From Crocosphaera sp. (GTDB lineage: Bacteria > Cyanobacteriota > Cyanobacteriia > Cyanobacteriales > Microcystaceae): DNA of 64,000 nucleotides. Both the position numbers and the translations under genes were made by a program. The stretch covers positions 1 to 64,000 of the forward strand of contig NZ_JASJEB010000002.1 of NCBI RefSeq assembly GCF_030064895.1. The letters are read 5' to 3'. The notes beneath the pieces are model-generated. The model saw nothing but the letters and a program-made list of their open reading frames with translations. It searched no databases and was not told the DNA's origin. Numbering within the stretch: position 1 is the stretch's first letter; the number at the start of each line of letters is the position of its first letter. Of the stretch, positions 1-64,000 are shown piece after piece.

Positions 1-119
1 TCCACTTTTTCGCTAGTTTTTAGTGATTGAATTAGCCGAATTCACGATTTTTAAAAAATCCATTTCATAAAAAATAATTTTTGATGCCAATTTCTTATTT
101 TTTAGGTTTTGTTTTTTCT

Positions 120-347
120 TCATGAATAATGCAGGATAAATTTCGGAGTAACTTTTTCAGCAAACCCTAAATAGTGATTAGATAAATTAAACTCAATTTT
201 ATGAGTTATTTTACCTTGATTTTTATATGTAACTGAAAAGTTGACATTTCTGCCTTTTGGATTGGGTGTTTCATGGGTTTTTGCAGCAATCTCTAAAAAT
301 TTTTCAACAATTCTCTCTTTTTCTGATTGAGTCCATTGATATACCAT
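120..347 (-). CDS. small hypothetical protein (75 aa)
   Basis: I do not recognise this protein. It has a charged N-terminal helix followed by alternating polar/hydrophobic stretches (NVNFSVTYKNQ, HKIEFNLSNHYLGF) suggesting beta strands, with no signal peptide, membrane segment or catalytic motif. No clear Shine-Dalgarno precedes the ATG. It lies about 95 bp downstream, on the same strand, of a run of small accessory genes (DUF6883, DUF4926, a broken DUF2283), so it may belong to that cluster. It is kept because the composition looks protein-like and nothing else occupies the strand; it could still be a chance ORF. Confidence 0.4.
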   Translation of the reverse strand: MVYQWTQSEKERIVEKFLEIAAKTHETPNPKGRNVNFSVTYKNQGKITHKIEFNLSNHYLGFAEKVTPKFILHYS

Positions 348-441
348 ACTTAATTTTTACTGTATCAAGATAAGTTTTAACTCCAGAATCTATAGTAACT
401 TAAAACTATAGATATTGCCCACCTTATGATTTAAAGTATAG

Positions 442-649
442 TTAAAAATCAAAAAATTTGACTTTTGAAGCATCTAGTTTAGTTCCTAAATAGTTTAACC
501 TTTCAATTCCAATAATATTTCCATCTTTATCTTTTAATTAAAGATAAGTCTTCTTCTACCTCATCAACTAAAAATTCTTTCTTTGGGTCATCAAACCAAA
601 TAGTTAATGTTTTTGCTTCTTGATCATGATAAATTTTTAAGTGGTCCAT
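442..649 (-). pseudogene. DUF2283 family protein, frameshifted
   Basis: Reading from the ATG at 649 gives MDHLKIYHDQEAKTLTIWFD..., a typical DUF2283 start, but the frame closes at a TAA at 527-529 after 40 residues. If one base of an A-run (T-run on the + strand, about 531-534) is skipped, the frame continues ...LIKDKDGNIIGIERLNYLG to a stop at 442-444, giving a normal-length product of about 68 residues with the family's D-x-D-G-N-I-x-G-I-E signature. The ATG lies 1 nt after the DUF4926 stop and has GAGGTG upstream, so it was translationally coupled in a three-gene unit. This is either a real one-base insertion or a homopolymer sequencing error. Confidence 0.8.
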
Positions 650-650
650 A

Positions 651-911
651 TTAGATCACCTCGTTTAATTTTAGATGATCATGTTTATTTTCTCCCCATA
701 CTTCAGGTAAAGCTATTACCCAAGATATAGGAACAGAAACAATATCTAAAGTTTCTCCATCTTTGAATACTTCTAAATTATAGCCAGGTTCTGATTGTTT
801 TTTTGTTGGTTGTAAATAGTCTAAGACCACTCCTTTATCCCCTTTTTTGATCAGACTGTTAGGAACATCGTATTTTAATTCTACCCATTGAAATAATTGG
901 ATATGGTTCAT
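651..911 (-). CDS. DUF4926 domain protein
   Basis: This small protein (86 aa from the ATG at 911) matches the DUF4926 pattern: an N-terminal strand (ELKYDVPNSLIKKGDKGVV), a central YNLEVFKDGET strand pair and a hydrophobic end, probably an SH3-like barrel. The family's function is unknown. A longer start at 929 overlaps the upstream stop as ATGA, but the ATG at 911 has AGAGGA about 6 nt upstream and gives the usual N-terminus, so 911 is preferred. It sits between a DUF6883 gene and a broken DUF2283 gene in one unit. Families of this kind are often found near toxin/immunity genes; that link is inference here. Confidence 0.7.
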   Translation of the reverse strand: MNHIQLFQWVELKYDVPNSLIKKGDKGVVLDYLQPTKKQSEPGYNLEVFKDGETLDIVSVPISWVIALPEVWGENKHDHLKLNEVI

Positions 912-925
912 GATTGTTTGTCCTC

Positions 926-1249
926 TCATTTATCGGGATATAAAGTAATCAATTTTATTATATCTTCTCCTTCAGTTTGCTGCCAAACAGTAATGACTTT
1001 AATTAATTTCCCATTAATACTATTCCATTTACTTTTAATCTTAAAGCGTTTTACCCAATCTGTCTCGGTAATTTCTTCAATTTCTTGTCCTTGTACTGAT
1101 TGAATGATAGCCTGTTTAAGAAGTTGCCAATTATCTAAAGTATAGCCATATTGTGATAAATATTTTGATTTATCATCTTTTTTCTGATAAACAAGTAAAT
1201 ATCTAGTCAACTTTGTATTTTCGATGACTAAATTAGATGACATTTTCAT
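926..1249 (-). CDS. DUF6883 domain protein
   Basis: This 107-residue protein follows the DUF6883 pattern: an N-terminal 'NTKLTRYLL' segment, a GYTLDNWQLLKQAI helix (family form: lGFtpdNWeeLe.aL), a central pair of strands and a terminal 'VITVWQQTEGEDIIKLITLYP' ending in the family's (L/V)xTxYP. The domain often appears as a stand-alone small protein or at the C-terminus of secreted toxin-like proteins; its biochemical role is unknown. Its TGA overlaps the alternative ATG of the DUF4926 ORF (ATGA at 926-929), indicating a shared transcript. No export signal is present, so it probably acts in the cytoplasm. Confidence 0.75.
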   Translation of the reverse strand: MKMSSNLVIENTKLTRYLLVYQKKDDKSKYLSQYGYTLDNWQLLKQAIIQSVQGQEIEEITETDWVKRFKIKSKWNSINGKLIKVITVWQQTEGEDIIKLITLYPDK

Positions 1250-1272
1250 GAGTTTATAGTCATTATAAATTG

Positions 1273-1294
1273 TAAAAGGTGGGCATTGCCCACC
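1273..1294 (-). terminator. palindromic hairpin after chlB
   Basis: GGTGGGCA / TGCCCACC form a near loop-less perfect inverted repeat at 1278-1294. On the minus strand it is followed by TTTTACA, so it can end chlB transcription. The same GGTGGGC...GCCCACC core is a common dispersed palindrome in cyanobacterial genomes, so it may be a repeat element recruited as a terminator. Confidence 0.55.
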
Positions 1295-1303
1295 CCATAT
1301 TAA

Positions 1304-2830
1304 CTATGCTCCTACTGCTTCTTTTGCTGCATACATTACTTCTAAAGTAATTTCAGAAAGTCCACGTTCACGGGCAAATTTTTCGGTATTTCGCTTCACT
1401 TTACCCCGAACAAAACCAGGAACTTTATTCAATTCTGCTTGTGCTTCTTTGTTCCAATTCAAATCAGAATCAGCAGAAATTCCTTTGGTAATAACTTCTT
1501 TAGTATCATGACCACCAAAGATTTCTAAAAGATGGTCTTCCATACCCAAAGTAAAGGAATTATAGATTAAATCTGCAATCTGATTTGTACCTTCATAACC
1601 ACAGAAAGGTTTATAACCAATAGGGAAGTTTTGAATGTGAATAGGTGCAGCAATAACTCCACAAGGAATGTCCAATCTTTTGCCTACATGACGTTCCATT
1701 TGTGTCCCAAAAATAGCAGAAGGTTCGATACGAGCGATCGCATCACCAATAGCACCATTATCATCACTAATTAACACCTCATCGCAATATTCGCTCACTT
1801 GTTCTTTGAACCATTCTGCATCATATTTACAATAAGTTCCGGCTAAAACTACATGAATTCCCATCTCCCGTGCTAATATTTTAGTAAGGGCAGCAGCATG
1901 GGTATTGTCTCCAAAAACAACGGCTTTTTTACCAGTTAAATTTTGACAGTCAATAGAGCGAGAAAACCAAGCAGCTTGAGACACATATAAAGTCTGTTCG
2001 TTGATGAATTCTTCATAATCAACATTAGCCCCTTGCTCATTAATTACCTGTTGAATTTTGCGGATACAACGGGCAGTTTCTACCACACCCATCGGTGTAA
2101 TATCTACATAAGGAAGGTTAAATTCTTCTTGTAAATATTGTGCTGTAGCTAACCCTAATTCCCGATAAGGAACTAAATTAAACCATGCTTTGGTTAAGTT
2201 CTTTAAATTATGAACAGAAGCACCATCGGGAATCACTTCATTAACTTCAATTCCCAAATCTGCCATTAATTTTTTCAACTCTCTACAGTCGTGTTGATTA
2301 TGAAATCCCAAAGTAGAAATACCGAGAATATTAACGGAAGGATTTTCTGTTTTTTCCGTAGGTAATTGATTTTTTTTCTTCGCTTTTTCCAGGTAAAATC
2401 TAACAATTTGGTGTAAAGTTCTATCAGCAGCTTGTAACTCGTTATAACGATAATGATTAACATCCGCTAATAAAACATCCCCTTTCGCATCCATTTGCGC
2501 GCGATCAACAAAATTGGCTAAATCTTCTTGTAAAATACTAGAAGTACAAGTAGGGGTTAAAACAATTAAATCAGGATTTTCTTCCCCATCTTTGCGCACA
2601 ATATTATTAACTACCTTTTCTTGGGAACCCCTAGCCAAAACGTTGCGATCGACTACACTAGCAGTAACAGGAGTAAACTCTCTTTCCCGTTCTAACATCG
2701 ATCGCATAACATTAAAATAGTCATCTCCTAAAGGTGCGTGCATAATAGCATGAACATTTTTGAAGGAACTAGCAATGCGTAGAGTGCCAATGTGTGCAGG
2801 GCCAGCATACATCCAATAGGCCAGTTTCAT
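1304..2830 (-). CDS. chlB: light-independent protochlorophyllide reductase subunit B (ChlB)
   Basis: ChlB is the catalytic-component subunit that, with ChlN, forms the heterotetramer reducing ring D of protochlorophyllide in the dark, using electrons from ChlL. The 508-residue length is normal for cyanobacteria. Asp36 in HAPLGDDYF corresponds to the unusual aspartate ligand of the [4Fe-4S] cluster known from DPOR structures. TPTCTSSIL (Cys95), [14 protein letters not shown] and the WFSRSID segment (Asp294, probably the catalytic acid) are all conserved. The C-terminal helical tail ([14 protein letters not shown]...) is complete. AGGAG lies just upstream of the ATG. chlL and chlN are not in the window, so chlB is unlinked or separated. 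The enzyme is oxygen sensitive and allows chlorophyll synthesis without light. Confidence 0.98.
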
Positions 2831-3222
2831 AGAATTCTCCTAAGATATTTAAGACGTGAATAATAACACGCTAATAAGCTGTTTTTGATTGTCTCAAAAT
2901 TGTTGCTTTGATTGAGTGTTTGCTTAAATAATGTTACATAAGCAAAAAAACGCTACATTACCGGTTATGAAGAGGTTTGAAGGGCATTTGAGCAACATTT
3001 TTTAGGTTTAATTTTAATTAATCTTAATGTTAGACAATATAGTAGTTTTCAATTGAGTGTATCAACGTGAGTTAGGAGTTAGGAGTTCGGAGTTCGGAGT
3101 TATAATTTTGTTAACGAGAGAATGAAGGTTTGAGACTTCTAATTTGAGTCAGTTTTCTCGAAATTTCCTTATATTGAACTCAGGTTAGGGAGTGTTGATA
3201 TTTTAATCTTTAATCTATGCAA
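2831..3222. other. intergenic region between chlB and ftsH
   Basis: This stretch contains the chlB 5' region, including the ribosome binding site AGGAG next to the start, then AT-rich DNA. From about 3040 it resembles a MITE and carries a GGAGTT(A/C)GGAGTT microrepeat at 3070-3101. No ORF with protein-like features was seen. Confidence 0.6.
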
Positions 3223-3226
3223 ATAA
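3040..3226. repeat. MITE-like element, copy A (degenerate)
   Basis: The left part (TTTTCAATTGAGTGTATCAA, 3046 on) and the right part (TTTAATCTATGCAAATAAA, 3210 on) match the two ends of a shorter element at 48052-48157. The ends are roughly inverted relative to each other. The centre differs and holds the GGAGTTCGGAGTT microrepeat. No coding capacity. Confidence 0.4.
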
Positions 3227-3254
3227 AAAAAGCAGCACCGATAACAGTGCTGCT
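3223..3254 (-). terminator. intrinsic terminator of ftsH
   Basis: AGCAGCAC (3231-3238) and GTGCTGCT (3247-3254) form a perfect 8-bp GC-rich stem with an 8-nt loop. On the minus strand it is followed immediately by seven T residues. It lies 26 bp beyond the ftsH stop codon. Confidence 0.9.
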
Positions 3255-3279
3255 GAAATATTTCTTTTTAGATTGAAAC

Positions 3280-5133
3280 CTAGACTAAACTAGCCATTTT
3301 AATCTCATTGGTGCTTAAAATTTCTTGTAGTTCATCAGAGTCAACGGTTTCTTTTTGCACTAACATATCCGCTAAGGTATCCAAGATGTGACGGTTACTT
3401 TCTAAAACATCTTTAGCCCGCGCATAAGCAGTGTCTACCAGTCCGCGAACCTCTTCATCGATAGCAGAGGCGGTTTCGTTAGAAAAGTCCCTATCAGAGG
3501 CAATATCGCGCCCTAAGAAGACGTTTCCGTTTTGCCGTCCTAAAGCTACAGGTCCTAAGCGATCGCTCATTCCAAAGCGAGTGATCATCTGACGAGCAAC
3601 TCTGGCTACTTGTTGTAAGTCACTAGCAGCACCTGTGGTGACTTCTTCCTCACCGAAGATAATTTCTTCAGCAACACGGCCACCCAAGGCCACAGCCATT
3701 TGATTTTGTAGATAAGAGCGAGACATCAACCCGGACTCCATGCGATCTTCACTGGGAGTAAACCAAGTTAACCCACCAGCACGACCACGGGGAATAATAC
3801 TAATTTTCTGCACGGGATCGTAGTCAGGCATCAAAGCACCTACTAAAGCGTGACCGGCTTCATGGTAAGCAACTAAGGTCTTACGCTTCTCACTCATGAT
3901 CCGATTTTTCTTCTCAGGCCCTGCTAAAACGCGGTCTATGGCATCGTTGACCTCATCCATAGAAATTTCGGTCAAATTGCGACGAGCAGCTAAAATAGCA
4001 GCCTCATTTAAGAGGTTGGAGAGATCAGCACCGGTAAACCCAGGAGTACGACGGGCAATTTTATTGAGGTCTACGTCTTTAGAGAGGGTTTTGCCACGAG
4101 CATGAACTGTCAGGATTTCTTGACGACCAGCGTAGTCGGGACGATCAACCACTACTTGACGGTCAAAACGACCGGGACGTAATAAGGCTGCGTCTAAAAC
4201 ATCGGGACGGTTGGTAGCAGCGATGATAATGATGCCGGTATTGCCTTCAAACCCGTCCATCTCGGTTAAGAGTTGGTTGAGGGTTTGTTCCCGTTCATCG
4301 TTACCACCTCCTAAACCAGCACCCCGTTGACGACCAACTGCGTCGATCTCATCGATGAAAACGATACAAGGGGCGTTTGCTTTGGCCTGTTCAAATAAGT
4401 CACGGACACGAGATGCACCGACACCTACGAACATTTCCACAAACTCGGAACCAGAAATGCTGAAGAAAGGTACACCTGCTTCTCCGGCTACGGCTTTAGC
4501 TAAGAGGGTTTTACCTGTTCCAGGAGGCCCTACTAATAAGACTCCTTTGGGAATTTTGGCACCAATGGCGGTGAAGCGATCGGCGTTTTTCAGGAAGTCT
4601 ACAACTTCGGTAAGTTCTAGTTTAGCTTGTTCGATACCTGCTACATCCCCAAAAGTTACTTGGGTTTGGGGTTCCATTTGTACCCGTGCTTTTGATTTAC
4701 CAAAGTTCATGGCCTGGGAACCAGGGCCACTTTGCGCCCGACGTAACAAGAAGAATAATCCAACTAATAACAAAATGGGGAGGAATAGGCTGGTAGCTAC
4801 TCTGAACCAGACTCCCTCGTCGTTGGGGGGTTGGATGGCAATATCTACTTTGTTTTCGGACAGGATGTTGATTAAATCAGGATCGTTGGGGAGATTAACC
4901 AGTTGTGGTGCGCCACCTTCGGGGTTAGGCACTTTGGCTTGAGTGCGGTCAGAACTGAGTGTTACTCGATCCACTCGGTCGTTTTCTACACGGTCAATAA
5001 ACTCACTATAGGTTAATGTTTCGCGACTTTGAGTGTTATTGTTATCTAAAAAGGCTGATGCTAAAGCTAATACGACAATCAGCAAAAGTGCATATAGTCC
5101 AGCATTGCGCCATTTTTTGTTATTTTTGTTCAC
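3280..5133 (-). CDS. ftsH: ATP-dependent zinc metalloprotease FtsH (FtsH3-like)
   Basis: FtsH is a membrane-bound hexameric AAA+ protease that extracts and degrades damaged membrane proteins; in cyanobacteria FtsH complexes take part in photosystem II repair and in iron and carbon acclimation. The 617-residue protein has a first membrane helix at about 11-29, a periplasmic/lumenal FtsH_ext domain, a second helix at about 110-130, Walker A GPPGTGKT (202-209), Walker [10 protein letters not shown], the second region of homology ending RPGRFDR, and the zinc site HEAGH (424-428). The N-terminus resembles Synechocystis FtsH3 (Slr1604), the subunit common to the FtsH1/3 and FtsH2/3 complexes; that assignment is from memory. 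It is transcribed alone, with a strong terminator. Two apparent sRNA genes lie 180-510 bp upstream on the same strand. Confidence 0.97.
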
Positions 5134-5313
5134 GCTGTCGGCCTCTTATTATACTAAAGGGGAAGATAGGGTTATCTTTAAATATATCAAGGTTAATGAG
5201 CTAACCAGATGATAACGCCTGAAGATACAGGTATGGTTTTTCCGAGAAAAACACTTGTTAACTTATGTTAACGTTTCTCAGGAACTATTGACTAGGAATT
5301 TCTTGATTAATTC

Positions 5314-5392
5314 AAAAAAAATAGGGGAACCGCTATTTCTATTGCTGAACGATTCCACCTGCCGATCCATCCTTGAAAGGAGAACACTTATT
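5314..5392 (-). ncRNA. candidate small RNA, tandem copy 1
   Basis: An RNA of about 79 nt is predicted. It would start near 5392, 7 nt after a TATGAT box, and end in the T8 run at 5314-5321. Its 3' end is an intrinsic terminator: CGATTCC (5350-5356) pairs with GGAACCG (5326-5332) around a 17-nt loop and leads into CCCCTATTTTTTTT. The 5' half carries a pyrimidine-rich segment (TGTTCTCCTTTC), then AAGGATGGATCGGCAGG. The CU-rich segment could pair with Shine-Dalgarno sequences, as in several trans-acting sRNAs; that is inference. It does not show the GGAAACA loop of the Yfr2 family or the Yfr1 core. A nearly identical copy lies 212 bp upstream. Confidence 0.75.
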
Positions 5393-5398
5393 GATGCC

Positions 5399-5428
5399 AT
5401 CATATCTCTTATTGGAAATATTTGTCAA
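5399..5428 (-). promoter_or_regulatory. sigma70 promoter of sRNA copy 1
   Basis: On the minus strand TTGACA (5423-5428) and TATGAT (5399-5404) are separated by 18 bp. The -35 box is perfect consensus and the -10 box has one mismatch. Confidence 0.8.
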
Positions 5429-5529
5429 CAGTGATGAGAAAGTTTTTTAATAGCTCAGGACATAAGCACAGAAAACTAAGCTATTTGCAATAGTCAATTA
5501 TTTTTCGCAATCAGATTTTCAACAAAAAT

Positions 5530-5604
5530 AAAAAAGGGGAACCGCTATTTCTGTTGCTGAACGATTCCACCTGCCGATCCATCCTTGAGAGGAGAACACT
5601 TATT
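5530..5604 (-). ncRNA. candidate small RNA, tandem copy 2
   Basis: This is the second copy of the sRNA gene, about 75 nt, starting near 5604 and ending in the T6 run at 5530-5535. The terminator stem CGATTCC (5562-5568) / GGAACCG (5538-5544) is identical to copy 1. Differences are few: GAGAGG instead of GAAAGG, CTGTTG instead of CTATTG (terminator loop), and changes in the first nucleotides. The differences avoid the stem arms. Homology with copy 1 extends beyond the promoter to about 5660, so the whole transcription unit was duplicated. Both copies point toward ftsH, but the terminators make read-through unlikely. Confidence 0.75.
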
Positions 5605-5610
5605 GACTTC

Positions 5611-5640
5611 ATCATAGAGCTTATTAGTAATCTTTGTCAA
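5611..5640 (-). promoter_or_regulatory. sigma70 promoter of sRNA copy 2
   Basis: TTGACA (5635-5640) and TATGAT (5611-5616) on the minus strand with the same 18-bp spacing as copy 1, although the spacer sequence has diverged. The boxes are conserved while flanking bases are not. Confidence 0.8.
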
Positions 5641-5776
5641 TAGTAATGAGATATTTTTTCAATAATTTAAGAAATGGCCGTGATCATTATGGGATAGCTA
5701 ACAATCTCAAATATAGATTTGGTGGGAGGTTTGGGAGTAAGCAGTCGCTCAAAGGATAAGGCAGGGGGCAGGAGTA

Positions 5777-5894
5777 ATACTAAATCCGCTTTAGATAGTA
5801 GACAATCATCGTTCTGGAGCAGGGGAGGCAGGGGAGGCAGAGGAAGCAGGGAGAGAAAGAAGATTACTCTACGATAATAAGCGGATTTGGTATA
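5777..5894. repeat. MITE-like inverted-repeat element
   Basis: The left arm TACTAAATCCGCTT (about 5778-5791) and the right arm AAGCGGATTTGGTA (about 5879-5892) are inverted copies with one mismatch. The approximately 85-bp interior is a purine-rich GGGGAGGCA/GAGGAAGCA microrepeat. There is no ORF. Size and structure fit a non-autonomous miniature element. Confidence 0.4.
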
Positions 5895-5941
5895 AAACGT
5901 AGCTACCGCTACATTTTACTCCATATTGTTGGAAGAGCCGT

Positions 5942-7366
5942 TTACAGAGTTTTCAAATACTCTACTAAAGCCTGTTTCTCCTCAGAAGATAACTCGGTTC
6001 CATAAAGATGTCCCTTATTACTATTACCATCAAGAGTGGTATCGTATTTGAACCCTTCAGTTTCTGCTGTTGTACCCTCAGAAACAAAACCAACTTTATC
6101 AGGATTGTAAACATCATAGCCTCGATAAAATACTTTTGTTCTCTTTTCTGGAACTTCCAGAAGATCCCTTAAATAAGGTACAGAACCATTATGTAAATAA
6201 GGGGCCCTCAACCAAATACCATCCAGAGAAACTGCTATATATCCGTTTTGTTTCTGGACATGGGTAAAATCCCATGATTGGGCATCTCCTAATGCTAAAT
6301 ACTTATCAACCACTGCTTGGCTCCACATTTCAAGACGATGATCATCGGTTCCCACTTCTTCAATAGGGATAAAGCTTCCAGTGCGATCGCCTCCAAAAGC
6401 ATGACAGGAAGCACAGTTATTGTTAAAAATGGGCTTTCCTTTGGCCGCTAAAACGGCATCGATGGCAAAAGGATAATCAGGAGGAGGAATTAAACGAATG
6501 AAGTCTTCTACTCGTTGTAAGTCTTGGAGGGGTACATTGTCCGTTGGAGTTCCGGCTGCTAAGGCTCCCATAATAATAGTTTCGGTGAGATTGGTTTCTA
6601 ACCCATCCCAGTGATAGTCAAATCCTTTGTGTTGTCTTTCGTTCCAAATGGGGGGATCGTCAACATTATCGATGGTGTCATCTAAGGGGAGTCTAAACTG
6701 AACAAATTTTACAGGGTTAAACGAGGGTATTCGCCCTGGACCTGGATCTGGACGGGAGTTAGTCCAAGCAAAGGCCATTCCTAAACCCATTAAACTTTCT
6801 TGAGTTTGGGGAATAATCAGGTAACGATACAAGAGTTTATCTGACCAGGACAAAGGGTGTTTGGCTTCGATCGCTGGTATTAGGTTGTCTGGGGTAAACT
6901 TGGGATCGTTGCCACAAGCTGCTAAAAAACGAATATTAGCTACAGAATCAAAGGTTTGAGTTGGGGCCCCTAAAACGAGGTTTGGGCTATCTTGAGGGCT
7001 TTTACGATAGGTTGTACTATGACACAGTGCGCAGGTCGATCCCTGACGGGGAAAACCGACAATGGTTTTGGAAACGCCGACGGGCATTTCTTGGCCTTTT
7101 TCCCAAATAAATCCTAGAGATTTATAACCTCCAGGCCCGGGTAAATGTTCTGCAAATAAATCTGGTAATACTTCCCAAATGAAGAAAGGAACACCTCCAG
7201 AATTGATAGAACCATATTTGAAATGATCCTCTGCTGATTTATAAACAATAGGAACTTCTCGCTTAAAATTGTACCAAACAAAATAATTAGCCCCTCCTAT
7301 GATTAATAAGGTAAGGAGTAGGAGAATGATGAGAATTTTTGCGAATTTATTGTTAACTAAGATCAT
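5942..7366 (-). CDS. membrane-anchored di-heme cytochrome c, peroxidase/RoxA-like
   Basis: This 474-residue protein has one N-terminal membrane helix (about 9-31) with a large soluble domain outside the cytoplasm. Two c-type heme sites are present: CALCH (112-116) and CASCH (318-322). Spacing, length and motifs such as RAPYLHNGSVP and the C-terminal SSEEKQALVEYLKTL fit the di-heme cytochrome c peroxidase superfamily, in particular the long branch that includes RoxA-like proteins. Substrate and partners are unknown; peroxide reduction or oxidation of a hydrophobic substrate are both possible. It appears monocistronic. Confidence 0.85.
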   Translation of the reverse strand: MILVNNKFAKILIILLLLTLLIIGGANYFVWYNFKREVPIVYKSAEDHFKYGSINSGGVPFFIWEVLPDLFAEHLPGPGGYKSLGFIWEKGQEMPVGVSKTIVGFPRQGSTCALCHSTTYRKSPQDSPNLVLGAPTQTFDSVANIRFLAACGNDPKFTPDNLIPAIEAKHPLSWSDKLLYRYLIIPQTQESLMGLGMAFAWTNSRPDPGPGRIPSFNPVKFVQFRLPLDDTIDNVDDPPIWNERQHKGFDYHWDGLETNLTETIIMGALAAGTPTDNVPLQDLQRVEDFIRLIPPPDYPFAIDAVLAAKGKPIFNNNCASCHAFGGDRTGSFIPIEEVGTDDHRLEMWSQAVVDKYLALGDAQSWDFTHVQKQNGYIAVSLDGIWLRAPYLHNGSVPYLRDLLEVPEKRTKVFYRGYDVYNPDKVGFVSEGTTAETEGFKYDTTLDGNSNKGHLYGTELSSEEKQALVEYLKTL

Positions 7367-7905
7367 AGAAACTTCTATCAGATTTCATAATTCAACTGAC
7401 AATCAAATAGAGAGAATGAAAGAGAGCAAAAGTTTTTTATGTTGACTTAACTAATAAGCTCTAATTTTTCTTGATTTTAGGTAATAGGGAACTTATTAAC
7501 AGGGAAAAAATAAAGTTCAAGTGAACCTCATTCTTTTGAGCAATTGTATTTCTTCTCTATTTTATTGTTAACAAACTGAATATAAATCATCAAGTGACTA
7601 AACTTCAAGTTTTGTGGGATAACTTGTTATATATTTTAATATAGCAATTAGTAATCAGGAACTAAAAATTATCAGGATAATGGGAGATTCTTTTAAAAAT
7701 TTTAGAAGAAAAAGAGTCAGCTTACTTGATGATTTGTTTGCTGAGTGAGTCTTTTAATTCCACCGTGAATCCAATTTAAAAAACGTTTCTTTCATCATGA
7801 GTTATGGGATAAAGGCAAAGGCTGGAAAACCCTGCTAAATAATATTCAGTCTCATCCACTTCCCTTTCTAAACTAGCTATTATTATCGAAGATGCAGGAT
7901 GTGAG
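7367..7905. other. 539-bp intergenic region
   Basis: AT-rich DNA between the cytochrome gene and dnaJ. A 67-codon minus-strand ORF (7776-7979) overlaps the dnaJ 3' end in another frame, with a fragment-like sequence and no ribosome binding site. I see no RNA gene, clear terminator or repeat. Confidence 0.5.
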
Positions 7906-8787
7906 TTAAAGCCAATGCTGACGGGGGTTAAACTGCTCTTTTTCGCGAATTTGTTGATATAAAGCCATTTCTTCCTCACTTACCTCCGAAGGAATAGCAA
8001 TTTGTATTTCCACCAGTTGATCCCCCCGTTTTCCCGAACTGTCGGGATATCCCTTATTAGCTAAACGTAACCGTTGCCCAGGACGTACCCCTTTCGGTAC
8101 AGTCATTTTAACCAAACCGTCGATAGTAGGAACCTCCACCGAACCCCCTAAAATAGCCTCACTGGGGGTTACAGGCACTTGACAAGCGATATCGCTGCCC
8201 CGTAACTCAAAAAAAGCGTGAGGAGTGATAGTAATCTTGAGATAGAGATCCCCTCCTTGTAGACCTTGACCCTTGAGGCGAATTTTTTGCCCATCGATCA
8301 TACTAGAAGGCATATCTACTTCCAACGATCGCCCATCTTCTAAACGAATACGTTCCCTTCCCCCCCGATAAGCTTTTTCTAGGGGAACATTTAACTTTGC
8401 CTCCACATCCCTAGCACTGCGAGAAGGGTTAACCACTTTAGCCCGTTTTGTCCCTCCAGGGTTGTAGTCTTGGAACCGCCAAAAATCGCTATCTCGTTTG
8501 TAACTACTACTATTGCTGCCATTACGAGGGGGTCGAGGTTGGGGACGAGTAGGACGACGTTTGCTTTTACCAAAACGACTGCGATCATATTCAGCGCGCT
8601 TAGCTTCATCGGACAGAACATCGTAAGCTTCGTTAATACCCTTAAATTTTTCCTCTGCTGTCTTATCTCCCGGGTTAACATCAGGATGATACTGCCGAGC
8701 GAGTTTGCGAAAAGATTTTTTAATCTCCTCGGCGGTGGCATCTCGAGAAACCCCTAAAATGGCGTAGTAGTTACGAAGTTGCTGCAT
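7906..8787 (-). CDS. dnaJ: DnaJ-class co-chaperone, type II (no zinc finger)
   Basis: The 293-residue J-protein stimulates DnaK ATP hydrolysis and delivers substrates. The J domain spans about 5-70 with HPD at 34-36. It is followed by a basic Pro/Arg/Ser-rich linker (about 72-110, [12 protein letters not shown]) instead of the zinc-finger module, then the two C-terminal substrate-binding beta domains ([10 protein letters not shown]..., [15 protein letters not shown]..., [16 protein letters not shown]). It lies directly downstream of dnaK3 on the same strand (159 bp gap), the arrangement known for the thylakoid-associated DnaK3-DnaJ pair in other cyanobacteria. The two are therefore probably co-expressed partners. 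Confidence 0.93.
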
Positions 8788-8842
8788 ATATCAGTGTAAA
8801 ACGGGACTGGGAATCTGGTTAGAATTGTTATTGTAGTTATAG

Positions 8843-8878
8843 CAGGAGGCAGGGGGCAGGGGGCAGGAGGCAGGAGGT
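8843..8878. repeat. G-rich microrepeat between dnaK and dnaJ
   Basis: Five tandem units of (A/G)GGAGGC or AGGGGGC type occur in the dnaK-dnaJ spacer. The + strand carries several G4-G5 tracts separated by CA, compatible with G-quadruplex formation. Related G-rich runs occur at 5757-5856 and, on the opposite strand, at 61084-61115. Confidence 0.6.
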
Positions 8879-8946
8879 AAAAACCTTGCTACTATTAGGT
8901 TTGAGAAATTTCCTAACTGCCCTGGCGGTTGCTATATCTTAGTAGT

Positions 8947-11175
8947 TTAGAACCAATCATCATCCTCTTCATCCCATTGGTTTTCTTTGGGAATACGACG
9001 GGAGCGATCGCGGGTGTAATAGGTGTCTGAGTCTTTGGGAGGATAGCGACGTGGTTCAGGGGAAGGACGACGCGATCGCGGACTGGGGCGATCTTCTTCC
9101 CATTCGTCATACTGATCATCGTAACGATCATTGCGTTCGTAACGAGGGGCAGGAGAACCGTAGGTTTGACGCTCATCATAACGACGTTCATCATAACGGG
9201 GTTGTGGTTGTCCATAGTCTTGTCTTTCTGGGTAACGAGGTGTGCCATAATCGTTACCATAACTGGAATCACGGGGAGTGTAAGGATAGTCATCGTCATC
9301 GTCTCCGACTAGGGTGCGACGGATAGAGTCAAAAATACCCTCATCCTCTTCATCGTCGTATTGTAAGCGTACTTCTCGGTTCAGTTCGTATAAAACGTCT
9401 TGTAAGTCTGCTTGGGCCCTATCTAAACGTCTTTCGTCGTCTTTGTCCAAACTTTCCATGATCTCTGCATTTAAAGCTTCGATTTGACGACGATAACCAC
9501 TGGTAAATTGAGTACCAAAGTCCAACGTAACATCTTTTAAGCGACGTAAAGCCTGATCAGTTAAAGCTTTGGCCTTATTCCGTTTTTCGATCCGTTCCCT
9601 TCTCTGTCTATCTTCCTCCGCAAACTCGGCTGCTTCATTAATCATACGATTAATTTCCCCTTCGCTGAGGGTAGAGGCCCCTTGAACAACTACACTTTGT
9701 TCTCTGCCTGTAGTGCGATCGCGGGCTGTCACCTGTAAAATACCGTTAGCGTCGATATCAAAGGCCACCTGTACTTGAGGAATACCTCTCGGTGCCGGTG
9801 GTATCCCTGTTAGTTTAAATCGTCCCAAGGACTTATTATCCTTAGCCATTTCCCTTTCTCCTTGCACCACATGAACTTCTACCATGGTTTGATTATTTTC
9901 CCCGGTAGAAAAGATATCGGAACGACGTACAGGAATAGTGGTGTTACGGGGGATTAATTTTTTAGTGACACCACCGATGGTTTCTAAACCCAAAGATAAG
10001 GGAGTCACGTCCAATAATAAGATTTCTTTGACTTCTCCTGCTAAAATACCCGATTGAATGGCCGCCCCTACCGCTACTACTTCATCGGGGTTAACGTTTT
10101 CGTTGGGTTCTTTGTCGATGAAACTCCGCACCAGGGCTTTGATCATTGGCATTCGGGTTCCCCCACCCACCAAAACCACCTCATCGATCTGTACAGGGGT
10201 TAATCTGGCATCGTTGAGGGCGCGTTTAATGGGACGAGTGAGACGACTCACTAGGTCCCCACAGAGGTTTTCAAATTCGGGGCGTGTGAGACGGGTTTCT
10301 ATGTGCTTAGGACCATCTTCGGTGGCAGTGATGAAGGGGAGATTAATATCGGTGACACTGACCCCTGATAGCTCAATTTTTGCCTTTTCTGCTGCTTCTG
10401 TCAGTCGTTGTAATGCCTGTCTATCTGCTTTACGTAGATCGATGCCTTCTTGTTCAATAAATTGCTCAGCCAACCAGTCCACAATGCGTTTATCAAAGTC
10501 TCCTCCTCCCAGTTGGGTATCCCCACTGGTTGCTCTCACCTCAAACACTCCATCCCCTACTTCCAAGACAGAGACATCAAAGGTTCCTCCTCCTAAGTCA
10601 AAGACGAGGATTTTTTGCGATCTTTCTTGATCCAAACCGTAGGCCAATGACGCTGCGGTAGGTTCGTTTATAATGCGTAAAACTTCTAATCCGGCGATTC
10701 TTCCTGCGTCCCTAGTAGCTTGACGTTGGGAGTCGTTAAAATAGGCCGGAACGGTGATTACTGCGCCTGTGACCGGTTCTCCTAAATAGCGTTCCGCTTC
10801 TTCTGCCAATTTACGGAGAATTTTAGCTGAAATTTCTTCGGGAGCAAAGTCTTTTTTGAGGCGAGGACATTTAATTTTAATGCTGCCGTATTCATCCCGA
10901 CGGATGGTGTAGGGAACTTGTTTTGATTCGGGGGTTAATTCTGGGTATTTTCGCCCCATAAACCGTTTCACCCCATAGTAAGTGTTTTGGGGGTTTAAAA
11001 CCGCTTGTCGTCTGGCCATTTGTCCAACGACTAATTCTCCATCTTTATTGAAGCCAACCACAGAAGGGGTAGTACGCATTCCTTCTGAGTTGGCGATCAC
11101 GACTGGTTTTCCGCCTTCCATTACTGCGACGACAGAATTAGTTGTCCCCAGATCAATGCCGACTACTTTGCCCAT
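8947..11175 (-). CDS. dnaK3: Hsp70 chaperone DnaK (DnaK3-type)
   Basis: The 742-residue protein has a complete Hsp70 core: phosphate-loop motif GIDLGTTNS (6-14), [21 protein letters not shown], the [11 protein letters not shown] motif, linker [11 protein letters not shown] and the beta-sandwich/lid domain ending near residue 620. The remaining 120 residues are a low-complexity acidic/Arg/Tyr/Pro tail ([11 protein letters not shown]..., ending EEDDDWF), well beyond the length of ordinary DnaK (about 635). Such a tail is characteristic of cyanobacterial DnaK3, which associates with thylakoid membranes and is essential where tested. dnaJ follows. No CIRCE element (TTAGCACTC) is visible upstream; a different dyad occurs at 11251-11276. 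Confidence 0.95.
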
Positions 11176-11250
11176 GTGTGTTTGTTTCTCCAGCTACTCC
11201 ATTTAATGGCGGATGGTGTTCGTTCGAGAGTTTAGCTTGATTATGCCTCT

Positions 11251-11276
11251 TTGACAATATTGTATCGAATTGTCAA
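11251..11276. promoter_or_regulatory. dyad in the dnaK3 upstream region
   Basis: TTGACAAT (11251-11258) and ATTGTCAA (11269-11276) form a perfect 8-bp inverted repeat around a 10-bp spacer, about 75-100 bp upstream of the dnaK3 start. Each arm also contains a consensus -35 hexamer TTGACA. It may be an operator for a dimeric repressor. I could not place a convincing -10 box. Confidence 0.4.
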
Positions 11277-11378
11277 CCGTTATCGTTGATTAGTTATGCA
11301 ACGGAGTTCGGAGTTGTTATTTTTTCGACTTACCAAGTTATCATATCGATGTCACATTTATTGGCTCAAGATAAAACA

Positions 11379-12134
11379 ATGAAACAGTGGTACGAAGAAT
11401 TATTTGAAAATTACGCTCTTAAATACGACCAAGAAGGCTTTACTAAAGGGACTATTGGTGAGTGTGATTTTCTTGAGCAAGAGATTAGTTATGATAAAAA
11501 TACTCGAATTTTAGATATCGGTTGTGGAACCGGACGACATTCTATTGAATTGGCAAAACGAGGTTATCAAGTAGTAGGCATCGATTTATCAGAATCTCTA
11601 TTAAAAAGGGCTAAAGAAAAGGCAGTTGGGGAAAATTTATCTCTTGATTTTTATAAATATGATGCTAGAAATTTACCTTTTATTGATGAGTTCGATTTGG
11701 TGTATATTATGTGTGAAGGGGGATTTTGTTTGATGGAAACCGATGAGATGAATTTCCAAATTCTTACCAGTGCAGCTAAGGCTTTAAAACCTGGTGGACT
11801 GTTTATTTTTACGGCTTTAAATGCTTTATATCCTCTCTATCATTCTGTTCAAGATTTGATGGATGATAATATTAATTCTGGAAACACGGAAAATCATTCT
11901 TTTGATTTAATGACTTTTCGAGAGTCTAGTATTTTTAATATTGAAGATGATCTGGGGAAACAGAAAACCCTTAACTGCAACGAAAGGTATTATGTACCCT
12001 CAGAAATTACCTGGTTATTACAAACACTAAACTTTAAAAAAATTGATATTTTTGGGGCAACTCTTGGGGCGTTTAGTCGCAATGATAGCGTATCACCAGA
12101 TAATTATGAAATGTTAGTTATTGCCAAAGGGTAG
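11379..12134 (+). CDS. class I SAM-dependent methyltransferase
   Basis: The protein has a Rossmann-fold methyltransferase core: motif I ILDIGCGTGRHSIELA, the acidic end of strand 2 (VVGIDLSE), motif II-like DLVYIM and post-motif ALKPGGLFIFTALN. The substrate cannot be read from sequence; related proteins are usually annotated as small-molecule methyltransferases. The open frame extends up to 11286, but that part begins in the dispersed GGAGTTCGGAGTT repeat and is not protein-like. The ATG at 11379 (MKQWYEELFENYALKYD) gives the typical family N-terminus; 11349 is an alternative. It is divergent from dnaK3 and stands alone. Confidence 0.85.
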   Translation: MKQWYEELFENYALKYDQEGFTKGTIGECDFLEQEISYDKNTRILDIGCGTGRHSIELAKRGYQVVGIDLSESLLKRAKEKAVGENLSLDFYKYDARNLPFIDEFDLVYIMCEGGFCLMETDEMNFQILTSAAKALKPGGLFIFTALNALYPLYHSVQDLMDDNINSGNTENHSFDLMTFRESSIFNIEDDLGKQKTLNCNERYYVPSEITWLLQTLNFKKIDIFGATLGAFSRNDSVSPDNYEMLVIAKG

Positions 12135-12381
12135 AGAGAGGGAGGGGGGAACAGGGTAAACGCATCTTAAGTGAGACCCAAAAGATTGTAAGGCAAAAGG
12201 TTGACTAATTTTCATTTATCCTTGTTTATGTAAGTTGATGGCTAAAGGTTTCCAAAACTTTTTCAATAATAGACAATGGACAATTACCTCTCCGGTTAAG
12301 GGAAGAGGATTGGAATAAGGTCACGCTTTTTACTTTTTTCTACTTGAAAGGAGAGGTTTTAAACCGAATGATTTCTGTAGT

Positions 12382-13362
12382 TTAGACATAATTTTTATCA
12401 TGGGTTACTAAATATATTTCTCCTAAAATAATTCCTAGTATAACGACCAGAAAACTCATTAAAAAACCCCTCAATTCAAAATAGTATACACTAACACCAA
12501 TAACAAGATTTACCCCAATATAGGTACTAGCAACTTGACTATGTGGCCATCCAGATTGTTGTAATCTTTGATATATATGGCTTCTATGTGCCTGAAAAAT
12601 ATTTTCACCTTTTATTATGCGTCTGATGAGAGTATAAATAGCATCGGCAATTAAAGGAAAAATAATAGCTACTGCTGACCAAGCGTGTATGATATCAGTG
12701 TGGTTGTTCAAAAGAGCGATCGCCACTGTTGCCCCTAAAACCGTACTGCCAGCATCTCCCATAAAAATCTTAGCAGGGTACCAATTCCACCATAAAAAAC
12801 CCATAATACCAGCTACTAAAAGCCATAAAAGAGGTTGATTCAAGTAAATAGCTAAGAATCCTAATTGTAAGGCACTACAACCGCCAACAATACCATCTAA
12901 ACCATCCATAAAATTATAGAAATTAATCATAGCGGTAAAACCAATAACTGTTAAAGCGATCGCTATTAAATATCCTGTCATTCCTAAATTATCCAATCCT
13001 GGAAAAACAAAAGGGTGGAAGTGAAAAATAGCAATACCAGCAGCCAATAATTGCACCAGATAACGAATAGTAGCGGGTACATTCTGATTATCATCAATAA
13101 TGCCAATAATGCTTAAAGGTACTAACACTAACCAAAGAAAAATGAGTTGCTCAAATGATGAATTATTAATAGTGTAAACACTGCTAGTAATAGCAAAAGC
13201 GATAATAAAACCTAATCCACCCCCTCTAGGAGTGGGTTGAGTGTGGGAACTTCTTTCATTAGGAATATCTAGTAATTGTTGACTAAAACGTTGTTTGATT
13301 ATAAAGGTTATCATCAGACTAATAAAGTAACTAAAAATTTCTAGTGGTAATAACATTTTCAT
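12382..13362 (-). CDS. undecaprenyl-phosphate N-acetylhexosamine-1-phosphate transferase (WecA/WbpL-like)
   Basis: This polytopic membrane enzyme of the MraY/WecA superfamily starts glycan assembly by moving a HexNAc-1-phosphate to undecaprenyl phosphate on the cytoplasmic face. The 326 residues contain about ten hydrophobic segments and the family's cytoplasmic motifs: PTPRGGGLGF (43-52), Asp-Asp (90-91), NFYNFMDGLDG (147-157), MGDAGS (201-206) and HRSHIYQRL near 270. Its pairing with an SDR-type nucleotide-sugar reductase immediately upstream is the WbpL/WbpK(V) arrangement of Pseudomonas O-antigen loci, suggesting FucNAc/QuiNAc-1-P as substrate (inference). It is the last gene of the polysaccharide locus. 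Confidence 0.9.
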   Translation of the reverse strand: MKMLLPLEIFSYFISLMITFIIKQRFSQQLLDIPNERSSHTQPTPRGGGLGFIIAFAITSSVYTINNSSFEQLIFLWLVLVPLSIIGIIDDNQNVPATIRYLVQLLAAGIAIFHFHPFVFPGLDNLGMTGYLIAIALTVIGFTAMINFYNFMDGLDGIVGGCSALQLGFLAIYLNQPLLWLLVAGIMGFLWWNWYPAKIFMGDAGSTVLGATVAIALLNNHTDIIHAWSAVAIIFPLIADAIYTLIRRIIKGENIFQAHRSHIYQRLQQSGWPHSQVASTYIGVNLVIGVSVYYFELRGFLMSFLVVILGIILGEIYLVTHDKNYV

Positions 13363-13529
13363 ATATTTTTACTGGTGTAATGTCACTCAAATGTAAATCT
13401 CACTCAATATCTGAGTTAATATAGAAACAATTGAGGTTCAAGACTAAAATAGACATCTCCAATAATTAAGATTTGACCTTGATGATATAAGGGTTTAAGG
13501 TTAATTTCTGGAGATGTCTAATGTAAATT

Positions 13530-14507
13530 TTAATCGATGAAAGTCTCTTTTAGACCTTGTTCAATGGTATAAGGAGGTTGCCAGTTTAAAATTTCTCTAA
13601 TTTTACTACTATCTACAATCAAAGAACCTAAAAGACGTTCAATTGTTGAACTATTAACGGGAGCAGATTTCCCTGTAATAGACTCAATTATATCTCCAAA
13701 ATAACCTAACCATTTAAGTATAGTAGGAGATATGGGTAATAGTTGACAACGACAATGCAAGTTTTGAGCAATCTGTTTAATTAATTCCGGAGTAGAAATA
13801 TCTTGACCATCACTGACTAAAAAGATTTGATTCCTTGCTTGAGGATGAGTAATACAAGTAACAATACTATCTACTAAATTGCCAACATAGATAAAGCTAC
13901 GATTATTTTTGATCAATCCAAAAGGAAGGGGTTTCTCTTTTTTTATTAATTTAACAAGACGTTCCATATTACCGGGATTTCCCTTACCATAAACTAAATT
14001 AGGTCTTAATATCGTATAGCTCATAGAACTTTGACTAGCTAATTCAATTAAGTTTTCTTCTGCTTTAAGCTTACTTTTTCCATAAGATGTATCGGGATTA
14101 CATAAAGAGTTTTCGGTGAGAGGTTGATTACTTAAAGTCGTCATTGCACCAATAGAACTCATAAAAATGAAATGCTTAACACCCACTTGGATAGATTGAT
14201 TAACTAAATTCTTAGTTCCCTCTACATTAACTTTTAAAAACTCTGCTTCAGGGTTATAATTTTGCTCATTTAATATGTGGGCGCGCCCGGCAAGATGTAT
14301 GACTATATCTATATTTTTAAGGGCTTTTTTCCAGTTGGTAAAACCATCAATATCACCCACATTGAGGACTGTCACATGATCTGGAAATTGAGAGCTATTT
14401 TTACGAGTAGCAACAGCTATATGATAGTTTTCTTTGCGTAATCTAAAAAGTAGATGGCTACCAATAAAACCGGCCGCTCCAGTGATTAGAATTCTTTGAC
14501 TAACCAT
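13530..14507 (-). CDS. NAD-dependent epimerase/dehydratase (WbpK/WbpV-like reductase)
   Basis: This extended SDR enzyme acts on nucleotide sugars. It has the dinucleotide motif TGAAGFIG (9-16), SSIGA (117-121), and catalytic Tyr142-x3-Lys146 in SYGKSK. Length (325) and position next to a WecA/WbpL-like transferase fit the 4-keto reductases that convert UDP-4-keto-6-deoxy-GlcNAc to UDP-QuiNAc or UDP-FucNAc. A WbpM-like 4,6-dehydratase that would supply the substrate is encoded at 25405-27288 in the same locus. A UDP-sugar 4-epimerase role cannot be excluded by eye. Confidence 0.85.
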   Translation of the reverse strand: MVSQRILITGAAGFIGSHLLFRLRKENYHIAVATRKNSSQFPDHVTVLNVGDIDGFTNWKKALKNIDIVIHLAGRAHILNEQNYNPEAEFLKVNVEGTKNLVNQSIQVGVKHFIFMSSIGAMTTLSNQPLTENSLCNPDTSYGKSKLKAEENLIELASQSSMSYTILRPNLVYGKGNPGNMERLVKLIKKEKPLPFGLIKNNRSFIYVGNLVDSIVTCITHPQARNQIFLVSDGQDISTPELIKQIAQNLHCRCQLLPISPTILKWLGYFGDIIESITGKSAPVNSSTIERLLGSLIVDSSKIREILNWQPPYTIEQGLKETFID

Positions 14508-14614
14508 GACTAATTACCCATGCAATACAACAAAATAAACAATAACAGACGTGCTGATAAAATCCATTGTAAGTAACAATGGGTCAAACATAAGCAAAAT
14601 CAATTAAAACCATG

Positions 14615-15883
14615 TTACAAACACTGTTTAACAGAATTATCAAGAGATTCTAAATATTTTATCATTGCCCCATATACCTTGTCGGGACAGAAGTTTTTTT
14701 CATGTGTTATTTTGGCATTTGTTGATAACACTTGTAATTTTTGAGGATTTTCATATAGTTCTATTAAGATATTCACTAGGCTATCAACATCTCTATTGGG
14801 ATGGGTTATGCCGCATTGGTTTTCTGACAAAAAGCTTTTTAATTTTCCATCAAGGCTAGAGACAATAGGCAAATGACATGACATATACTCAATAGGTTTA
14901 TTAGTCAAAATTTTGGAATGGATATATGTGCTGGCATAAGAGGCTAAACCAACCGAACTCATTTTCATTAATGTAAATAGGTCAACTTTTCCCACCCAAC
15001 CTGGAAAAATAATACTATCGCAATCTTTAGCTAAGCTTCGATAATAATCATAGCGATCCCCAGAGCCACAGAAAACAAATTGAAATTCGCGATTTGTCTG
15101 CTTTAAACGGTATGCCGCCTCAATGAGAGTTTCAAGTTCCGAGTGTTTACCCATTGTCCCACAAAAACAAGCGATAAACTTATTGTTAGTCTGACAAATA
15201 CCCAGACTTTTCCATTTATCAATTGATTGAGAAATGAGGTCTTGTGTTGGTATTTCAGGAGCATATGCTAGGGGAAAATCCTGATCCCACTCCGACTTAG
15301 AGCGATTTGCATATTCTAATGCCCAATCAACAACTTCCGGAGTAACCCCTGTAATGCCCGTTGCTTGAGTGCAAATTGAGCGAACAGTGTTAAACATAGG
15401 AGTCAACAGCAGATTTAGCAAGGGTTTTGACCAAGATTTTCCGAATTCTAGAAAAATGTCAGGCCATAAATCTCTAACATCAATAACAACAGGAACGTTA
15501 TGTTCTTTTCCATATCTAATTGCTGCTTCACATAGTTCTAAAATCGGTAAGCAACAAAGAATGATATCAGGATTTTCTCTGGTTTTACTCAGTTTTTCAA
15601 ACTGATGAGCTGTACCTATGTGATTGATAATTCTACTAATACTAATATTTTTTTTATAAAGTAGGGAATGAAGATAAACAATGTCTAGATTTTCATTGAT
15701 TTTAACTGTTGTATTTTCATGAAACCTCTGCTCTTTTTGGTAGTGATTAACAGTCGATGTCCACCAAGTCACTGTATGATTTTGTTCAGCTAGCATTTGC
15801 GCAAGCATTCCAGTTCGGTAAAGTCTTGTATCGTCTGCATCGTTTGGTGCAGGTTCCCCTATTTTGATAACCCAAATTTTCAT
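14615..15883 (-). CDS. glycosyltransferase family 4 protein
   Basis: This is a GT-B fold retaining glycosyltransferase of 422 residues. The N-terminal acceptor domain shows PDIILCCLPILELCEAA and VVIDVRDLWPDIF; the C-terminal donor domain shows FCGTMGKHSELETLIEAA, VFCGSGD and KPIEYMSCHLPIVSS with the conserved E-x7-E-like loop. The DVRDLWPD segment is typical of WbuB-like enzymes adding a sugar to lipid-linked O-unit intermediates. No membrane segment is evident; it probably works at the inner face of the plasma membrane. It precedes the SDR/WbpL pair on the same strand with a 107-bp gap. Confidence 0.9.
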   Translation of the reverse strand: MKIWVIKIGEPAPNDADDTRLYRTGMLAQMLAEQNHTVTWWTSTVNHYQKEQRFHENTTVKINENLDIVYLHSLLYKKNISISRIINHIGTAHQFEKLSKTRENPDIILCCLPILELCEAAIRYGKEHNVPVVIDVRDLWPDIFLEFGKSWSKPLLNLLLTPMFNTVRSICTQATGITGVTPEVVDWALEYANRSKSEWDQDFPLAYAPEIPTQDLISQSIDKWKSLGICQTNNKFIACFCGTMGKHSELETLIEAAYRLKQTNREFQFVFCGSGDRYDYYRSLAKDCDSIIFPGWVGKVDLFTLMKMSSVGLASYASTYIHSKILTNKPIEYMSCHLPIVSSLDGKLKSFLSENQCGITHPNRDVDSLVNILIELYENPQKLQVLSTNAKITHEKNFCPDKVYGAMIKYLESLDNSVKQCL

Positions 15884-16457
15884 AGATAATTAATGAATCG
15901 TAAACATTTAATTGCTAAATATAAAACTCGGTAATACTGCAATCCTTAGTGTCAGTTCATTTAGCATCAAACAGCCTAGTTGCAATTGACTTGATTGTCA
16001 AGGGGTCAAAGAATTGCAGATTGGTGAGACCCTCTATTCTTTCGCCATCTCTATGATGTGACTCAGAAAAATAGCCAAAGTTCCAAACTTATCTTAGGAA
16101 TTTCCTATTCTCATGGCTCGTTTACTTTAGGTATTATCATGGCAGGTTGGCTCGTATTTTTGTACTAGCAATATTTTCATATCTATATTAAGTGTCCATA
16201 TCTAAAATCCGCATAAAACTAACATAAACCTTCAAAACTTTGCAAGTTATCAGAGGTATTAATTAGGCTAAGATTGGTTCAAGAGAAACTAGATTTATTA
16301 TTTCATAAAAGAGTAATTATGTCCATATATTCTTGATTTCTTTGTGTAGTTTGATTGATGGTGAATAATGATAAAAGTATTAGAGGTCTTGCTCCGAAAA
16401 TGGTTAAAATTTTCATTTGATTAACTTTCAGAAAATAAATTAGTAATCTCCAATTGA
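15884..16457. other. 574-bp non-coding gap inside the polysaccharide locus
   Basis: This is one of the longest gaps in an otherwise compact locus. I see no intact ORF, RNA or terminator. Short pieces on both strands look weakly coding but are interrupted by stops. It may be the scar of a lost gene or insertion sequence; no motif identifies it. Confidence 0.4.
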
Positions 16458-17606
16458 TTATGATTTTAAAAATCTTTCATATAAAGATAACAGTTTTTTA
16501 GCTTCGTTTTCCCAATTGTATTTGTTTTCTACCGCTCGACGAGCATTTTTTCCCATTGTTTGAGCTTCCTGTGGATGTTCAAATATCCATTGAATAGCTT
16601 GAGAAATCTCTTTGGTATCTAGAGGATCAACACAAATTCCACAATTATTTCCTTCAATTATTTCTTTCCAGAGGGGAAAATTAGAAGCAATTACAGGTAA
16701 ACCTGCTGACATATATTCAAACATTTTGACAGGTAGTGAATCTAAATAGTTCATTGTAGGATGTAAAACGACTAAACCAGCCATTGATTTTGCTAATGTT
16801 TGACTAACTTGCATTCGATTCAAATATCCTAATTTTTGAACCTTTGCCCAACCTTTCATTTTCTTAGCTTGCTCTTGTTCCTGAGAATTAGCAAAATTTC
16901 CTCCTAATAATAACGTGCCGTCAATCTGAGACATAGCTTCAATCATAGTAAAAATGCCTCTAATTTCTGTAATGCCACCTACATAACAAACAGCCTTTTC
17001 TTTTTCTTGCCAGTCTAAATTAGGAATATGTAACTCCGATATAATTGGGTAATTATTAATGTCAACAGCATGACAACCTAGATTGAGAAAACGATTTCTA
17101 ATATGAGGTGTCGCTGTTACCAGAGCATCAAAATATTTAACGGCAAAATTTTCAATTTTTTCTAAGCCAAATGCGGTAATTTTTCTAATTCCTTGAGGAA
17201 TATAATCTTTGCTCAGGGTTTGACGGGGCAAATCTTCATGGACATCATATATTACTTTTTTCCCCTTATTCTTGAGGCTTAAACCTACGGGTATTAATTC
17301 GGGATCATGAAAGTGATATAAATCCGCATCCAGATCGTTGGCCGTTTCATAAGTTTGATAAAGACTTTTAGTAACTCTTTCAACACGGTTTTTATGAATA
17401 TCCTTGATTCCCCGAATAACATTAACTTTATTAATTGTACACCCTTCTAAAGGAGCATTAGGAGCAACCAAATAAGTTTTATAGTTATTGGATGCTAAGC
17501 TAGAACATTCTTTCAGTAAAATTCGAGTATCTTTATAGGTATGCACTGATGTGACATGAACAATTTTAAAAGTTTTTTTAATGCTTGGTTTTGTGTTGCT
17601 TTTCAT
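16458..17606 (-). CDS. glycosyltransferase family 4 protein
   Basis: The 382-residue GT-B enzyme has an N-terminal HVTSVHTYKDTRIL segment, ADLYHFHDPELIPVG and VIYDVHEDLP, then in the donor domain AVCYVGGITEIRGIFTMIEA and PVKMFEYMSAGLPVIASNFP carrying the conserved donor-phosphate Glu. It resembles WbpH-type O-antigen transferases of Pseudomonas (from memory). Its ATG overlaps the stop of the upstream wzy-like gene by one base (TAATG), so the two are translationally coupled. Confidence 0.9.
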   Translation of the reverse strand: MKSNTKPSIKKTFKIVHVTSVHTYKDTRILLKECSSLASNNYKTYLVAPNAPLEGCTINKVNVIRGIKDIHKNRVERVTKSLYQTYETANDLDADLYHFHDPELIPVGLSLKNKGKKVIYDVHEDLPRQTLSKDYIPQGIRKITAFGLEKIENFAVKYFDALVTATPHIRNRFLNLGCHAVDINNYPIISELHIPNLDWQEKEKAVCYVGGITEIRGIFTMIEAMSQIDGTLLLGGNFANSQEQEQAKKMKGWAKVQKLGYLNRMQVSQTLAKSMAGLVVLHPTMNYLDSLPVKMFEYMSAGLPVIASNFPLWKEIIEGNNCGICVDPLDTKEISQAIQWIFEHPQEAQTMGKNARRAVENKYNWENEAKKLLSLYERFLKS

Positions 17607-18943
17607 TATTTAATCCTTAAATTAGTTACAATTTTATCTAGAATTGTTACAGTTAACAATGTAACCAGAAAACCACCAGTTAACAAAACAGTTGTATAAT
17701 CACTAGATATAAAACCTAGACAATTGATTGCCAGTACAGATATACAAGGTATTAATAGTCCATCAGATAACTGACTTACTACAATAAGTCCATAGTCTAG
17801 ACATAATAGAAAAATTAAGCATAACAGTAAACCTATTAATCCAAAATAACTATAGTAGGCAAAAACAAAGCTAGTGTTTGCACTCACACTGTCAATGGAT
17901 ACATTCATATAATTTAAACCAATATAATTAGGTATATTAACACCTTCTAACCCCAAAAAAGAAGCTATTTTGCTAATTCCTACGATTCCCCAAAACCCTT
18001 GAGTTTGTGCATAATGAGCGTACCATATACCTGTCTTTAGTGGGGTCAAAAAAATTCTACCGAAAATTCCTATGGATAACATCAGCCAAAAATTTTCAAA
18101 AGTCAATGCTCTACCTTCTCGTAACAATGATAATAAAACAATAGGAACCGTTACTAATACAAAACCAATAAGAACAAGCAGCGGATTGATTTTTCTAATA
18201 TTATTCAACATATTCGCTAATATAATAGCAAGGATAATTTCTCCTAAAGTAGCCCTTGAGCCTGCTAGACTTATAACTACTGAAGTCATAATGAGAATAA
18301 AAGAAAAATAGAAAGCTAGTAAAATTTTTTTTTGGCTTAAAGCTAAATTTATTTGTAATGTACACAAAACAACTAACAAAGGACCAAAGCTTTCACGCAT
18401 AAAAGAGTATGCGTATCTTAGAATCTTGTTATTAATAAGTTTGAAGGATTCTTCTCTCGCTGATGAAGAATTAAGTGGATCAGTCAATATACTGTACAAA
18501 CCTGTTTGTGATAGGGGGACATAAGATAAATAAACAAGAGTTATTAAAACAGTTAATATCAACAAAATTATTAGAGATTTTTTTTGTAGTTTAATCTGTT
18601 TAGAATCTATTGTTTGACCTATATAGAGCAAACGTTCCCAAATCTTTTTTGATTGCTTATTAGAAACAATAAAACAGGATAAATAAATTCCGATCAAGGG
18701 AAATCCATGTACTATAATAAAAAAATCCCAGTGAAAAGGAAGATAACTTTTTATGTATTCTGAATTAACTGCTGCAGACCACTGAATTAGAATATGAAAC
18801 AAAACAATAACTATTAAACTTGGTTTGAGAAATAGATATTTCCTAAATATAAATATTGATAGTAATAAAGATGATGTAATTAGACATGCCAAATAATTTA
18901 TATCATTAAAACTCATAAGGTTATTAGGTGAAAAAAAATTCAT
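17606..18943 (-). CDS. Wzy-like oligosaccharide repeat-unit polymerase
   Basis: This 445-residue protein is almost entirely hydrophobic, with 11-12 predicted membrane helices and one larger loop (about 150-185, with SSAREESFKLINNK), the usual topology of Wzy polymerases. Wzy proteins have low sequence conservation, so the call rests on topology and context between a Wzx flippase and a GT4 gene. It would join lipid-linked repeat units on the periplasmic face. A ligase of the WaaL type has similar topology and is the main alternative. Confidence 0.75.
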   Translation of the reverse strand: MNFFSPNNLMSFNDINYLACLITSSLLLSIFIFRKYLFLKPSLIVIVLFHILIQWSAAVNSEYIKSYLPFHWDFFIIVHGFPLIGIYLSCFIVSNKQSKKIWERLLYIGQTIDSKQIKLQKKSLIILLILTVLITLVYLSYVPLSQTGLYSILTDPLNSSSAREESFKLINNKILRYAYSFMRESFGPLLVVLCTLQINLALSQKKILLAFYFSFILIMTSVVISLAGSRATLGEIILAIILANMLNNIRKINPLLVLIGFVLVTVPIVLLSLLREGRALTFENFWLMLSIGIFGRIFLTPLKTGIWYAHYAQTQGFWGIVGISKIASFLGLEGVNIPNYIGLNYMNVSIDSVSANTSFVFAYYSYFGLIGLLLCLIFLLCLDYGLIVVSQLSDGLLIPCISVLAINCLGFISSDYTTVLLTGGFLVTLLTVTILDKIVTNLRIK

Positions 18944-19062
18944 AATTGTGTACTATAAATATTGTTTAGTAAAATTAAATTGTCATTAGATAATTTATTC
19001 TTATACCGTCATTTTTTTTATTTTCCAACAAAACCACATTTTACAAACAGTCAAAGCATCTA

Positions 19063-20376
19063 TTAGATTAAAAAATTTAAAGAAAACAACTTAGAAAGTT
19101 TTACATGAGAAATGCGAAAAATTAAAAGTAAATAGATGGTGTACATTATTAGATCATTTAGACACAGTAAATATAAACTAATTAAAGGATCATTGAACTG
19201 AAGACTCAATCCCAAAAAGGCGATAGTTGTAATATTTGATGCTATCTGCCAACCGGCCGCTACCTCCTGTCTATCCATGATTCCAAAAACTATACTTAAA
19301 GGGGAAACAATCATTCTCAAAATAAGAGAAGGAGCTAAAACTTTAGTGTATATTGCGGCTGTTTCCCATTGTGAACCAAATAAACTGGTAAAGATGAAAG
19401 AGGCAAAAATAAATATTAAAATTCCACCAGAAATTGAAATGCCAAATAAAAGCCAAAATGCCTTGATCATGCTATTACTTAGCCTTTTATTGTATTTATC
19501 TTCGACAAATTTTTGGTGATTTACTTTCGATATCTCAGCAATTACTAAAGCACTTGGTAACAACAATAAACGCATACTTAATGAATATTGTCCAGCTACA
19601 GAAGCTGTAAAGAAAGTAGATAGAAAAAAAACTGGCATTCGCAGTGTTGATGTGTTTAAAAACGAAGGTAAGATTGAATAAATCGGGTACTTCCTATACT
19701 GATTCATCAGCCTAAACATTCTCTGATAAGATAAACACCTAACTATTTTAAATTTTATTTTATTATATACCCTGATTCCCAGAAACAAACTAGCTAAGCC
19801 TAACGATAAAGTATAGGCAATTATTAATCCTAAGTTATTATCATTATAAAAAAAACCTAATATTATTTGTAATAATATTAGTAAAAATACCTTAATAAAC
19901 TTGAAAAATGACAGAGTTTTAAAGTCTTTTGTTTTTGTTAGCCAATAACTTATACATTGATAAAATCCTGTAATAAAGATGCTAATGGGTATAATCACAA
20001 TTAGAACAGATAAGTTATTGATGCCCAATAACTTACTCAATGGTTGAGAGAATAGGAAAAATATTAGAGCAAATATTAAACTTGTAATTAAGGCTAAACC
20101 TAGTGAGAGAATCAAAACATTAATAGCATCCTCCTCTGTTTCTGGTAAAACAATTGCCAGTTCATAACGCCAACATACAGCAATAGATAAGATACTAACA
20201 ATACTCAAATAAACAGCAAATATTCCATAAGCGTCGGGTGTATAAATACGAGCAATAAATGGTTCAGCAATAGCTGTTACACCGTAAGCCAGGGTTGTTC
20301 CTGTCATTAAAGTCAGGACATTTCTTACAAAACTACCTTGAACAAACCATTGATTAATTCGTTGTTTCAGTTTCAT
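19063..20376 (-). CDS. Wzx-like polysaccharide flippase (MOP family)
   Basis: The 437-residue polytopic protein has about 12-14 helices and the N-terminal pattern LTLMTGTTLAYGVTAIAEPFIARIYTPDAYG of the polysaccharide-transport branch of the MOP superfamily. It would flip undecaprenyl-PP-linked repeat units across the plasma membrane. It overlaps the stop of the aminotransferase gene by one base (TAATG), indicating coupled translation. Confidence 0.88.
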   Translation of the reverse strand: MKLKQRINQWFVQGSFVRNVLTLMTGTTLAYGVTAIAEPFIARIYTPDAYGIFAVYLSIVSILSIAVCWRYELAIVLPETEEDAINVLILSLGLALITSLIFALIFFLFSQPLSKLLGINNLSVLIVIIPISIFITGFYQCISYWLTKTKDFKTLSFFKFIKVFLLILLQIILGFFYNDNNLGLIIAYTLSLGLASLFLGIRVYNKIKFKIVRCLSYQRMFRLMNQYRKYPIYSILPSFLNTSTLRMPVFFLSTFFTASVAGQYSLSMRLLLLPSALVIAEISKVNHQKFVEDKYNKRLSNSMIKAFWLLFGISISGGILIFIFASFIFTSLFGSQWETAAIYTKVLAPSLILRMIVSPLSIVFGIMDRQEVAAGWQIASNITTIAFLGLSLQFNDPLISLYLLCLNDLIMYTIYLLLIFRISHVKLSKLFSLNFLI

Positions 20377-21536
20377 TACTTTATAGCTTGCTTAAGAACT
20401 TCAATAACCTTGCTTTGACTATTTTGTTCTAACTCGGGCCAAATTGGTAAACTTAATACCTGTTCACCCAATAAATCACTAACTGAATGAATAGGATATT
20501 TACCATTATAAACAGGTAATTTATCTTGAGGAACGGGATAATAAATCATACTACCAATACCTTGTTCTGCTAAATAGGCTTTAACTTGATCTCGTTTGCC
20601 ATTAGTAATGCGGATTGTGTATTGATGAAATACATGACCATCAGCTATTTCAGGAGTGATTATCTCAGGAACATCAGCTAATAGCTGATTATAAGTTTTA
20701 GCTACTCTTCGTCTTCCCTCATTCCACTGATCAATATACTTTAATTTAACCCTTAAAATGGCAGCTTGAATGGTATCTAAACGGGAATTATATCCTAATA
20801 CCTCATTGTGGTATTTTTTCTTAGCACCATGTACCCGTAACATTCGAGCGTTTTCTGCTACTTGATCGTCATTGGTAACAATCATACCGCCATCTCCATA
20901 CCCTCCTAAATTTTTAGAAGGAAAGAAAGAATAGGCTCCCACATCACCAATAGTACCAGTAGCTTTACCACTGATAGTGGAAAGTGTTTCTTGTTTGCAT
21001 TGACTATCACAAGCAGAACAATTCCCATAATAACGCGCCCCAAATGACTGAGCGCAGTCTTCAATAACTTTCAAACCATACTCTTTGGCAATGTCCATGA
21101 TTTGTCCCATCATAGCTGGACAACCATAGAGATGAACTGGCATAATTCCCTTAGTTTTCGGGGTAATCTTCTCCTTAATTTTTGTAGGTTCAATATTAAA
21201 ATTATTGGCATCGATATCCACGAATACTGGGGTTGCTCCCACATTGCTAATAGACTCTGCTGTAGCAAAAAAAGAAAAGGGAGTGGTAATAACCTCGTCC
21301 CCTTCTCCTATGCCTAATGCTCTTAATCCTATCACTAAAGCATCAGTTCCAGAATTCACTCCGATCGCGTGTTTAACCCCCAGATATTCTGTTATTTCCT
21401 GCTCAAAAAGTTTGACATCTGGACCCATGATAAATTGGGTTGATTCTACGACGCGATTAATAGCTTCTTTGATTTCTTCAGAGATGCTTTGATACTGCGG
21501 TTTTAAATTAAGGATGGGGATTTTAAGCTGGCTCAT
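20376..21536 (-). CDS. DegT/DnrJ/EryC1/StrS aminotransferase (WbpE-like)
   Basis: This PLP-dependent sugar aminotransferase has NSGTDALVIGLRALGI (cofactor phosphate region), EDCAQSFGARY and the lysine that binds PLP, Lys208 in FFPSKNLGGYGDGG. With WbpA-, WbpB- and WbpD-like genes upstream it is expected to aminate UDP-3-keto-GlcNAcA at C3. It is longer (386) than WbpE (about 360) because of an insert at about 171-195 containing Cys173-x2-Cys176-x3-Cys180, between strand and PLP lysine. It is followed without gap by wzx and preceded by 185 bp, so it may have its own promoter. Confidence 0.9.
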   Translation of the reverse strand: MSQLKIPILNLKPQYQSISEEIKEAINRVVESTQFIMGPDVKLFEQEITEYLGVKHAIGVNSGTDALVIGLRALGIGEGDEVITTPFSFFATAESISNVGATPVFVDIDANNFNIEPTKIKEKITPKTKGIMPVHLYGCPAMMGQIMDIAKEYGLKVIEDCAQSFGARYYGNCSACDSQCKQETLSTISGKATGTIGDVGAYSFFPSKNLGGYGDGGMIVTNDDQVAENARMLRVHGAKKKYHNEVLGYNSRLDTIQAAILRVKLKYIDQWNEGRRRVAKTYNQLLADVPEIITPEIADGHVFHQYTIRITNGKRDQVKAYLAEQGIGSMIYYPVPQDKLPVYNGKYPIHSVSDLLGEQVLSLPIWPELEQNSQSKVIEVLKQAIK

Positions 21537-21721
21537 TTCAACACCTATTATTGTGATAATAAGTAAAAAATTGGTTCATTGACATCTAATGCTACTAGGT
21601 AGGGTTAATCTTGTCAACAAATTTTTGAGAGATATATTTTAGAAATAGTTTGTCTGGCGATCTCTTCAGATTCAATTATTGAAAAAAATCACGTATTTAA
21701 TATATGCTCTTACTTTGCTAG

Positions 21722-22087
21722 TCAGTTGGGGTACTTTGATGAGTCTTTTAGGTTTTTGAGATCCGTAATTAATGAGGGAATGTCTTCGGTGATAATGCTC
21801 CAGATAATCTCATTATCAATACCAAGATAGCCATGAATAATTCGGTTACGGGTAGCAATAATTTGTCGCCAAGGAATTTCAGGATGATTTGTTTTAATCT
21901 CTTGGGGAATGTTGGTTGCAGCTTCGCCTATGAGTTCTAGATTTCTGAGAGTTGCATCATAGTAAGGTTCGCTATTGATAAAGGATTTCTGGTCAAAGTT
22001 TTGGGTATATCGCTGAACTTTTTCTGCGAAAAGGATCATGTCATCGACGTAAAATCGCCATTCTCTTCTTGGCGTATTACTAGACAT
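21722..22087 (-). CDS. hepT: HepT-type HEPN ribonuclease toxin (DUF86)
   Basis: The 121-residue all-helical protein carries the HEPN active-site motif R-x4-H-x-Y in ATRNRIIHGY (Arg, His and Tyr all present). The Tyr is the residue AMP-modified by MntA in the characterised Shewanella system. HEPN toxins cleave RNA when not neutralised. It overlaps its MntA partner by 8 bp. The pair is embedded in the wbp gene set on the same strand. Confidence 0.92.
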   Translation of the reverse strand: MSSNTPRREWRFYVDDMILFAEKVQRYTQNFDQKSFINSEPYYDATLRNLELIGEAATNIPQEIKTNHPEIPWRQIIATRNRIIHGYLGIDNEIIWSIITEDIPSLITDLKNLKDSSKYPN

Positions 22088-22370
22088 AGATTTTTTCTAG
22101 GTCTACATAGGGTTGTAGTTCAGGACGTAGAGCGTTTTCTGTAATCAGATCAATAGGACATTTGAAGATATCTTCAAGATAAAACAATACACCAAAGTAT
22201 TTTTTGGAATTGGCTTTTTCGTCAAAACTAATTAATATATCAATGTCGCTTGTTTGGGTCGCAGTATCTCTAGCAGTGGATCCAAATAGAGCAATTTTTG
22301 TAACCCCATATTTTTCCTGAAGTAGAGCTTTATTTTGGGCAAGGATATCAAGAGCTTGTTGTTTTTTCAT
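22080..22370 (-). CDS. mntA: MntA-type nucleotidyltransferase antitoxin
   Basis: This minimal nucleotidyltransferase (96 aa) has the polymerase-beta-like motif GS-x10-D-x-D: GSTARDTATQTSDIDILI. A third acidic residue is likely Asp in KCPIDLI. In known pairs MntA transfers AMP groups to HepT and blocks its RNase activity. It starts only 6 bp after the wbpD stop and overlaps hepT, so the toxin-antitoxin unit is probably on the polysaccharide transcript, perhaps with an extra internal promoter. Confidence 0.92.
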   Translation of the reverse strand: MKKQQALDILAQNKALLQEKYGVTKIALFGSTARDTATQTSDIDILISFDEKANSKKYFGVLFYLEDIFKCPIDLITENALRPELQPYVDLEKIYV

Positions 22371-22376
22371 CGGTTC

Positions 22377-22961
22377 CTAATCTTCAACTTCGATAACTTT
22401 ATTATCAGAAATTTTTTGGTATTTGGTCTCCGTAGAATCAACTGCATAACCATCATTATCGAAGTCCAATACATCTCCATAAGCACTCATCCAACCAATA
22501 ATTTTAGCAGGAACTCCAGCCACCATAGCATAAGCTGGCACATCTTTTGTAACCACTGCTCCTGCTGCCACAAAAGCCCTTTCATGGAGGGTAATACCGC
22601 AAACAATGGTGGCATTAGCACCGATACTCGCCCCCCGTTTAATTAAGGTTTTTTGATAGTCAGCACTGGTATTGCGAGGGAACTCACAACGGGGGGTTTT
22701 GATGTTAGTAAAAACCATACTCGGTCCACAAAAAACATAATCTTCGAGAATGACTCCTTCGTACAAAGAAACATTATTCTGAATCTTACAAAAGTCCCCC
22801 ACAATAACATTATTAGAGACGAGAACATTCTGCCCAAAATTGCATTTTTTGCCAATTTTAGCCTTACCCATAATGTGGGAAAAATGCCAAATTTTAGTAC
22901 CCTCCCCAATCTCGGCCCCTTCGTCAACGTAAGATGATTCATGTATAAAAAAATCAGTCAT
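22377..22961 (-). CDS. UDP-2-acetamido-3-amino-uronate N-acetyltransferase (WbpD-like)
   Basis: The protein is a left-handed beta-helix acyltransferase of 194 residues with hexapeptide repeats (IGEGTKIWHFSHI, IGKKCNFGQNVLV, IVGDFCKIQNNVSL, then IGANATIVCGITL). It uses acetyl-CoA. In Pseudomonas the equivalent WbpD acetylates the 3-amino group made by WbpE. The length matches WbpD (about 191). It overlaps the upstream oxidoreductase gene by 8 bp. WbpA, B, D and E homologues all lie within 5 kb, so assignment to this pathway is well supported. Confidence 0.9.
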   Translation of the reverse strand: MTDFFIHESSYVDEGAEIGEGTKIWHFSHIMGKAKIGKKCNFGQNVLVSNNVIVGDFCKIQNNVSLYEGVILEDYVFCGPSMVFTNIKTPRCEFPRNTSADYQKTLIKRGASIGANATIVCGITLHERAFVAAGAVVTKDVPAYAMVAGVPAKIIGWMSAYGDVLDFDNDGYAVDSTETKYQKISDNKVIEVED

Positions 22962-23898
22962 TGAGTGCTTTCTCCGCTTTTTCTAAAATGTCTACCACGG
23001 TCACCCCATTCCAACCATCAGAACGAGGGGTTTGACGGTTTTTGATACAATCTAAGAAGTGTTGACATTCTATGCGCAAAGGAGCTTCATTGGCTACCAT
23101 CACCTCTTCACTGCCCTCGTCTCGATTAGCTAGGTTTTTGTCAACCCCTTTGTTATAAATCGTTACTTTTTGGGAAACCTCATCATAAACTAACATTTGT
23201 TTTTCGGCCATAACGATTGTTCTCCGTTCCAGTAACGGCCAATACCAAGAAGAATGAAGGTGTGCTGTTTGTCCTCCAACAAAACGAAGATCAACATGGA
23301 CGTTATCTTCAATGTCGGTTTGCAGCATAGCATGACCTCTGGCTTTCACCTCTTCTACTGTGGGGTTGCCTAATAAGGCTAAAACCACGGAAACATCATG
23401 GGGCGCAAAAGACCACCAAACATTCTCTTCCCGACGAACCCGACCTAGTTTAGCCCGTTGAGTAGACACATGAAAAACTTTTCCTGCTTTTCCTGTCTTT
23501 AAATAATTGGCCATCCAATCAACAGCAGGTTGATACAAGAGTAAATGACCTACCATTAAAATACGGGACTGACTATGAGCATACTCAGCTAACTGACGTG
23601 CATCAGAAACCTTCAAGGTCATGGGTTTTTCCACAAAAACATCTTTACCTGCTTCGAGAGCAGCTTTGGCTAAAGGGTAGTGGGTGGGGGCAGGAGTAGC
23701 CAAGACAAAAGCAGAAACATCTGTGTTTAAAGCTTCTTGATAGTCTTTATAAGTGGTGAGATTAGGATAATCTGTTTCCACCTTAGAACGTAACTCATCA
23801 TTGAGTTCGACAACAGCAGCTAGGGAACCCAACTCATAAAAATTACGGATTAGATTTTTACCCCAGTTACCAGCACCAACAACAATTACCTGGCTCAT
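22954..23898 (-). CDS. UDP-GlcNAcA 3-dehydrogenase (WbpB-like, Gfo/Idh/MocA family)
   Basis: The 314-residue NAD-dependent oxidoreductase has an N-terminal dinucleotide motif (VVGAGNWGKNLIRNF) and the family Glu90-Lys91-Pro92 motif. Context and length match WbpB, which oxidises C3 of UDP-GlcNAcA before transamination. It overlaps wbpA by 4 bp and wbpD by 8 bp, a tightly coupled three-gene set. Confidence 0.9.
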   Translation of the reverse strand: MSQVIVVGAGNWGKNLIRNFYELGSLAAVVELNDELRSKVETDYPNLTTYKDYQEALNTDVSAFVLATPAPTHYPLAKAALEAGKDVFVEKPMTLKVSDARQLAEYAHSQSRILMVGHLLLYQPAVDWMANYLKTGKAGKVFHVSTQRAKLGRVRREENVWWSFAPHDVSVVLALLGNPTVEEVKARGHAMLQTDIEDNVHVDLRFVGGQTAHLHSSWYWPLLERRTIVMAEKQMLVYDEVSQKVTIYNKGVDKNLANRDEGSEEVMVANEAPLRIECQHFLDCIKNRQTPRSDGWNGVTVVDILEKAEKALND

Positions 23899-25220
23899 AG
23901 TAATGTGACCTTTTCTTGATTAAAGTTTAGTTTACGAGTTACGCCTCGTGTATCTAAAACAGCCTTAGCTTTCTCAACCAGACCAACATAGTCAATGTTA
24001 CTGTGGTCAGTGGTAATGATTACTAAGTCAGCATTTTTGATTAGATTATCATCTAGATTGGCTGATTTATATATTTGCCCTTCTAGGGAAATTTCTGGAA
24101 TATAAGGGTCGTGATAAGTGATCTTGACTCCATCGGCCAGTAATAGTTTCATCACTTCTAGAGCAGGAGACTCTCGACAGTCAGCCAAGTCTTTTTTGTA
24201 AGATACCCCCAATATTAGAATGTGAGAACGAGAGGGCGCAATACCTAAATTATTCAGGGTTCGCCAAGCTTTTTCCTGTACAAATTCCGGCATTTTGCGG
24301 TTAAGTTCCCCTGCTAGACGAATAAAACGAGTTTGGAAGTTAAATTCTTTGGCTTTCCACTCTAAATAGTGAGGATCTAGCGGTATACAATGGCCACCTA
24401 CTCCTGGACCCGGATAAAAAGGCATGATGCCAAAAGGCTTAGTATTGGCTGCGTCTAACACTTCCCAAACATTGAGATCCAGGCGATCGCATAATAAAGC
24501 CAATTCATTCACTAAAGCAATATTAACGGCGCGAAAAGTATTCTCAAAAACCTTCACTAACTCGGCAGCTTTAGCACTGCTAACTGTTACCACTTTATCA
24601 ATAGTTTGTTGGTAAAATAAATCAGCAACTTCTAGGGAATTACTATCAGAAGCACCGACCACTTTACAAGTGTTTTTTGTCGTGTATCTTTTATTACCAG
24701 GATCGACCCTTTCAGGAGAATGAGCTAAAAAGAATTCTTGTCCTTGTTGCAGTTCACTTTTTCCCTCTAAAATTGGTTTCATTACCTCATCGGTAGTGCC
24801 TGGATAGGTAGTTGATTCCAGGGTAATTAATTGACCTGGCCTCAATTTTTTGGCGATTTCTGTGGTCACACTTTCAACATAAGTCAAATTTGGTACAAGA
24901 TTTTTGGTTAAAGGAGTGGGAACACAAATAACAATAACATCCATTTCTGGAACCACATTAAAACTTTCAGTAGCTTTAAGATAACCTTGGCTAACAACTT
25001 CTTTTAACTCATCATCTTTTACATCACTAATATAATTTTTTCCTTGGTTAACATCAGCAACTCGCAAAGGATTACGTTCAATTCCTATTACCTGAAAGCC
25101 AACTTTTGCTTTTTCTACGGCAAAAGGTAAGCCCACATATCCCAATCCAATCACACCAACTACCGCCGTGTGTTTAGTTATTTTTTCTTTAAGGGTTAAA
25201 TGATATTGATTAGAGTTCAT
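23895..25220 (-). CDS. UDP-N-acetylglucosamine 6-dehydrogenase (WbpA-like)
   Basis: This is a UDP-glucose/GDP-mannose dehydrogenase superfamily enzyme of 441 residues. It has the NAD motif GVIGLGYVGLP (22-32), the catalytic cysteine Cys278 in GVGGHCIPLDP and the C-terminal UDP-binding domain (LGVSYKKDLADCRESPALE). The substrate UDP-GlcNAc is inferred from the linked WbpB/D/E homologues; UDP-ManNAc dehydrogenase (WecC) is the alternative. It is the first gene of the coupled wbpA-wbpB-wbpD unit. Confidence 0.92.
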   Translation of the reverse strand: MNSNQYHLTLKEKITKHTAVVGVIGLGYVGLPFAVEKAKVGFQVIGIERNPLRVADVNQGKNYISDVKDDELKEVVSQGYLKATESFNVVPEMDVIVICVPTPLTKNLVPNLTYVESVTTEIAKKLRPGQLITLESTTYPGTTDEVMKPILEGKSELQQGQEFFLAHSPERVDPGNKRYTTKNTCKVVGASDSNSLEVADLFYQQTIDKVVTVSSAKAAELVKVFENTFRAVNIALVNELALLCDRLDLNVWEVLDAANTKPFGIMPFYPGPGVGGHCIPLDPHYLEWKAKEFNFQTRFIRLAGELNRKMPEFVQEKAWRTLNNLGIAPSRSHILILGVSYKKDLADCRESPALEVMKLLLADGVKITYHDPYIPEISLEGQIYKSANLDDNLIKNADLVIITTDHSNIDYVGLVEKAKAVLDTRGVTRKLNFNQEKVTLL

Positions 25221-25404
25221 GAAATTTTATTGATTAAGTTTTGTTTGATTTTATGAAAGCTAATAGGGTAACAAAGATAAACTTTAAAAGTTAGGTTAAG
25301 GAATAAAAAATACCAAATATTACTAAATCAAGGGTCGTGAATGGTTAAAAATATCGACTAAAAATGGTCTGAAATCAACAATTTTTAATTATTAATTTTA
25401 AAGT

Positions 25405-27288
25405 CTAGCTCTTTATTTTATAACCTCTTTTTTGACAACTAATCGCCCTTTTCCATAATTCCTCACTGGACAGGTTATTGTCAATAGCTTGTGCAAGTTC
25501 CTCTTTTATCTCCTGCCAAGCATCAGACGATGGCATAGCTTCAGAAACCCCCATAATCTTAGGATGCTCGGTGTCAAAGGCTTTTTCACTATCATTAACC
25601 AATGATTCATGGAGTTTTTCCCCTGGACGACAACCAACAATCTTAATAGGAATATCTTTCTCAGGAATAAAACCAGCTAATTCAATCATCCGTTGTGCTA
25701 AATCGTAGATTTTTACTGGTTCCCCCATGTCTAAAATTAAAATCTGTCCTGATTTACCCACCGCTAAACTCTGAATAACCAATTGAGAAGCTTCAGGTGT
25801 GGTCATAAAGTAACGAGTCATATCTCGATGTGTCACTGTCAACGGACCACCTCTGGCGATTTGCTCTTTAAAAATAGGGACTACACTACCACGACTACCT
25901 AAGACATTACCAAAGCGCACAATCAAAAAGCGAGTTTCACTTTTAACTGATAGAGATTTAACCGTTAACTCGGCTAAACGTTTGCTCAATCCCATAAAAT
26001 TTGTGGAATTCACTGCTTTATCTGTGGAAATCATCACAAACGTTTTAACACCGTATTCAGCCGCTAATTGTGCTAGATTACCCGTGCCAAACACATTGTT
26101 TTCCAGGGATTCGGTGGGATTTTCCTGCATCAAAGGAACGTGCTTATGAGCGGCGGCATGAAAAACTAATTCTGGTTGCCAGATTCTAAAAACTGTATCC
26201 ATCCGTTGTTTATGGCGAATATCGGCAATAATTGTTACCGTGTCCAACTCAGGAAAAAGACGACCTAACTCCTGTTTAATTTTAAAAATACTATTTTCAC
26301 CCCTTCCCAACAGTAGTAGGGTTTTGGGCTTTAATCGAGCCAGTTGACGGCAAATCTCGGAGCCAATAGTTCCTCCTGCTCCTGTGACTAAAACACGACT
26401 TTCAAAAACCTGTTCGTAAGCAGAGGGAAATTGACCGTTAAATTCTTCCCTAAAATCGAGAATAACCTCCGGTCTTCCTAGAATATCTTGGATTTGAATG
26501 TCTCTTACTTGATTAGTGAACGGTGTATCCGTTAATATCTCTGGTCTTCCAGGTAGCACTTTTAGTTTAAAAGGCATTCCTTGGGTAGCTTCAACGATAT
26601 TACAAATCTTCTCATTGCTGGCAGAAGGCATGGCAACAATAACTTCTTCAATCTGGTAAGCTTCGGCTAACTTGTTAATCTCAGAAATCTTGCCTAAAAC
26701 CTTAATTCCTTCAATTTTTCTGCCAATTTTGCTGCTATCGTCATCGAGAAATCCCATCACAGTTAACGGAGAATAAGGGTTTAGTTGTATTTCCTGGACA
26801 ATTTTAGAACCAGAATATCCAGCACCAATCACCAGAACCCGACGTTTTTTGCTGGAACTTTGATAAGGACTGACTGTCAATTTTTGTTTGTACCATCGCC
26901 TAGCAAGTCTTAAACCGGCCATTGCCAATAAACAAAGACTCCAATCAATCACGGCAACACCCAAAGGTATGCCAACAAAAGAAAGATAAATTTGAGGAAT
27001 AATAAGGCGAGTGATGATAAAAATAGAGACTGAATAAACTGTTACCGAATACAACAGTCTTATACCATCTTTTAATCCAAATAAACGCCAAATTTGTTGA
27101 TATAAACCAAAAACTGTCTGGGTTCCAAGACGACCGATAATAGCAATCCCAGGAAGTATGATGGCTAAACTTTCATGGGTGGGGGCTACATCTCCCTCAA
27201 AGCGGATTAAATAAGCCAAATAACAGGATAAAAAAGCAACAGCACCATCTAAAAAAAATTGACCTAGCCGATATATATGTTTACTCAT
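25405..27288 (-). CDS. membrane nucleotide-sugar 4,6-dehydratase (WbpM/CapD family)
   Basis: The 627-residue enzyme has four N-terminal membrane helices (within 1-130), a CoA-binding-like Rossmann domain (VLVIGAGYSGSKIV, about 151) and a catalytic SDR domain starting at VLVTGAGGTIGSEI (about 299). The active site shows ISTDKAVNSTNFMGLSKRLAE, i.e. Met-x3-Lys instead of Tyr-x3-Lys, the SMK variant typical of large WbpM-type enzymes. It should convert UDP-GlcNAc to UDP-4-keto-6-deoxy-GlcNAc, feeding the WbpK/V-like reductase at 13530-14507. Confidence 0.92.
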   Translation of the reverse strand: MSKHIYRLGQFFLDGAVAFLSCYLAYLIRFEGDVAPTHESLAIILPGIAIIGRLGTQTVFGLYQQIWRLFGLKDGIRLLYSVTVYSVSIFIITRLIIPQIYLSFVGIPLGVAVIDWSLCLLAMAGLRLARRWYKQKLTVSPYQSSSKKRRVLVIGAGYSGSKIVQEIQLNPYSPLTVMGFLDDDSSKIGRKIEGIKVLGKISEINKLAEAYQIEEVIVAMPSASNEKICNIVEATQGMPFKLKVLPGRPEILTDTPFTNQVRDIQIQDILGRPEVILDFREEFNGQFPSAYEQVFESRVLVTGAGGTIGSEICRQLARLKPKTLLLLGRGENSIFKIKQELGRLFPELDTVTIIADIRHKQRMDTVFRIWQPELVFHAAAHKHVPLMQENPTESLENNVFGTGNLAQLAAEYGVKTFVMISTDKAVNSTNFMGLSKRLAELTVKSLSVKSETRFLIVRFGNVLGSRGSVVPIFKEQIARGGPLTVTHRDMTRYFMTTPEASQLVIQSLAVGKSGQILILDMGEPVKIYDLAQRMIELAGFIPEKDIPIKIVGCRPGEKLHESLVNDSEKAFDTEHPKIMGVSEAMPSSDAWQEIKEELAQAIDNNLSSEELWKRAISCQKRGYKIKS

Positions 27289-27405
27289 AAGCGGGCGGTG
27301 TTAAATGTGTCAGTTAAATACTTTTCATAACAACATAATTTGGGTACTTTGTCTATCTAATTGATGAATTTTTCTAAGTTAAAATTTGGACAATGATCAA
27401 CAATA

Positions 27406-28782
27406 TTAACGGAAAAATACACCAAAAGGCAGTAAACTTCCAAGAGGTCGGAGAAATTCGCTGAAACCATCAGAAAAGCTGGTTATAGCAGAGCGACGCA
27501 CTATTATTGCATCTCCATCGGATAAAGTGGGGTTACTCTCTGGATTAATCCCCTTAGTAAAATCCAATTCAATATTTCGTTTGGAGACGCTACCGTTAGG
27601 ATTAAGACGGATCAGGTCTACTGAAACAGTGTTAGCCCGACGATTATCAAACCCCCCTGTGGACAGTAAAACCTGATTGAGAGGGCTTTCTGGTAAAACT
27701 TCAACAGTGCCGGGATTTTGTACTTCTCCAGCTATGGTAACCCTAATTTTCTCGGGGGCAAAACTGGCTCGTCTGATGGTGGGAGTTTCACTGGGATCAA
27801 TGATGATTGCTTCAGCAACGGTGATAGTATCTCCGTCTTGCAAAATAAGATCGCTTTGGGCATTACCTTCTTGTAAGAGTTCCCATAAATTAACTTCGAG
27901 AATGTTCTCTTGTCCAGAGCGAGTTTGACGACGCAGTGTCACCCGACGAATATCAGCTAAAGGCGTAATCCCTCCTGCTTCTTCTAAAGCTTGGGTGAGA
28001 GTCGGTAGGGCAATGGTACGGTTGATGATAGCTGCTTGTTGACCAAGAAGGTGTGTTCCTGGACGACGCACTTGCCCCACTACATTGACTCGTACAGGTC
28101 TATTGACATCAACAGTTAAACTAGATGAGGCCAACTGGCGCACTTCTTCTGGTCTAATTTCGTCCGTGCTAGGAATAATAATAGAGTCTCCATCTTGCAG
28201 CAGAAGATTTTGAGTTAAATCTCCCGAAGTAAAAAGCTCCCATAAGTTAAGGTGAAATAACTGTTGTTTTCCCCGAATAGAACGACGAAGTTTAACCTGT
28301 CGCACACTAGCGGAACGGGTAATACCTCCTGCCAGTTGAATAATATCGTTGACAGTAGGTAGCTGAATCAGAGAATTGGGATTATTACTAGGTTCTAGGG
28401 TATAGGAGCCAGGTTTGACCACTTCCCCTGCGATCGCAATGGTAAAGGGACGATAGGCGATCATGTTGACGGTAATTTCTGGTTCTACTACATAACGACT
28501 ATAAAGACCAGTAATCAAGTTGTCTAATTTTTCAATGGTTAGTCCTTGAACATCCACTATCCCAATCACAGGTAAGTTGAGCGTCCCATCGATTCCCACT
28601 TGATATTCACTACTATATTCTGGTACATCCAGTACATCCAATTTTAGGCGATCGCCAGGACGTAAGGTATAAGTCGGGGTGGTAGGAGTAACTTGGGCTG
28701 GTAATTTTGGGGACAACATCAGCAACAACACCAGAGATATTGCCGAAATCATCCCTTTTTTCCTTTTCATAATTTTTATCAA
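27406..28782 (-). CDS. outer-membrane polysaccharide export protein (Wza-like, SLBB)
   Basis: A basic N-terminus and hydrophobic segment ending PAQ (about residues 5-30) is a Sec signal peptide without an obvious lipobox cysteine. The mature part begins with the Poly_export motif YTLRPGDRLKLDV, then three SLBB-type repeats (VAGEVVKPGSYTL, VVGQVRRPGTHLL, IAGEVQNPGTVEV). Wza-type proteins form the outer-membrane channel for capsule or exopolysaccharide. The 458-residue length suits the cyanobacterial branch. The BY-kinase gene lies 25 bp upstream on the same strand. Confidence 0.92.
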   Translation of the reverse strand: MIKIMKRKKGMISAISLVLLLMLSPKLPAQVTPTTPTYTLRPGDRLKLDVLDVPEYSSEYQVGIDGTLNLPVIGIVDVQGLTIEKLDNLITGLYSRYVVEPEITVNMIAYRPFTIAIAGEVVKPGSYTLEPSNNPNSLIQLPTVNDIIQLAGGITRSASVRQVKLRRSIRGKQQLFHLNLWELFTSGDLTQNLLLQDGDSIIIPSTDEIRPEEVRQLASSSLTVDVNRPVRVNVVGQVRRPGTHLLGQQAAIINRTIALPTLTQALEEAGGITPLADIRRVTLRRQTRSGQENILEVNLWELLQEGNAQSDLILQDGDTITVAEAIIIDPSETPTIRRASFAPEKIRVTIAGEVQNPGTVEVLPESPLNQVLLSTGGFDNRRANTVSVDLIRLNPNGSVSKRNIELDFTKGINPESNPTLSDGDAIIVRRSAITSFSDGFSEFLRPLGSLLPFGVFFR

Positions 28783-28807
28783 AAATAGTGATCAACGAAT
28801 TAATTGC

Positions 28808-31063
28808 TTAAAGTTTGTGAGAATACTGCTGATATTGTTTGTAATAACCATAAGTTTTCAGTGTATATTGTTTAGCCCCATTAGCAACTACACCCAACAA
28901 AGGCAATTGCGCTAATTTTATTTCTCCTAAAGCCTCTTTGACCACATCTTTCATGGTTTTGTCTAAGCGTACCACTAATAATAAACCATCTGTATTTTGG
29001 CTCACCAGTTTAGCATCGGGAAGCCCCACCAAAGGAGGGCAATCAACAATTACTAAATCAAACTTTTCTTTCCATTGCTCCATTAATTGAGCAAATTTTT
29101 CTGATCTTAATAAGGCCGGGGCATTCTTAGATTGAGGATTTCCCCCGATAATATGAAGGTTTTCGTTTAAAGGAGAAACTTCTATTGCTTGTTCAGGAGT
29201 GATTTGATTATTCAAAATATCTTCTAAACTATATTCACTAGAGACCCTGAAATGTTGATTATTTTGTACTTGAGGTCTACGAAGATCACCCTCTACTAAT
29301 AGCACTTTTTGTCCAATTTTTGCTGCGGTTTCCGCTAGATAAGCAGCAATTACTGACTTTCCTTCTCCTGGTATTGCCGAACTAACTGTTAGAGATTTGA
29401 AATTTTTGTTAGCATTAGTCACAAAAATATTAGTGTGCAGAAAGGAAAATGCTTCCAGAAACATCGAATAATTGGGATCATTGTGCAACAACATTCTCTC
29501 TGTACTGCGCGGATCGTATTTGAGTGCAGGAATGGTTCCCAATAAAGGTAATCTTGTTTCTTCTCTAAGCTCATCAGCAGAATGAAAACTATCAATAATT
29601 TTATCTGCTAAGAGGCCAGCACCAACCCCTAACATTAAACCAGCAAATACACCCAGAATAGACATTTTCAGGGGACTAGAAATGGGTTCTTCTGGGGTTC
29701 TAATTTCTGATACCAAAGTCCAGGGATTGATAGTTTTAGCTACTTCTAACTCAAGTTCTTGTTGGGTGGCTAAATAACGGGTTAAGTTGGTATTAGCGAT
29801 TTCTAATTTTCTGCTTAAATCAACATATTCACGAATAATCTCGGCTAAGTTATCTATCTCTTGACGCATTGTCATTTCTGTGTTCATCAACTCCCTTTGT
29901 CTAACTTGTTGCTCTCGAATCATGGTTTCGGTTTTGAGCAACTCACCCAAAATTTCTAAGCGAATGGTGTTAGGAGAGGCAAGACTCGTTACATCAGTGG
30001 ATATATCCTGGGGGACATTACCTAATACTATCCTCGCTTCTTCTGCGATTAAAGGTAGAAGATTACGACGTTCTTGATTTAATTTTCTGATAGCGGGATT
30101 GTCTCCCGTAAAACGAGTGGTTTCTGTGGCCAGTTTTGTATCTATTTCCCGTAATTTCTCCAATAAACTCATGTAACGAGGAGATTCACTCAAAGCAGCT
30201 AATACACGAGCCTGTTTTTTCTCCATCCCTAATTGTTGCTGTAAATTCCCGTAGCGAATTTTTGCTTGATAGAGTTGAGCTTGATTTTCTTGTTGTTTTT
30301 CCAAGAGTTTGGTTAAATTACTCGTCAGCAGACGACTTTGAGATTCGGGATCAACAATGTTGTGCCTTTGGCGAAATCTTTTTAATTCTCCTTCGAGTTG
30401 AGATACTCTACCTTGTAATTCTGGTAATTGCTGTTCAACAAATTTTAACCCTTGAGTCTGTTTATTTTGAGGAGCTTGTTGAGAATGTTCTAGATAAGTT
30501 TCCGCTAATTCATTGAGAACAAACTTGACTTTTTCTGGATCTTCATCTTTATAACTAATTTGAATAATATTAGTGTCTTTGGGGTTATTAATTCTTAAAT
30601 AATCTTCTACAAAATCTTCATATTTTATAATATCTTCTTCTGTTTCTGGAGGATACTTTTCTTGAATTCTCTCTAAGACAGTAGAAACAAGCTGATAGCC
30701 ATAAAGGACTTGTATTTGTGTTAAAACATAGCTTTCATCTGGTGCAGAAAGTCCCCCAAGATTCGCTATTGCAGAATTTAGTCCAGGTATTGCTGGGGTT
30801 TCCGAGGGTACTTCTATCAATAATTTAAACGATTCTTCATAAACAGGAGGTTTAATCCAAGCATAGGCGATCGCACTACCACTAACTGCTAAAAAAACGC
30901 TTCCTATTAACCAAACTCGACGGCGGAACCAACACTTCATTTGTGTCCAAGATAAAGAAATTTCTTGATCATCCTCTTTGGCTACATAAGAAATAATATT
31001 TTGATGTGGCTCCGGCTGATTCCCATTTGCTTTTAAAGAGTTTATGGTATTTCTTATACTCAT
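28808..31063 (-). CDS. polysaccharide co-polymerase / BY-type tyrosine kinase (Wzc-like)
   Basis: The 751-residue protein is Wzc-like. A first membrane helix lies near 50-70, a long coiled-coil periplasmic region (about 190-450, Gln/Leu/Glu-rich) follows, a second helix is near 470-490, and the cytoplasmic kinase has Walker A IPGEGKSVIAAYLAE, Walker A' VLLVEGDLRRP and Walker B VIVDCPP. The C-terminus ends in a cluster of six tyrosines (YTLKTYGYYKQYQQY), the autophosphorylation tail that controls chain length and export. It is the first gene of the minus-strand polysaccharide unit. Confidence 0.95.
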   Translation of the reverse strand: MSIRNTINSLKANGNQPEPHQNIISYVAKEDDQEISLSWTQMKCWFRRRVWLIGSVFLAVSGSAIAYAWIKPPVYEESFKLLIEVPSETPAIPGLNSAIANLGGLSAPDESYVLTQIQVLYGYQLVSTVLERIQEKYPPETEEDIIKYEDFVEDYLRINNPKDTNIIQISYKDEDPEKVKFVLNELAETYLEHSQQAPQNKQTQGLKFVEQQLPELQGRVSQLEGELKRFRQRHNIVDPESQSRLLTSNLTKLLEKQQENQAQLYQAKIRYGNLQQQLGMEKKQARVLAALSESPRYMSLLEKLREIDTKLATETTRFTGDNPAIRKLNQERRNLLPLIAEEARIVLGNVPQDISTDVTSLASPNTIRLEILGELLKTETMIREQQVRQRELMNTEMTMRQEIDNLAEIIREYVDLSRKLEIANTNLTRYLATQQELELEVAKTINPWTLVSEIRTPEEPISSPLKMSILGVFAGLMLGVGAGLLADKIIDSFHSADELREETRLPLLGTIPALKYDPRSTERMLLHNDPNYSMFLEAFSFLHTNIFVTNANKNFKSLTVSSAIPGEGKSVIAAYLAETAAKIGQKVLLVEGDLRRPQVQNNQHFRVSSEYSLEDILNNQITPEQAIEVSPLNENLHIIGGNPQSKNAPALLRSEKFAQLMEQWKEKFDLVIVDCPPLVGLPDAKLVSQNTDGLLLVVRLDKTMKDVVKEALGEIKLAQLPLLGVVANGAKQYTLKTYGYYKQYQQYSHKL

Positions 31064-31419
31064 TTTTGATAGTGTACCTCTAATTTTTATTTTGAGATAA
31101 TTAAATAGTTAGGGAAAATAAGCTACGACTTCGCAATTTTAACACAGAGCGTAATGATCGGGCTTTTTGTAAGCATTCAGCCATCAGCATTGAGTGTTCA
31201 ACGTTTGAATGAAGTCGGTCAGAGTTAGTTTTAAGGTGATTATCGAAAGAACCAAATAGTTCAAGGTTTAGGGTTTTTTGCAAGAACAAGCTCTTATTAC
31301 CTAAAGTTCAAATCGATTATGTGTAAGAGCTTCATCTCTCACCTGGGCTTTCCTTTTTGGGCTGGTGCTATCATAGTTACCTAAATCAGTTTAATGACAG
31401 TTAAGTATACTATAAGACT
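31064..31419. other. 356-bp divergent promoter region
   Basis: The region separates the minus-strand polysaccharide locus from the plus-strand barrel protein and should hold promoters for both. On the + strand TATACTATAAG (about 31407-31417) next to the ATG at 31420 is -10-like. A 62-codon minus ORF here is not protein-like. Confidence 0.5.
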
Positions 31420-33582
31420 ATGTTGCTCAAAAAAATGATTCGTGAGGATGAACGGGCGATGTTAATTAGGTTATTAATTCTTTATGCTCCAATTATTGGG
31501 ATTTTCGCCTCATTTGACTCTATGGCGATCGCACAAAATACCAAAGATGATCAAGGGTTAATGTTACCCCATCTCTTACCACCCCTTGCTCCTATTAGTT
31601 CCCCAAAAAGTCCCCCCAAAAGTAGGTTTGACCAAAAACTTTCTAGAGAGGAAAGGATTGAATTATTGACCCCATGCTGTCTTGATGATGAGCAGCCTAT
31701 CATAACAGAAAATACTAGCAAAACTGACATAGAAGAAGTCTCTGAAAATAAACCCCCAGAAACTGAGCTTTCTAGCACAACTGATATAGAAGAAATATCT
31801 GAAGATAAACCCCCAGAAACTGAGCTTTCTAGCACAACTGATATAGAAGAAATATCTGAAGATAAACCCCCGGAAACTGAGGTATCCACAAATGTTTCGG
31901 CCATGAATATGTTTTTAGGACAACCGACAGCTAAACACTTAAGTACAGGAGATGTAATCATTAATTTTACTAATCGTTTCTTTTCTGAGTCGGGTTCGGG
32001 AGTTGGTGAAGAAACGGCAGCTTATCCCAATCTAGGTTTCAGTTGGGGGATTACGGATGAGTTAGAATTGAGCTTTGAAGCACAGATTGTAGATAGTGGT
32101 GGGCCAGGTCGTCAAGGTCCGTTTCAAGCTAGTAGAAAATCTCAGGCCAATACAGATTTTGCCCTGGAAGTCAAGCAAAGACTCTGGCAATATTATGATC
32201 AAACCCTTTCTTGGAGCGGCGTTTTCTCAATCTCGGCTGGAGAAAGAGGTTTTCGATTTTCTCGAGTAGGCGAAATTATTGAAGGAGAAGGGGGTAAAGT
32301 AACACCGGCTCTACAATTCCCCTTTACGGCTATTTTGGATAATTGGGAATTGACTTTATCCCCCACTGTAGCGTTTTTTAATCAAGGTAATGCGGTACAT
32401 TTACATCGTGCGCCTATTGAAAATCCAGGTTCGTTTGGTACTACCTTTGGCTTAGCAGGAGGTGTTTCTTATACTATCAATCCAAGATTAACTATTTGGG
32501 GGGATGCCTTTGTTCCTGCCACGGGGAATAATAGTATTAATCGTGACTCAGGAAGAACAGCTAAAACGATCGCTTACAATGGGGGACTACGTTACAAGGT
32601 TAATCCTCGTCTTTCCGTAGATATCTTTGGCTCCAATGCTCTAGGTTCTGTCGGACCCCTATCATTAACGGCAGATCGAGAGTTAATGGCCTTTGGGACT
32701 AAAGTTACTTTCATGCCTAATTGGTTTGAGGGAAATCTGCGTTATCCTGATAGTTTTTCGGGGGATTTTGGGATTGATTCTCCTGTAACTGAGGATGGAC
32801 TGAACTTTTTTGATGGGGGAACTGTTCCTATGAATCGTTTTGTTCTGGATCTCAAAGGGGGTAGTCAAGGATTTCTTTCTGCTTTTCGTTATGGTCTGTT
32901 TAAAGACCTAGAATTAGGGATTTTTCTCGATTATATTAGGGGTCGAGTAGATGAATCAGAACAGGGATTAAGTGCAAAACTGAGATTATTAAATCAAGAG
33001 CAAGGTGATCCGCTCACGGGAAGTGTAGGGATCACTGTTGGTATGACCAATGAACCTTTTATCAATTTCTTCACCGATAATAGTAACGAGTTTTTTGAGC
33101 GAGGTTTACCCAAAAGTGTGCCTTGGATAGCAGATGAGGATAGTCTGGAAACAGGAAAATTATTAATTGCTACGGTTTCTATTCCTTTACATTACCAGTT
33201 TGAACAAGGTTTAGCTTTATGGTTTACTCCAACTATTGGTTATGTGCAAAGAAGTGACAATGATATTGAGTTGGCAGGTTTTAATGTCGGGACATCAGTT
33301 CCTGTTATTGGGGATTGGAGTTTAGTGGGAGAAGTAGGGGCTAATCTTACGGAAAATGGTAATGGGTTTCGTGGGGCTTTTCGTCGTGATTCTATTCCTT
33401 GGACTTTTGCAGTCCGTTGGAATCCGGGCAAGTTGTTAGGTTATTCTACAGATAATCAACTGGGCTATCCTCATCTAGATTTGTATATCACTAATCGTGT
33501 TGGTTTCTCTTCTTGGCAACAACTAAGAGTCCGTAATCAAAATCGTACGGCGGTTGGGGTTGGTTTACGATTTCCTTTTTAG
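31420..33582 (+). CDS. putative outer-membrane beta-barrel protein
   Basis: I do not recognise a named family. A hydrophobic segment at about 14-37 ending in SMAIAQ is a signal peptide. It is followed by a Pro/Ser-rich stretch, three to four acidic 19-residue repeats (about 95-155) and a C-terminal part of about 560 residues with alternating amphipathic strands, many Gly/Asn turns and a terminal aromatic residue (VGVGLRFPF), the usual end of outer-membrane barrels. Its position divergent from wza/wzc suggests, without proof, a role at the cell surface. Confidence 0.7.
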   Translation: MLLKKMIREDERAMLIRLLILYAPIIGIFASFDSMAIAQNTKDDQGLMLPHLLPPLAPISSPKSPPKSRFDQKLSREERIELLTPCCLDDEQPIITENTSKTDIEEVSENKPPETELSSTTDIEEISEDKPPETELSSTTDIEEISEDKPPETEVSTNVSAMNMFLGQPTAKHLSTGDVIINFTNRFFSESGSGVGEETAAYPNLGFSWGITDELELSFEAQIVDSGGPGRQGPFQASRKSQANTDFALEVKQRLWQYYDQTLSWSGVFSISAGERGFRFSRVGEIIEGEGGKVTPALQFPFTAILDNWELTLSPTVAFFNQGNAVHLHRAPIENPGSFGTTFGLAGGVSYTINPRLTIWGDAFVPATGNNSINRDSGRTAKTIAYNGGLRYKVNPRLSVDIFGSNALGSVGPLSLTADRELMAFGTKVTFMPNWFEGNLRYPDSFSGDFGIDSPVTEDGLNFFDGGTVPMNRFVLDLKGGSQGFLSAFRYGLFKDLELGIFLDYIRGRVDESEQGLSAKLRLLNQEQGDPLTGSVGITVGMTNEPFINFFTDNSNEFFERGLPKSVPWIADEDSLETGKLLIATVSIPLHYQFEQGLALWFTPTIGYVQRSDNDIELAGFNVGTSVPVIGDWSLVGEVGANLTENGNGFRGAFRRDSIPWTFAVRWNPGKLLGYSTDNQLGYPHLDLYITNRVGFSSWQQLRVRNQNRTAVGVGLRFPF
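31705..31880 (+). repeat. 57-bp in-frame tandem repeat
   Basis: Units starting at 31753, 31810 and 31867 have a 57-bp period. The first two are identical; a degenerate copy lies upstream and a partial copy downstream. Each encodes a 19-residue acidic unit containing DIEEISEDKPPE. The repeat keeps the frame, so copy number can change without breaking the gene. Confidence 0.9.
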
Positions 33583-33619
33583 GTAATTTTCTATGAACTC
33601 TTTTATTAAAAGTTGGATA

Positions 33620-34276
33620 TCAGATCAAATAATATTGACTTGAAAGAAACAATAAACTACACACTTCTTCATCGGTGCTTTGGGAAAAGTCATCGTACCA
33701 AAAACTAATAGAATGGAGATTTTCTGGAGTTTTCAAACAGATTAATTGATCTACTTCATGACTTAATTCTTGACAAATAGAAGGAGGTGCAACGGGAACA
33801 GCAACAATAATATGTTTGGCCTGTTGTTTTTTAATAATAGCGATCGCTGCTTTGATAGTTGCTCCCGTAGCAATACCATCATCTACTAAAATAACTGTCT
33901 GATTATAAATTTTGGGAAAGGGTTGCTCACCCCGATAAACTTGTTCTCGACGCTGTAATTCCAGTTGTTCTTTTTGGGTAACTTCTTCTATAATTTGAGG
34001 TGATATTTTCCGCCATTCAATGACATCTATATTAAGAATTTTTACCCCTCCTAATGCGATCGCCCCCATTGCTAGTTCTGGATGCTCAGGAATTCCTAAT
34101 TTTCTCACTAAACAAATATCTAGGGGAAGATGCAATTTTTTAGCAATACCATAAGCAACGGGAACCCCACCTCTGGGTAAGGCTAATACTACAGTATTAT
34201 CTTGATTTTGATAGGGTTGTAATTTTTCTGCTAATTGTTGTCCGGCTTGTATACGATTATTAAAAGGACTATTCAT
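33620..34276 (-). CDS. phosphoribosyltransferase family protein
   Basis: The 218-residue protein has the PRPP-binding motif VILVDDGIATGATI (about 128-141) and an N-terminal LALPRGGVPVAYGIA region. Such proteins are common in cyanobacteria, sometimes fused to dienelactone hydrolase or erythromycin esterase domains. The base substrate is unknown. It ends 37 bp from the convergent barrel gene. Confidence 0.88.
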   Translation of the reverse strand: MNSPFNNRIQAGQQLAEKLQPYQNQDNTVVLALPRGGVPVAYGIAKKLHLPLDICLVRKLGIPEHPELAMGAIALGGVKILNIDVIEWRKISPQIIEEVTQKEQLELQRREQVYRGEQPFPKIYNQTVILVDDGIATGATIKAAIAIIKKQQAKHIIVAVPVAPPSICQELSHEVDQLICLKTPENLHSISFWYDDFSQSTDEEVCSLLFLSSQYYLI

Positions 34277-34436
34277 GGTATTTCTCTCCTATACTACGTT
34301 TTTCCCTAAATAATTTTTGTGGCGTTTAATTAGGATAAAAACTTATTCATTCCATCTATTATAACATTTTTATCTAGTATAATGCGTCTAAATATTACAA
34401 AATATCAACTTTTTGAAAAATAGGTGTTTATCATCA

Positions 34437-35342
34437 ATGCGATCGCCTCAAATATGGCAAGTTATTCTTATTTTAACTATTGGTATTTTATCGGTTTCTT
34501 CCACAGCAATTTTTATCCGTCTTGCTTTGCAAGCTTCGGGAAAAGTAGGATTAGAGTTTAGTCTTTTTTTAGCAGCTTCTCGTTTAATTATTGCTTCTTT
34601 AGTTTTGCTTCCTGCTTGGCGAAATGTTGTTAAACATAAAGTAACAATTAAGGCCTATTATTATGCTATTGGTTCGGGTTTTTCTTTAGCATTACATTTT
34701 GTTTGTTGGATTACTTCTTTATCCTTTACTTCTATTGCTGCTTCCACAACTTTAGTTACCACAAATCCGATTTGGGTGGCTCTTTTATCTTGGTTTTTGT
34801 TTAAAGAAAAGCTAAAAAAAGTAACAATTTTAGGAATTATTATTGCTTTATTGGGTGGAATTTTTATCGCTTTAGGTGGTAGTGATATTAACAATTTGTA
34901 TAGCCAACCCATGTTAGGCAATATTTTAGCTTTGATGGGAGCTTTTTTTGTTAGTTTCTATTTAATTTTTGGCAAGATATCACAACAAGAAGGTTTAAAA
35001 ATTAGTAGTTACAGTGTCATTGTTTATACAACGGCTGCCATGCTGCTTTTTCCCTTACCTTTTATCTTTGGTGATGGTTATACTAATTATCCTAATTATG
35101 TTTATTTTTATGTACTTCTAATGGCGATTTTTTCCCAATTAATAGGTCATACTAGCATTAATTGGTCAGTGCGTTGGTTGTCTCCTACTTTAGTTACTTT
35201 AGGGATTCTATTTGAACCCATTGGTGCCAGTTTTTTGGGCTTTATTCTCTTCCAGGAAATGCCTTCAATGTTAGTATTAATAGGAGCAGTTATTATCTTA
35301 ATTGGTGTTATTATTGCTGTCATTAGTTCTCAAGTCGAATAA
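34437..35342 (+). CDS. EamA/DMT-family transporter
   Basis: Ten membrane helices arranged as two EamA repeats identify a drug/metabolite transporter of about 300 residues. Substrate unknown. The frame is open from a TTG at 34413, but the ATG at 34437 (MRSPQIWQVIL) begins just before the first helix and is preferred. Confidence 0.9.
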   Translation: MRSPQIWQVILILTIGILSVSSTAIFIRLALQASGKVGLEFSLFLAASRLIIASLVLLPAWRNVVKHKVTIKAYYYAIGSGFSLALHFVCWITSLSFTSIAASTTLVTTNPIWVALLSWFLFKEKLKKVTILGIIIALLGGIFIALGGSDINNLYSQPMLGNILALMGAFFVSFYLIFGKISQQEGLKISSYSVIVYTTAAMLLFPLPFIFGDGYTNYPNYVYFYVLLMAIFSQLIGHTSINWSVRWLSPTLVTLGILFEPIGASFLGFILFQEMPSMLVLIGAVIILIGVIIAVISSQVE

Positions 35343-35717
35343 GTATTTTTCTTATTTTTTCCATATACTCACATTCTGCACCTTCAATAATTAGGAAAAT
35401 AGGGATGACATTAAGCTAAAAAAACTGATTCTACCTTATGGAAAATAGTTGGGTCCAAAACCCAGCCTTTTAAGGGGCATAGTTTTTGAAACGGAGCATA
35501 AATCTCTGTTTCAAAAACTACTTCTGACTTCCTTAAGCGATGCTGGCCCCGTCAAGAAGTTTCCTAACTTTTCGGTCATTTCATTTATCATTTAACATTT
35601 ATCATTTATCATTCGTTTGGAAGTAGGCTTCAAACCTCTCCCAAACTTCTTTCTCCCTAAACGGAGAGACTTGAAACCAAAATGAAAGATGTTCAATGTT
35701 CAATGTTTAATGTTTGG
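35343..35717. other. 375-bp convergent intergenic region with strong hairpins
   Basis: A 17-bp inverted repeat (TAGTTTTTGAAAC at 35480 with GTTTCAAAAACTA ending 35520) with one G-T pair and a 7-nt loop lies between the convergent EamA and PIN-TRAM genes. It can fold on either strand and may act as a bidirectional terminator. Downstream are a 28-nt segment (35575-35602) repeated inverted at 44412-44439, an ATCATTT/ACATTT microrepeat, and an imperfect TTCAA..CTCTCC / GGAGAG..TTGAA dyad. Confidence 0.55.
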
Positions 35718-36800
35718 TCAAGAGGATGCAATAACTGACTGGGGTTTGGCAAAAATCATGCGACCGGCAGAAGTTTGTAAGGCAGAAGTTACAACAACTG
35801 CTAACTCTTCCCCAATGTATTCTTTCCCTTCTTCAACTACTACCATTGTGCCATCTTCGAGATAACCTACCCCTTGAGTTGGTTCTTTCCCTAGTTTGAG
35901 AATTTTTAAATCTATGGTATCTCCAGGTAAATAAATGGGACGAATAGCTTGGGCAATATCATTAACATTGAGAATGGTTACTTTTTGTAGATTAGCGACT
36001 TTACTTAAGTTATAATCATTGGTTAAAAGAGTTGCGTTGATTTCTTGAGCTAAATGCACTAATTTAGCATCAACTGTAGGGATATCTTCATAGTCGGCAG
36101 AATGAATCACAATACGTTTGGGGAAAGATTCCTGCATTCTATTTAAGATATCTAAACCCCTTCGTCCCCTTACTCTTTTTTGATCGTTGCTACCATCGGC
36201 CAACTGTTGTAACTCTTGTAGCACAAACTGGGGAATCAAAATTTGTCCTTCGATAAACCCGGTATGCAGCAGTTGTTCAATACGACCATCAATGATACAG
36301 CTAGTATCAACAACTTTAGGGGAAGCTGCTTGTAAAGTTCCCTCAGCCACTAACAAAGTTTCAATACTATTAGGGTTGATTAATCGCAAAAAAGTGCGGC
36401 CATGAATATCGGCTAAACTGACTCCCATAAAGGAAAACATGACACTACCCAATATAGCGGTCATGGGCTTAATAAAAGCCAATTCTTTGGGAATAGGCAG
36501 CAAAAAAATAGGGGCTAACATGAGATTTGCGATCAACAAACCAATCACTAACCCTACTGCCCGTGTCAAAATAACTTCAATGGGGGTGCTACTGATACGG
36601 GTTTCTAAACGCCGATAACTGGTTTGAGCAACTAAACCCAGGGCTAACCCCAAAATTGAGGTAAACCCTGCTGCTAACCACCTTAAAGCGTCAATATTGG
36701 ATATCTGTCGTTGAACTTCCATCGGAAGCAAATCAACGCTATCGAAGCCTACACCAGCGGCTGCTATGATGAATATGAGAATAATAATGGCATCAATCAT
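35718..36800 (-). CDS. PIN-TRAM domain membrane protein (YacL-like)
   Basis: The 360-residue protein has about four N-terminal membrane helices (to residue 130), a PIN nuclease-like domain with KVVDTSCIIDGR (Asp165) and further acidic residues (DAKLVHLA, TNDYNLSK), and a C-terminal TRAM domain (about 290-345). It matches the PIN/TRAM proteins of Gram-positives and cyanobacteria (YacL). An RNA-binding or RNase role at the membrane is likely, substrate unknown. Confidence 0.92.
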   Translation of the reverse strand: MIDAIIILIFIIAAAGVGFDSVDLLPMEVQRQISNIDALRWLAAGFTSILGLALGLVAQTSYRRLETRISSTPIEVILTRAVGLVIGLLIANLMLAPIFLLPIPKELAFIKPMTAILGSVMFSFMGVSLADIHGRTFLRLINPNSIETLLVAEGTLQAASPKVVDTSCIIDGRIEQLLHTGFIEGQILIPQFVLQELQQLADGSNDQKRVRGRRGLDILNRMQESFPKRIVIHSADYEDIPTVDAKLVHLAQEINATLLTNDYNLSKVANLQKVTILNVNDIAQAIRPIYLPGDTIDLKILKLGKEPTQGVGYLEDGTMVVVEEGKEYIGEELAVVVTSALQTSAGRMIFAKPQSVIASS

Positions 36801-36980
36801 AGTTTTGATTTTAACCTATAATTTTGCTAGTTGAGAAGAAAAAATGATGATATTTTTCTACTTGATTGAGATGATTTTATCTATTATATCCTTCTTATAT
36901 AACTAATTATTATTGATTCTTAATACCTTGCTAACCATCTTGCTAAAAATTTGACAACTTTTAAGAACTTTTAAGAATCT

Positions 36981-38219
36981 ATGGACTTTATCATTCCTGT
37001 CTCAGCTTATCTTCATATTCCCTTTTGTCGTCGTCGTTGTTATTATTGTGATTTTCCTATCTCTGTTTTAGGAGATAAAACTAATAGCAATACATCGGGT
37101 TCAGTGGCAGAATATGTTGAATTTTTATGTGAAGAAATTAAGATTACTCCTAGTTATAATTTCCCGTTAAAAACTGTTTTTTTTGGAGGGGGTACTCCTT
37201 CTCTATTGCCTCCCCGTTATTTGGATAAAATTTTAGCAACATTAGAGCAACATTTTGGCATTTGTGCTGATGCAGAAATATCTCTAGAAATGGATCCTGG
37301 AACGTTTAGTTTACAACAGTTATCTGACTACAAAAGTTTAGGGGTTAATCGTTTTAGTTTAGGTATTCAATCTTTTAATGACAAGTTACTGGAAAAGTCT
37401 GGCCGTTTTCATCGTTACCAAGATATTGAACAGTCTATTAATTTTATTCATCAAAATAATATTAAAAATTTTAGCCTGGACTTAATTTCTGGTCTACCTT
37501 ACCAAAGTTTAGAAGATTGGCAATCTTCTTTAGAAACAGCCATTAAAATAGAGCCTAATCATATTTCTTGTTATGATTTAGTCCTAGAACCTGTAACTGC
37601 TTTTGGGAAACAATATAAACCAGGAAAATTTCCTTTACCGGATGATAATAATACTATGATTATGTATAAGATTGCACAAAAAATATTAAGGGAAGCAGGG
37701 TATGAACATTACGAAATTTCTAATTATGCTAAAGAAGGTTATCAATGTCATCATAATCTTGTTTACTGGGAAAATAAGCCTTATTATGGTTTGGGAATGG
37801 GGGCAGCAAGTTATACCAATAACCAAAGATTTACTAGACCAAGAACTCGTAAAGATTACTATCAATGGATAGAAAACTTTAAAAACTCAGATTATTCTTT
37901 ATCTTGTGATTATTTAGAAAAGATTGATATTCTATTGGAAACACTAATGTTAGGATTGCGGTTGAAAAAAGGTGTTGATTTATTACAAATCTCTACATTC
38001 TTTGGCAAAGAAATAGTTGAATTGATTTACAAAATACTATTACCGTATCATCAAAAAAAAATAGTTTATTTTAAAGATATAAATGATAATTTTATTACCA
38101 ATATTACTGATAATAATTGGCAAAATATCAACAGAGTTATGTTCAGTGATCCCGATGGCTTTCTATTATCGAATACTATTTTAGCAGATTTATTTGCTCA
38201 GTTAGAATCAACAATTTGA
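36981..38219 (+). CDS. hemW: radical SAM heme chaperone HemW (HemN-like)
   Basis: The radical SAM cluster motif is Cys16-x3-Cys20-x2-Cys23 followed by Asp-Phe (CRRRCYYCDF). The C-x3-C-x2-C-x-F form marks HemW rather than coproporphyrinogen dehydrogenase HemN, which has an extra Cys. Other signatures are FGGGTPSLL, SLGIQSFND and the C-terminal HemN domain. The 412-residue length is normal. HemW binds heme and passes it to client proteins. Confidence 0.92.
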   Translation: MDFIIPVSAYLHIPFCRRRCYYCDFPISVLGDKTNSNTSGSVAEYVEFLCEEIKITPSYNFPLKTVFFGGGTPSLLPPRYLDKILATLEQHFGICADAEISLEMDPGTFSLQQLSDYKSLGVNRFSLGIQSFNDKLLEKSGRFHRYQDIEQSINFIHQNNIKNFSLDLISGLPYQSLEDWQSSLETAIKIEPNHISCYDLVLEPVTAFGKQYKPGKFPLPDDNNTMIMYKIAQKILREAGYEHYEISNYAKEGYQCHHNLVYWENKPYYGLGMGAASYTNNQRFTRPRTRKDYYQWIENFKNSDYSLSCDYLEKIDILLETLMLGLRLKKGVDLLQISTFFGKEIVELIYKILLPYHQKKIVYFKDINDNFITNITDNNWQNINRVMFSDPDGFLLSNTILADLFAQLESTI

Positions 38220-38393
38220 TTTTTTTAATAAATTTGAGAATATGTTTTTTAAATGCTTGTTAGCTTAATTTATGAGCATCGAGCAAATTGCATTCATTTT
38301 TTGATATTATAAGAGAAAGCCTTATGGACTTATTATCTGAAAGTCAAAGGTATAACCATAAATAATCCTAATAAACTCAGGAGGAACATTACT

Positions 38394-38876
38394 TTGTTAG
38401 ACGAAAAAGCAAAAAAAACAATGCTGCTAAAAATTCCCCACGGACTTTATATTTGTGGAGTAAAAGATGGAGATAACCTTAATGGTTTTACTGCTAGTTG
38501 GGTAATGCAAGGTTCTTTTAAACCCCCTTTAGTTATTAACTGTGTTAAAAAAGATTCTGGTTCCCACGAAATGCTCAAAAAAAGCGGTGTTTTCTCTCTA
38601 AGTTTCTTAGAAGATGGACAAAAAGATTTAGCTGCTAAATTTTTTAAACCTCAAAGTCGTGTGGGGAATAAATTTGAAGATGTGGAATTTTATGAAGGGG
38701 AAGAAACAGGATGTCCCATCATCAAAGACTCTTTAGGATATGTAGAATGTCAAGTTGTGGGAGCAGTGGAAAAAGGAGATCATACCGTTTATGTTGGTGA
38801 AGTTATTGGTGCAGGAATTCACCGAGAAGGTAAAGCTTTAAACCTAGAAAGTACTGGGTGGCAATATGGGGGATAA
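38394..38876 (+). CDS. flavin reductase-like (FMN-binding) domain protein
   Basis: The 160-residue protein fits the flavin-reductase-like split-barrel family: GLYICGVKDGDNLNGFTASWVMQGS, PPLVINCVKKDS, GVFSLSFLEDGQ and the VECQVVGAVEKGDHTVYVGEV strand. Similar domains form the C-terminus of cyanobacterial flavodiiron proteins; here it is alone. The start is TTG: AGGAGG at 38380 lies about 9 nt upstream and no closer ATG exists except an internal one at codon 9. Confidence 0.85.
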   Translation: MLDEKAKKTMLLKIPHGLYICGVKDGDNLNGFTASWVMQGSFKPPLVINCVKKDSGSHEMLKKSGVFSLSFLEDGQKDLAAKFFKPQSRVGNKFEDVEFYEGEETGCPIIKDSLGYVECQVVGAVEKGDHTVYVGEVIGAGIHREGKALNLESTGWQYGG

Positions 38877-38945
38877 GTCTCTACAAACTGAGATTTTACA
38901 ATTGCAAAAATAGACTTTATTAATCACTCAAAGTAGAACTAAATC

Positions 38946-39296
38946 ATGCCCTTAATTCAAGTAAAAACATCGGTTTCTCCACCAGAATCAACGGTTATTG
39001 AATCTTTGCTCACAACTTTATCTGGTAAATTAGCAGGACATTTAGGTAAACCTGAATCTTATGTTATGACTTCCTTTGATGCAGATGTTAAGATGACTTT
39101 TGCAGGAACTTTTGACCCCGTTTGTTACCTAGAAATTAAAAGCATTGGTAGCATGAGTCCCTCACAAACTGAAAGCATGAGTAAAGATTTTTGTCAAGTT
39201 ATTGAAGATAAATTAGGTGTTGCTAAAAATCGCATTTACATCGAATTTGCTGATGCTAAAGGTAGTATGTGGGGATGGAATGGGAGAACATTTTAG
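38946..39296 (+). CDS. MIF-like tautomerase
   Basis: The 116-residue protein is a macrophage-migration-inhibitory-factor homologue: the N-terminal catalytic proline (Pro2 after Met removal, MPLIQVKTS), Lys near 33 and the C-terminal NRIYIEFADAKGSMWGWNGRTF typical of the family. MIF homologues have keto-enol tautomerase activity on phenylpyruvate; the physiological substrate in cyanobacteria is unknown. A single-gene unit 70 bp after the flavin reductase-like gene. Confidence 0.93.
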   Translation: MPLIQVKTSVSPPESTVIESLLTTLSGKLAGHLGKPESYVMTSFDADVKMTFAGTFDPVCYLEIKSIGSMSPSQTESMSKDFCQVIEDKLGVAKNRIYIEFADAKGSMWGWNGRTF

Positions 39297-39378
39297 TTAG
39301 TTTTTCCTCTATAAGTTTAGTGTTGGGTTGAATTGTTTTAACCCAACCTACAAGACTAGGGAGATAGTGAATAAATAA

Positions 39379-41562
39379 GTGAACAAACAAACATTAAAAT
39401 TTATTGATTTATTTGCTGGTATTGGTGGCTTTAGATTAGCTTTTGAAAAAGTAGGTTATCAATGTGTTTATTCTTGTGAAATTAATGAACATTGTCGTCA
39501 AGTTTATGATAAGAATTTTGGTGAATTACCAGAACATGATATTACGAGAATAGTTGCTGATAATCTTCCTAATTTTGATGTTTTAACGGCTGGTTTTCCT
39601 TGTCAACCTTTTAGTATTTGTGGCAAAAGACAAGGATTTAAGGATACAAGAGGAACTTTATTTTTTCATATATGTGAAATTATAGAAGTTAAGAAACCGA
39701 AAGTCATTGTTCTTGAGAATGTTAAACATTTAATTCATCATCAACAAGGCAAGACCTTAGAAACAATCATTTATGCTTTAGAAGATTTAGGCTATTTAGT
39801 TGATTATAAACTTTTAAATTCTAAAGATTTTGGTGTTCCTCAAAATAGAGAAAGAATTATTATTATTGGAACAATTAATAGAAAATTTAATTTTGGACTT
39901 ATTCATACTCAAAAAAATGTTCCTAGTATTAGGAATTTTTTAGATAAACAAGGAAATTTTGAATATTTAGAACAGAAAGAATATACATTAATTCAAGAAC
40001 CTAAAAGACAACTATCAGGTTTAATTTTTATTGGTTATCGTAATAAAAATATATGGAAAAAAGGTATAAGACCTAATACAGAACATCTTTCTAGAGTTCA
40101 TCGTCAACCTAATAGAATTTACTCAATAGACGGGGTTCATCCTACTATCCCATCTCAAGAAACATCAGGACGTTTCTTTATTTATATTCCTGAAGAAAAT
40201 GCAGTACGTAAATTGACTTTAAAAGAATGTTATAGAATTATGGGTTTTCCTGATAATTTTATTATTCATCATACTGTTACAGAAGCTTATAAACAAATTG
40301 GTAATTCTATTTGTATTCCTTTGTTTAAAGAGGTAGCAATTCAATTAAAAGAGCAAATTTTTAAACAACAAGACCACGATATTGAATATAAACAAAATAT
40401 TTACAAACTTAACCCAAAAAAACTAAGATTACAATTGGAAATAACAGGCATGACTATTATGAATCATAGAGAGAAATTATTAGAACTATATGACTTATCT
40501 CAAAATATTAGTGATATTGAAACACTAATTTCTTCAAATTATATAAATTTTATTAACATTATTGCTAAAAATTGTAAAAAACAAAAAGGTGTTTACACAG
40601 TTTTAATAACTTTATTAATTCATAAAATTATTGAGCCAAATCAAGATATTAGATATCATCAAAAAAATTTACCTGGTGGTTTTTCAGGAAGAACAATTGA
40701 CACTCAATACATTACACCAACCTTGAAAGAATTAGGACTTCCTGCAATGGCGGAAAGTGGATGGTTAACTCGTTCTCTTGAACAACCTTATCCTTATACT
40801 CTAGATTATAATGGTAATATTAGTAATAAAAAAGTTAAAGAAGCTTTCTTAAAGTTAATTGATTTTGTAGAAACTTATCCCGATAATACAGAAGTTGTTA
40901 TTAGAATATTGCTTTCGGAGGTTAGAAAAATAACTGAAGCCAATAAAATTAAAATTATTAAATTAAACAATCCTGAGAAATTTGATATTATTACTGTTGT
41001 TAACTGTTTAGACTATCATTTCCATTTTAACTATAAAATTCATGGTGCGTCTAAGTTACCAGTGTTAGCTTTTTATGCAATCTATCAACATTTAATCCAA
41101 GAAGTTGAAAGATATAAATCATGTACACTTAATCCATTAGGAAGTCATACTGCATCGGATAGAACATCAAAAACAGCAGGAGATATTGAAATTATAGGAA
41201 GCAAGAAAAACTTAATAGAAGCGATTGAAATTAAACATGGTAAACCTATCGATTTACAAATAATTCTTATTGCTAAAGATAAAATTATAAAATTCAATCC
41301 TCGTCGTTACTGTATCTTTTCATCTGCTAATATTCAAGCAGAACAATCAAAACTAATTGAAGAAGAAATTAAAAATATAAGAGATACTCACGGCTGCCAA
41401 ATTATTATTAATGGGATCATTCCTACTTTAAAATACTATCTTAGATTACTAACTTCTGTTGAAAAATTTATTGAAAGCTATTCAAACTTAGTAGAATCTG
41501 ATCAAGAATTACAAGCAATTCATAAAATAAAATGGAATGAAATCCTATCTCAATTAGAATAA
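39379..41562 (+). CDS. fused type II restriction-modification protein: m5C methyltransferase + PD-(D/E)XK-like nuclease
   Basis: Residues 1-330 form a complete C5-cytosine methyltransferase: motif I DLFAGIGGF, motif IV with catalytic Cys75 in PCQPFS, ENV (113-115), QNRER (155-159), a target-recognition region (about 190-270) and motif X GNSICIPLF (309-317). Residues 345-727 are a second domain absent from ordinary methyltransferases. It contains YHQKNLPGGFSGRTIDTQY, ASKLPVLAFYAIYQ and HTASDRTSKTAGDIEI...EAIEIKHG, i.e. Asp602-x14-Glu617-x-Lys619, a PD-(D/E)XK-type catalytic arrangement like type II endonucleases. The product probably both methylates and cuts one site; specificity cannot be read. 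Start is GTG. No separate restriction gene is adjacent. Confidence 0.88.
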   Translation: MNKQTLKFIDLFAGIGGFRLAFEKVGYQCVYSCEINEHCRQVYDKNFGELPEHDITRIVADNLPNFDVLTAGFPCQPFSICGKRQGFKDTRGTLFFHICEIIEVKKPKVIVLENVKHLIHHQQGKTLETIIYALEDLGYLVDYKLLNSKDFGVPQNRERIIIIGTINRKFNFGLIHTQKNVPSIRNFLDKQGNFEYLEQKEYTLIQEPKRQLSGLIFIGYRNKNIWKKGIRPNTEHLSRVHRQPNRIYSIDGVHPTIPSQETSGRFFIYIPEENAVRKLTLKECYRIMGFPDNFIIHHTVTEAYKQIGNSICIPLFKEVAIQLKEQIFKQQDHDIEYKQNIYKLNPKKLRLQLEITGMTIMNHREKLLELYDLSQNISDIETLISSNYINFINIIAKNCKKQKGVYTVLITLLIHKIIEPNQDIRYHQKNLPGGFSGRTIDTQYITPTLKELGLPAMAESGWLTRSLEQPYPYTLDYNGNISNKKVKEAFLKLIDFVETYPDNTEVVIRILLSEVRKITEANKIKIIKLNNPEKFDIITVVNCLDYHFHFNYKIHGASKLPVLAFYAIYQHLIQEVERYKSCTLNPLGSHTASDRTSKTAGDIEIIGSKKNLIEAIEIKHGKPIDLQIILIAKDKIIKFNPRRYCIFSSANIQAEQSKLIEEEIKNIRDTHGCQIIINGIIPTLKYYLRLLTSVEKFIESYSNLVESDQELQAIHKIKWNEILSQLE

Positions 41563-41641
41563 TAAATTCTGAATGAGTAATATTTAATAGCCGATATTTT
41601 AAGTTGGGTTAAAGAACAAAACCCAACAAAATTAATAAATA

Positions 41642-43051
41642 CTATACTTGATCAAACTTTGGTATTATTTCATTTTCCGATAAACTTTGATCAGAAGTAA
41701 AACCCATCAGAACTTGTTCTAAAATAGGGATTAAATGATTAACTTGTTTCAAACGAATTAAAACATCCCATATCGGTTCACATTTTTTCCATGCACCGGC
41801 ATAAAATAAATGACGTAAACGACTATTCCAGTCAGATTTAACCCAGGCCCCTTGAACAATAGACCGCCAACTATAAAAATCTTGATAAGCTTGCCAATAA
41901 CCTGATTCTAACGCTTCAGCACTTATTTTTGCTGGTTTATAGACAACATGACGGGTATCATATAAGTCCCAATTATCAGTAATAATGCGATTTTCTGACA
42001 CCATTCTATTATAAAGTGGAGTGCCTGGATAGGGGGTTAAAATATGAAAAGTTGCTGTTTCTAATCCTTGAGAAATTGCCCAATCTACTGTACGTTGAAA
42101 GACAGTTTTATCATCGTTATCCATGCCAAAAACAAAACTAGAATTAACCATCACATTATGGTCATGAAGTCGTTTAATAGCTAAAGAATAATCTCGGTTT
42201 AAATTATGATATTTATGTTGTTCTTTGAGATTATTAAAATCCAATGTTTCAAAGCCAACAAATAAACTTCTTAAACCAGATTCTACCGCTTTTTCTAATA
42301 ATCCTGGTTTTAAAATTGATTCTACTGTAGCAGCAGCTTGCCAAACTCTTCCCATTCCTTTCATTCCTTCAAATAAAGCTGAGGCGAAAGCTTCATTCCC
42401 GAATAAATGATCGTCTAAAAAATATAAATGTTTTCCAGGTAATCGGTCAATTTCTGTTAAAGCATCGTCAACTTTTTGGGTATAAAATGACTTTCCAGAA
42501 CGATAAAAAGCATCTTTATAACAAAAATCACAATGATGAGGACAACCACGAGAAACAACAATAGAGTTAGGTACTAAATATAAATGTCGTTTAATTAAAT
42601 CTCGACGAACCCGAGGAATATCGACTAAAGAACGCTGTTTAGATTGATAAACTTTTTGAGGATTTCCTGTTCTAAAATCTTGCAAAAATAACGGCCAAGT
42701 ATCTTCCCCTGGCCCCATAAAAATAGTATCAGCATGATTAGCTGCTTCATCTGGTAAAGCAGTAATGTGCAACCCTCCTAAGACAACATAAGAACCTTTT
42801 TGACGGTAATAATCAGCTAATTTATAAGCACGATAAGCCGAGGTTATATAGACTTGTATAATTACTAAATCAGGTTGATCATTTAAGTTTAAAGGTTCAA
42901 CGTGTTCGTCTTGTAAATAAATGTCATCTGACTCATCAAAAAAACCTGCAATAGATGCTAAACCAAGAGGGGGAAATAAATGATATTTAATCGGTCGCCA
43001 AAAAGGGCTTAATGCCTCGGTTAAAGCGGGTAAAATCATTTTTACTTTCAT
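41642..43051 (-). CDS. B12-binding domain radical SAM protein
   Basis: The 469-residue protein has an N-terminal cobalamin-binding Rossmann-like domain (HLFPPLGLASIAGFF, VVLGGLHITALPDEA) and the radical SAM motif Cys170-x3-Cys174-x2-Cys177 (CPHHCDFC). The DDHLFG and ETATFHILTPYPGTPLY segments are typical of the large class B methyltransferase-like family. The substrate is unknown; some relatives act on lipids, hopanoids or natural products. Confidence 0.88.
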   Translation of the reverse strand: MKVKMILPALTEALSPFWRPIKYHLFPPLGLASIAGFFDESDDIYLQDEHVEPLNLNDQPDLVIIQVYITSAYRAYKLADYYRQKGSYVVLGGLHITALPDEAANHADTIFMGPGEDTWPLFLQDFRTGNPQKVYQSKQRSLVDIPRVRRDLIKRHLYLVPNSIVVSRGCPHHCDFCYKDAFYRSGKSFYTQKVDDALTEIDRLPGKHLYFLDDHLFGNEAFASALFEGMKGMGRVWQAAATVESILKPGLLEKAVESGLRSLFVGFETLDFNNLKEQHKYHNLNRDYSLAIKRLHDHNVMVNSSFVFGMDNDDKTVFQRTVDWAISQGLETATFHILTPYPGTPLYNRMVSENRIITDNWDLYDTRHVVYKPAKISAEALESGYWQAYQDFYSWRSIVQGAWVKSDWNSRLRHLFYAGAWKKCEPIWDVLIRLKQVNHLIPILEQVLMGFTSDQSLSENEIIPKFDQV

Positions 43052-43330
43052 AATTTTTTAACTCCTAATAATCAGCTAACTTCATATTAGGAGATAGGAA
43101 AAATATAAATCTCTGACCGTTAACTATCTTTGAATAATTTATTTTATTATGACAAATATTTACTAATTTTAATAATAATTTTCTTGATTTGCTTGTATTT
43201 TTCTGATACTCAGAAGATAAGGGAATTCTGCTCAAAATTGAGCTAAACTAGGATGAAGTGATGAAAAGTCCATAGAACTTGAATTGTATGGGCTGATCAT
43301 TGTTGTAAGAAACTATTGAAATAGATAATA

Positions 43331-44071
43331 ATGATGCACCCTGAATTAGACAACGCACTCCAAGAACGTCGGGCCTTGAAAATTATTAGTGGTTTGACTA
43401 ATTTTGATGCTGGTAACGTTTCAGCGATCGCAAAAGCGGCCCAAGCAGGAGGAGCAACTTTTGTCGACATTGCGGCCTCTCCTAGTTTAGTCCGTCAGGT
43501 TCGTTCCTTGACGAATTTACCCATTTGTGTATCTGCGGTTGAGGCTCAATTATTAGCCGATGCGGTGGAAGCTGGAGCAGATTTAGTCGAAATCGGTAAT
43601 TTTGACGCTTTTTATGCCCAAGGAAGACGTTTTGAAGCCCCAGAAGTCCTGCAATTAACCGAAAAAACCCGTGCTTTACTCCCTAATACTACTCTTTGTG
43701 TCACAGTTCCCCACATCCTACCCTTGGATGAACAGGTAGCATTAGCAGAGAAGTTAGTGGAGGCAGGGGCAAACCTGATTCAAACGGAAGGAGGAACTGG
43801 CAGTAATCCTAACCACTCTGGAACTTTGGGATTAATTGAAAAAGCAGCTCCTACTTTAGCAGCTGCCCATAGCATTTCTCGGGCTGTTTCTGTTCCCGTC
43901 ATCTGTGCTTCGGGACTATCCACTGTCACTGCACCAATGGCTATTACTGCCGGTGCTTCAGGGGTTGGTGTTGGTTCAGCGATTAACAAACTCAATGATG
44001 AGGTGGCTATGGTGGCTGCTGTTCGTTCATTGGTAGAGTCTCTACAAAGTTCTGTTAAGGTTAATCTGTGA
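43331..44071 (+). CDS. ycf23: DUF561 / Ycf23 family protein
   Basis: The 246-residue TIM-barrel-like protein is conserved in cyanobacteria and red-lineage plastids as Ycf23. Features are ALKIISGLTNFDAGNV at the N-terminus, VEAGADLVEIGNFDAFYAQG, IQTEGGTGSNP and the phosphate-binding-like VICASGLSTVTAPMAITAGASGVGVGSA. Function is not established. A hairpin follows 6 bp after the stop. Confidence 0.92.
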   Translation: MMHPELDNALQERRALKIISGLTNFDAGNVSAIAKAAQAGGATFVDIAASPSLVRQVRSLTNLPICVSAVEAQLLADAVEAGADLVEIGNFDAFYAQGRRFEAPEVLQLTEKTRALLPNTTLCVTVPHILPLDEQVALAEKLVEAGANLIQTEGGTGSNPNHSGTLGLIEKAAPTLAAAHSISRAVSVPVICASGLSTVTAPMAITAGASGVGVGSAINKLNDEVAMVAAVRSLVESLQSSVKVNL

Positions 44072-44077
44072 CATCCT

Positions 44078-44109
44078 CCCACGCTAACTGCTAAGCAGTA
44101 TAGCGTGGG
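44078..44109. repeat. IS200/IS605-type right-end hairpin
   Basis: CCCACGCTA + ACTGC, loop TAA, GCAGT + A + TAGCGTGGG form a 14-bp stem with a single bulged A. It directly follows the end of the tnpB relic and has the structure of an IS200/IS605 family right end. It may also terminate ycf23. Confidence 0.65.
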
Positions 44110-44411
44110 CTTCCCGACTCACGACGGGATATTTCTGCCCACAGGGGTATGCCCCTACGCCAGTTATCTAGGTTCATAACCCCCGATACCTCGACTTGAC
44201 AGACGGTTTCCTTTCCTCTGAGTCCCAGAGTAGTAGTTTCTATTCCTCGATTACAGATTTCTTGGGCTGATGCCACGTCACGGTCAGAGCGATAGTGGCA
44301 TTCAGGACAATCATGAATCCTATCAGACAGAGTTTTTCTGATTTCTGCTCGACAGTTAGGACAAGTTTGGCTAGTACCACGATGGTCAACTAATCGGAAA
44401 TACTTACCTCG
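44091..44411 (-). pseudogene. tnpB: truncated IS200/IS605 TnpB (C-terminal relic)
   Basis: Only the TnpB C-terminus remains: RGTSQTCPNC ... CPECHYRSDRDVASAQEI, i.e. the zinc ribbon (two Cys-x2-Cys pairs) and the third RuvC Asp in the DRDV motif. The upstream 300 or so residues and tnpA are missing. The apparent N-terminus (upstream of about 44411) comes from an unrelated AT-rich repeat that also occurs at 35575. The element is not mobile on its own. Confidence 0.88.
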
Positions 44412-44565
44412 ATAAATGTTAAATGATAAATGAAATGACAGATTGAGCAAGAAAAGTCTTTAATTCAGGTTGAACTTGATAATATAGCAATAGACAGGCT
44501 AGTTAGGACACATAAATTATATTTTAAGGGAACAGGGAACAGGGAACAGGGAACAGAAAAATGTC

Positions 44566-44964
44566 CTAATAGCTTTGGCGACTGCTATAAAATAAATGGG
44601 CAGTGCAATCACAATCTGATGAGCCAAACTTATTAATAGGAATGCTTGAGTGTTTATCTTTAAGTAGTAATTTAGCCCATTGACATTCTAGTTTAATAGT
44701 ATCAGTTGAGTAGCAAATTTGAACAGGTGTTAAATGGGGTTTAAGATAATCAAGATGCCAATGTTTTCGTTTATTAATCTGTAGATGTCTGTTAATTCTT
44801 GATTTGAGTCCTCCTCGTCCAAAGGCACTACCAATGTAACAATAATAACCAGGGTTTATTTGATAAGTTCCTAGTTTTCCTATGCTTACTGTTGATGACG
44901 TTGAACAGGAGAAAACTAAACAATAAGTTCCTGGTTGAGATGGTAATTGTAATGATTTTCCCAT
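44566..44964 (-). CDS. GIY-YIG nuclease-like protein (DUF123)
   Basis: The 132-residue protein has the DUF123 pattern: PGTYCLVF (GIY equivalent), GYYCYIGSAFGRGGLKSRINRHL (YIG equivalent plus catalytic Arg) and KHWHLDYL, with a late CDCTAHLF segment. The family belongs to the GIY-YIG superfamily and is found in archaea and cyanobacteria; the substrate is unknown. Just downstream is a GGGAACA tandem microrepeat (44529-44556). Confidence 0.85.
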   Translation of the reverse strand: MGKSLQLPSQPGTYCLVFSCSTSSTVSIGKLGTYQINPGYYCYIGSAFGRGGLKSRINRHLQINKRKHWHLDYLKPHLTPVQICYSTDTIKLECQWAKLLLKDKHSSIPINKFGSSDCDCTAHLFYSSRQSY

Positions 44965-45056
44965 AAAAATTAATGAATTATGTTTTTAGTTTATGACTTT
45001 ATATAATTCCCAAATAGTGACAAAAGCATGATGATCATTATTCCATATATCAGAAT

Positions 45057-45452
45057 TTATCTTGTTATAATAGGACTACCATGATGATGAACTAAATACC
45101 ATTTTTGTGCCATTTTTCTAAAACTATTTGTTGCCATTGATTCTGCTTCTAATCTTTTTCCTTTATTAACTTGTGTCACTTTTTCAATGAGGACAATATA
45201 AGCAATTTCTTGACCTATATCAAGGTTAATAATTTCTGTGTCAATTTCTAAATAATCGGTGTTTTTAAAAATAGTTTCCCAAGAGGAACGAATAACACCC
45301 CATCCTTTAAGAAAATTGCCTCCAGGATGAACACAAGTACAACTTGAACCTTGCCACCATATTTGACTCATTGTTTTGATATCTCGTTTCTCAAACGAAC
45401 GATAAAAAGCGTCATTAATGGTAATTAATTGAGATTTATCATCAGTGGTCAT
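45057..45452 (-). CDS. SnoaL-like / NTF2-fold protein
   Basis: This 131-residue alpha+beta protein resembles the SnoaL/DUF4440 group of the NTF2 fold: an N-terminal helix pair (INDAFYRSFEKRDIKTMSQIW), WGVIRSSWETIF, and strand repeats ending KWYLVHHHGSP. Such domains bind small ligands or act as simple isomerases; the role here is unknown. Confidence 0.8.
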   Translation of the reverse strand: MTTDDKSQLITINDAFYRSFEKRDIKTMSQIWWQGSSCTCVHPGGNFLKGWGVIRSSWETIFKNTDYLEIDTEIINLDIGQEIAYIVLIEKVTQVNKGKRLEAESMATNSFRKMAQKWYLVHHHGSPIITR

Positions 45453-45656
45453 ATTATTACTATTCGGTGGTTACTTTGAATAATAATAGTTTATCATTCC
45501 TGTCTTAATTAACCATTACTTTCTTAACAAAAACTAATAAGTAACACGCATTTAAACGACGTATTTACAAATTAGTAAACAAACCATCCAACTCTCTCTC
45601 CGTAAGTTACTGCGCAGTGTTTTAAATCCCTAATAGCTTAACTTTTTTATGATTTA

Positions 45657-46424
45657 CTAAAGTAAAGCTGCGGATTTTTTATCTAGTAATAAAGTTGCCT
45701 GGGAATGTCGTCTTAAAATGGAAGCGGGACAAAGGGGAGAAATTTTACCTTTTAGAGTCTGTCTGATAATCTTTGCTTTTTTTTCTCCTAATGCTAAACA
45801 GAGTATTTTTTTTGCTGACATAATAGTAGGAATAGTGACCGTAAAAGCATATTTTGGTACTTTCTCAAGAATGTAAAAATGTCCCTGATTAACTTGTGCA
45901 GAACGAGTTTGTGGATCTAATTTAACAATTTTTACTTTATGAGGATCATTAAAGTTGGCAACTTGTGGTTCATTAAATGCTAAATGTCCATTGACTCCAA
46001 TGCCTAAAAAACACAGATCAACAGGGTATTTGTCGAGTAATTTTGTATAACGATCGCATTCTTCTATTGGTTCTAAGGTATCACCTATTAAGTAATTAAA
46101 TGATTTAGAATTAATGTTTTTTTCTACCTTTTCGTGGAGATAAAAACGGAAACTAGCTGGATTCTTACTTTCAATTCCTAAGTATTCGTCTAAATGCAAT
46201 AAATTAATCCTTGACCAATCAATTTTTTGAGCAGCAATAATAAGATCAAGAAATTTTAATTGAGAGTTTCCTGTTGCTAAGAGAATTGTTGCTTCTTCTT
46301 GATTTTTTAGGACTTCTTGTATATAAATTTCTACGATTTTAGCAGCAGCGATCGCTAGTTTTTCCTCGCTTTCATAAATCTCAGTCACTAAAGAATCAAC
46401 GGTGAAAATCTGATTAGATGTCAT
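45657..46424 (-). CDS. nagB: glucosamine-6-phosphate deaminase (NagB-like)
   Basis: The enzyme converts glucosamine-6-phosphate to fructose-6-phosphate and ammonia. Conserved motifs are ILLATGNSQ (phosphate loop), INLLHLDEYLG (catalytic Asp) and LGIGVNGHLAFNEP (catalytic His and Glu). The frame is open to 46457, but a 57-codon gene ends at 46441, so the ATG at 46424 (MTSNQIF) is preferred, giving 255 residues. It could supply or drain amino sugars used by the polysaccharide locus; that link is inference. Confidence 0.9.
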   Translation of the reverse strand: MTSNQIFTVDSLVTEIYESEEKLAIAAAKIVEIYIQEVLKNQEEATILLATGNSQLKFLDLIIAAQKIDWSRINLLHLDEYLGIESKNPASFRFYLHEKVEKNINSKSFNYLIGDTLEPIEECDRYTKLLDKYPVDLCFLGIGVNGHLAFNEPQVANFNDPHKVKIVKLDPQTRSAQVNQGHFYILEKVPKYAFTVTIPTIMSAKKILCLALGEKKAKIIRQTLKGKISPLCPASILRRHSQATLLLDKKSAALL

Positions 46425-46440
46425 AATTAATTCATCGCTA

Positions 46441-46614
46441 TTATACTTGAGGTTCAATCTTTTTTTCGGGCATTTCTGGAGCTATTTTCGGCTTTTTGAG
46501 AGAATAACCTTGTCTTTCTAAATGTTTGACAAATTCATCAGAATTAACCCCAGAACTGTCAACTTTCTTAGGGTTAGATTTTCGTTCTTTTTTCAATTTA
46601 GCTTTACGTCCCAT
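46441..46614 (-). CDS. small basic conserved protein (57 aa)
   Basis: The reading from the ATG at 46614 is MGRKAKLKKERKSNPKK..., a Lys/Arg-rich N-terminus, then a helix (DEFVKHLERQGYSLKK) and a Pro/Glu-rich end. I recall similar short basic proteins in other cyanobacteria but know no function. It ends 16 bp before the preferred nagB start, suggesting a two-gene unit. Confidence 0.65.
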   Translation of the reverse strand: MGRKAKLKKERKSNPKKVDSSGVNSDEFVKHLERQGYSLKKPKIAPEMPEKKIEPQV

Positions 46615-46738
46615 TGCCTCAATTTGTCAAATCAGTTTACCTCCATAAGTCTACTCCATTTAAGTCTTTTATGTTCAGTTAATTAATATCACTTAACACT
46701 TAGAGTCATTGGCAATAACTGAACGAATTATTAATTAT

Positions 46739-47986
46739 TTAATCATCAAAAGCATATAAATCTTTTTCCTTACCTAAAGCAAAACTCAAAGAAGTCTGGA
46801 AGTTATAGTTAGATTGACTAATGAATAAGAAAAAAGCAACTAAAGCAAGACTACCAGTCATGGTAAAAATAACTTGATAACTTAAATGATTTCCTAAGCT
46901 TCCTACTAATGGGCCAGCGCAAGCCATTCCTAGATCAAAACCACCTAAACAAACTGAGTAAACTCGTCCTCTTTCGTAGGAAGAAGATCGATCAGAAATT
47001 AAAGCGATAATCATGGGAATTAGTGTCCCTGCACCGATACCCTCAAAAATAGCTGCTACTAATATTTGTCTGCCACTTGTTGCTTGGGTTAACAATATCA
47101 TCGATACGAAATAACAAAGAAGACTAACAGTTATGAATGGACCACGACCATAACGATCAGAAACTGGACCCGAAAAAATGCGAGAAGAAAAACTAGCGAT
47201 CGCTGCTGTTGTGTAAAACCAACCGGCACTAAATCCTAATTCTGTTTCCTCGAGAAATAAAGGTAAAAATGTGATTAAACTGCCAAATAATAAGCCAATC
47301 ATCAACAATATTAAGGCAGGAATTATTAAAGAACGACTAGATAACATCTGCTTAAAATTGCGAATTTTTCTTTTATTAACAACATTTTTTTGTTCATTAT
47401 TACAGGATTTATCTGGAATCGAAAATAAGAAAAATAATCCTAAAAATCCGAAAAGTGCTGAATTCATAAATAAGGCTTGATAGCCTAAAAATTGTTGTAA
47501 AGAACCACCTAATGCCGGCCCGATACTCATACCAATAGGATTAACTAAACTCATATAACCAATTAACTCCCCTCGTTGTTTGATGGGGGATAAATCAACC
47601 ACTAAAGCACTATAAGCTGTGGTAAAAGCAGCAATACTTACCCCATGAATAGCACGAACTCCAATTAAAGGAAAAACAGAGTTAATTAATAAATAACCAA
47701 GGGGAGCAAGTCCTGCTACAATGATGCCAATACCAAGCACTAATTTACGACTTTTTTTATCAGCTAAATAGCCCAAAGAAGTACGAGAACAAAGCAAACC
47801 AATGGCAAAACTTCCCATCACTAAACCAATTTGTGAACGGGTTCCTCCAAGTTCTTTAATATAGGTAGGTAAGGTAGGCAATAAGGTGGTAATACTAATC
47901 CAAAATAATAAACCTATGACCAATAAAGACCCTAAACTGCGTCTTTGTTGGGGTTGGAGACTGTTATAAGCTGTTAAAATACTCAC
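46739..47986 (-). CDS. MFS transporter
   Basis: Twelve membrane helices in 415 residues with the MFS signature LGYLADKKSRKLVLG between helices 2 and 3 and its half-repeat SGPVSDRYGRGPF between 8 and 9. The central loop is basic (NVVNKRKIRNFKQ). The pattern is that of drug-efflux-type MFS carriers; substrate unknown. Confidence 0.92.
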   Translation of the reverse strand: MSILTAYNSLQPQQRRSLGSLLVIGLLFWISITTLLPTLPTYIKELGGTRSQIGLVMGSFAIGLLCSRTSLGYLADKKSRKLVLGIGIIVAGLAPLGYLLINSVFPLIGVRAIHGVSIAAFTTAYSALVVDLSPIKQRGELIGYMSLVNPIGMSIGPALGGSLQQFLGYQALFMNSALFGFLGLFFLFSIPDKSCNNEQKNVVNKRKIRNFKQMLSSRSLIIPALILLMIGLLFGSLITFLPLFLEETELGFSAGWFYTTAAIASFSSRIFSGPVSDRYGRGPFITVSLLCYFVSMILLTQATSGRQILVAAIFEGIGAGTLIPMIIALISDRSSSYERGRVYSVCLGGFDLGMACAGPLVGSLGNHLSYQVIFTMTGSLALVAFFLFISQSNYNFQTSLSFALGKEKDLYAFDD

Positions 47987-48051
47987 AAATACTATCCAAT
48001 GTTTACATAACTTAATATAAGTTTAAGATTTTTTGGCTTTTATGACCACTC

Positions 48052-48157
48052 ATAGCACTTTTCAATTGGATGTATCAATATTTCGGTTGGAGGGGTGTGG
48101 GGAGTGTGGGGAGTCAAGCAATTTTAATGTTTAATCTATGCAAATGAAAATTGCTAT
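48052..48157. repeat. MITE-like element, copy B (106 bp)
   Basis: The ends ATAGCACTTTTCAATTGGAT (48052 on) and, inverted, ATAGCAATTTTCATTTGCAT (from 48157 inward) match at most positions, forming terminal inverted repeats of about 20 bp. The interior has a GTGGGGAGTGTGGGGAG microrepeat. It is related to 3040-3226. No ORF. Confidence 0.55.
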
Positions 48158-48221
48158 AAATAGAGGGGATGGTCAATTGCCATTTTATAATTAGTGGGAA
48201 TCAACATCCTATTTACAGATC

Positions 48222-49331
48222 ATGAGTTCTAATTCTCCTATTCGTGTTGCCGTCGTTGGAACCGGTTTTGGTCAAGCTATTCATATTCCTGGGTTACAAC
48301 ATCACCCTCGCACTGAGTTGGTTGCGGTTTACAATAGAGATTTAGGTAAGGCAAAAGCGATCGCCGATAAGAACAATATTTCCTATGCTTTCCACAACTT
48401 GGACAAACTCTTAGCTATGTCCGATCTTGACGCGGTGAGTTTATCGACTCCCCCTTTTTTACACTACGAGATGGGGAAACAAATATTAAACGCCGGGAAA
48501 CACCTTCTTTTAGAGAAACCCATGGCCATGTCTGCGCAAGAAACGAAGGAGTTGTATCATTTAGCAGCAAAAAATAATCTAGTAGCTACAGCAGACTTTG
48601 AGTTTCGTTATGTTCCTGCTTGGCAACTTTTAGCGGAAAAATTAGAAGAAGGGTACATAGGAGAACCGAGACTGATAAAAATTGATTGGTTAGTGGCCAG
48701 TCGCGCAAACCCAGAAAGAGGTTGGAACTGGTACGCTAGAAAGGATAAAGGGGGTGGTGTTTTGGGTGCGGTGGGTTCCCATGCTTTTGATTATATCCAT
48801 TGGTTATTTGGTCCGGTGAAACGGTTATGTGCTAGGTTGGTATGCGCTATCAAACAACGGCCAGATCCCCTGGAAAATGGCAAATTAAAGCCGGTTGACG
48901 CAGATGATACTTGTTTAATCATGTTGGAGTTAACGGACGGTACACCGGTGCAATTAACCATTAGTTCTGTCACTTATAATGGTCGAGGTCATTGGTTGGA
49001 AGTGTACGGCGATCGGGGTACATTAGTTTTAGGTAGCGATAATTTAAAAGATTATGTGCATGGGTTCCATTTACAAGCTGGCCTCGCAGGAAAACCTTTA
49101 ACAGAGGTTGAAATACCGAAAAGGTTAACTTTTCCTCAAGTGTTTACTGATGGACGTTTGGCCCCATTTATTCGCATTGTCGATCGCTGGGTAGAAAGCA
49201 TCGATCAAAAACAATCTTTGGCCCCATCTTTATACGAAGGGGTTTATTCTCAGTTACTAATGGATTTAACACATCAATCAAATGAAACAGGATCTTGGGT
49301 TGATGTTCCTGGTTTGAATTCGTTTCTTTAG
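48222..49331 (+). CDS. Gfo/Idh/MocA family oxidoreductase
   Basis: The 369-residue protein has an N-terminal NAD(P)-binding motif (VAVVGTGFGQAIHIPG) and the EKPMAMS motif that carries the catalytic lysine, then the alpha/beta C-terminal domain. The substrate is unknown; relatives act on sugars, inositols or biliverdin. A strong terminator follows. Confidence 0.92.
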   Translation: MSSNSPIRVAVVGTGFGQAIHIPGLQHHPRTELVAVYNRDLGKAKAIADKNNISYAFHNLDKLLAMSDLDAVSLSTPPFLHYEMGKQILNAGKHLLLEKPMAMSAQETKELYHLAAKNNLVATADFEFRYVPAWQLLAEKLEEGYIGEPRLIKIDWLVASRANPERGWNWYARKDKGGGVLGAVGSHAFDYIHWLFGPVKRLCARLVCAIKQRPDPLENGKLKPVDADDTCLIMLELTDGTPVQLTISSVTYNGRGHWLEVYGDRGTLVLGSDNLKDYVHGFHLQAGLAGKPLTEVEIPKRLTFPQVFTDGRLAPFIRIVDRWVESIDQKQSLAPSLYEGVYSQLLMDLTHQSNETGSWVDVPGLNSFL

Positions 49332-49360
49332 TTGTCATTGGTGAGGAACGAATAATCTCC

Positions 49361-49390
49361 ATAACCTCCTAATTTTGATTAGGAGGTTAT
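49361..49390 (+). terminator. intrinsic terminator after the Gfo/Idh/MocA gene
   Basis: ATAACCTCCTAAT and ATTAGGAGGTTAT form a perfect 13-bp stem around a TTTG loop, 30 bp after the stop codon; CACCTTTT follows on the + strand. Confidence 0.8.
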
Positions 49391-49400
49391 CACCTTTTCA

Positions 49401-49656
49401 GTTAACTACTTCTGGGACTGTATATTATGGTCTGGTCTTGAAAATATGTTCTATTGCGCAACAGTAAGCGATCGCTGAAAAAAAGAAACTATTGAGACTG
49501 TTTTAATTAACTACTTCTGGGACTATATTTTATGGTCTGGTAGTTGACTTTTGTTCTATTGCGCAACAGTAAGCGATCGCTGAAAAAGGAACCATTGAGA
49601 CTGTTTTGATTAACTACTTCTGGGACTGTATATTATGGTCTGGTGGTGAACTTTTG
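49401..49656. repeat. 103-105 bp tandem repeat, about 2.5 copies
   Basis: Units begin near 49401, 49506 and 49609. Each full unit has AACTACTTCTGGGACT, TATGGTCTGGT, TTGCGCAACAG and a HIP1 site (AAGCGATCGCTG), then GAGACTGTTTT. The third is truncated after TATGGTCTGGT. On the + strand TTGATT-N17-TATATT in the third unit, and a weaker version in the second, resembles a promoter. There is no ORF across the array. Confidence 0.85.
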
Positions 49657-49661
49657 TATTA

Positions 49662-49685
49662 AGAGACGTTTCATGAAACGTCTCT
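49662..49685. repeat. dispersed palindrome (AGAGACGTTTCA half-site)
   Basis: A perfect 24-bp palindrome with half-site AGAGACGTTTCA, flanked on the right by ACAG. Closely similar GTAGAGACGT... palindromes are scattered widely in cyanobacterial genomes (from memory). It lies just beyond the 3' end of the LRAT-like gene and could terminate it. Confidence 0.7.
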
Positions 49686-49708
49686 ACAGTTTTCGAGGTA
49701 TTTATTGA

Positions 49709-50206
49709 TTATGCTCTACGATTTCCACTACTCAAGAGGGATGATGCACTAACAATAGCCAACAATCCTGCAACCGCCATACCGGAACGAAGTTGAGGAG
49801 ATTTTTTCTTTCCTGTCATGACTTCATAAGCGAAGTGTTCACAGTTATTAAATAGCCAATTGTACTCTTCTTTCCGTTGATGAATCTTAATTAACCGACT
49901 TTTTGCAGCTTGTATACCCACTTGATCCACACATTTCCCCTGAAAAGAAAACTGGGGATTACAATCACCTTGTTCTCTTCGTTTTTTTAAATATTCCTCA
50001 AGAGTTGGTGAGTGTAATGTTTTATTCTTAGGTAAGTGATAAATCACAGATTTATTACCAATTTCTTCAATCTTAATCTCTAACACATTACCAGAATCAA
50101 AAACAACCGCATGATCAACATCATCAGTATCTAATCGGTTGATTAAAAATAAACCTGGTGGTACTAGAGATAATTGATCACCACTCAAAATAACTTCTTG
50201 TCCCAT
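49709..50206 (-). CDS. LRAT-like (NlpC/P60 superfamily) protein
   Basis: The 165-residue protein has the LRAT/H-rev107 arrangement: a histidine in DHAVVFDSG, a long middle region and the catalytic cysteine in NNCEHFAYEV, then a hydrophobic C-terminal helix (GMAVAGLLAIVSASSLL) that may anchor it to a membrane. LRAT-like thiol enzymes act as acyltransferases or phospholipases; substrate unknown. An upstream 42-codon gene shares the strand but a terminator-like hairpin lies between them. Confidence 0.82.
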   Translation of the reverse strand: MGQEVILSGDQLSLVPPGLFLINRLDTDDVDHAVVFDSGNVLEIKIEEIGNKSVIYHLPKNKTLHSPTLEEYLKKRREQGDCNPQFSFQGKCVDQVGIQAAKSRLIKIHQRKEEYNWLFNNCEHFAYEVMTGKKKSPQLRSGMAVAGLLAIVSASSLLSSGNRRA

Positions 50207-50231
50207 TATTTTCTCCTTATTTTGGGTAAGC

Positions 50232-50279
50232 TAAAAAAGTTTAATCATAGGAAGTATCAAAGTTATTCCTATGATTAAA
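50232..50279 (-). terminator. intrinsic terminator of the 42-aa gene
   Basis: A 14-bp perfect stem (TTTAATCATAGGAA at 50240-50253 with TTCCTATGATTAAA at 50266-50279), followed on the minus strand by CTTTTTTAG. A further 9-bp hairpin (GAATATCCC/GGGATATTC, 50289-50311) lies between it and the small gene. Confidence 0.7.
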
Positions 50280-50315
50280 TCTTGATAAGAATATCCCGTC
50301 TAGGGATATTCATTA

Positions 50316-50444
50316 CTATTTATCTTTATCTTTGTCAGACTTGTTAGTGAGCTTGTCACTAACTTTGTCTACTACTTTTTCAGTTGTTCGTTTAACAGCA
50401 CTGTCTAAGACATTTTTCACTTGACCTTTCACAAATTCTCCCAT
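50316..50444 (-). CDS. small charged helical protein (42 aa)
   Basis: The frame from the ATG at 50444 reads MGEFVKGQVKNVLDSAVKRT... and ends in KSDKDKDK. It is preceded by GGAGA about 6 nt upstream, a good ribosome binding site. The sequence is one long amphipathic Lys/Asp-rich helix with regular Val spacing. Function unknown. Two hairpins between it and the LRAT-like gene suggest a separate short transcript. Confidence 0.65.
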   Translation of the reverse strand: MGEFVKGQVKNVLDSAVKRTTEKVVDKVSDKLTNKSDKDKDK

Positions 50445-50604
50445 TTGATTCTCCTAACATCGAAATTATCTTACTCGTTCATCCTAACTACCATAAATCA
50501 ATCTTATGTACCCCAAAAGCAATTAAAAAAGACATCAAAAGCCACTATCAGTTGTAGACTACAATAAGATAGAGATATCAGCATCAAGAAAGATCACTAT
50601 AGCT

Positions 50605-52002
50605 ATGGATGTATTAGGAAGACAAGAAATTTTAGCGATCGCCGATGACTTATTTGCTTCACACACAGGCAAACATTTTAATGATTTACAAAAAAAGATT
50701 TTGTTACGAACCTTAGAAGGAAAAACCTATTTAGATATTGCTAATGAAACTCATCATACTGAGAAATATATTAAAGAAACTGGGGGTAAACTCTGGAAGT
50801 CTCTTTCAAAAGCTTTAGGAGAAAAAGTTAATAAATCAAATATTAGAGCAACAATAGAACGCTTTCATAATTCTTTAAGTAAAAGCAATATCATTCAAAG
50901 TTTTCAGATTCATAATAGTAATATATGGCAAGATTATGGAACTCATAATAATGATGCTCATCTGAACAATAATCATCAAGCTTCTAACGCTAGTTATTAT
51001 GAGGACTTAAGTGATGTACCTGTATATGAAAACTTTTATGGACGGGAAAAAGAACTTAATTTTTTAGAACAAAAAATTATTACAGAAAATTATCGCTTGA
51101 TTTCTATCTTAGGAATCAATGGAATAGGAAAAACTGCATTAACTGTTCAATTAATTAACAAAATAAAACATCATTTTAATTACGTCATCTATAAATCTTT
51201 GTCCTCTTCACCAACTTGTACAGAGTTACACAATAAGATTTTTCAGTTTATTGGCAATTCAAAAAAACAGTTTAATAATGTTTCATTATCTTCCTATTTA
51301 CGTCAATATCGATGTTTAATTATTCTCGATGATTTAGAATTTCTCTTTGCTTCAGAAAACTACGCAGGAACTTATAAAGATGGATACAAGGATTATGATT
51401 TATTCTTCAAAACAATAGCAAATAATCATCATCAAAGTTGTGTTATTCTCCTTAGTTCTCAAAACAATAGACAAATTGAATTACTAGAAACAAGTAACTC
51501 ATCTTCTTTTTCATTACTACTTACAGGTTTAGGAACAAAAACTAAACAAATTTTACATCAAAACAATTTACAACAAGAAGAACATTGGGATAAACTCATA
51601 TCTATTTATAATGGACATCCTTTATACTTAGAAATTACAGCTAAACTCATTCAATATTTATTTTTGGGTAAAGTTTTAGTATTTTTAAACGAAGAAGAGT
51701 CTTTTTTACATAACGATATCGTAATCCTTATACAAGAGACTCTCAAAATTTTATCTCCATCTGAAACTAGATTAATTGAATACTTAGCCCAACAATCAAA
51801 CCCTCTGTCTATCCCAGAAATAAAAAATAAAACTTCTCTATCTACCTCTGTAATTATTAATGGAATTCAATCCCTAAAAAGACGCTTTTTACTAGAAACA
51901 GAAGCTAAAAATGATCATGTTAGGTTTCAAGTAATTCCTTTAATAAAACAGTATATCAAATCTATACAATCAACCTCTAACAAACAAACAAATGACGAAT
52001 AA
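50605..52002 (+). CDS. STAND-type NTPase (NB-ARC) with N-terminal vWA-MoxR-associated HTH domain
   Basis: Residues 1-85 match the N-terminal HTH domain found in cyanobacterial STAND and vWA-MoxR-associated proteins (LFASHTGKHFNDLQKKILL ... TYLDIANETHHTEKYIKETGGKLW ... LGEKVNK). After an Asn/His-rich linker comes the ATPase: YGREKEL, Walker A GINGIGKT (170-177), Walker B CLIILDDLE (237-245), then a winged-helix region (about 392-455). It lacks the WD40 or TPR sensor repeats usual in such proteins and has no fused effector. The stop overlaps the start of an M28 peptidase gene by 11 bp, so the peptidase is a strong candidate partner or effector. Confidence 0.88.
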   Translation: MDVLGRQEILAIADDLFASHTGKHFNDLQKKILLRTLEGKTYLDIANETHHTEKYIKETGGKLWKSLSKALGEKVNKSNIRATIERFHNSLSKSNIIQSFQIHNSNIWQDYGTHNNDAHLNNNHQASNASYYEDLSDVPVYENFYGREKELNFLEQKIITENYRLISILGINGIGKTALTVQLINKIKHHFNYVIYKSLSSSPTCTELHNKIFQFIGNSKKQFNNVSLSSYLRQYRCLIILDDLEFLFASENYAGTYKDGYKDYDLFFKTIANNHHQSCVILLSSQNNRQIELLETSNSSSFSLLLTGLGTKTKQILHQNNLQQEEHWDKLISIYNGHPLYLEITAKLIQYLFLGKVLVFLNEEESFLHNDIVILIQETLKILSPSETRLIEYLAQQSNPLSIPEIKNKTSLSTSVIINGIQSLKRRFLLETEAKNDHVRFQVIPLIKQYIKSIQSTSNKQTNDE

Positions 52003-52840
52003 CATCAAACAAAACCTAGAAACTCACCTAAAAGAAATTGTAAGAGAAAGAGATCCTTTTTTAGCCACTCAAGGACATTTTTATGTCAAAGAATATATTA
52101 GACAAGAATTGAAAAAATACGGTACAGTAGAAAATTTTGAGTTTAATAATAATAATAATACTTACGAAAATTTAATTTTAAATCTACCTTCCAAAATAAA
52201 TACTAAAGTAAAACCACCTATTTTAATTGGCGCGCATTTCGACACAGTAATAGGTTCCCCAGGTGCAGATGATAACGCAACAGGTATTGCTGTTTTATTA
52301 GAATTAGCTAGATTCTTTTATCATTATCCTAGTAACTATCCTATTCAATTAGTTGCGTTTGATTTAGAAGAATATGGGTTAGTGGGAAGTGATGCTTATG
52401 CCAACTATTTAAAACAACAAAATATCAAGATAAGATTGATGATTTCTTTAGAAATGTTAGGTTACTGTAATCCTAACCCAAACAGTCAAATATATCCCCC
52501 AGGATTAAAATATTTTTATCCATCAACGGGGGATTTTATTGCACTCATTGGTAACTTATCCACTATTCCTGATTTAATAAAAATCAGTCGTTTTATACGC
52601 AAAAAAAATACTCCTTGTGAATGGTTAACTGTTCCTTTTCGTGGTGAAATTGTTCCTGATACTAGACGTAGCGATCATGCTCCTTTTTGGGATAATAATT
52701 ATCAAGCAATTATGATTACAGATACCTCTAATCTTCGTAACCCAAACTATCATCAACCCAGTGATACTTTAGACACTATTGACTTAGATTTTTTGACAGG
52801 AGTTTGTCAAGGTTTAGCAGCAGCAATACAAAATTTTTAG
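51992..52840 (+). CDS. M28 family zinc aminopeptidase-like protein
   Basis: The 282-residue peptidase has the M28 metal ligands in order: His82-x-Asp84 (GAHFDT), the GADDNATG aspartate (93/94), Glu126-Glu127 (DLEEYG), Glu154 in SLEMLGY, and His254 in PNYHQPSDT. There is no signal peptide, so it is probably cytoplasmic, unlike many M28 enzymes. It overlaps the STAND ATPase gene by 11 bp and must be co-translated. Together they form a putative sensor-protease pair. Confidence 0.9.
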   Translation: MTNNIKQNLETHLKEIVRERDPFLATQGHFYVKEYIRQELKKYGTVENFEFNNNNNTYENLILNLPSKINTKVKPPILIGAHFDTVIGSPGADDNATGIAVLLELARFFYHYPSNYPIQLVAFDLEEYGLVGSDAYANYLKQQNIKIRLMISLEMLGYCNPNPNSQIYPPGLKYFYPSTGDFIALIGNLSTIPDLIKISRFIRKKNTPCEWLTVPFRGEIVPDTRRSDHAPFWDNNYQAIMITDTSNLRNPNYHQPSDTLDTIDLDFLTGVCQGLAAAIQNF

Positions 52841-52842
52841 GC

Positions 52843-52880
52843 TCTGTCTGCAAACTATTAGAATATTAAAAATAAACTAA
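52843..52880. repeat. 38-bp dispersed repeat, copy 1
   Basis: This 38-bp block starts 3 bp after the M28 stop and is identical to 61040-61077 (starts TCTGTCTGCAAACTATTAGA). It forms the exact end of the selD relic homology, so it marks a recombination or insertion breakpoint. Confidence 0.85.
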
Positions 52881-53141
52881 TATATCAGTACAAGATGATG
52901 CTTCAAATTTCAGGAATATTTCTGAGGCTTTTTTATTAGAAATTAACATAGATTATATGGCATTATCTATCCAGTTTTTCTGCGTTTTATCGAGCATTTC
53001 TACTGCTAATAATGTTTCCACCTGTAATGGTTTATTTAAAATCAGTCTATCATTAATTTTCATACCACTATACCACTTTTTTGTAAAATTACGTTAGGTA
53101 AAATAAAGCCATTATAAACTAAACCAAACCCTAATTTTTCT
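52881..53141 (-). pseudogene. selD: selD domain relic (selenide, water dikinase)
   Basis: Downstream of the flavoprotein stop, the minus strand reads LGFGLVYNGFILPNVILQKSG, then after an 8-bp tandem duplication (AGTGGTAT twice) MKINDRLILNKPLQVETLLA..., NWIDNAI, a TAA stop (52953-52955), then SMLISNKKASEIFLKF and CTDI. This matches the SelD segment ...GDRLILTKPLGTGTL...WID.A..SML.SN..A...L...G...CTD. The N-terminal SelD half with the catalytic Cys/Sec and the C-terminal end are gone. In cyanobacteria SelD is commonly fused to an NDH-like flavoprotein domain, which is what precedes it here. Confidence 0.85.
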
Positions 53142-54321
53142 CCGTAGATAAATCTTTAAAACTATCCATAAACTTACGGTCAATATAATCTTTTAATTTC
53201 CATAACCAAGCTGCTTCTAAACCTAACTTTCCCCAAGAAGCAATCGCTTTTTTATTTCCAGTACCAATTAAACTTAAATAAAACCTTTGAGGACTATAAG
53301 ATTGTAACTTATTACCTAAAATGATAGATTGTAAATTATTAAACAAAGGTTGACCTTGACGCACAGCAAAAACCCCTGCTTTCGGTCGATAATAGTTCTC
53401 CATTGTAGCAATATCACCAGCAGCAAAAATATTAGGATGAGAAATAGATTGTAAGTAATCATTGACTAAAATAAATCCTGTTTTATCTGTCCTTAGTCCT
53501 GTTTTTTCTATCCAATCAGGTGCAGAAGCTTGAGTAACCAAAAATACCCAATTTGAGCTTATATTGAGTCCAGAATTACAACTTATTACATAATTATCCG
53601 AAGAATTAGAAGTTATTTCAAAAACAGTTTCATTGAGATAAATGTTAGTACCATTTTCTAATAAAATAGATTCAAGTCTTTTACCAACCCAATGATTATG
53701 TCCTGTTAATAAACTATTACTTTTATGAATCAAATTTATCGTTAAATTATTTGTATTTACCTCTAAATTTTTCATAATATTAGTCAAGTAAGCTCTCATA
53801 TTACAAGCTAATTCTACACCCCCTGCACCACCTCCAATAATTGTTAGGGTATATAATTGTTTAGGATAATTTTTAATAGTTGTTTTTATCTTTTCCCACG
53901 CAGTTAAAAAATCACTAACAGGTTTGGCAGGAATAGCGTAATCTGAGGCTCCTAAAATGGTACTTTTTTCTGGAACACTACCGATATCAAGGGATAAATA
54001 ATCAAAAGCAATAGGAGGATGTTTTTCACAAATAATTTGCTTATTTTTTAAATCTAAATCTTTAACAGTATCTAAATAAAAATTAGCACCAGCAAACTGA
54101 GATAAAGAGTGTAGATCAATATGGGTTTCCTCAAAATCATAGAAACCGGCTACTTGACCAGGTAACATACCCGAATAAGCAGTATAGGTTCTATCCGTAA
54201 TTAGAGTTAAACGTACCCCAGGAATAGGGTTCATTCCCCACAATTTTAGAACAATAGCATGACTGTGACCACCACCAATTAAAACTAAATTATGAGTGAA
54301 TTGTGTTATATTTGATTTCAT
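53131..54321 (-). CDS. NDH-2-like FAD oxidoreductase, former N-terminal half of an NDH-SelD fusion
   Basis: The protein has two dinucleotide motifs, LVLIGGGHSHAIVL (about 12-25) and IIGGGAGGVELAC, plus the FAD motif IFAAGDIATM. The C-terminal LWKLKDYIDRKFMDSF is the segment that normally joins this domain to SelD in cyanobacterial fusion proteins. Here the frame closes at 396 residues (DLSTEKN) by a frameshift into decayed selD. The flavoprotein core looks intact and may still work alone; selenophosphate synthesis from this gene is lost. Confidence 0.88.
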   Translation of the reverse strand: MKSNITQFTHNLVLIGGGHSHAIVLKLWGMNPIPGVRLTLITDRTYTAYSGMLPGQVAGFYDFEETHIDLHSLSQFAGANFYLDTVKDLDLKNKQIICEKHPPIAFDYLSLDIGSVPEKSTILGASDYAIPAKPVSDFLTAWEKIKTTIKNYPKQLYTLTIIGGGAGGVELACNMRAYLTNIMKNLEVNTNNLTINLIHKSNSLLTGHNHWVGKRLESILLENGTNIYLNETVFEITSNSSDNYVISCNSGLNISSNWVFLVTQASAPDWIEKTGLRTDKTGFILVNDYLQSISHPNIFAAGDIATMENYYRPKAGVFAVRQGQPLFNNLQSIILGNKLQSYSPQRFYLSLIGTGNKKAIASWGKLGLEAAWLWKLKDYIDRKFMDSFKDLSTEKN

Positions 54322-54490
54322 GAGAAACTAAAAAAATACTCTAATTTTATTTTAATCAATTTAGGTGTAGATTGGGCAATATATAAAATAATTTCTGAAT
54401 AAGATTTGTTACCTATTTATTAATATTTCTCACCTTCCATTGATTGATAATCATCTACTTATTTTATTTTAATTAATTTAGGAGCAAAAA

Positions 54491-54787
54491 GTGTTAAAAA
54501 TTATTATGATATTTGGTTTAATAGTTATTAATTGGACTATAATAACCCCATCGGCTCAAGCTGAGTTTTGTCGTCAAATTAATAGTCAGCAAATTTGTAT
54601 TACTAAAATCAAGCGAAGTGCTAAGAATTATTGGGAATATCGTGCTGCTGTTAAAATTGAGAAAGAAACAAGACCCATAGAAATTTATGATTGTCGTCAA
54701 CGTCATCGTATTACCCAACAAGGGGAGATTATTCCTTTTAAATCTGATGGAGTGGGTAAATTAATTTGTCGTGTTTTAAATAAGTAG
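54491..54787 (+). CDS. small secreted cysteine-containing protein
   Basis: A 98-residue product starts at GTG with GGAG 6 nt upstream. Residues 1-24 are a signal peptide ending SAQA. The mature part (about 74 aa) has four cysteines (FCRQ, ICIT, YDCRQ, ICRVL), compatible with two disulfides. I recognise no family. rsmE starts 11 bp after its stop. Confidence 0.75.
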   Translation: MLKIIMIFGLIVINWTIITPSAQAEFCRQINSQQICITKIKRSAKNYWEYRAAVKIEKETRPIEIYDCRQRHRITQQGEIIPFKSDGVGKLICRVLNK

Positions 54788-54798
54788 ATTATTAATCA

Positions 54799-55524
54799 TT
54801 GACCTATCGTATTGTTATTGAACCAGGACAAAAACAGGGGGAAGTTATTAAACTAACCCCTGAACAAAAACATTATTTGAAAAATGTTTTACGTTTAAAA
54901 GAAGACAGTGAATTTATTGTTATTGACGGTCACAATAAAACCTATTTAGTTAAACTAAATCGTGAGAACAGTCAAATAATTAAAGAATTAGAAGAACAGA
55001 CAGAATTACCCATTACTGTCACTTTAATGATAGCTTTACCCAAAAATAAAGGGTTTGATGAGGTTATTCGTAGTTGTACAGAATTAGGAGTTAATACCAT
55101 TATCCCTATTATTAGTAAACGAACATTATTAAAACCTAGTTCCAATAAATTAGAACGTTGGCGTAAAATTGTTAAAGAAGCAACAGAACAATCAGAAAGA
55201 CAAATAGTTCCTACTATTATGGAACCTATTTCTTTTTCAGAAGCTTTAAAGAATATAGAAAAAACTAATGAAAATTGTTATATTTGTGTTGCACGAAAAA
55301 AAGCAAAACATTTACTAACTTATTTGCTTCCCGAAATCACTAATTCTCTGATTATTGCTACAGGATGTGAGGGAGGTTGGACAGAAGAAGAAATAAATGA
55401 GGCCGTGACTTCTGGGTTTATTCCTGTTAACCTTGGGTCACGGGTTCTTCGTGCTTTTACTGCACCTTTGGTTGCTCTTTCTTTGGTTACTTCTGTTGCA
55501 GAAAAATCTAATCTAAAAGATTAG
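54799..55524 (+). CDS. rsmE: 16S rRNA (uracil-1498-N3)-methyltransferase RsmE
   Basis: RsmE is a SPOUT methyltransferase modifying U1498 of 16S rRNA. Motifs: N-terminal PUA-like HYLKNVLRLKEDSEFIVIDG, ELGVNTIIPIISKRT, EATEQSERQIVPTI, and the knot LIIATGCEGGWTEEEI ... GSRVLRAFTAPLVAL. The 241-residue length is normal. The start is TTG (MTYRIVIEPGQ), because an in-frame TAG lies just upstream and no ATG gives a full domain. Confidence 0.93.
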   Translation: MTYRIVIEPGQKQGEVIKLTPEQKHYLKNVLRLKEDSEFIVIDGHNKTYLVKLNRENSQIIKELEEQTELPITVTLMIALPKNKGFDEVIRSCTELGVNTIIPIISKRTLLKPSSNKLERWRKIVKEATEQSERQIVPTIMEPISFSEALKNIEKTNENCYICVARKKAKHLLTYLLPEITNSLIIATGCEGGWTEEEINEAVTSGFIPVNLGSRVLRAFTAPLVALSLVTSVAEKSNLKD

Positions 55525-55530
55525 AATGGT

Positions 55531-56298
55531 TTAATTTTTTAGATAATGAATAATTTCCTGTTCATGGTTAAGTAATTTTGTAAATGTTTTATTACAAACT
55601 TTTGACAATTTCTTTATTCCTTTTTTACTAAGTAATTTCTCATCTTGAAAAATAGCAACAGGTTGAAAGTCATGATTCCACTTCTCAAATTGAAATAGAG
55701 AAATGGTTGTATCTTTCACTTGATTATCATTGGAGATTGCATAAATATAAAATTGTTGTTCGGAGTTATTAATACGACAATCAACTTTATAAAATTCGTC
55801 AGAGTCATGTTCTTTATCAAACCAATCAAAAGAGTATTGATCTTGCGAAAAATTTTGTGTAATTAATTTTTTAAAGTCTTCATAAAAAGTAGATTTTATT
55901 CTTTCTCGTGATAAATAGTTAACATCAGATATTTTGAGTAAAGCTTGAATAAATCTATAAAAAGCATTACCATATTCATCACTCTTATGGATAGGAACTA
56001 ATAATTCACCATATCTATCTTGAATTTGAAATTCATTTAAAGCGTAATCAATTAATTGTTTACGACTTCCACTATTTAAGTCTGAAGAATCAATCCAGTA
56101 ACTTAAGTGCATAAATGTATGACCTTCATCAGAAATTACCCATTGGTTATTTTCTTGTTTCAAAACAATACTTAAATGATCACCATCATCAAAACGAAAG
56201 GGAGTAAATACACGAAAGCGATTTTTTCCCTCTTCTAAAAGACGGATGTTGTCACAGACTTGTTGTTTAAATTGTTGAGTAACTGTGTCTGTAATCAT
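55531..56298 (-). CDS. DUF1828 domain protein
   Basis: The 255-residue protein has the DUF1828 signature FRVFTPFRFDDGDHLSIVL ... WVISDEGHTFMHLSY near residues 27-65, with a C-terminal region (about 150-250) like DUF1829. The family is found mainly in mobile and defence-type contexts and has no established function. It lies 9 bp downstream of its partner gene and is convergent with rsmE. Confidence 0.8.
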   Translation of the reverse strand: MITDTVTQQFKQQVCDNIRLLEEGKNRFRVFTPFRFDDGDHLSIVLKQENNQWVISDEGHTFMHLSYWIDSSDLNSGSRKQLIDYALNEFQIQDRYGELLVPIHKSDEYGNAFYRFIQALLKISDVNYLSRERIKSTFYEDFKKLITQNFSQDQYSFDWFDKEHDSDEFYKVDCRINNSEQQFYIYAISNDNQVKDTTISLFQFEKWNHDFQPVAIFQDEKLLSKKGIKKLSKVCNKTFTKLLNHEQEIIHYLKN

Positions 56299-56307
56299 CG
56301 TTTTTGT

Positions 56308-56796
56308 TTAATTCATAAACTGGATTTCTAATTGAGGATTATCGGGTTCAATAAACCCACAATCTGTTAACATACATTGTAATGCTTCATCAAAATTGAT
56401 AAATCTATCAGTGGGTTGAGCATATTTATCTTCTTCTCCATTCCCATAGATTTGATATCTTTCTGTTGCTGTATGAATATGAAAGTCATAAAAGGTTTCT
56501 TGTTCTATAGGGTTGGTATGTTGTTGAGATTTTCCGTCATAACGTTTTAATCTAAATAATTTAGTTGAACTTGGAGGATAAACTCCAAAGATAATGGCAA
56601 AATCTAGATGATTATGGCAACTTTGACGTAAAATGACTCTAAATTTGTTATTATTTGTACCCATAATTTTAAATCCTCCTTCTTGGGATGATCCTCTTTG
56701 ATTAGGATTAAATTTAATTTTCAACCTCCAATCTAAAGATAATTGTTTCGGTTCATTGATTAAGTCATCAATTTCACTATCTGAATATTTAACCAC
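56308..56796 (-). CDS. DUF6978-like partner of the DUF1828 protein
   Basis: The 162-residue protein begins YSDSEIDDLINEPKQLS and has SCHNHLDFAIIFGVYPPSS, KRYDGKSQQHTNPIEQETFYDFHIHTATERYQIYG and a C-terminal FDEALQCMLTDCGF. I believe this is the family that accompanies DUF1828 (DUF6978), from memory. The His-x-His and DFHIH residues could bind metal. It is the first gene of a two-gene unit. Confidence 0.65.
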   Translation of the reverse strand: MVKYSDSEIDDLINEPKQLSLDWRLKIKFNPNQRGSSQEGGFKIMGTNNNKFRVILRQSCHNHLDFAIIFGVYPPSSTKLFRLKRYDGKSQQHTNPIEQETFYDFHIHTATERYQIYGNGEEDKYAQPTDRFINFDEALQCMLTDCGFIEPDNPQLEIQFMN

Positions 56797-56877
56797 CTGT
56801 ATATTGTTTTAAATATAATGTACAAGATTTAATTAAAGTGAGCATTACTTACTTATCAATCTTAATAAACGAATAAA

Positions 56878-56903
56878 TAGGGGTCAACGGCCGTTGACCC
56901 CTA
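56878..56903. repeat. dispersed palindrome (TAGGGGTCAACGG half-site)
   Basis: A perfect 26-bp palindrome of half-site TAGGGGTCAACGG. Similar GTAGGGG... palindromes are dispersed in many cyanobacterial genomes (from memory). It lies 20 bp beyond the metH stop and on the minus strand is followed by TTTATTC, so it may terminate metH. Confidence 0.75.
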
Positions 56904-56922
56904 CTAGAATTTTATAGAGATA

Positions 56923-59900
56923 CTAGGCACTAAAATACTTAGCCACAGGATGATAAGTAATAATAGCGGTGGTAGACTGTTCAGGATAGATTTGCTCACT
57001 CTCATCCATATACATATTAATGCGATCGCATCCCATTATCTCTAATTGTTTATATTGGTCTTTGATATTGGGACAAGCAGGGTATCCGAAGCTATAACGG
57101 GAACCCTGATAGTGTTGTTTGAGCATTTCTCGGATATTATCGGGTTCTTTGTCGGAAAATCCAAGTTCTCGGCGAATTTTGGTGTGTGTCCATTCTGCTA
57201 ATGCTTCGGCGGTTTGGACGGCCATACCATGATAGTAGAGATAATTGGTGTAATCATTAGCAGCAAAGAGTTTTTGTGCGTATTCTGTGGCAATTTCTCC
57301 CACTGTTACTGCTTGCATCGGAAATACATCTGTTTTTCCTGACTCTTTGGGAACAAAGAAGTCTGCGATACAAAGACGACGGCCAGACTTTTGACGAGGA
57401 AAGTCAAGTTTCCAGATAGGTTCTAAATCTTCTGGGATATTATTGTTAGCATTTTGAACAATTTCTGGATCATAAATCAGTAAACTATTTTCTTGAGACT
57501 GACAGGGGAAGTAACCGTAAATAACTGTAGGATGTAACAGATTTTCGCTGGTTACTTTCTGTTTCCATTCGTCTAAAATAGGATAAACTTTTTCAGCTAA
57601 AAATTCCTCATATTCTTCCCGTGATTGGTTTTTAGGTTTACGGAATTGCCATTGACCTGCAATCAATGCTTGTAAATCCAAGTACCAAAAGATTTCATTT
57701 AAGTCAAATTCTTCTGGTTTGAGGATTTTAGTTCCCCAGAATGGTGGAGTAGCAGGTTCTATAATTTCTACAGCTTCTGAACGCTTTGTATCAATCACTG
57801 TAGGTATTTCTGGATCTGCATCTTGACCATTTTTCTCAGCAACTTTTTCAGCAGATTTTTCGCCCCTTTCTTCTTGAAATAGACTATTTTCGCCGTTATA
57901 ATCTCCTGAGAAACCTTGTAAATTATCCCAATTTGCTGCTGCTTTTGCTGGCATTAATTTGTCCATAAAATGTAAGTCTGAGAAAGCATCTTTCCCATAG
58001 ACAACTTTACCTTTATAGGTATTTTGACAGTCTTCATAGACAAATTTTGGAGTTAATGCTGCGCCACCCAAGATAACAGGAATATCAATACCACGCTCAT
58101 TGAATACCTCTAAGTTATCCTTCATAAATGCAGTAGATTTCACTAATAAACCACTCATAGCAATGCAGTCTGGTTGATGTTCTTCATAAGCTTGGATAAT
58201 GTTTTCCACTGGTTGTTTAATTCCTAAATTAATGACTTTATAGCCATTATTAGAGAGAATGATATCAACCAAATTTTTACCGATATCATGGACATCTCCT
58301 TTAACCGTTGCAATGACAAATTTTCCTTTTCCACTATCATTACTGTCTCCTTCTTCTTTATCCATTAAAGGTTCTAAATAAGCAACAGCAGCTTTCATAG
58401 TTTGTGCAGATTGCAATACAAAAGGTAACTGCATTTGTCCCGAACCAAATAATTCCCCTACTGTTTTCATTCCATCTAATAAAAAGACGTTAATGATGTC
58501 CAAAGGAGGATATTGTTTCAAAGCTACTCCCAGTGCATCTTCTAACCCTAACCTTTCCCCATCAATAATATGCTGTTTCAAACGTTCTTCTATGGGTAAA
58601 TTAGCAGTTTGAGAAGCATCTTTTTTAGTTGTTTTACCTGCAAACAATTCTGTTAACTTAGTCAGAGGATCATAAGTACAGATATCACCATCAAACTCTC
58701 GTAAATCGTAAATTAAATCACGACATACTTTTTGATGTTCATCTTCAATTTTGGCCAAGGGTAAAATCTTACTTGCGCTAACAATGGCACCGTCTAAACC
58801 AACCTGCATACACTCGTATAAAAAGAGAGAGTTTAAAACTTGTCTGGCCGCAGGATTTAAACCGAAAGAAATATTAGAAATACCTAATAGAATGTGACAT
58901 CCTGGTAATTCCTCTCGAATGCGTCTTATAGAGTCAACAGTAGCTTTTCCGTTCTCTCTGTCCTCTTCTATTCCGGTTGAAATAGGTAAAGCTAAGGGGT
59001 CAAAGAAAATTTCATGAGCAGCTATCCCATATTCTATAGCTGCATCATAAGCACGTTTAGCAATCTCAAACTTCTTATCTGCAGTGCGTCCCATTCCATC
59101 TTCATCTATGGTTCCAACCACCACACCAGCACCATATTTTTTGGCTAATTCTAATACCTTAAGAAAGCGTTCTTCTCCATCTTCGTAGTTAGTAGAATTG
59201 AGAATACATTTACCACCAGCAACCTTTAAACCTGACTCCATTTTCTGCCATTCTGTGGAATCTAACATCAAAGGAAGAGTAACATTATTTACCAAACGAG
59301 AAGCTAACTGGTGCATATCTCGCACCCCATCTCGTCCCACATAATCCACGTTAACATCTAAAACGTGCGCCCCTTCTTTGACCTGAGTTTTTGCCAAAGA
59401 AACTAAACTATCCCAGTCTTCAGCATTTAATAATGTCCGACATTTCTTAGAACCACTGGCGTTTAATCGTTCCCCAATAATCAAGAAAGAATTATCTTGA
59501 ATGTAGGGTTGAGTACCATAAATTGAAGCAGCCGAAGGTTCATACTCAGGATGACGTTCTTTCGGTGTTAATTCTTGAGAAAGTTCCGATAGAGACTTAA
59601 TATGATCGGGACGAGTTCCACAACATCCTCCAATAATTTGTACTCCTAAATCTTCGATAAAGTGCATCAAAGCCATCTTTAACTCTATAGGAGTCAACCG
59701 ATAATGTGCTTGTCCCCCAACATTCTCAGGTAACCCAGCATTAGGAATACAAGAAACAATAAAAGGAGAATGTTCAGACAAATATTTAATATGTTCTTTC
59801 ATCTGTTCAGGACCCGTTGCACAGTTGAGTCCTAAAATATCAATTTTATAGGGTTCTAAAATAGCTAACGCTGCACTAATTTCTGTTCCCACTAACATCG

Positions 59901-60504
59901 TTCCCATAGTTTCCATCGTGATAGAAACCATTATTGGTAAACGTTTTCCCTTCTTCTCAAAAACCTCTTCGACTGCATTCAAAGCTGATTTGATTTGCAG
60001 TACATCCTGACAAGTTTCAATAATGAATAAATCTGCACCTCCATCGTATAACCCCTCTGCTTGCTCAGTGTAAGCGTCTCTGAGGGTATCAAAGTCAATA
60101 TGTCCTAACGTGGGTAACTTAGTCCCTGGACCCATAGAACCGGCTACAAAACGGGGTTTTTCTGAGGTAGAGTATTCAGTGGCCATTTTTTTAGCGATTT
60201 CTGTCGCTCTTTTATTCAAATAGTAAGCTTGATCTGCTAAATCATACTCTGCAAGGACAATAGAAGTTCCCCCAAAGGTGTCCGTTTCGATAACATCTGC
60301 ACCAGCTTCCAAAAACCCTCGGTGTACTTGTTCCACTGCTGAGGGTTTGGTATGCACTAAATATTCATTGCAACCTTCGTATTCGGGTCCTCCGAAGTCT
60401 TCTGCGGTCAAGTTTTGACTTTGTAAGGAGGTTCCTGTGGCACCGTCAAAGACGAGTACAGGACGTTTGGGACTTTTGAGATGATTAAGGAAGGTACTAT
60501 TCAT
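56923..60504 (-). CDS. metH: cobalamin-dependent methionine synthase (MetH)
   Basis: MetH transfers a methyl group from 5-methyl-THF to homocysteine via cob(I)alamin. The 1193 residues contain all modules: homocysteine domain with zinc ligands Cys228, Cys294, Cys295 (GLNCATG, GGCCGT); pterin domain (about 335-600, [23 protein letters not shown]); B12 cap and binding domain with Asp737-x-His739-x2-Gly742 (DVHDIG); an acidic linker (about 885-925); and the reactivation domain (about 930-1193, SFGYPACPN). A structured leader with a terminator-like hairpin precedes it. Confidence 0.98.
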
Positions 60505-60544
60505 AGATATGATAACGTCGCAGAGTTTAGTATTAAGATTTATT

Positions 60545-60595
60545 ATAAAAAATATCTCAACTTAAGGAAAGTCTTGAGCAACGCTTCATCCGTAA
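60545..60595 (-). promoter_or_regulatory. metH: metH leader: terminator-like hairpin after a GAAGCGTTGC motif
   Basis: On the minus strand the leader reads ACGGATGAAGCGTTGC and then CTCAA-GA-CTT-TCCTT-AAG-TTGAG, a stem with a two-base bulge (60556-60578), followed by ATATTTTTTAT. This looks like an attenuator about 45 nt before the ATG. GAAGCGTTGC recalls the conserved core of SAH riboswitches (GAGGAGCGYUGC), but the partner strand (CAGGCUCGG) is not seen, so the aptamer is unproven. Confidence 0.35.
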
Positions 60596-61039
60596 TTTGT
60601 CTATATAATCAAAATCTTTATCATGACTTACCGCCCCCTTTCGGGCAAAGTAAAAAGTAAAAATTTAGCCCGAAGTAGAGGTTTAAAGTCTCTTTATTTA
60701 TGAATAAGAAAAACAAGAAAATAATGATTGTTTGGTGCGGATAATCTCGCCGTCGCACGGCGATTTCTAAAAGATAAGATGGGTTTGACAACAGGATTTA
60801 GTATTACTGACAGAAGAGGTAAACTTTTTACTTTTGAATGCTAATTTTTGACTTGTGAACAACGTGATTTAGGAGTTCGGAGTTCGGAATTATAAATTTT
60901 TTAAAGCATAATTGACGATAAAGAAGAGTTTTAAAACTTTCAGCTATCAATTTTAAACCCAAGTAATTAATTATCAATTATCCATGGATAAAGAATCTGG
61001 AAACCCTAACTATATTGCTTGCAATTAGTTGGGCTAGGG

Positions 61040-61077
61040 TCTGTCTGCAAACTATTAGAATATTAAAAATAAACTAA
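61040..61077. repeat. 38-bp dispersed repeat, copy 2
   Basis: Identical over 38 bp and in the same orientation to 52843-52880. Here it follows GGGCTAGGG and is followed by a pyrimidine-rich microrepeat, with no gene nearby. Confidence 0.85.
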
Positions 61078-61181
61078 ATTCGCCCCTGCTTCCTCTGCTT
61101 CCTCTGCCTCCCTCAACTAAGATTTTTGAACTTTGTAGACACGCCCTAATATTGCCCATTCATCTCTTAGCTGAATCCTTA

Positions 61182-62774
61182 CTAATAACCTAATGCTAAA
61201 CCATCGGCACGGGGTTCGGAACCTGCGATTAAAACACCGTTATTTTTGAGTATCATTTGACCTTTGCCAAACATAGTTTCAGGGGCTAGTTTAACATCAT
61301 GACCTCGTTCTCTTAACCCATGAACAATTTCGGGGGGTGTACCCCTTTCTAAAAGTACGCTATTTCCTTCTAAAAATCGCCATCTCGGTGCATCTAAAGC
61401 AGCTTGAGGATTCATTTGATAATCAGTTAAATTAACCACCATTTGTAGATGTCCTTGGGGTTGCATGGGCGCACCCATTACCCCAAATGGGCCAAGGGGT
61501 TGATTATCTTTGGTTAAAAAGCCAGGAATAATAGTATGGAAAGGACGTTTATTAGGTGCTATTTGATTGGGATGATCTTTTTCTAAGGTAAAAGCTGAGC
61601 CTCTATTATGTAAGGATATTCCTGTTTCTGGAACTAAAATTCCGCTACCAAAAGTATCATAATTAGATTGGATAAAGGACACCATTAAGTCTGAATCTGC
61701 GGTACATAAATAAACTGTTCCTCCTTGTGGGATTCCAGGGTTAGCTAAAGGAATAGCTTGCTTATTAATCAATTTTTGACGTTGTTTTGCATAATTTTTG
61801 TTGAGTAAATTTTTGTTAGATACTTTCATTAAATCAGGATCACTAACATAATTATAAACATCAGCAAAAGCTAATTTCATGGCTTCAATTTGATAATGAA
61901 AGCTATCTATAGAATCTCGTTTATATTGTTCTATGTTTAAATGTTCTAAAATATTTAAAGCCATTAAAGCTGCAATTCCTTGGCTATTGGGAGGCATTTC
62001 CCATACATCTAATTCCTTATATTTTGTAGCAATGGGAGCAACCCATAAAGGACTATGATTAGCTAAATCATCAGAAGTTAAATAACCTCCTGTATCAGCA
62101 GAAAAATTGTTTATTTTTTCAGCTATTTTTCCCTTATAAAAACTTTCTCCTCCTGTCCTAGAAATCTCTTCTAATGTTTCAGCATGAAGAACACTTCCCC
62201 AAATTTCTCCAGCTTTAGGTGCGCGGTCTTTGGGAAAGAAAACTTCTTGAAAATATTGATATTCTGTTCTTTTTTTCGTAAGATAAACCACCTCTTTACG
62301 TCGCCATATTTCTGCCGTTACGGGAGAAACAGGAAAACCATTTTTAGCATAACGAATGGCAGGAATAAATAACTGTTCAAAAGGCAATTTTCCCCAGCGT
62401 TGCCAAACCTCATACCAGACAGAAACTGCCCCAGGAACCGTTACAGTTAACCAGCCTAACTCCGGCATTTTTTCTAAACTAGAATAAGCCTGTAATGATA
62501 AATTTTTCGGACTTTTTCCTGACCCATTAATCCCCTGTAATTTTCCATCCCAAATCAAAGCAAAAGCATCACCACCGATACCATTAGAAGTTGGTTCAAC
62601 CACCGTTAAAGTAATAGCAGTAGCAATAGCTGCATCCACTGCATTTCCTCCTGCTTGAAACATTTCTATTCCTGCTAAAGTTGCCAACGGTTGACTGGTC
62701 GCAACTGAACAATTTTTAGCTACAATAACCCGACGTTGAGAAGCATAAGGATAAGCATTAAGATTAAACTTCAT
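61182..62774 (-). CDS. ggt: gamma-glutamyltransferase family protein
   Basis: This Ntn-hydrolase of 530 residues is made as a precursor that self-cleaves before the catalytic threonine, Thr353 in PQGGTVYLCTAD. Other conserved parts are GGNAVDAAIATAITLTVVEPTSNGIGGD, MPPNSQGIAALM and SNYDTFGSGI. No signal peptide is evident, placing it with cytoplasmic YwrD/acylase-like members as much as with classical periplasmic GGT. Substrate could be glutathione or another gamma-glutamyl or acyl compound. Confidence 0.9.
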   Translation of the reverse strand: MKFNLNAYPYASQRRVIVAKNCSVATSQPLATLAGIEMFQAGGNAVDAAIATAITLTVVEPTSNGIGGDAFALIWDGKLQGINGSGKSPKNLSLQAYSSLEKMPELGWLTVTVPGAVSVWYEVWQRWGKLPFEQLFIPAIRYAKNGFPVSPVTAEIWRRKEVVYLTKKRTEYQYFQEVFFPKDRAPKAGEIWGSVLHAETLEEISRTGGESFYKGKIAEKINNFSADTGGYLTSDDLANHSPLWVAPIATKYKELDVWEMPPNSQGIAALMALNILEHLNIEQYKRDSIDSFHYQIEAMKLAFADVYNYVSDPDLMKVSNKNLLNKNYAKQRQKLINKQAIPLANPGIPQGGTVYLCTADSDLMVSFIQSNYDTFGSGILVPETGISLHNRGSAFTLEKDHPNQIAPNKRPFHTIIPGFLTKDNQPLGPFGVMGAPMQPQGHLQMVVNLTDYQMNPQAALDAPRWRFLEGNSVLLERGTPPEIVHGLRERGHDVKLAPETMFGKGQMILKNNGVLIAGSEPRADGLALGY

Positions 62775-62908
62775 AATAATTAATAATAGATAATGGATAA
62801 TTGTTATACTTCCTTAAAAATAATCTAAAAAAACTCTAATAATTTATCCTTCTTCTTAAACTCCTAGCATAAAATTGACGGCAAATGAAAGAAAAATCAT
62901 AACAATTG

Positions 62909-64000
62909 ATGGAAACCACCCTAAAAATTAATCCTATCCCGAACACCCCCAAAGATGAAAAATTTATGGATATATTATCCCCTAATGGGGCGAATATTAT
63001 CCTCGGTGAACAAACCGCCGAAAGTTTAGTTATGCCCCTAGAACCCTCTCCTACCACTATGTTTGGTCCCAGAGGGGCCTGTTTAGTTGCCGAAGATGGT
63101 CCATTATGGGTCTGTGATACAGGACATCATCGCTTATTAGGGTGGAAACATCGTCCCGAAACCGACGGTCAACCGGCAGACTGGGTTATCGGTCAACCAG
63201 ACTTTTACCACGAAGGACAAAACGCCAAAGGAACCCCCCAAGCTAACACCGTCAGTGTTCCCACAGGTATCTGCGTTTGTGGGGAAGGTTTAGCAGTAGC
63301 TGATGCTTGGAACCATCGGGTATTAATCTGGAAAAAATTGCCTGAAAATAATAATATTCCTGCGGATATCGTCTTAGGACAAGCAGACTTTCATCATAAC
63401 CAGCTTAACCGAGGACAAATAGACACCGCAGCCGATAGAATGCACTGGCCCTATGGAGTAATGTATTATCAAGGACGGTTATTTGTGGCCGATACTGGCA
63501 ACCGTCGGGTTTTGGTATGGAACGAACTGCCCACCCATAACGGACAACCAGCAGACTATGTTCTCGGACAAATAGAGATAAACCGACGGGACGAAAATGG
63601 GGGAGATAGTCCCACCGCGAGTAGTATGCGTTGGCCCCATGCGTTGGCTATTTGGCAGGATAACTTAGTTTTGGCCGATGCTGGTAATAACCGTCTCATG
63701 ATTTGGGAAGGAATACCTACAGAAAACAATACCCCCTGTGGTATGGTTTTGGGACAAAGCAACTTTGAAGGGGCAGAGTTGAACCAGGGAGGCTATTTTC
63801 CCACCCCTAGCAGCCTCAGTATGCCCTATGGAGTAGCGGTTATGGGTCAATGGTTAATAGCTGCTGACACCGCTAATTCTCGCCTGGTAGGATGGACTGA
63901 TGAGTTGATGATGGGGAAAGTAGCGCAAGGTTTAACGGGACAATCTCATTTTCGTAGCAAGAGTGAAAACCGTTCCTATGGCGGCCCCACTCGTCAAAGT
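62909..64000 (+). CDS. NHL-repeat protein (3' end beyond window)
   Basis: The frame opens with ATG at 62909 and stays open for 364 codons to the window edge. It contains at least five repeats of the form GVxVxxxxLxVADTGNxRVLxWxxLPxxxxxPADxVLGQ, e.g. LFVADTGNRRVLVWNELP and LVLADAGNNRLMIWEGIP, i.e. NHL/beta-propeller units. There is no signal peptide. NHL proteins of this kind have been reported in the extended hydrogenase-maturation (hyp) region of other cyanobacteria (alr0693 in Nostoc PCC 7120, from memory), so hyp genes may follow; this cannot be seen here. Confidence 0.85.
   Translation, partial: METTLKINPIPNTPKDEKFMDILSPNGANIILGEQTAESLVMPLEPSPTTMFGPRGACLVAEDGPLWVCDTGHHRLLGWKHRPETDGQPADWVIGQPDFYHEGQNAKGTPQANTVSVPTGICVCGEGLAVADAWNHRVLIWKKLPENNNIPADIVLGQADFHHNQLNRGQIDTAADRMHWPYGVMYYQGRLFVADTGNRRVLVWNELPTHNGQPADYVLGQIEINRRDENGGDSPTASSMRWPHALAIWQDNLVLADAGNNRLMIWEGIPTENNTPCGMVLGQSNFEGAELNQGGYFPTPSSLSMPYGVAVMGQWLIAADTANSRLVGWTDELMMGKVAQGLTGQSHFRSKSENRSYGGPTRQS

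Follow-up and report, generated by a model that had tools for sequence, protein, structure and literature searches.

A tandem pair of small-RNA genes upstream of ftsH in Crocosphaera sp., probably a lineage-specific duplication of isaR1

IsaR1 is an iron-starvation small RNA (sRNA) of Synechocystis. Table 3 of PMC6202907 gives it for Synechocystis 6803 as a 68-nt RNA with a transcription start at 3164320, and a comparison of Synechocystis 6714 with 6803 ranks it as the non-coding unit most strongly induced by iron depletion (PMC5386190). It is reported to repress sufBCDS (PMC12090762), while the targets named in PMC7247011 are sufBCD, cytochrome b6f and ferredoxin 1; acnB (PMC7336809) and ggpS (PMC6753628) are also reported to be under its control. 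Regulation by Fur is stated in general terms in one passage of PMC12090762, which includes IsaR1 among its references. In Pseudomonas aeruginosa, PrrF1 and PrrF2 are described as two tandem iron-starvation sRNAs that spare iron (PMC10597452), and both tandem sRNAs also appear in the title of Wilderman 2004, as cited.

The locus described here lies in a window of 64 kb, the whole stretch of DNA that was analysed, on contig 18 (103,894 bp) of a 5.5-Mb draft genome of 188 contigs. An earlier note on this DNA had proposed a tandem-duplicated small-RNA gene upstream of ftsH. The duplication is borne out by direct repeats at 5314-5463 and 5526-5675, each 150 nt long, with a period of 212 bp and 85% identity. 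Both sRNA units are encoded on the minus strand, in the transcription order copy B, copy A, ftsH, all codirectional, and the FtsH encoded in the window is probably of the FtsH3 type. The other flank is formed by a di-heme cytochrome c peroxidase-like gene at 5942-7366; between this gene and copy B, a 26-nt inverted repeat (5777-5802 and 5868-5893) is 81% complementary. The features of the locus are the following:

5316..5392, minus strand: sRNA copy A, IsaR1-like, about 77 nt, nearer ftsH (covariance-model match 5315-5389, E 8.3e-22)
5527..5604, minus strand: sRNA copy B, IsaR1-like, about 78 nt (covariance-model match 5527-5601, E 7.5e-22)
5399..5428, minus strand (read 5428-5399): predicted promoter of copy A, TTGACA-N18-TATGAT
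5611..5640, minus strand (read 5640-5611): predicted promoter of copy B, TTGACA-N18-TATGAT
5323..5360, minus strand: predicted terminator, 3' hairpin of copy A (folding, and helix covariation in 42 distinct homologues)
5535..5572, minus strand: predicted terminator, 3' hairpin of copy B (folding, and helix covariation in 42 distinct homologues)
3280..5133, minus strand: ftsH, downstream codirectional neighbour, given as context and not as part of the units (TIGR01241, 841.7 bits)

Since the genome is a draft in 188 contigs, the repeat might be suspected of being an assembly artefact, or of never being transcribed. However, the copies differ at about 15% of positions, they lie inside a 103,894-bp contig, and conservation of the RNA extends over hundreds of genomes, so that the probability of such an explanation is practically negligible.

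The two promoters proposed in the earlier note fit 11 of 12 consensus positions each. The predicted 5' ends, placed from the -10 box, fall at 5392 (copy A) and 5604 (copy B), and the resulting RNAs of about 77 nt agree with the 75-79 nt expected. In both RNAs the 3' end folds into a hairpin of twelve pairs followed by a T-rich run, in keeping with the proposed terminators, although a simple terminator scan listed neither hairpin. The whole RNAs have folding energies of -18.6 (A) and -18.4 (B) kcal/mol, with z-scores of only -1.48 and -1.02; folding energy by itself is therefore no proof of an RNA. A stronger sign comes from the comparison of the copies, which are identical at 73 of 77 positions in the RNA vs 41 of 67 in the promoter flanks outside the two boxes (Fisher p = 7e-7). 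Both RNAs have thus been held while their surroundings drifted, as the earlier suggestion of selection implied. A protein-coding reading of the units was set aside: stops interrupt frame 0 in A as well as B, the only stop of frame 2 is its first codon, and frame 1 is open with an ATG within GGATGG, but the other lineages, which have GGATCGG there, lack this ATG.

Our comparative analysis places the units in a widespread cyanobacterial family, so that the RNA is not a new one. A BLASTN search with a 96-nt query gave hits in 36 of 98 genomes, the own genome included, and a covariance model built from 26 sequences, a search of the sort recommended in the earlier note, recognised 263 of the 388 genomes in the order sample (own included) and 137 of 388 of the class, the two samples overlapping. 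In the order sample, two copies were found in the window's genome and one in each of the other 262 matching genomes, with the limit that filters were stricter in searches of more than 40 genomes, so that weak second copies may be missed. Two genomes of the class sample (G437 and G477) also have two matches each, on different contigs, the second being weaker. All five Synechocystis genomes examined, among them Synechocystis salina LEGE 00031 (L082), contain one match each, with lengths of 64, 64, 64, 72 and 75 nt. One Crocosphaera genome (G007; 6.2 Mb, 99% complete) gave no sRNA match even at E 0.1.

The structure is conserved across 42 distinct homologues, where 95% of paired cells are standard pairs and 54 cells have changed on both sides, vs 15.6 +/- 4.4 in shuffles (0 of 500 as high), in an alignment that was fitted to the tested structure. 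Shifting the pairing by 1-3 columns lowers the standard pairs to 38-55%, and the 3' hairpin holds six of the seven pairs with double changes. The block GTGTTCTCCT is invariant across the 26-row alignment, whereas the five Synechocystis copies read GTGTTCTCTT at that place. A GGAU insertion in the linker is common to the window copies, those from elsewhere in Crocosphaera and two further genera within the family (L011 and L012); in the second of these (L012, from G010), the RNA begins with AATAAGTGTTCTAAGTGTTCTCC, in which the seed shows a short internal duplication. Copy B carries the usual seed CUCCUCUCAAGG, and copy A reads CUCCUUUCAAGG, a change found in a single row among the 26 of alignment A1. 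A scan of the 64 kb against the Rfam copy searched returned no match at gathering score, and a scan of 5250-5720 returned a single miRNA match with E 0.72, below its gathering score. The lack of likeness to Yfr1 and Yfr2 that had been remarked upon agrees with the Rfam result for the window.

Conservation extends into the promoters. The earlier note had described the spacers as diverged, and only 12 of 18 spacer positions are indeed identical between A and B; what that description missed is a conserved half-site, ATTnTnAATAAG, which completes a palindrome with the -35 box in 44 distinct promoters anchored on that box. In this alignment, from which L012 and L027 were dropped and in which a few promoters (L013, L029 and L069) look misanchored, the strongest symmetry centre is found 8 bp downstream of the initial T of TTGACA (0.64 vs 0.32 +/- 0.08 for all centres). 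The motif was condensed to TTGAnAATnATTnTCAA, a 7-1-7 inverted repeat that resembles the E. coli Fur box and Zur boxes as well. The corresponding sites in the window are:

5412..5428, minus strand: TTGACAAATATTTCCAA, Fur-box-like palindrome spanning -35 box and spacer in copy A, with 2 mismatches to TTGAnAATnATTnTCAA
5624..5640, minus strand: TTGACAAAGATTACTAA, Fur-box-like palindrome spanning -35 box and spacer in copy B, with 3 mismatches
5434..5450, minus strand: TTAAAAAACTTTCTCAT, a weak second Fur-box-like site (4 mismatches) lying 22 bp upstream in copy A
5646..5662, minus strand: TTGAAAAAATATCTCAT, a weak second Fur-box-like site (4 mismatches) lying 22 bp upstream in copy B

A TTG-starting site with at most 3 mismatches occurs in 45 of 47 promoters vs a background of 2.6e-4 per position in the flanks, a contrast to be read with the motif's origin in mind, since it was read off the same promoters that it scores and is formed in part by the -35 box. 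Of those 45 promoters, about a dozen have the upstream site as the one found. Between 90 and 45 nt before the seed, 30 of 47 promoters have a site with at most 3 mismatches, mostly about 22 bp above the -35 site; these upstream sites have 0-2 mismatches in the other seven Crocosphaera copies vs 4 in both window copies. The motif is not rare, with 26 matches of at most 3 mismatches in the window vs 16.7 expected. Genome-wide, 30 places match with at most 1 mismatch vs 7 for the reversed pattern, but the search gave no pointer to iron genes: 12 of the 15 places inspected lie inside ORFs, and it therefore shows no Fur regulon. The promoters of the family carry Fur-box-like palindromes, which are candidate Fur sites.

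The CU-rich 5' segment, which had been thought fit to target Shine-Dalgarno sequences, is predicted to pair with ribosome-binding regions of sufB and ferredoxin mRNAs. Pairing was scored by RNAduplex, which ignores folding within each RNA, and four sRNA forms stood for all genomes in the sufB and ferredoxin tests. The sufB gene was found in 28 genomes; G001 (cut by a contig end) and G006 (no upstream sequence) were left out and the window's genome was counted twice, with A and with B, giving 27 tests. In 25 of them the sufB start region ranked in the best 5% when set against 242 control windows at ORF starts, the failures being G131 and G032. The sufB leader of the own genome and of others has GGAGAACAC directly before ATGAGTGC, complementary to the sRNA 5' end GUGUUCUCC, and often, farther upstream, a CTGCCATCC-like block that matches the GGAUCGGCAG part of the sRNA by complementarity; the exact GAGAACAC occurs in 19 of 26 tested sufB loci. 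One SufB gene (G012 C46:4940-7399; L211 and L212) is found in two parts about 1.1 kb apart within one open frame of 857 aa, an intein-like arrangement.

The sufB complementarity is rarer in genomes without a detected sRNA. Against the 25 of 27 tests in genomes with the sRNA, sufB reaches the best 5% in 3 of 18 genomes without an sRNA match when the consensus sRNA is used (Fisher p = 2.6e-7), and in 6 of 18 when the best-scoring of three sRNA forms is taken (p = 4e-5); these p-values are generous because the genomes are related. The absence of the sRNA was rechecked with looser filters in 12 of the 18 genomes and rests on the stricter search in 6. All six sRNA-less genomes with sufB pairing (G007, G015, G024, G028, G033 and G039) come from the window's own family, and G007 keeps GGAGAACACA before sufB.

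For ferredoxin, 22 of 30 fetched loci gave 24 tests, of which 14 reached the best 5% relative to the 242 control windows, with at least one such gene in 13 of 17 genomes. The ten failures take in every gene tested from G001, G005, G006 and G014 and a single gene each from G003 and from G018; in the own genome, one gene of the two failed with copy A as well as with copy B. Among the eight loci outside the tests, L164, L165 and L166 had at most 4 of 100 shuffled sRNAs scoring as well, and the other five did not. The own ferredoxin genes are two adjacent plant-type genes in tandem (G000 C155:24838-25131 and 25247-25540; L147 and L157), only one of which shows strong predicted pairing; similar tandem pairs occur in G003, G005 and G006. 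Pairing with acnB is not supported: it ranked in the best 5% in 4 of 23 tests (22 loci, G006 being omitted because its gene is cut) vs 400 random windows, with the consensus sRNA used for G081, G086, G103, G131 and G069.

Taken together, the family is most likely IsaR1, a name assigned by published description because size, presence in Synechocystis, promoter type and the two main target groups fit. The homologues of 64-75 nt in Synechocystis bracket the published 68 nt, and the window RNAs measure about 77-78 nt; there is one homologue per Synechocystis genome, with a Fur-type promoter motif and complementarity to the start regions of sufB and ferredoxin. Unlike IsaR1 of Synechocystis, the window has two tandem copies, a position upstream of ftsH and the GGAU linker insertion. 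Another conserved cyanobacterial sRNA that shares the targets of IsaR1 and is distinct from it would be compatible with a likeness drawn from description rather than direct sequence alignment, with the weak acnB complementarity and with the absence of Rfam matches. Even so, the single copy in five of five Synechocystis genomes, the length, the Fur-type motif and two published target groups all agree with IsaR1, which makes a distinct sRNA improbable.

PsrR1, a high-light sRNA acting on photosynthesis mRNAs, would offer a different identity, with expression driven by RpaB instead of Fur. It resembles the family in being conserved in cyanobacteria and in binding ribosome-binding regions (PMC6202907), and ChlB is encoded close to the locus within the window while chlN is listed as a PsrR1 target in the same source. 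Nonetheless, PsrR1 measures 131 nt in Synechocystis 6803 and S. elongatus, as opposed to 64-78 nt here; it has other published targets and responds to light, whereas conserved complementarity here falls on the start regions of sufB and ferredoxin, both reported as targets of IsaR1, and the promoter motif is an inverted repeat. PsrR1, set apart in this way by its published description, was rejected on length and on the targets found, and is very improbable.

Within the IsaR1 reading, one copy could be a decaying duplicate, only the other being transcribed. The seed change of copy A and the upstream boxes of both copies, weaker than in the other seven Crocosphaera copies, would suit such decay. 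On the other hand, both copies keep their promoter boxes, identity in the RNA far exceeds that in the flanks, and the predicted energies of A and B are alike for sufB (-27.6 and -28.1) and for the better ferredoxin gene (-28.6 and -28.0), so that the seed change of A predicts no different specificity for these targets. A decaying copy is accordingly regarded as rather unlikely, and transcription of both copies is the reading that we infer from the sequence.

The position upstream of ftsH holds for the window and is not the usual one. A crtH-like ORF lies beside the sRNA in 26 of 47 homologous loci (tblastn, flanks up to about 1.5 kb), all of them among the 40 loci outside Crocosphaera and including four of five in Synechocystis; this ORF is 83% identical to L089, the match of the own genome to TIGR02730 (carotene isomerase). 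In Synechocystis 6803, isaR1 adjoins sll0033 (crtH). This ftsH accompanies the sRNA in 4 of the 47 loci (L006-L009), all from Crocosphaera, and in none of the 40 loci outside the genus within flanks of about 1.5 kb. Neither neighbour was found in 17 of the 47, ten of which belong to one genus (g7); three more Crocosphaera loci (L004, L005 and L010) have neither, and their larger stretches (L085, L083 and L080) likewise contain no ftsH. In five Crocosphaera genomes, the own one included, the sRNA lies ahead of ftsH in place of the usual position next to a crtH-like gene, and the own crtH locus (L089) holds no sRNA-like seed within 3 mismatches. The tree joins A and B as sisters (support 0.876), with G006 as their neighbour, which indicates that the duplication arose in this lineage, and their divergence of about 17% indicates that it is not very recent. 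No tandem isaR1 was found in print by a literature search that covered mainly freely available papers. The RNA and its logic are already known; the tandem duplication and the place upstream of ftsH in five Crocosphaera genomes are new.

We consider it probable, at roughly 0.87, that the units are a lineage-specific tandem duplication of isaR1, repressed by Fur, with both copies on in low iron and sparing iron through sufB and ferredoxin. The duplication, the family, its conserved structure, the palindromes and the conserved target complementarity were computed here. When iron is plentiful, Fur bound to the -35/spacer palindromes, and perhaps to the upstream ones, would hold both copies silent. 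Under iron shortage, the two would be transcribed as RNAs of about 77 nt, whose 5' segment GUGUUCUCCUYUCAAGGAU may pair with the ribosome-binding sites of mRNAs such as those of sufB and ferredoxin; this pairing would stop translation and iron would be spared. The simplest role of two copies would be a higher dose.

A more elaborate scheme would wire the locus to ftsH. FtsH1/FtsH3 are reported to degrade Fur in iron deficiency (PMC7247011), and Fur-controlled read-through could raise FtsH in low iron, FtsH helping to degrade Fur, as a self-reinforcing low-iron switch; read-through from B into A would give a joint RNA like PrrH, and the loss in G007 and the doubling here would mark different iron niches. 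Such wiring is a long shot.

In their logic, the tandem units may be likened to PrrF1/PrrF2, which share the near-identical tandem copies and the iron-sparing purpose. The alignment, the covariance model and the target co-occurrence describe an RNA family that has no match in the Rfam copy searched. Iron limits nitrogen-fixing cyanobacteria, and a cyanobacterial counterpart of PrrF1/PrrF2 would offer a natural way to test why iron-sparing RNAs are doubled in bacteria.
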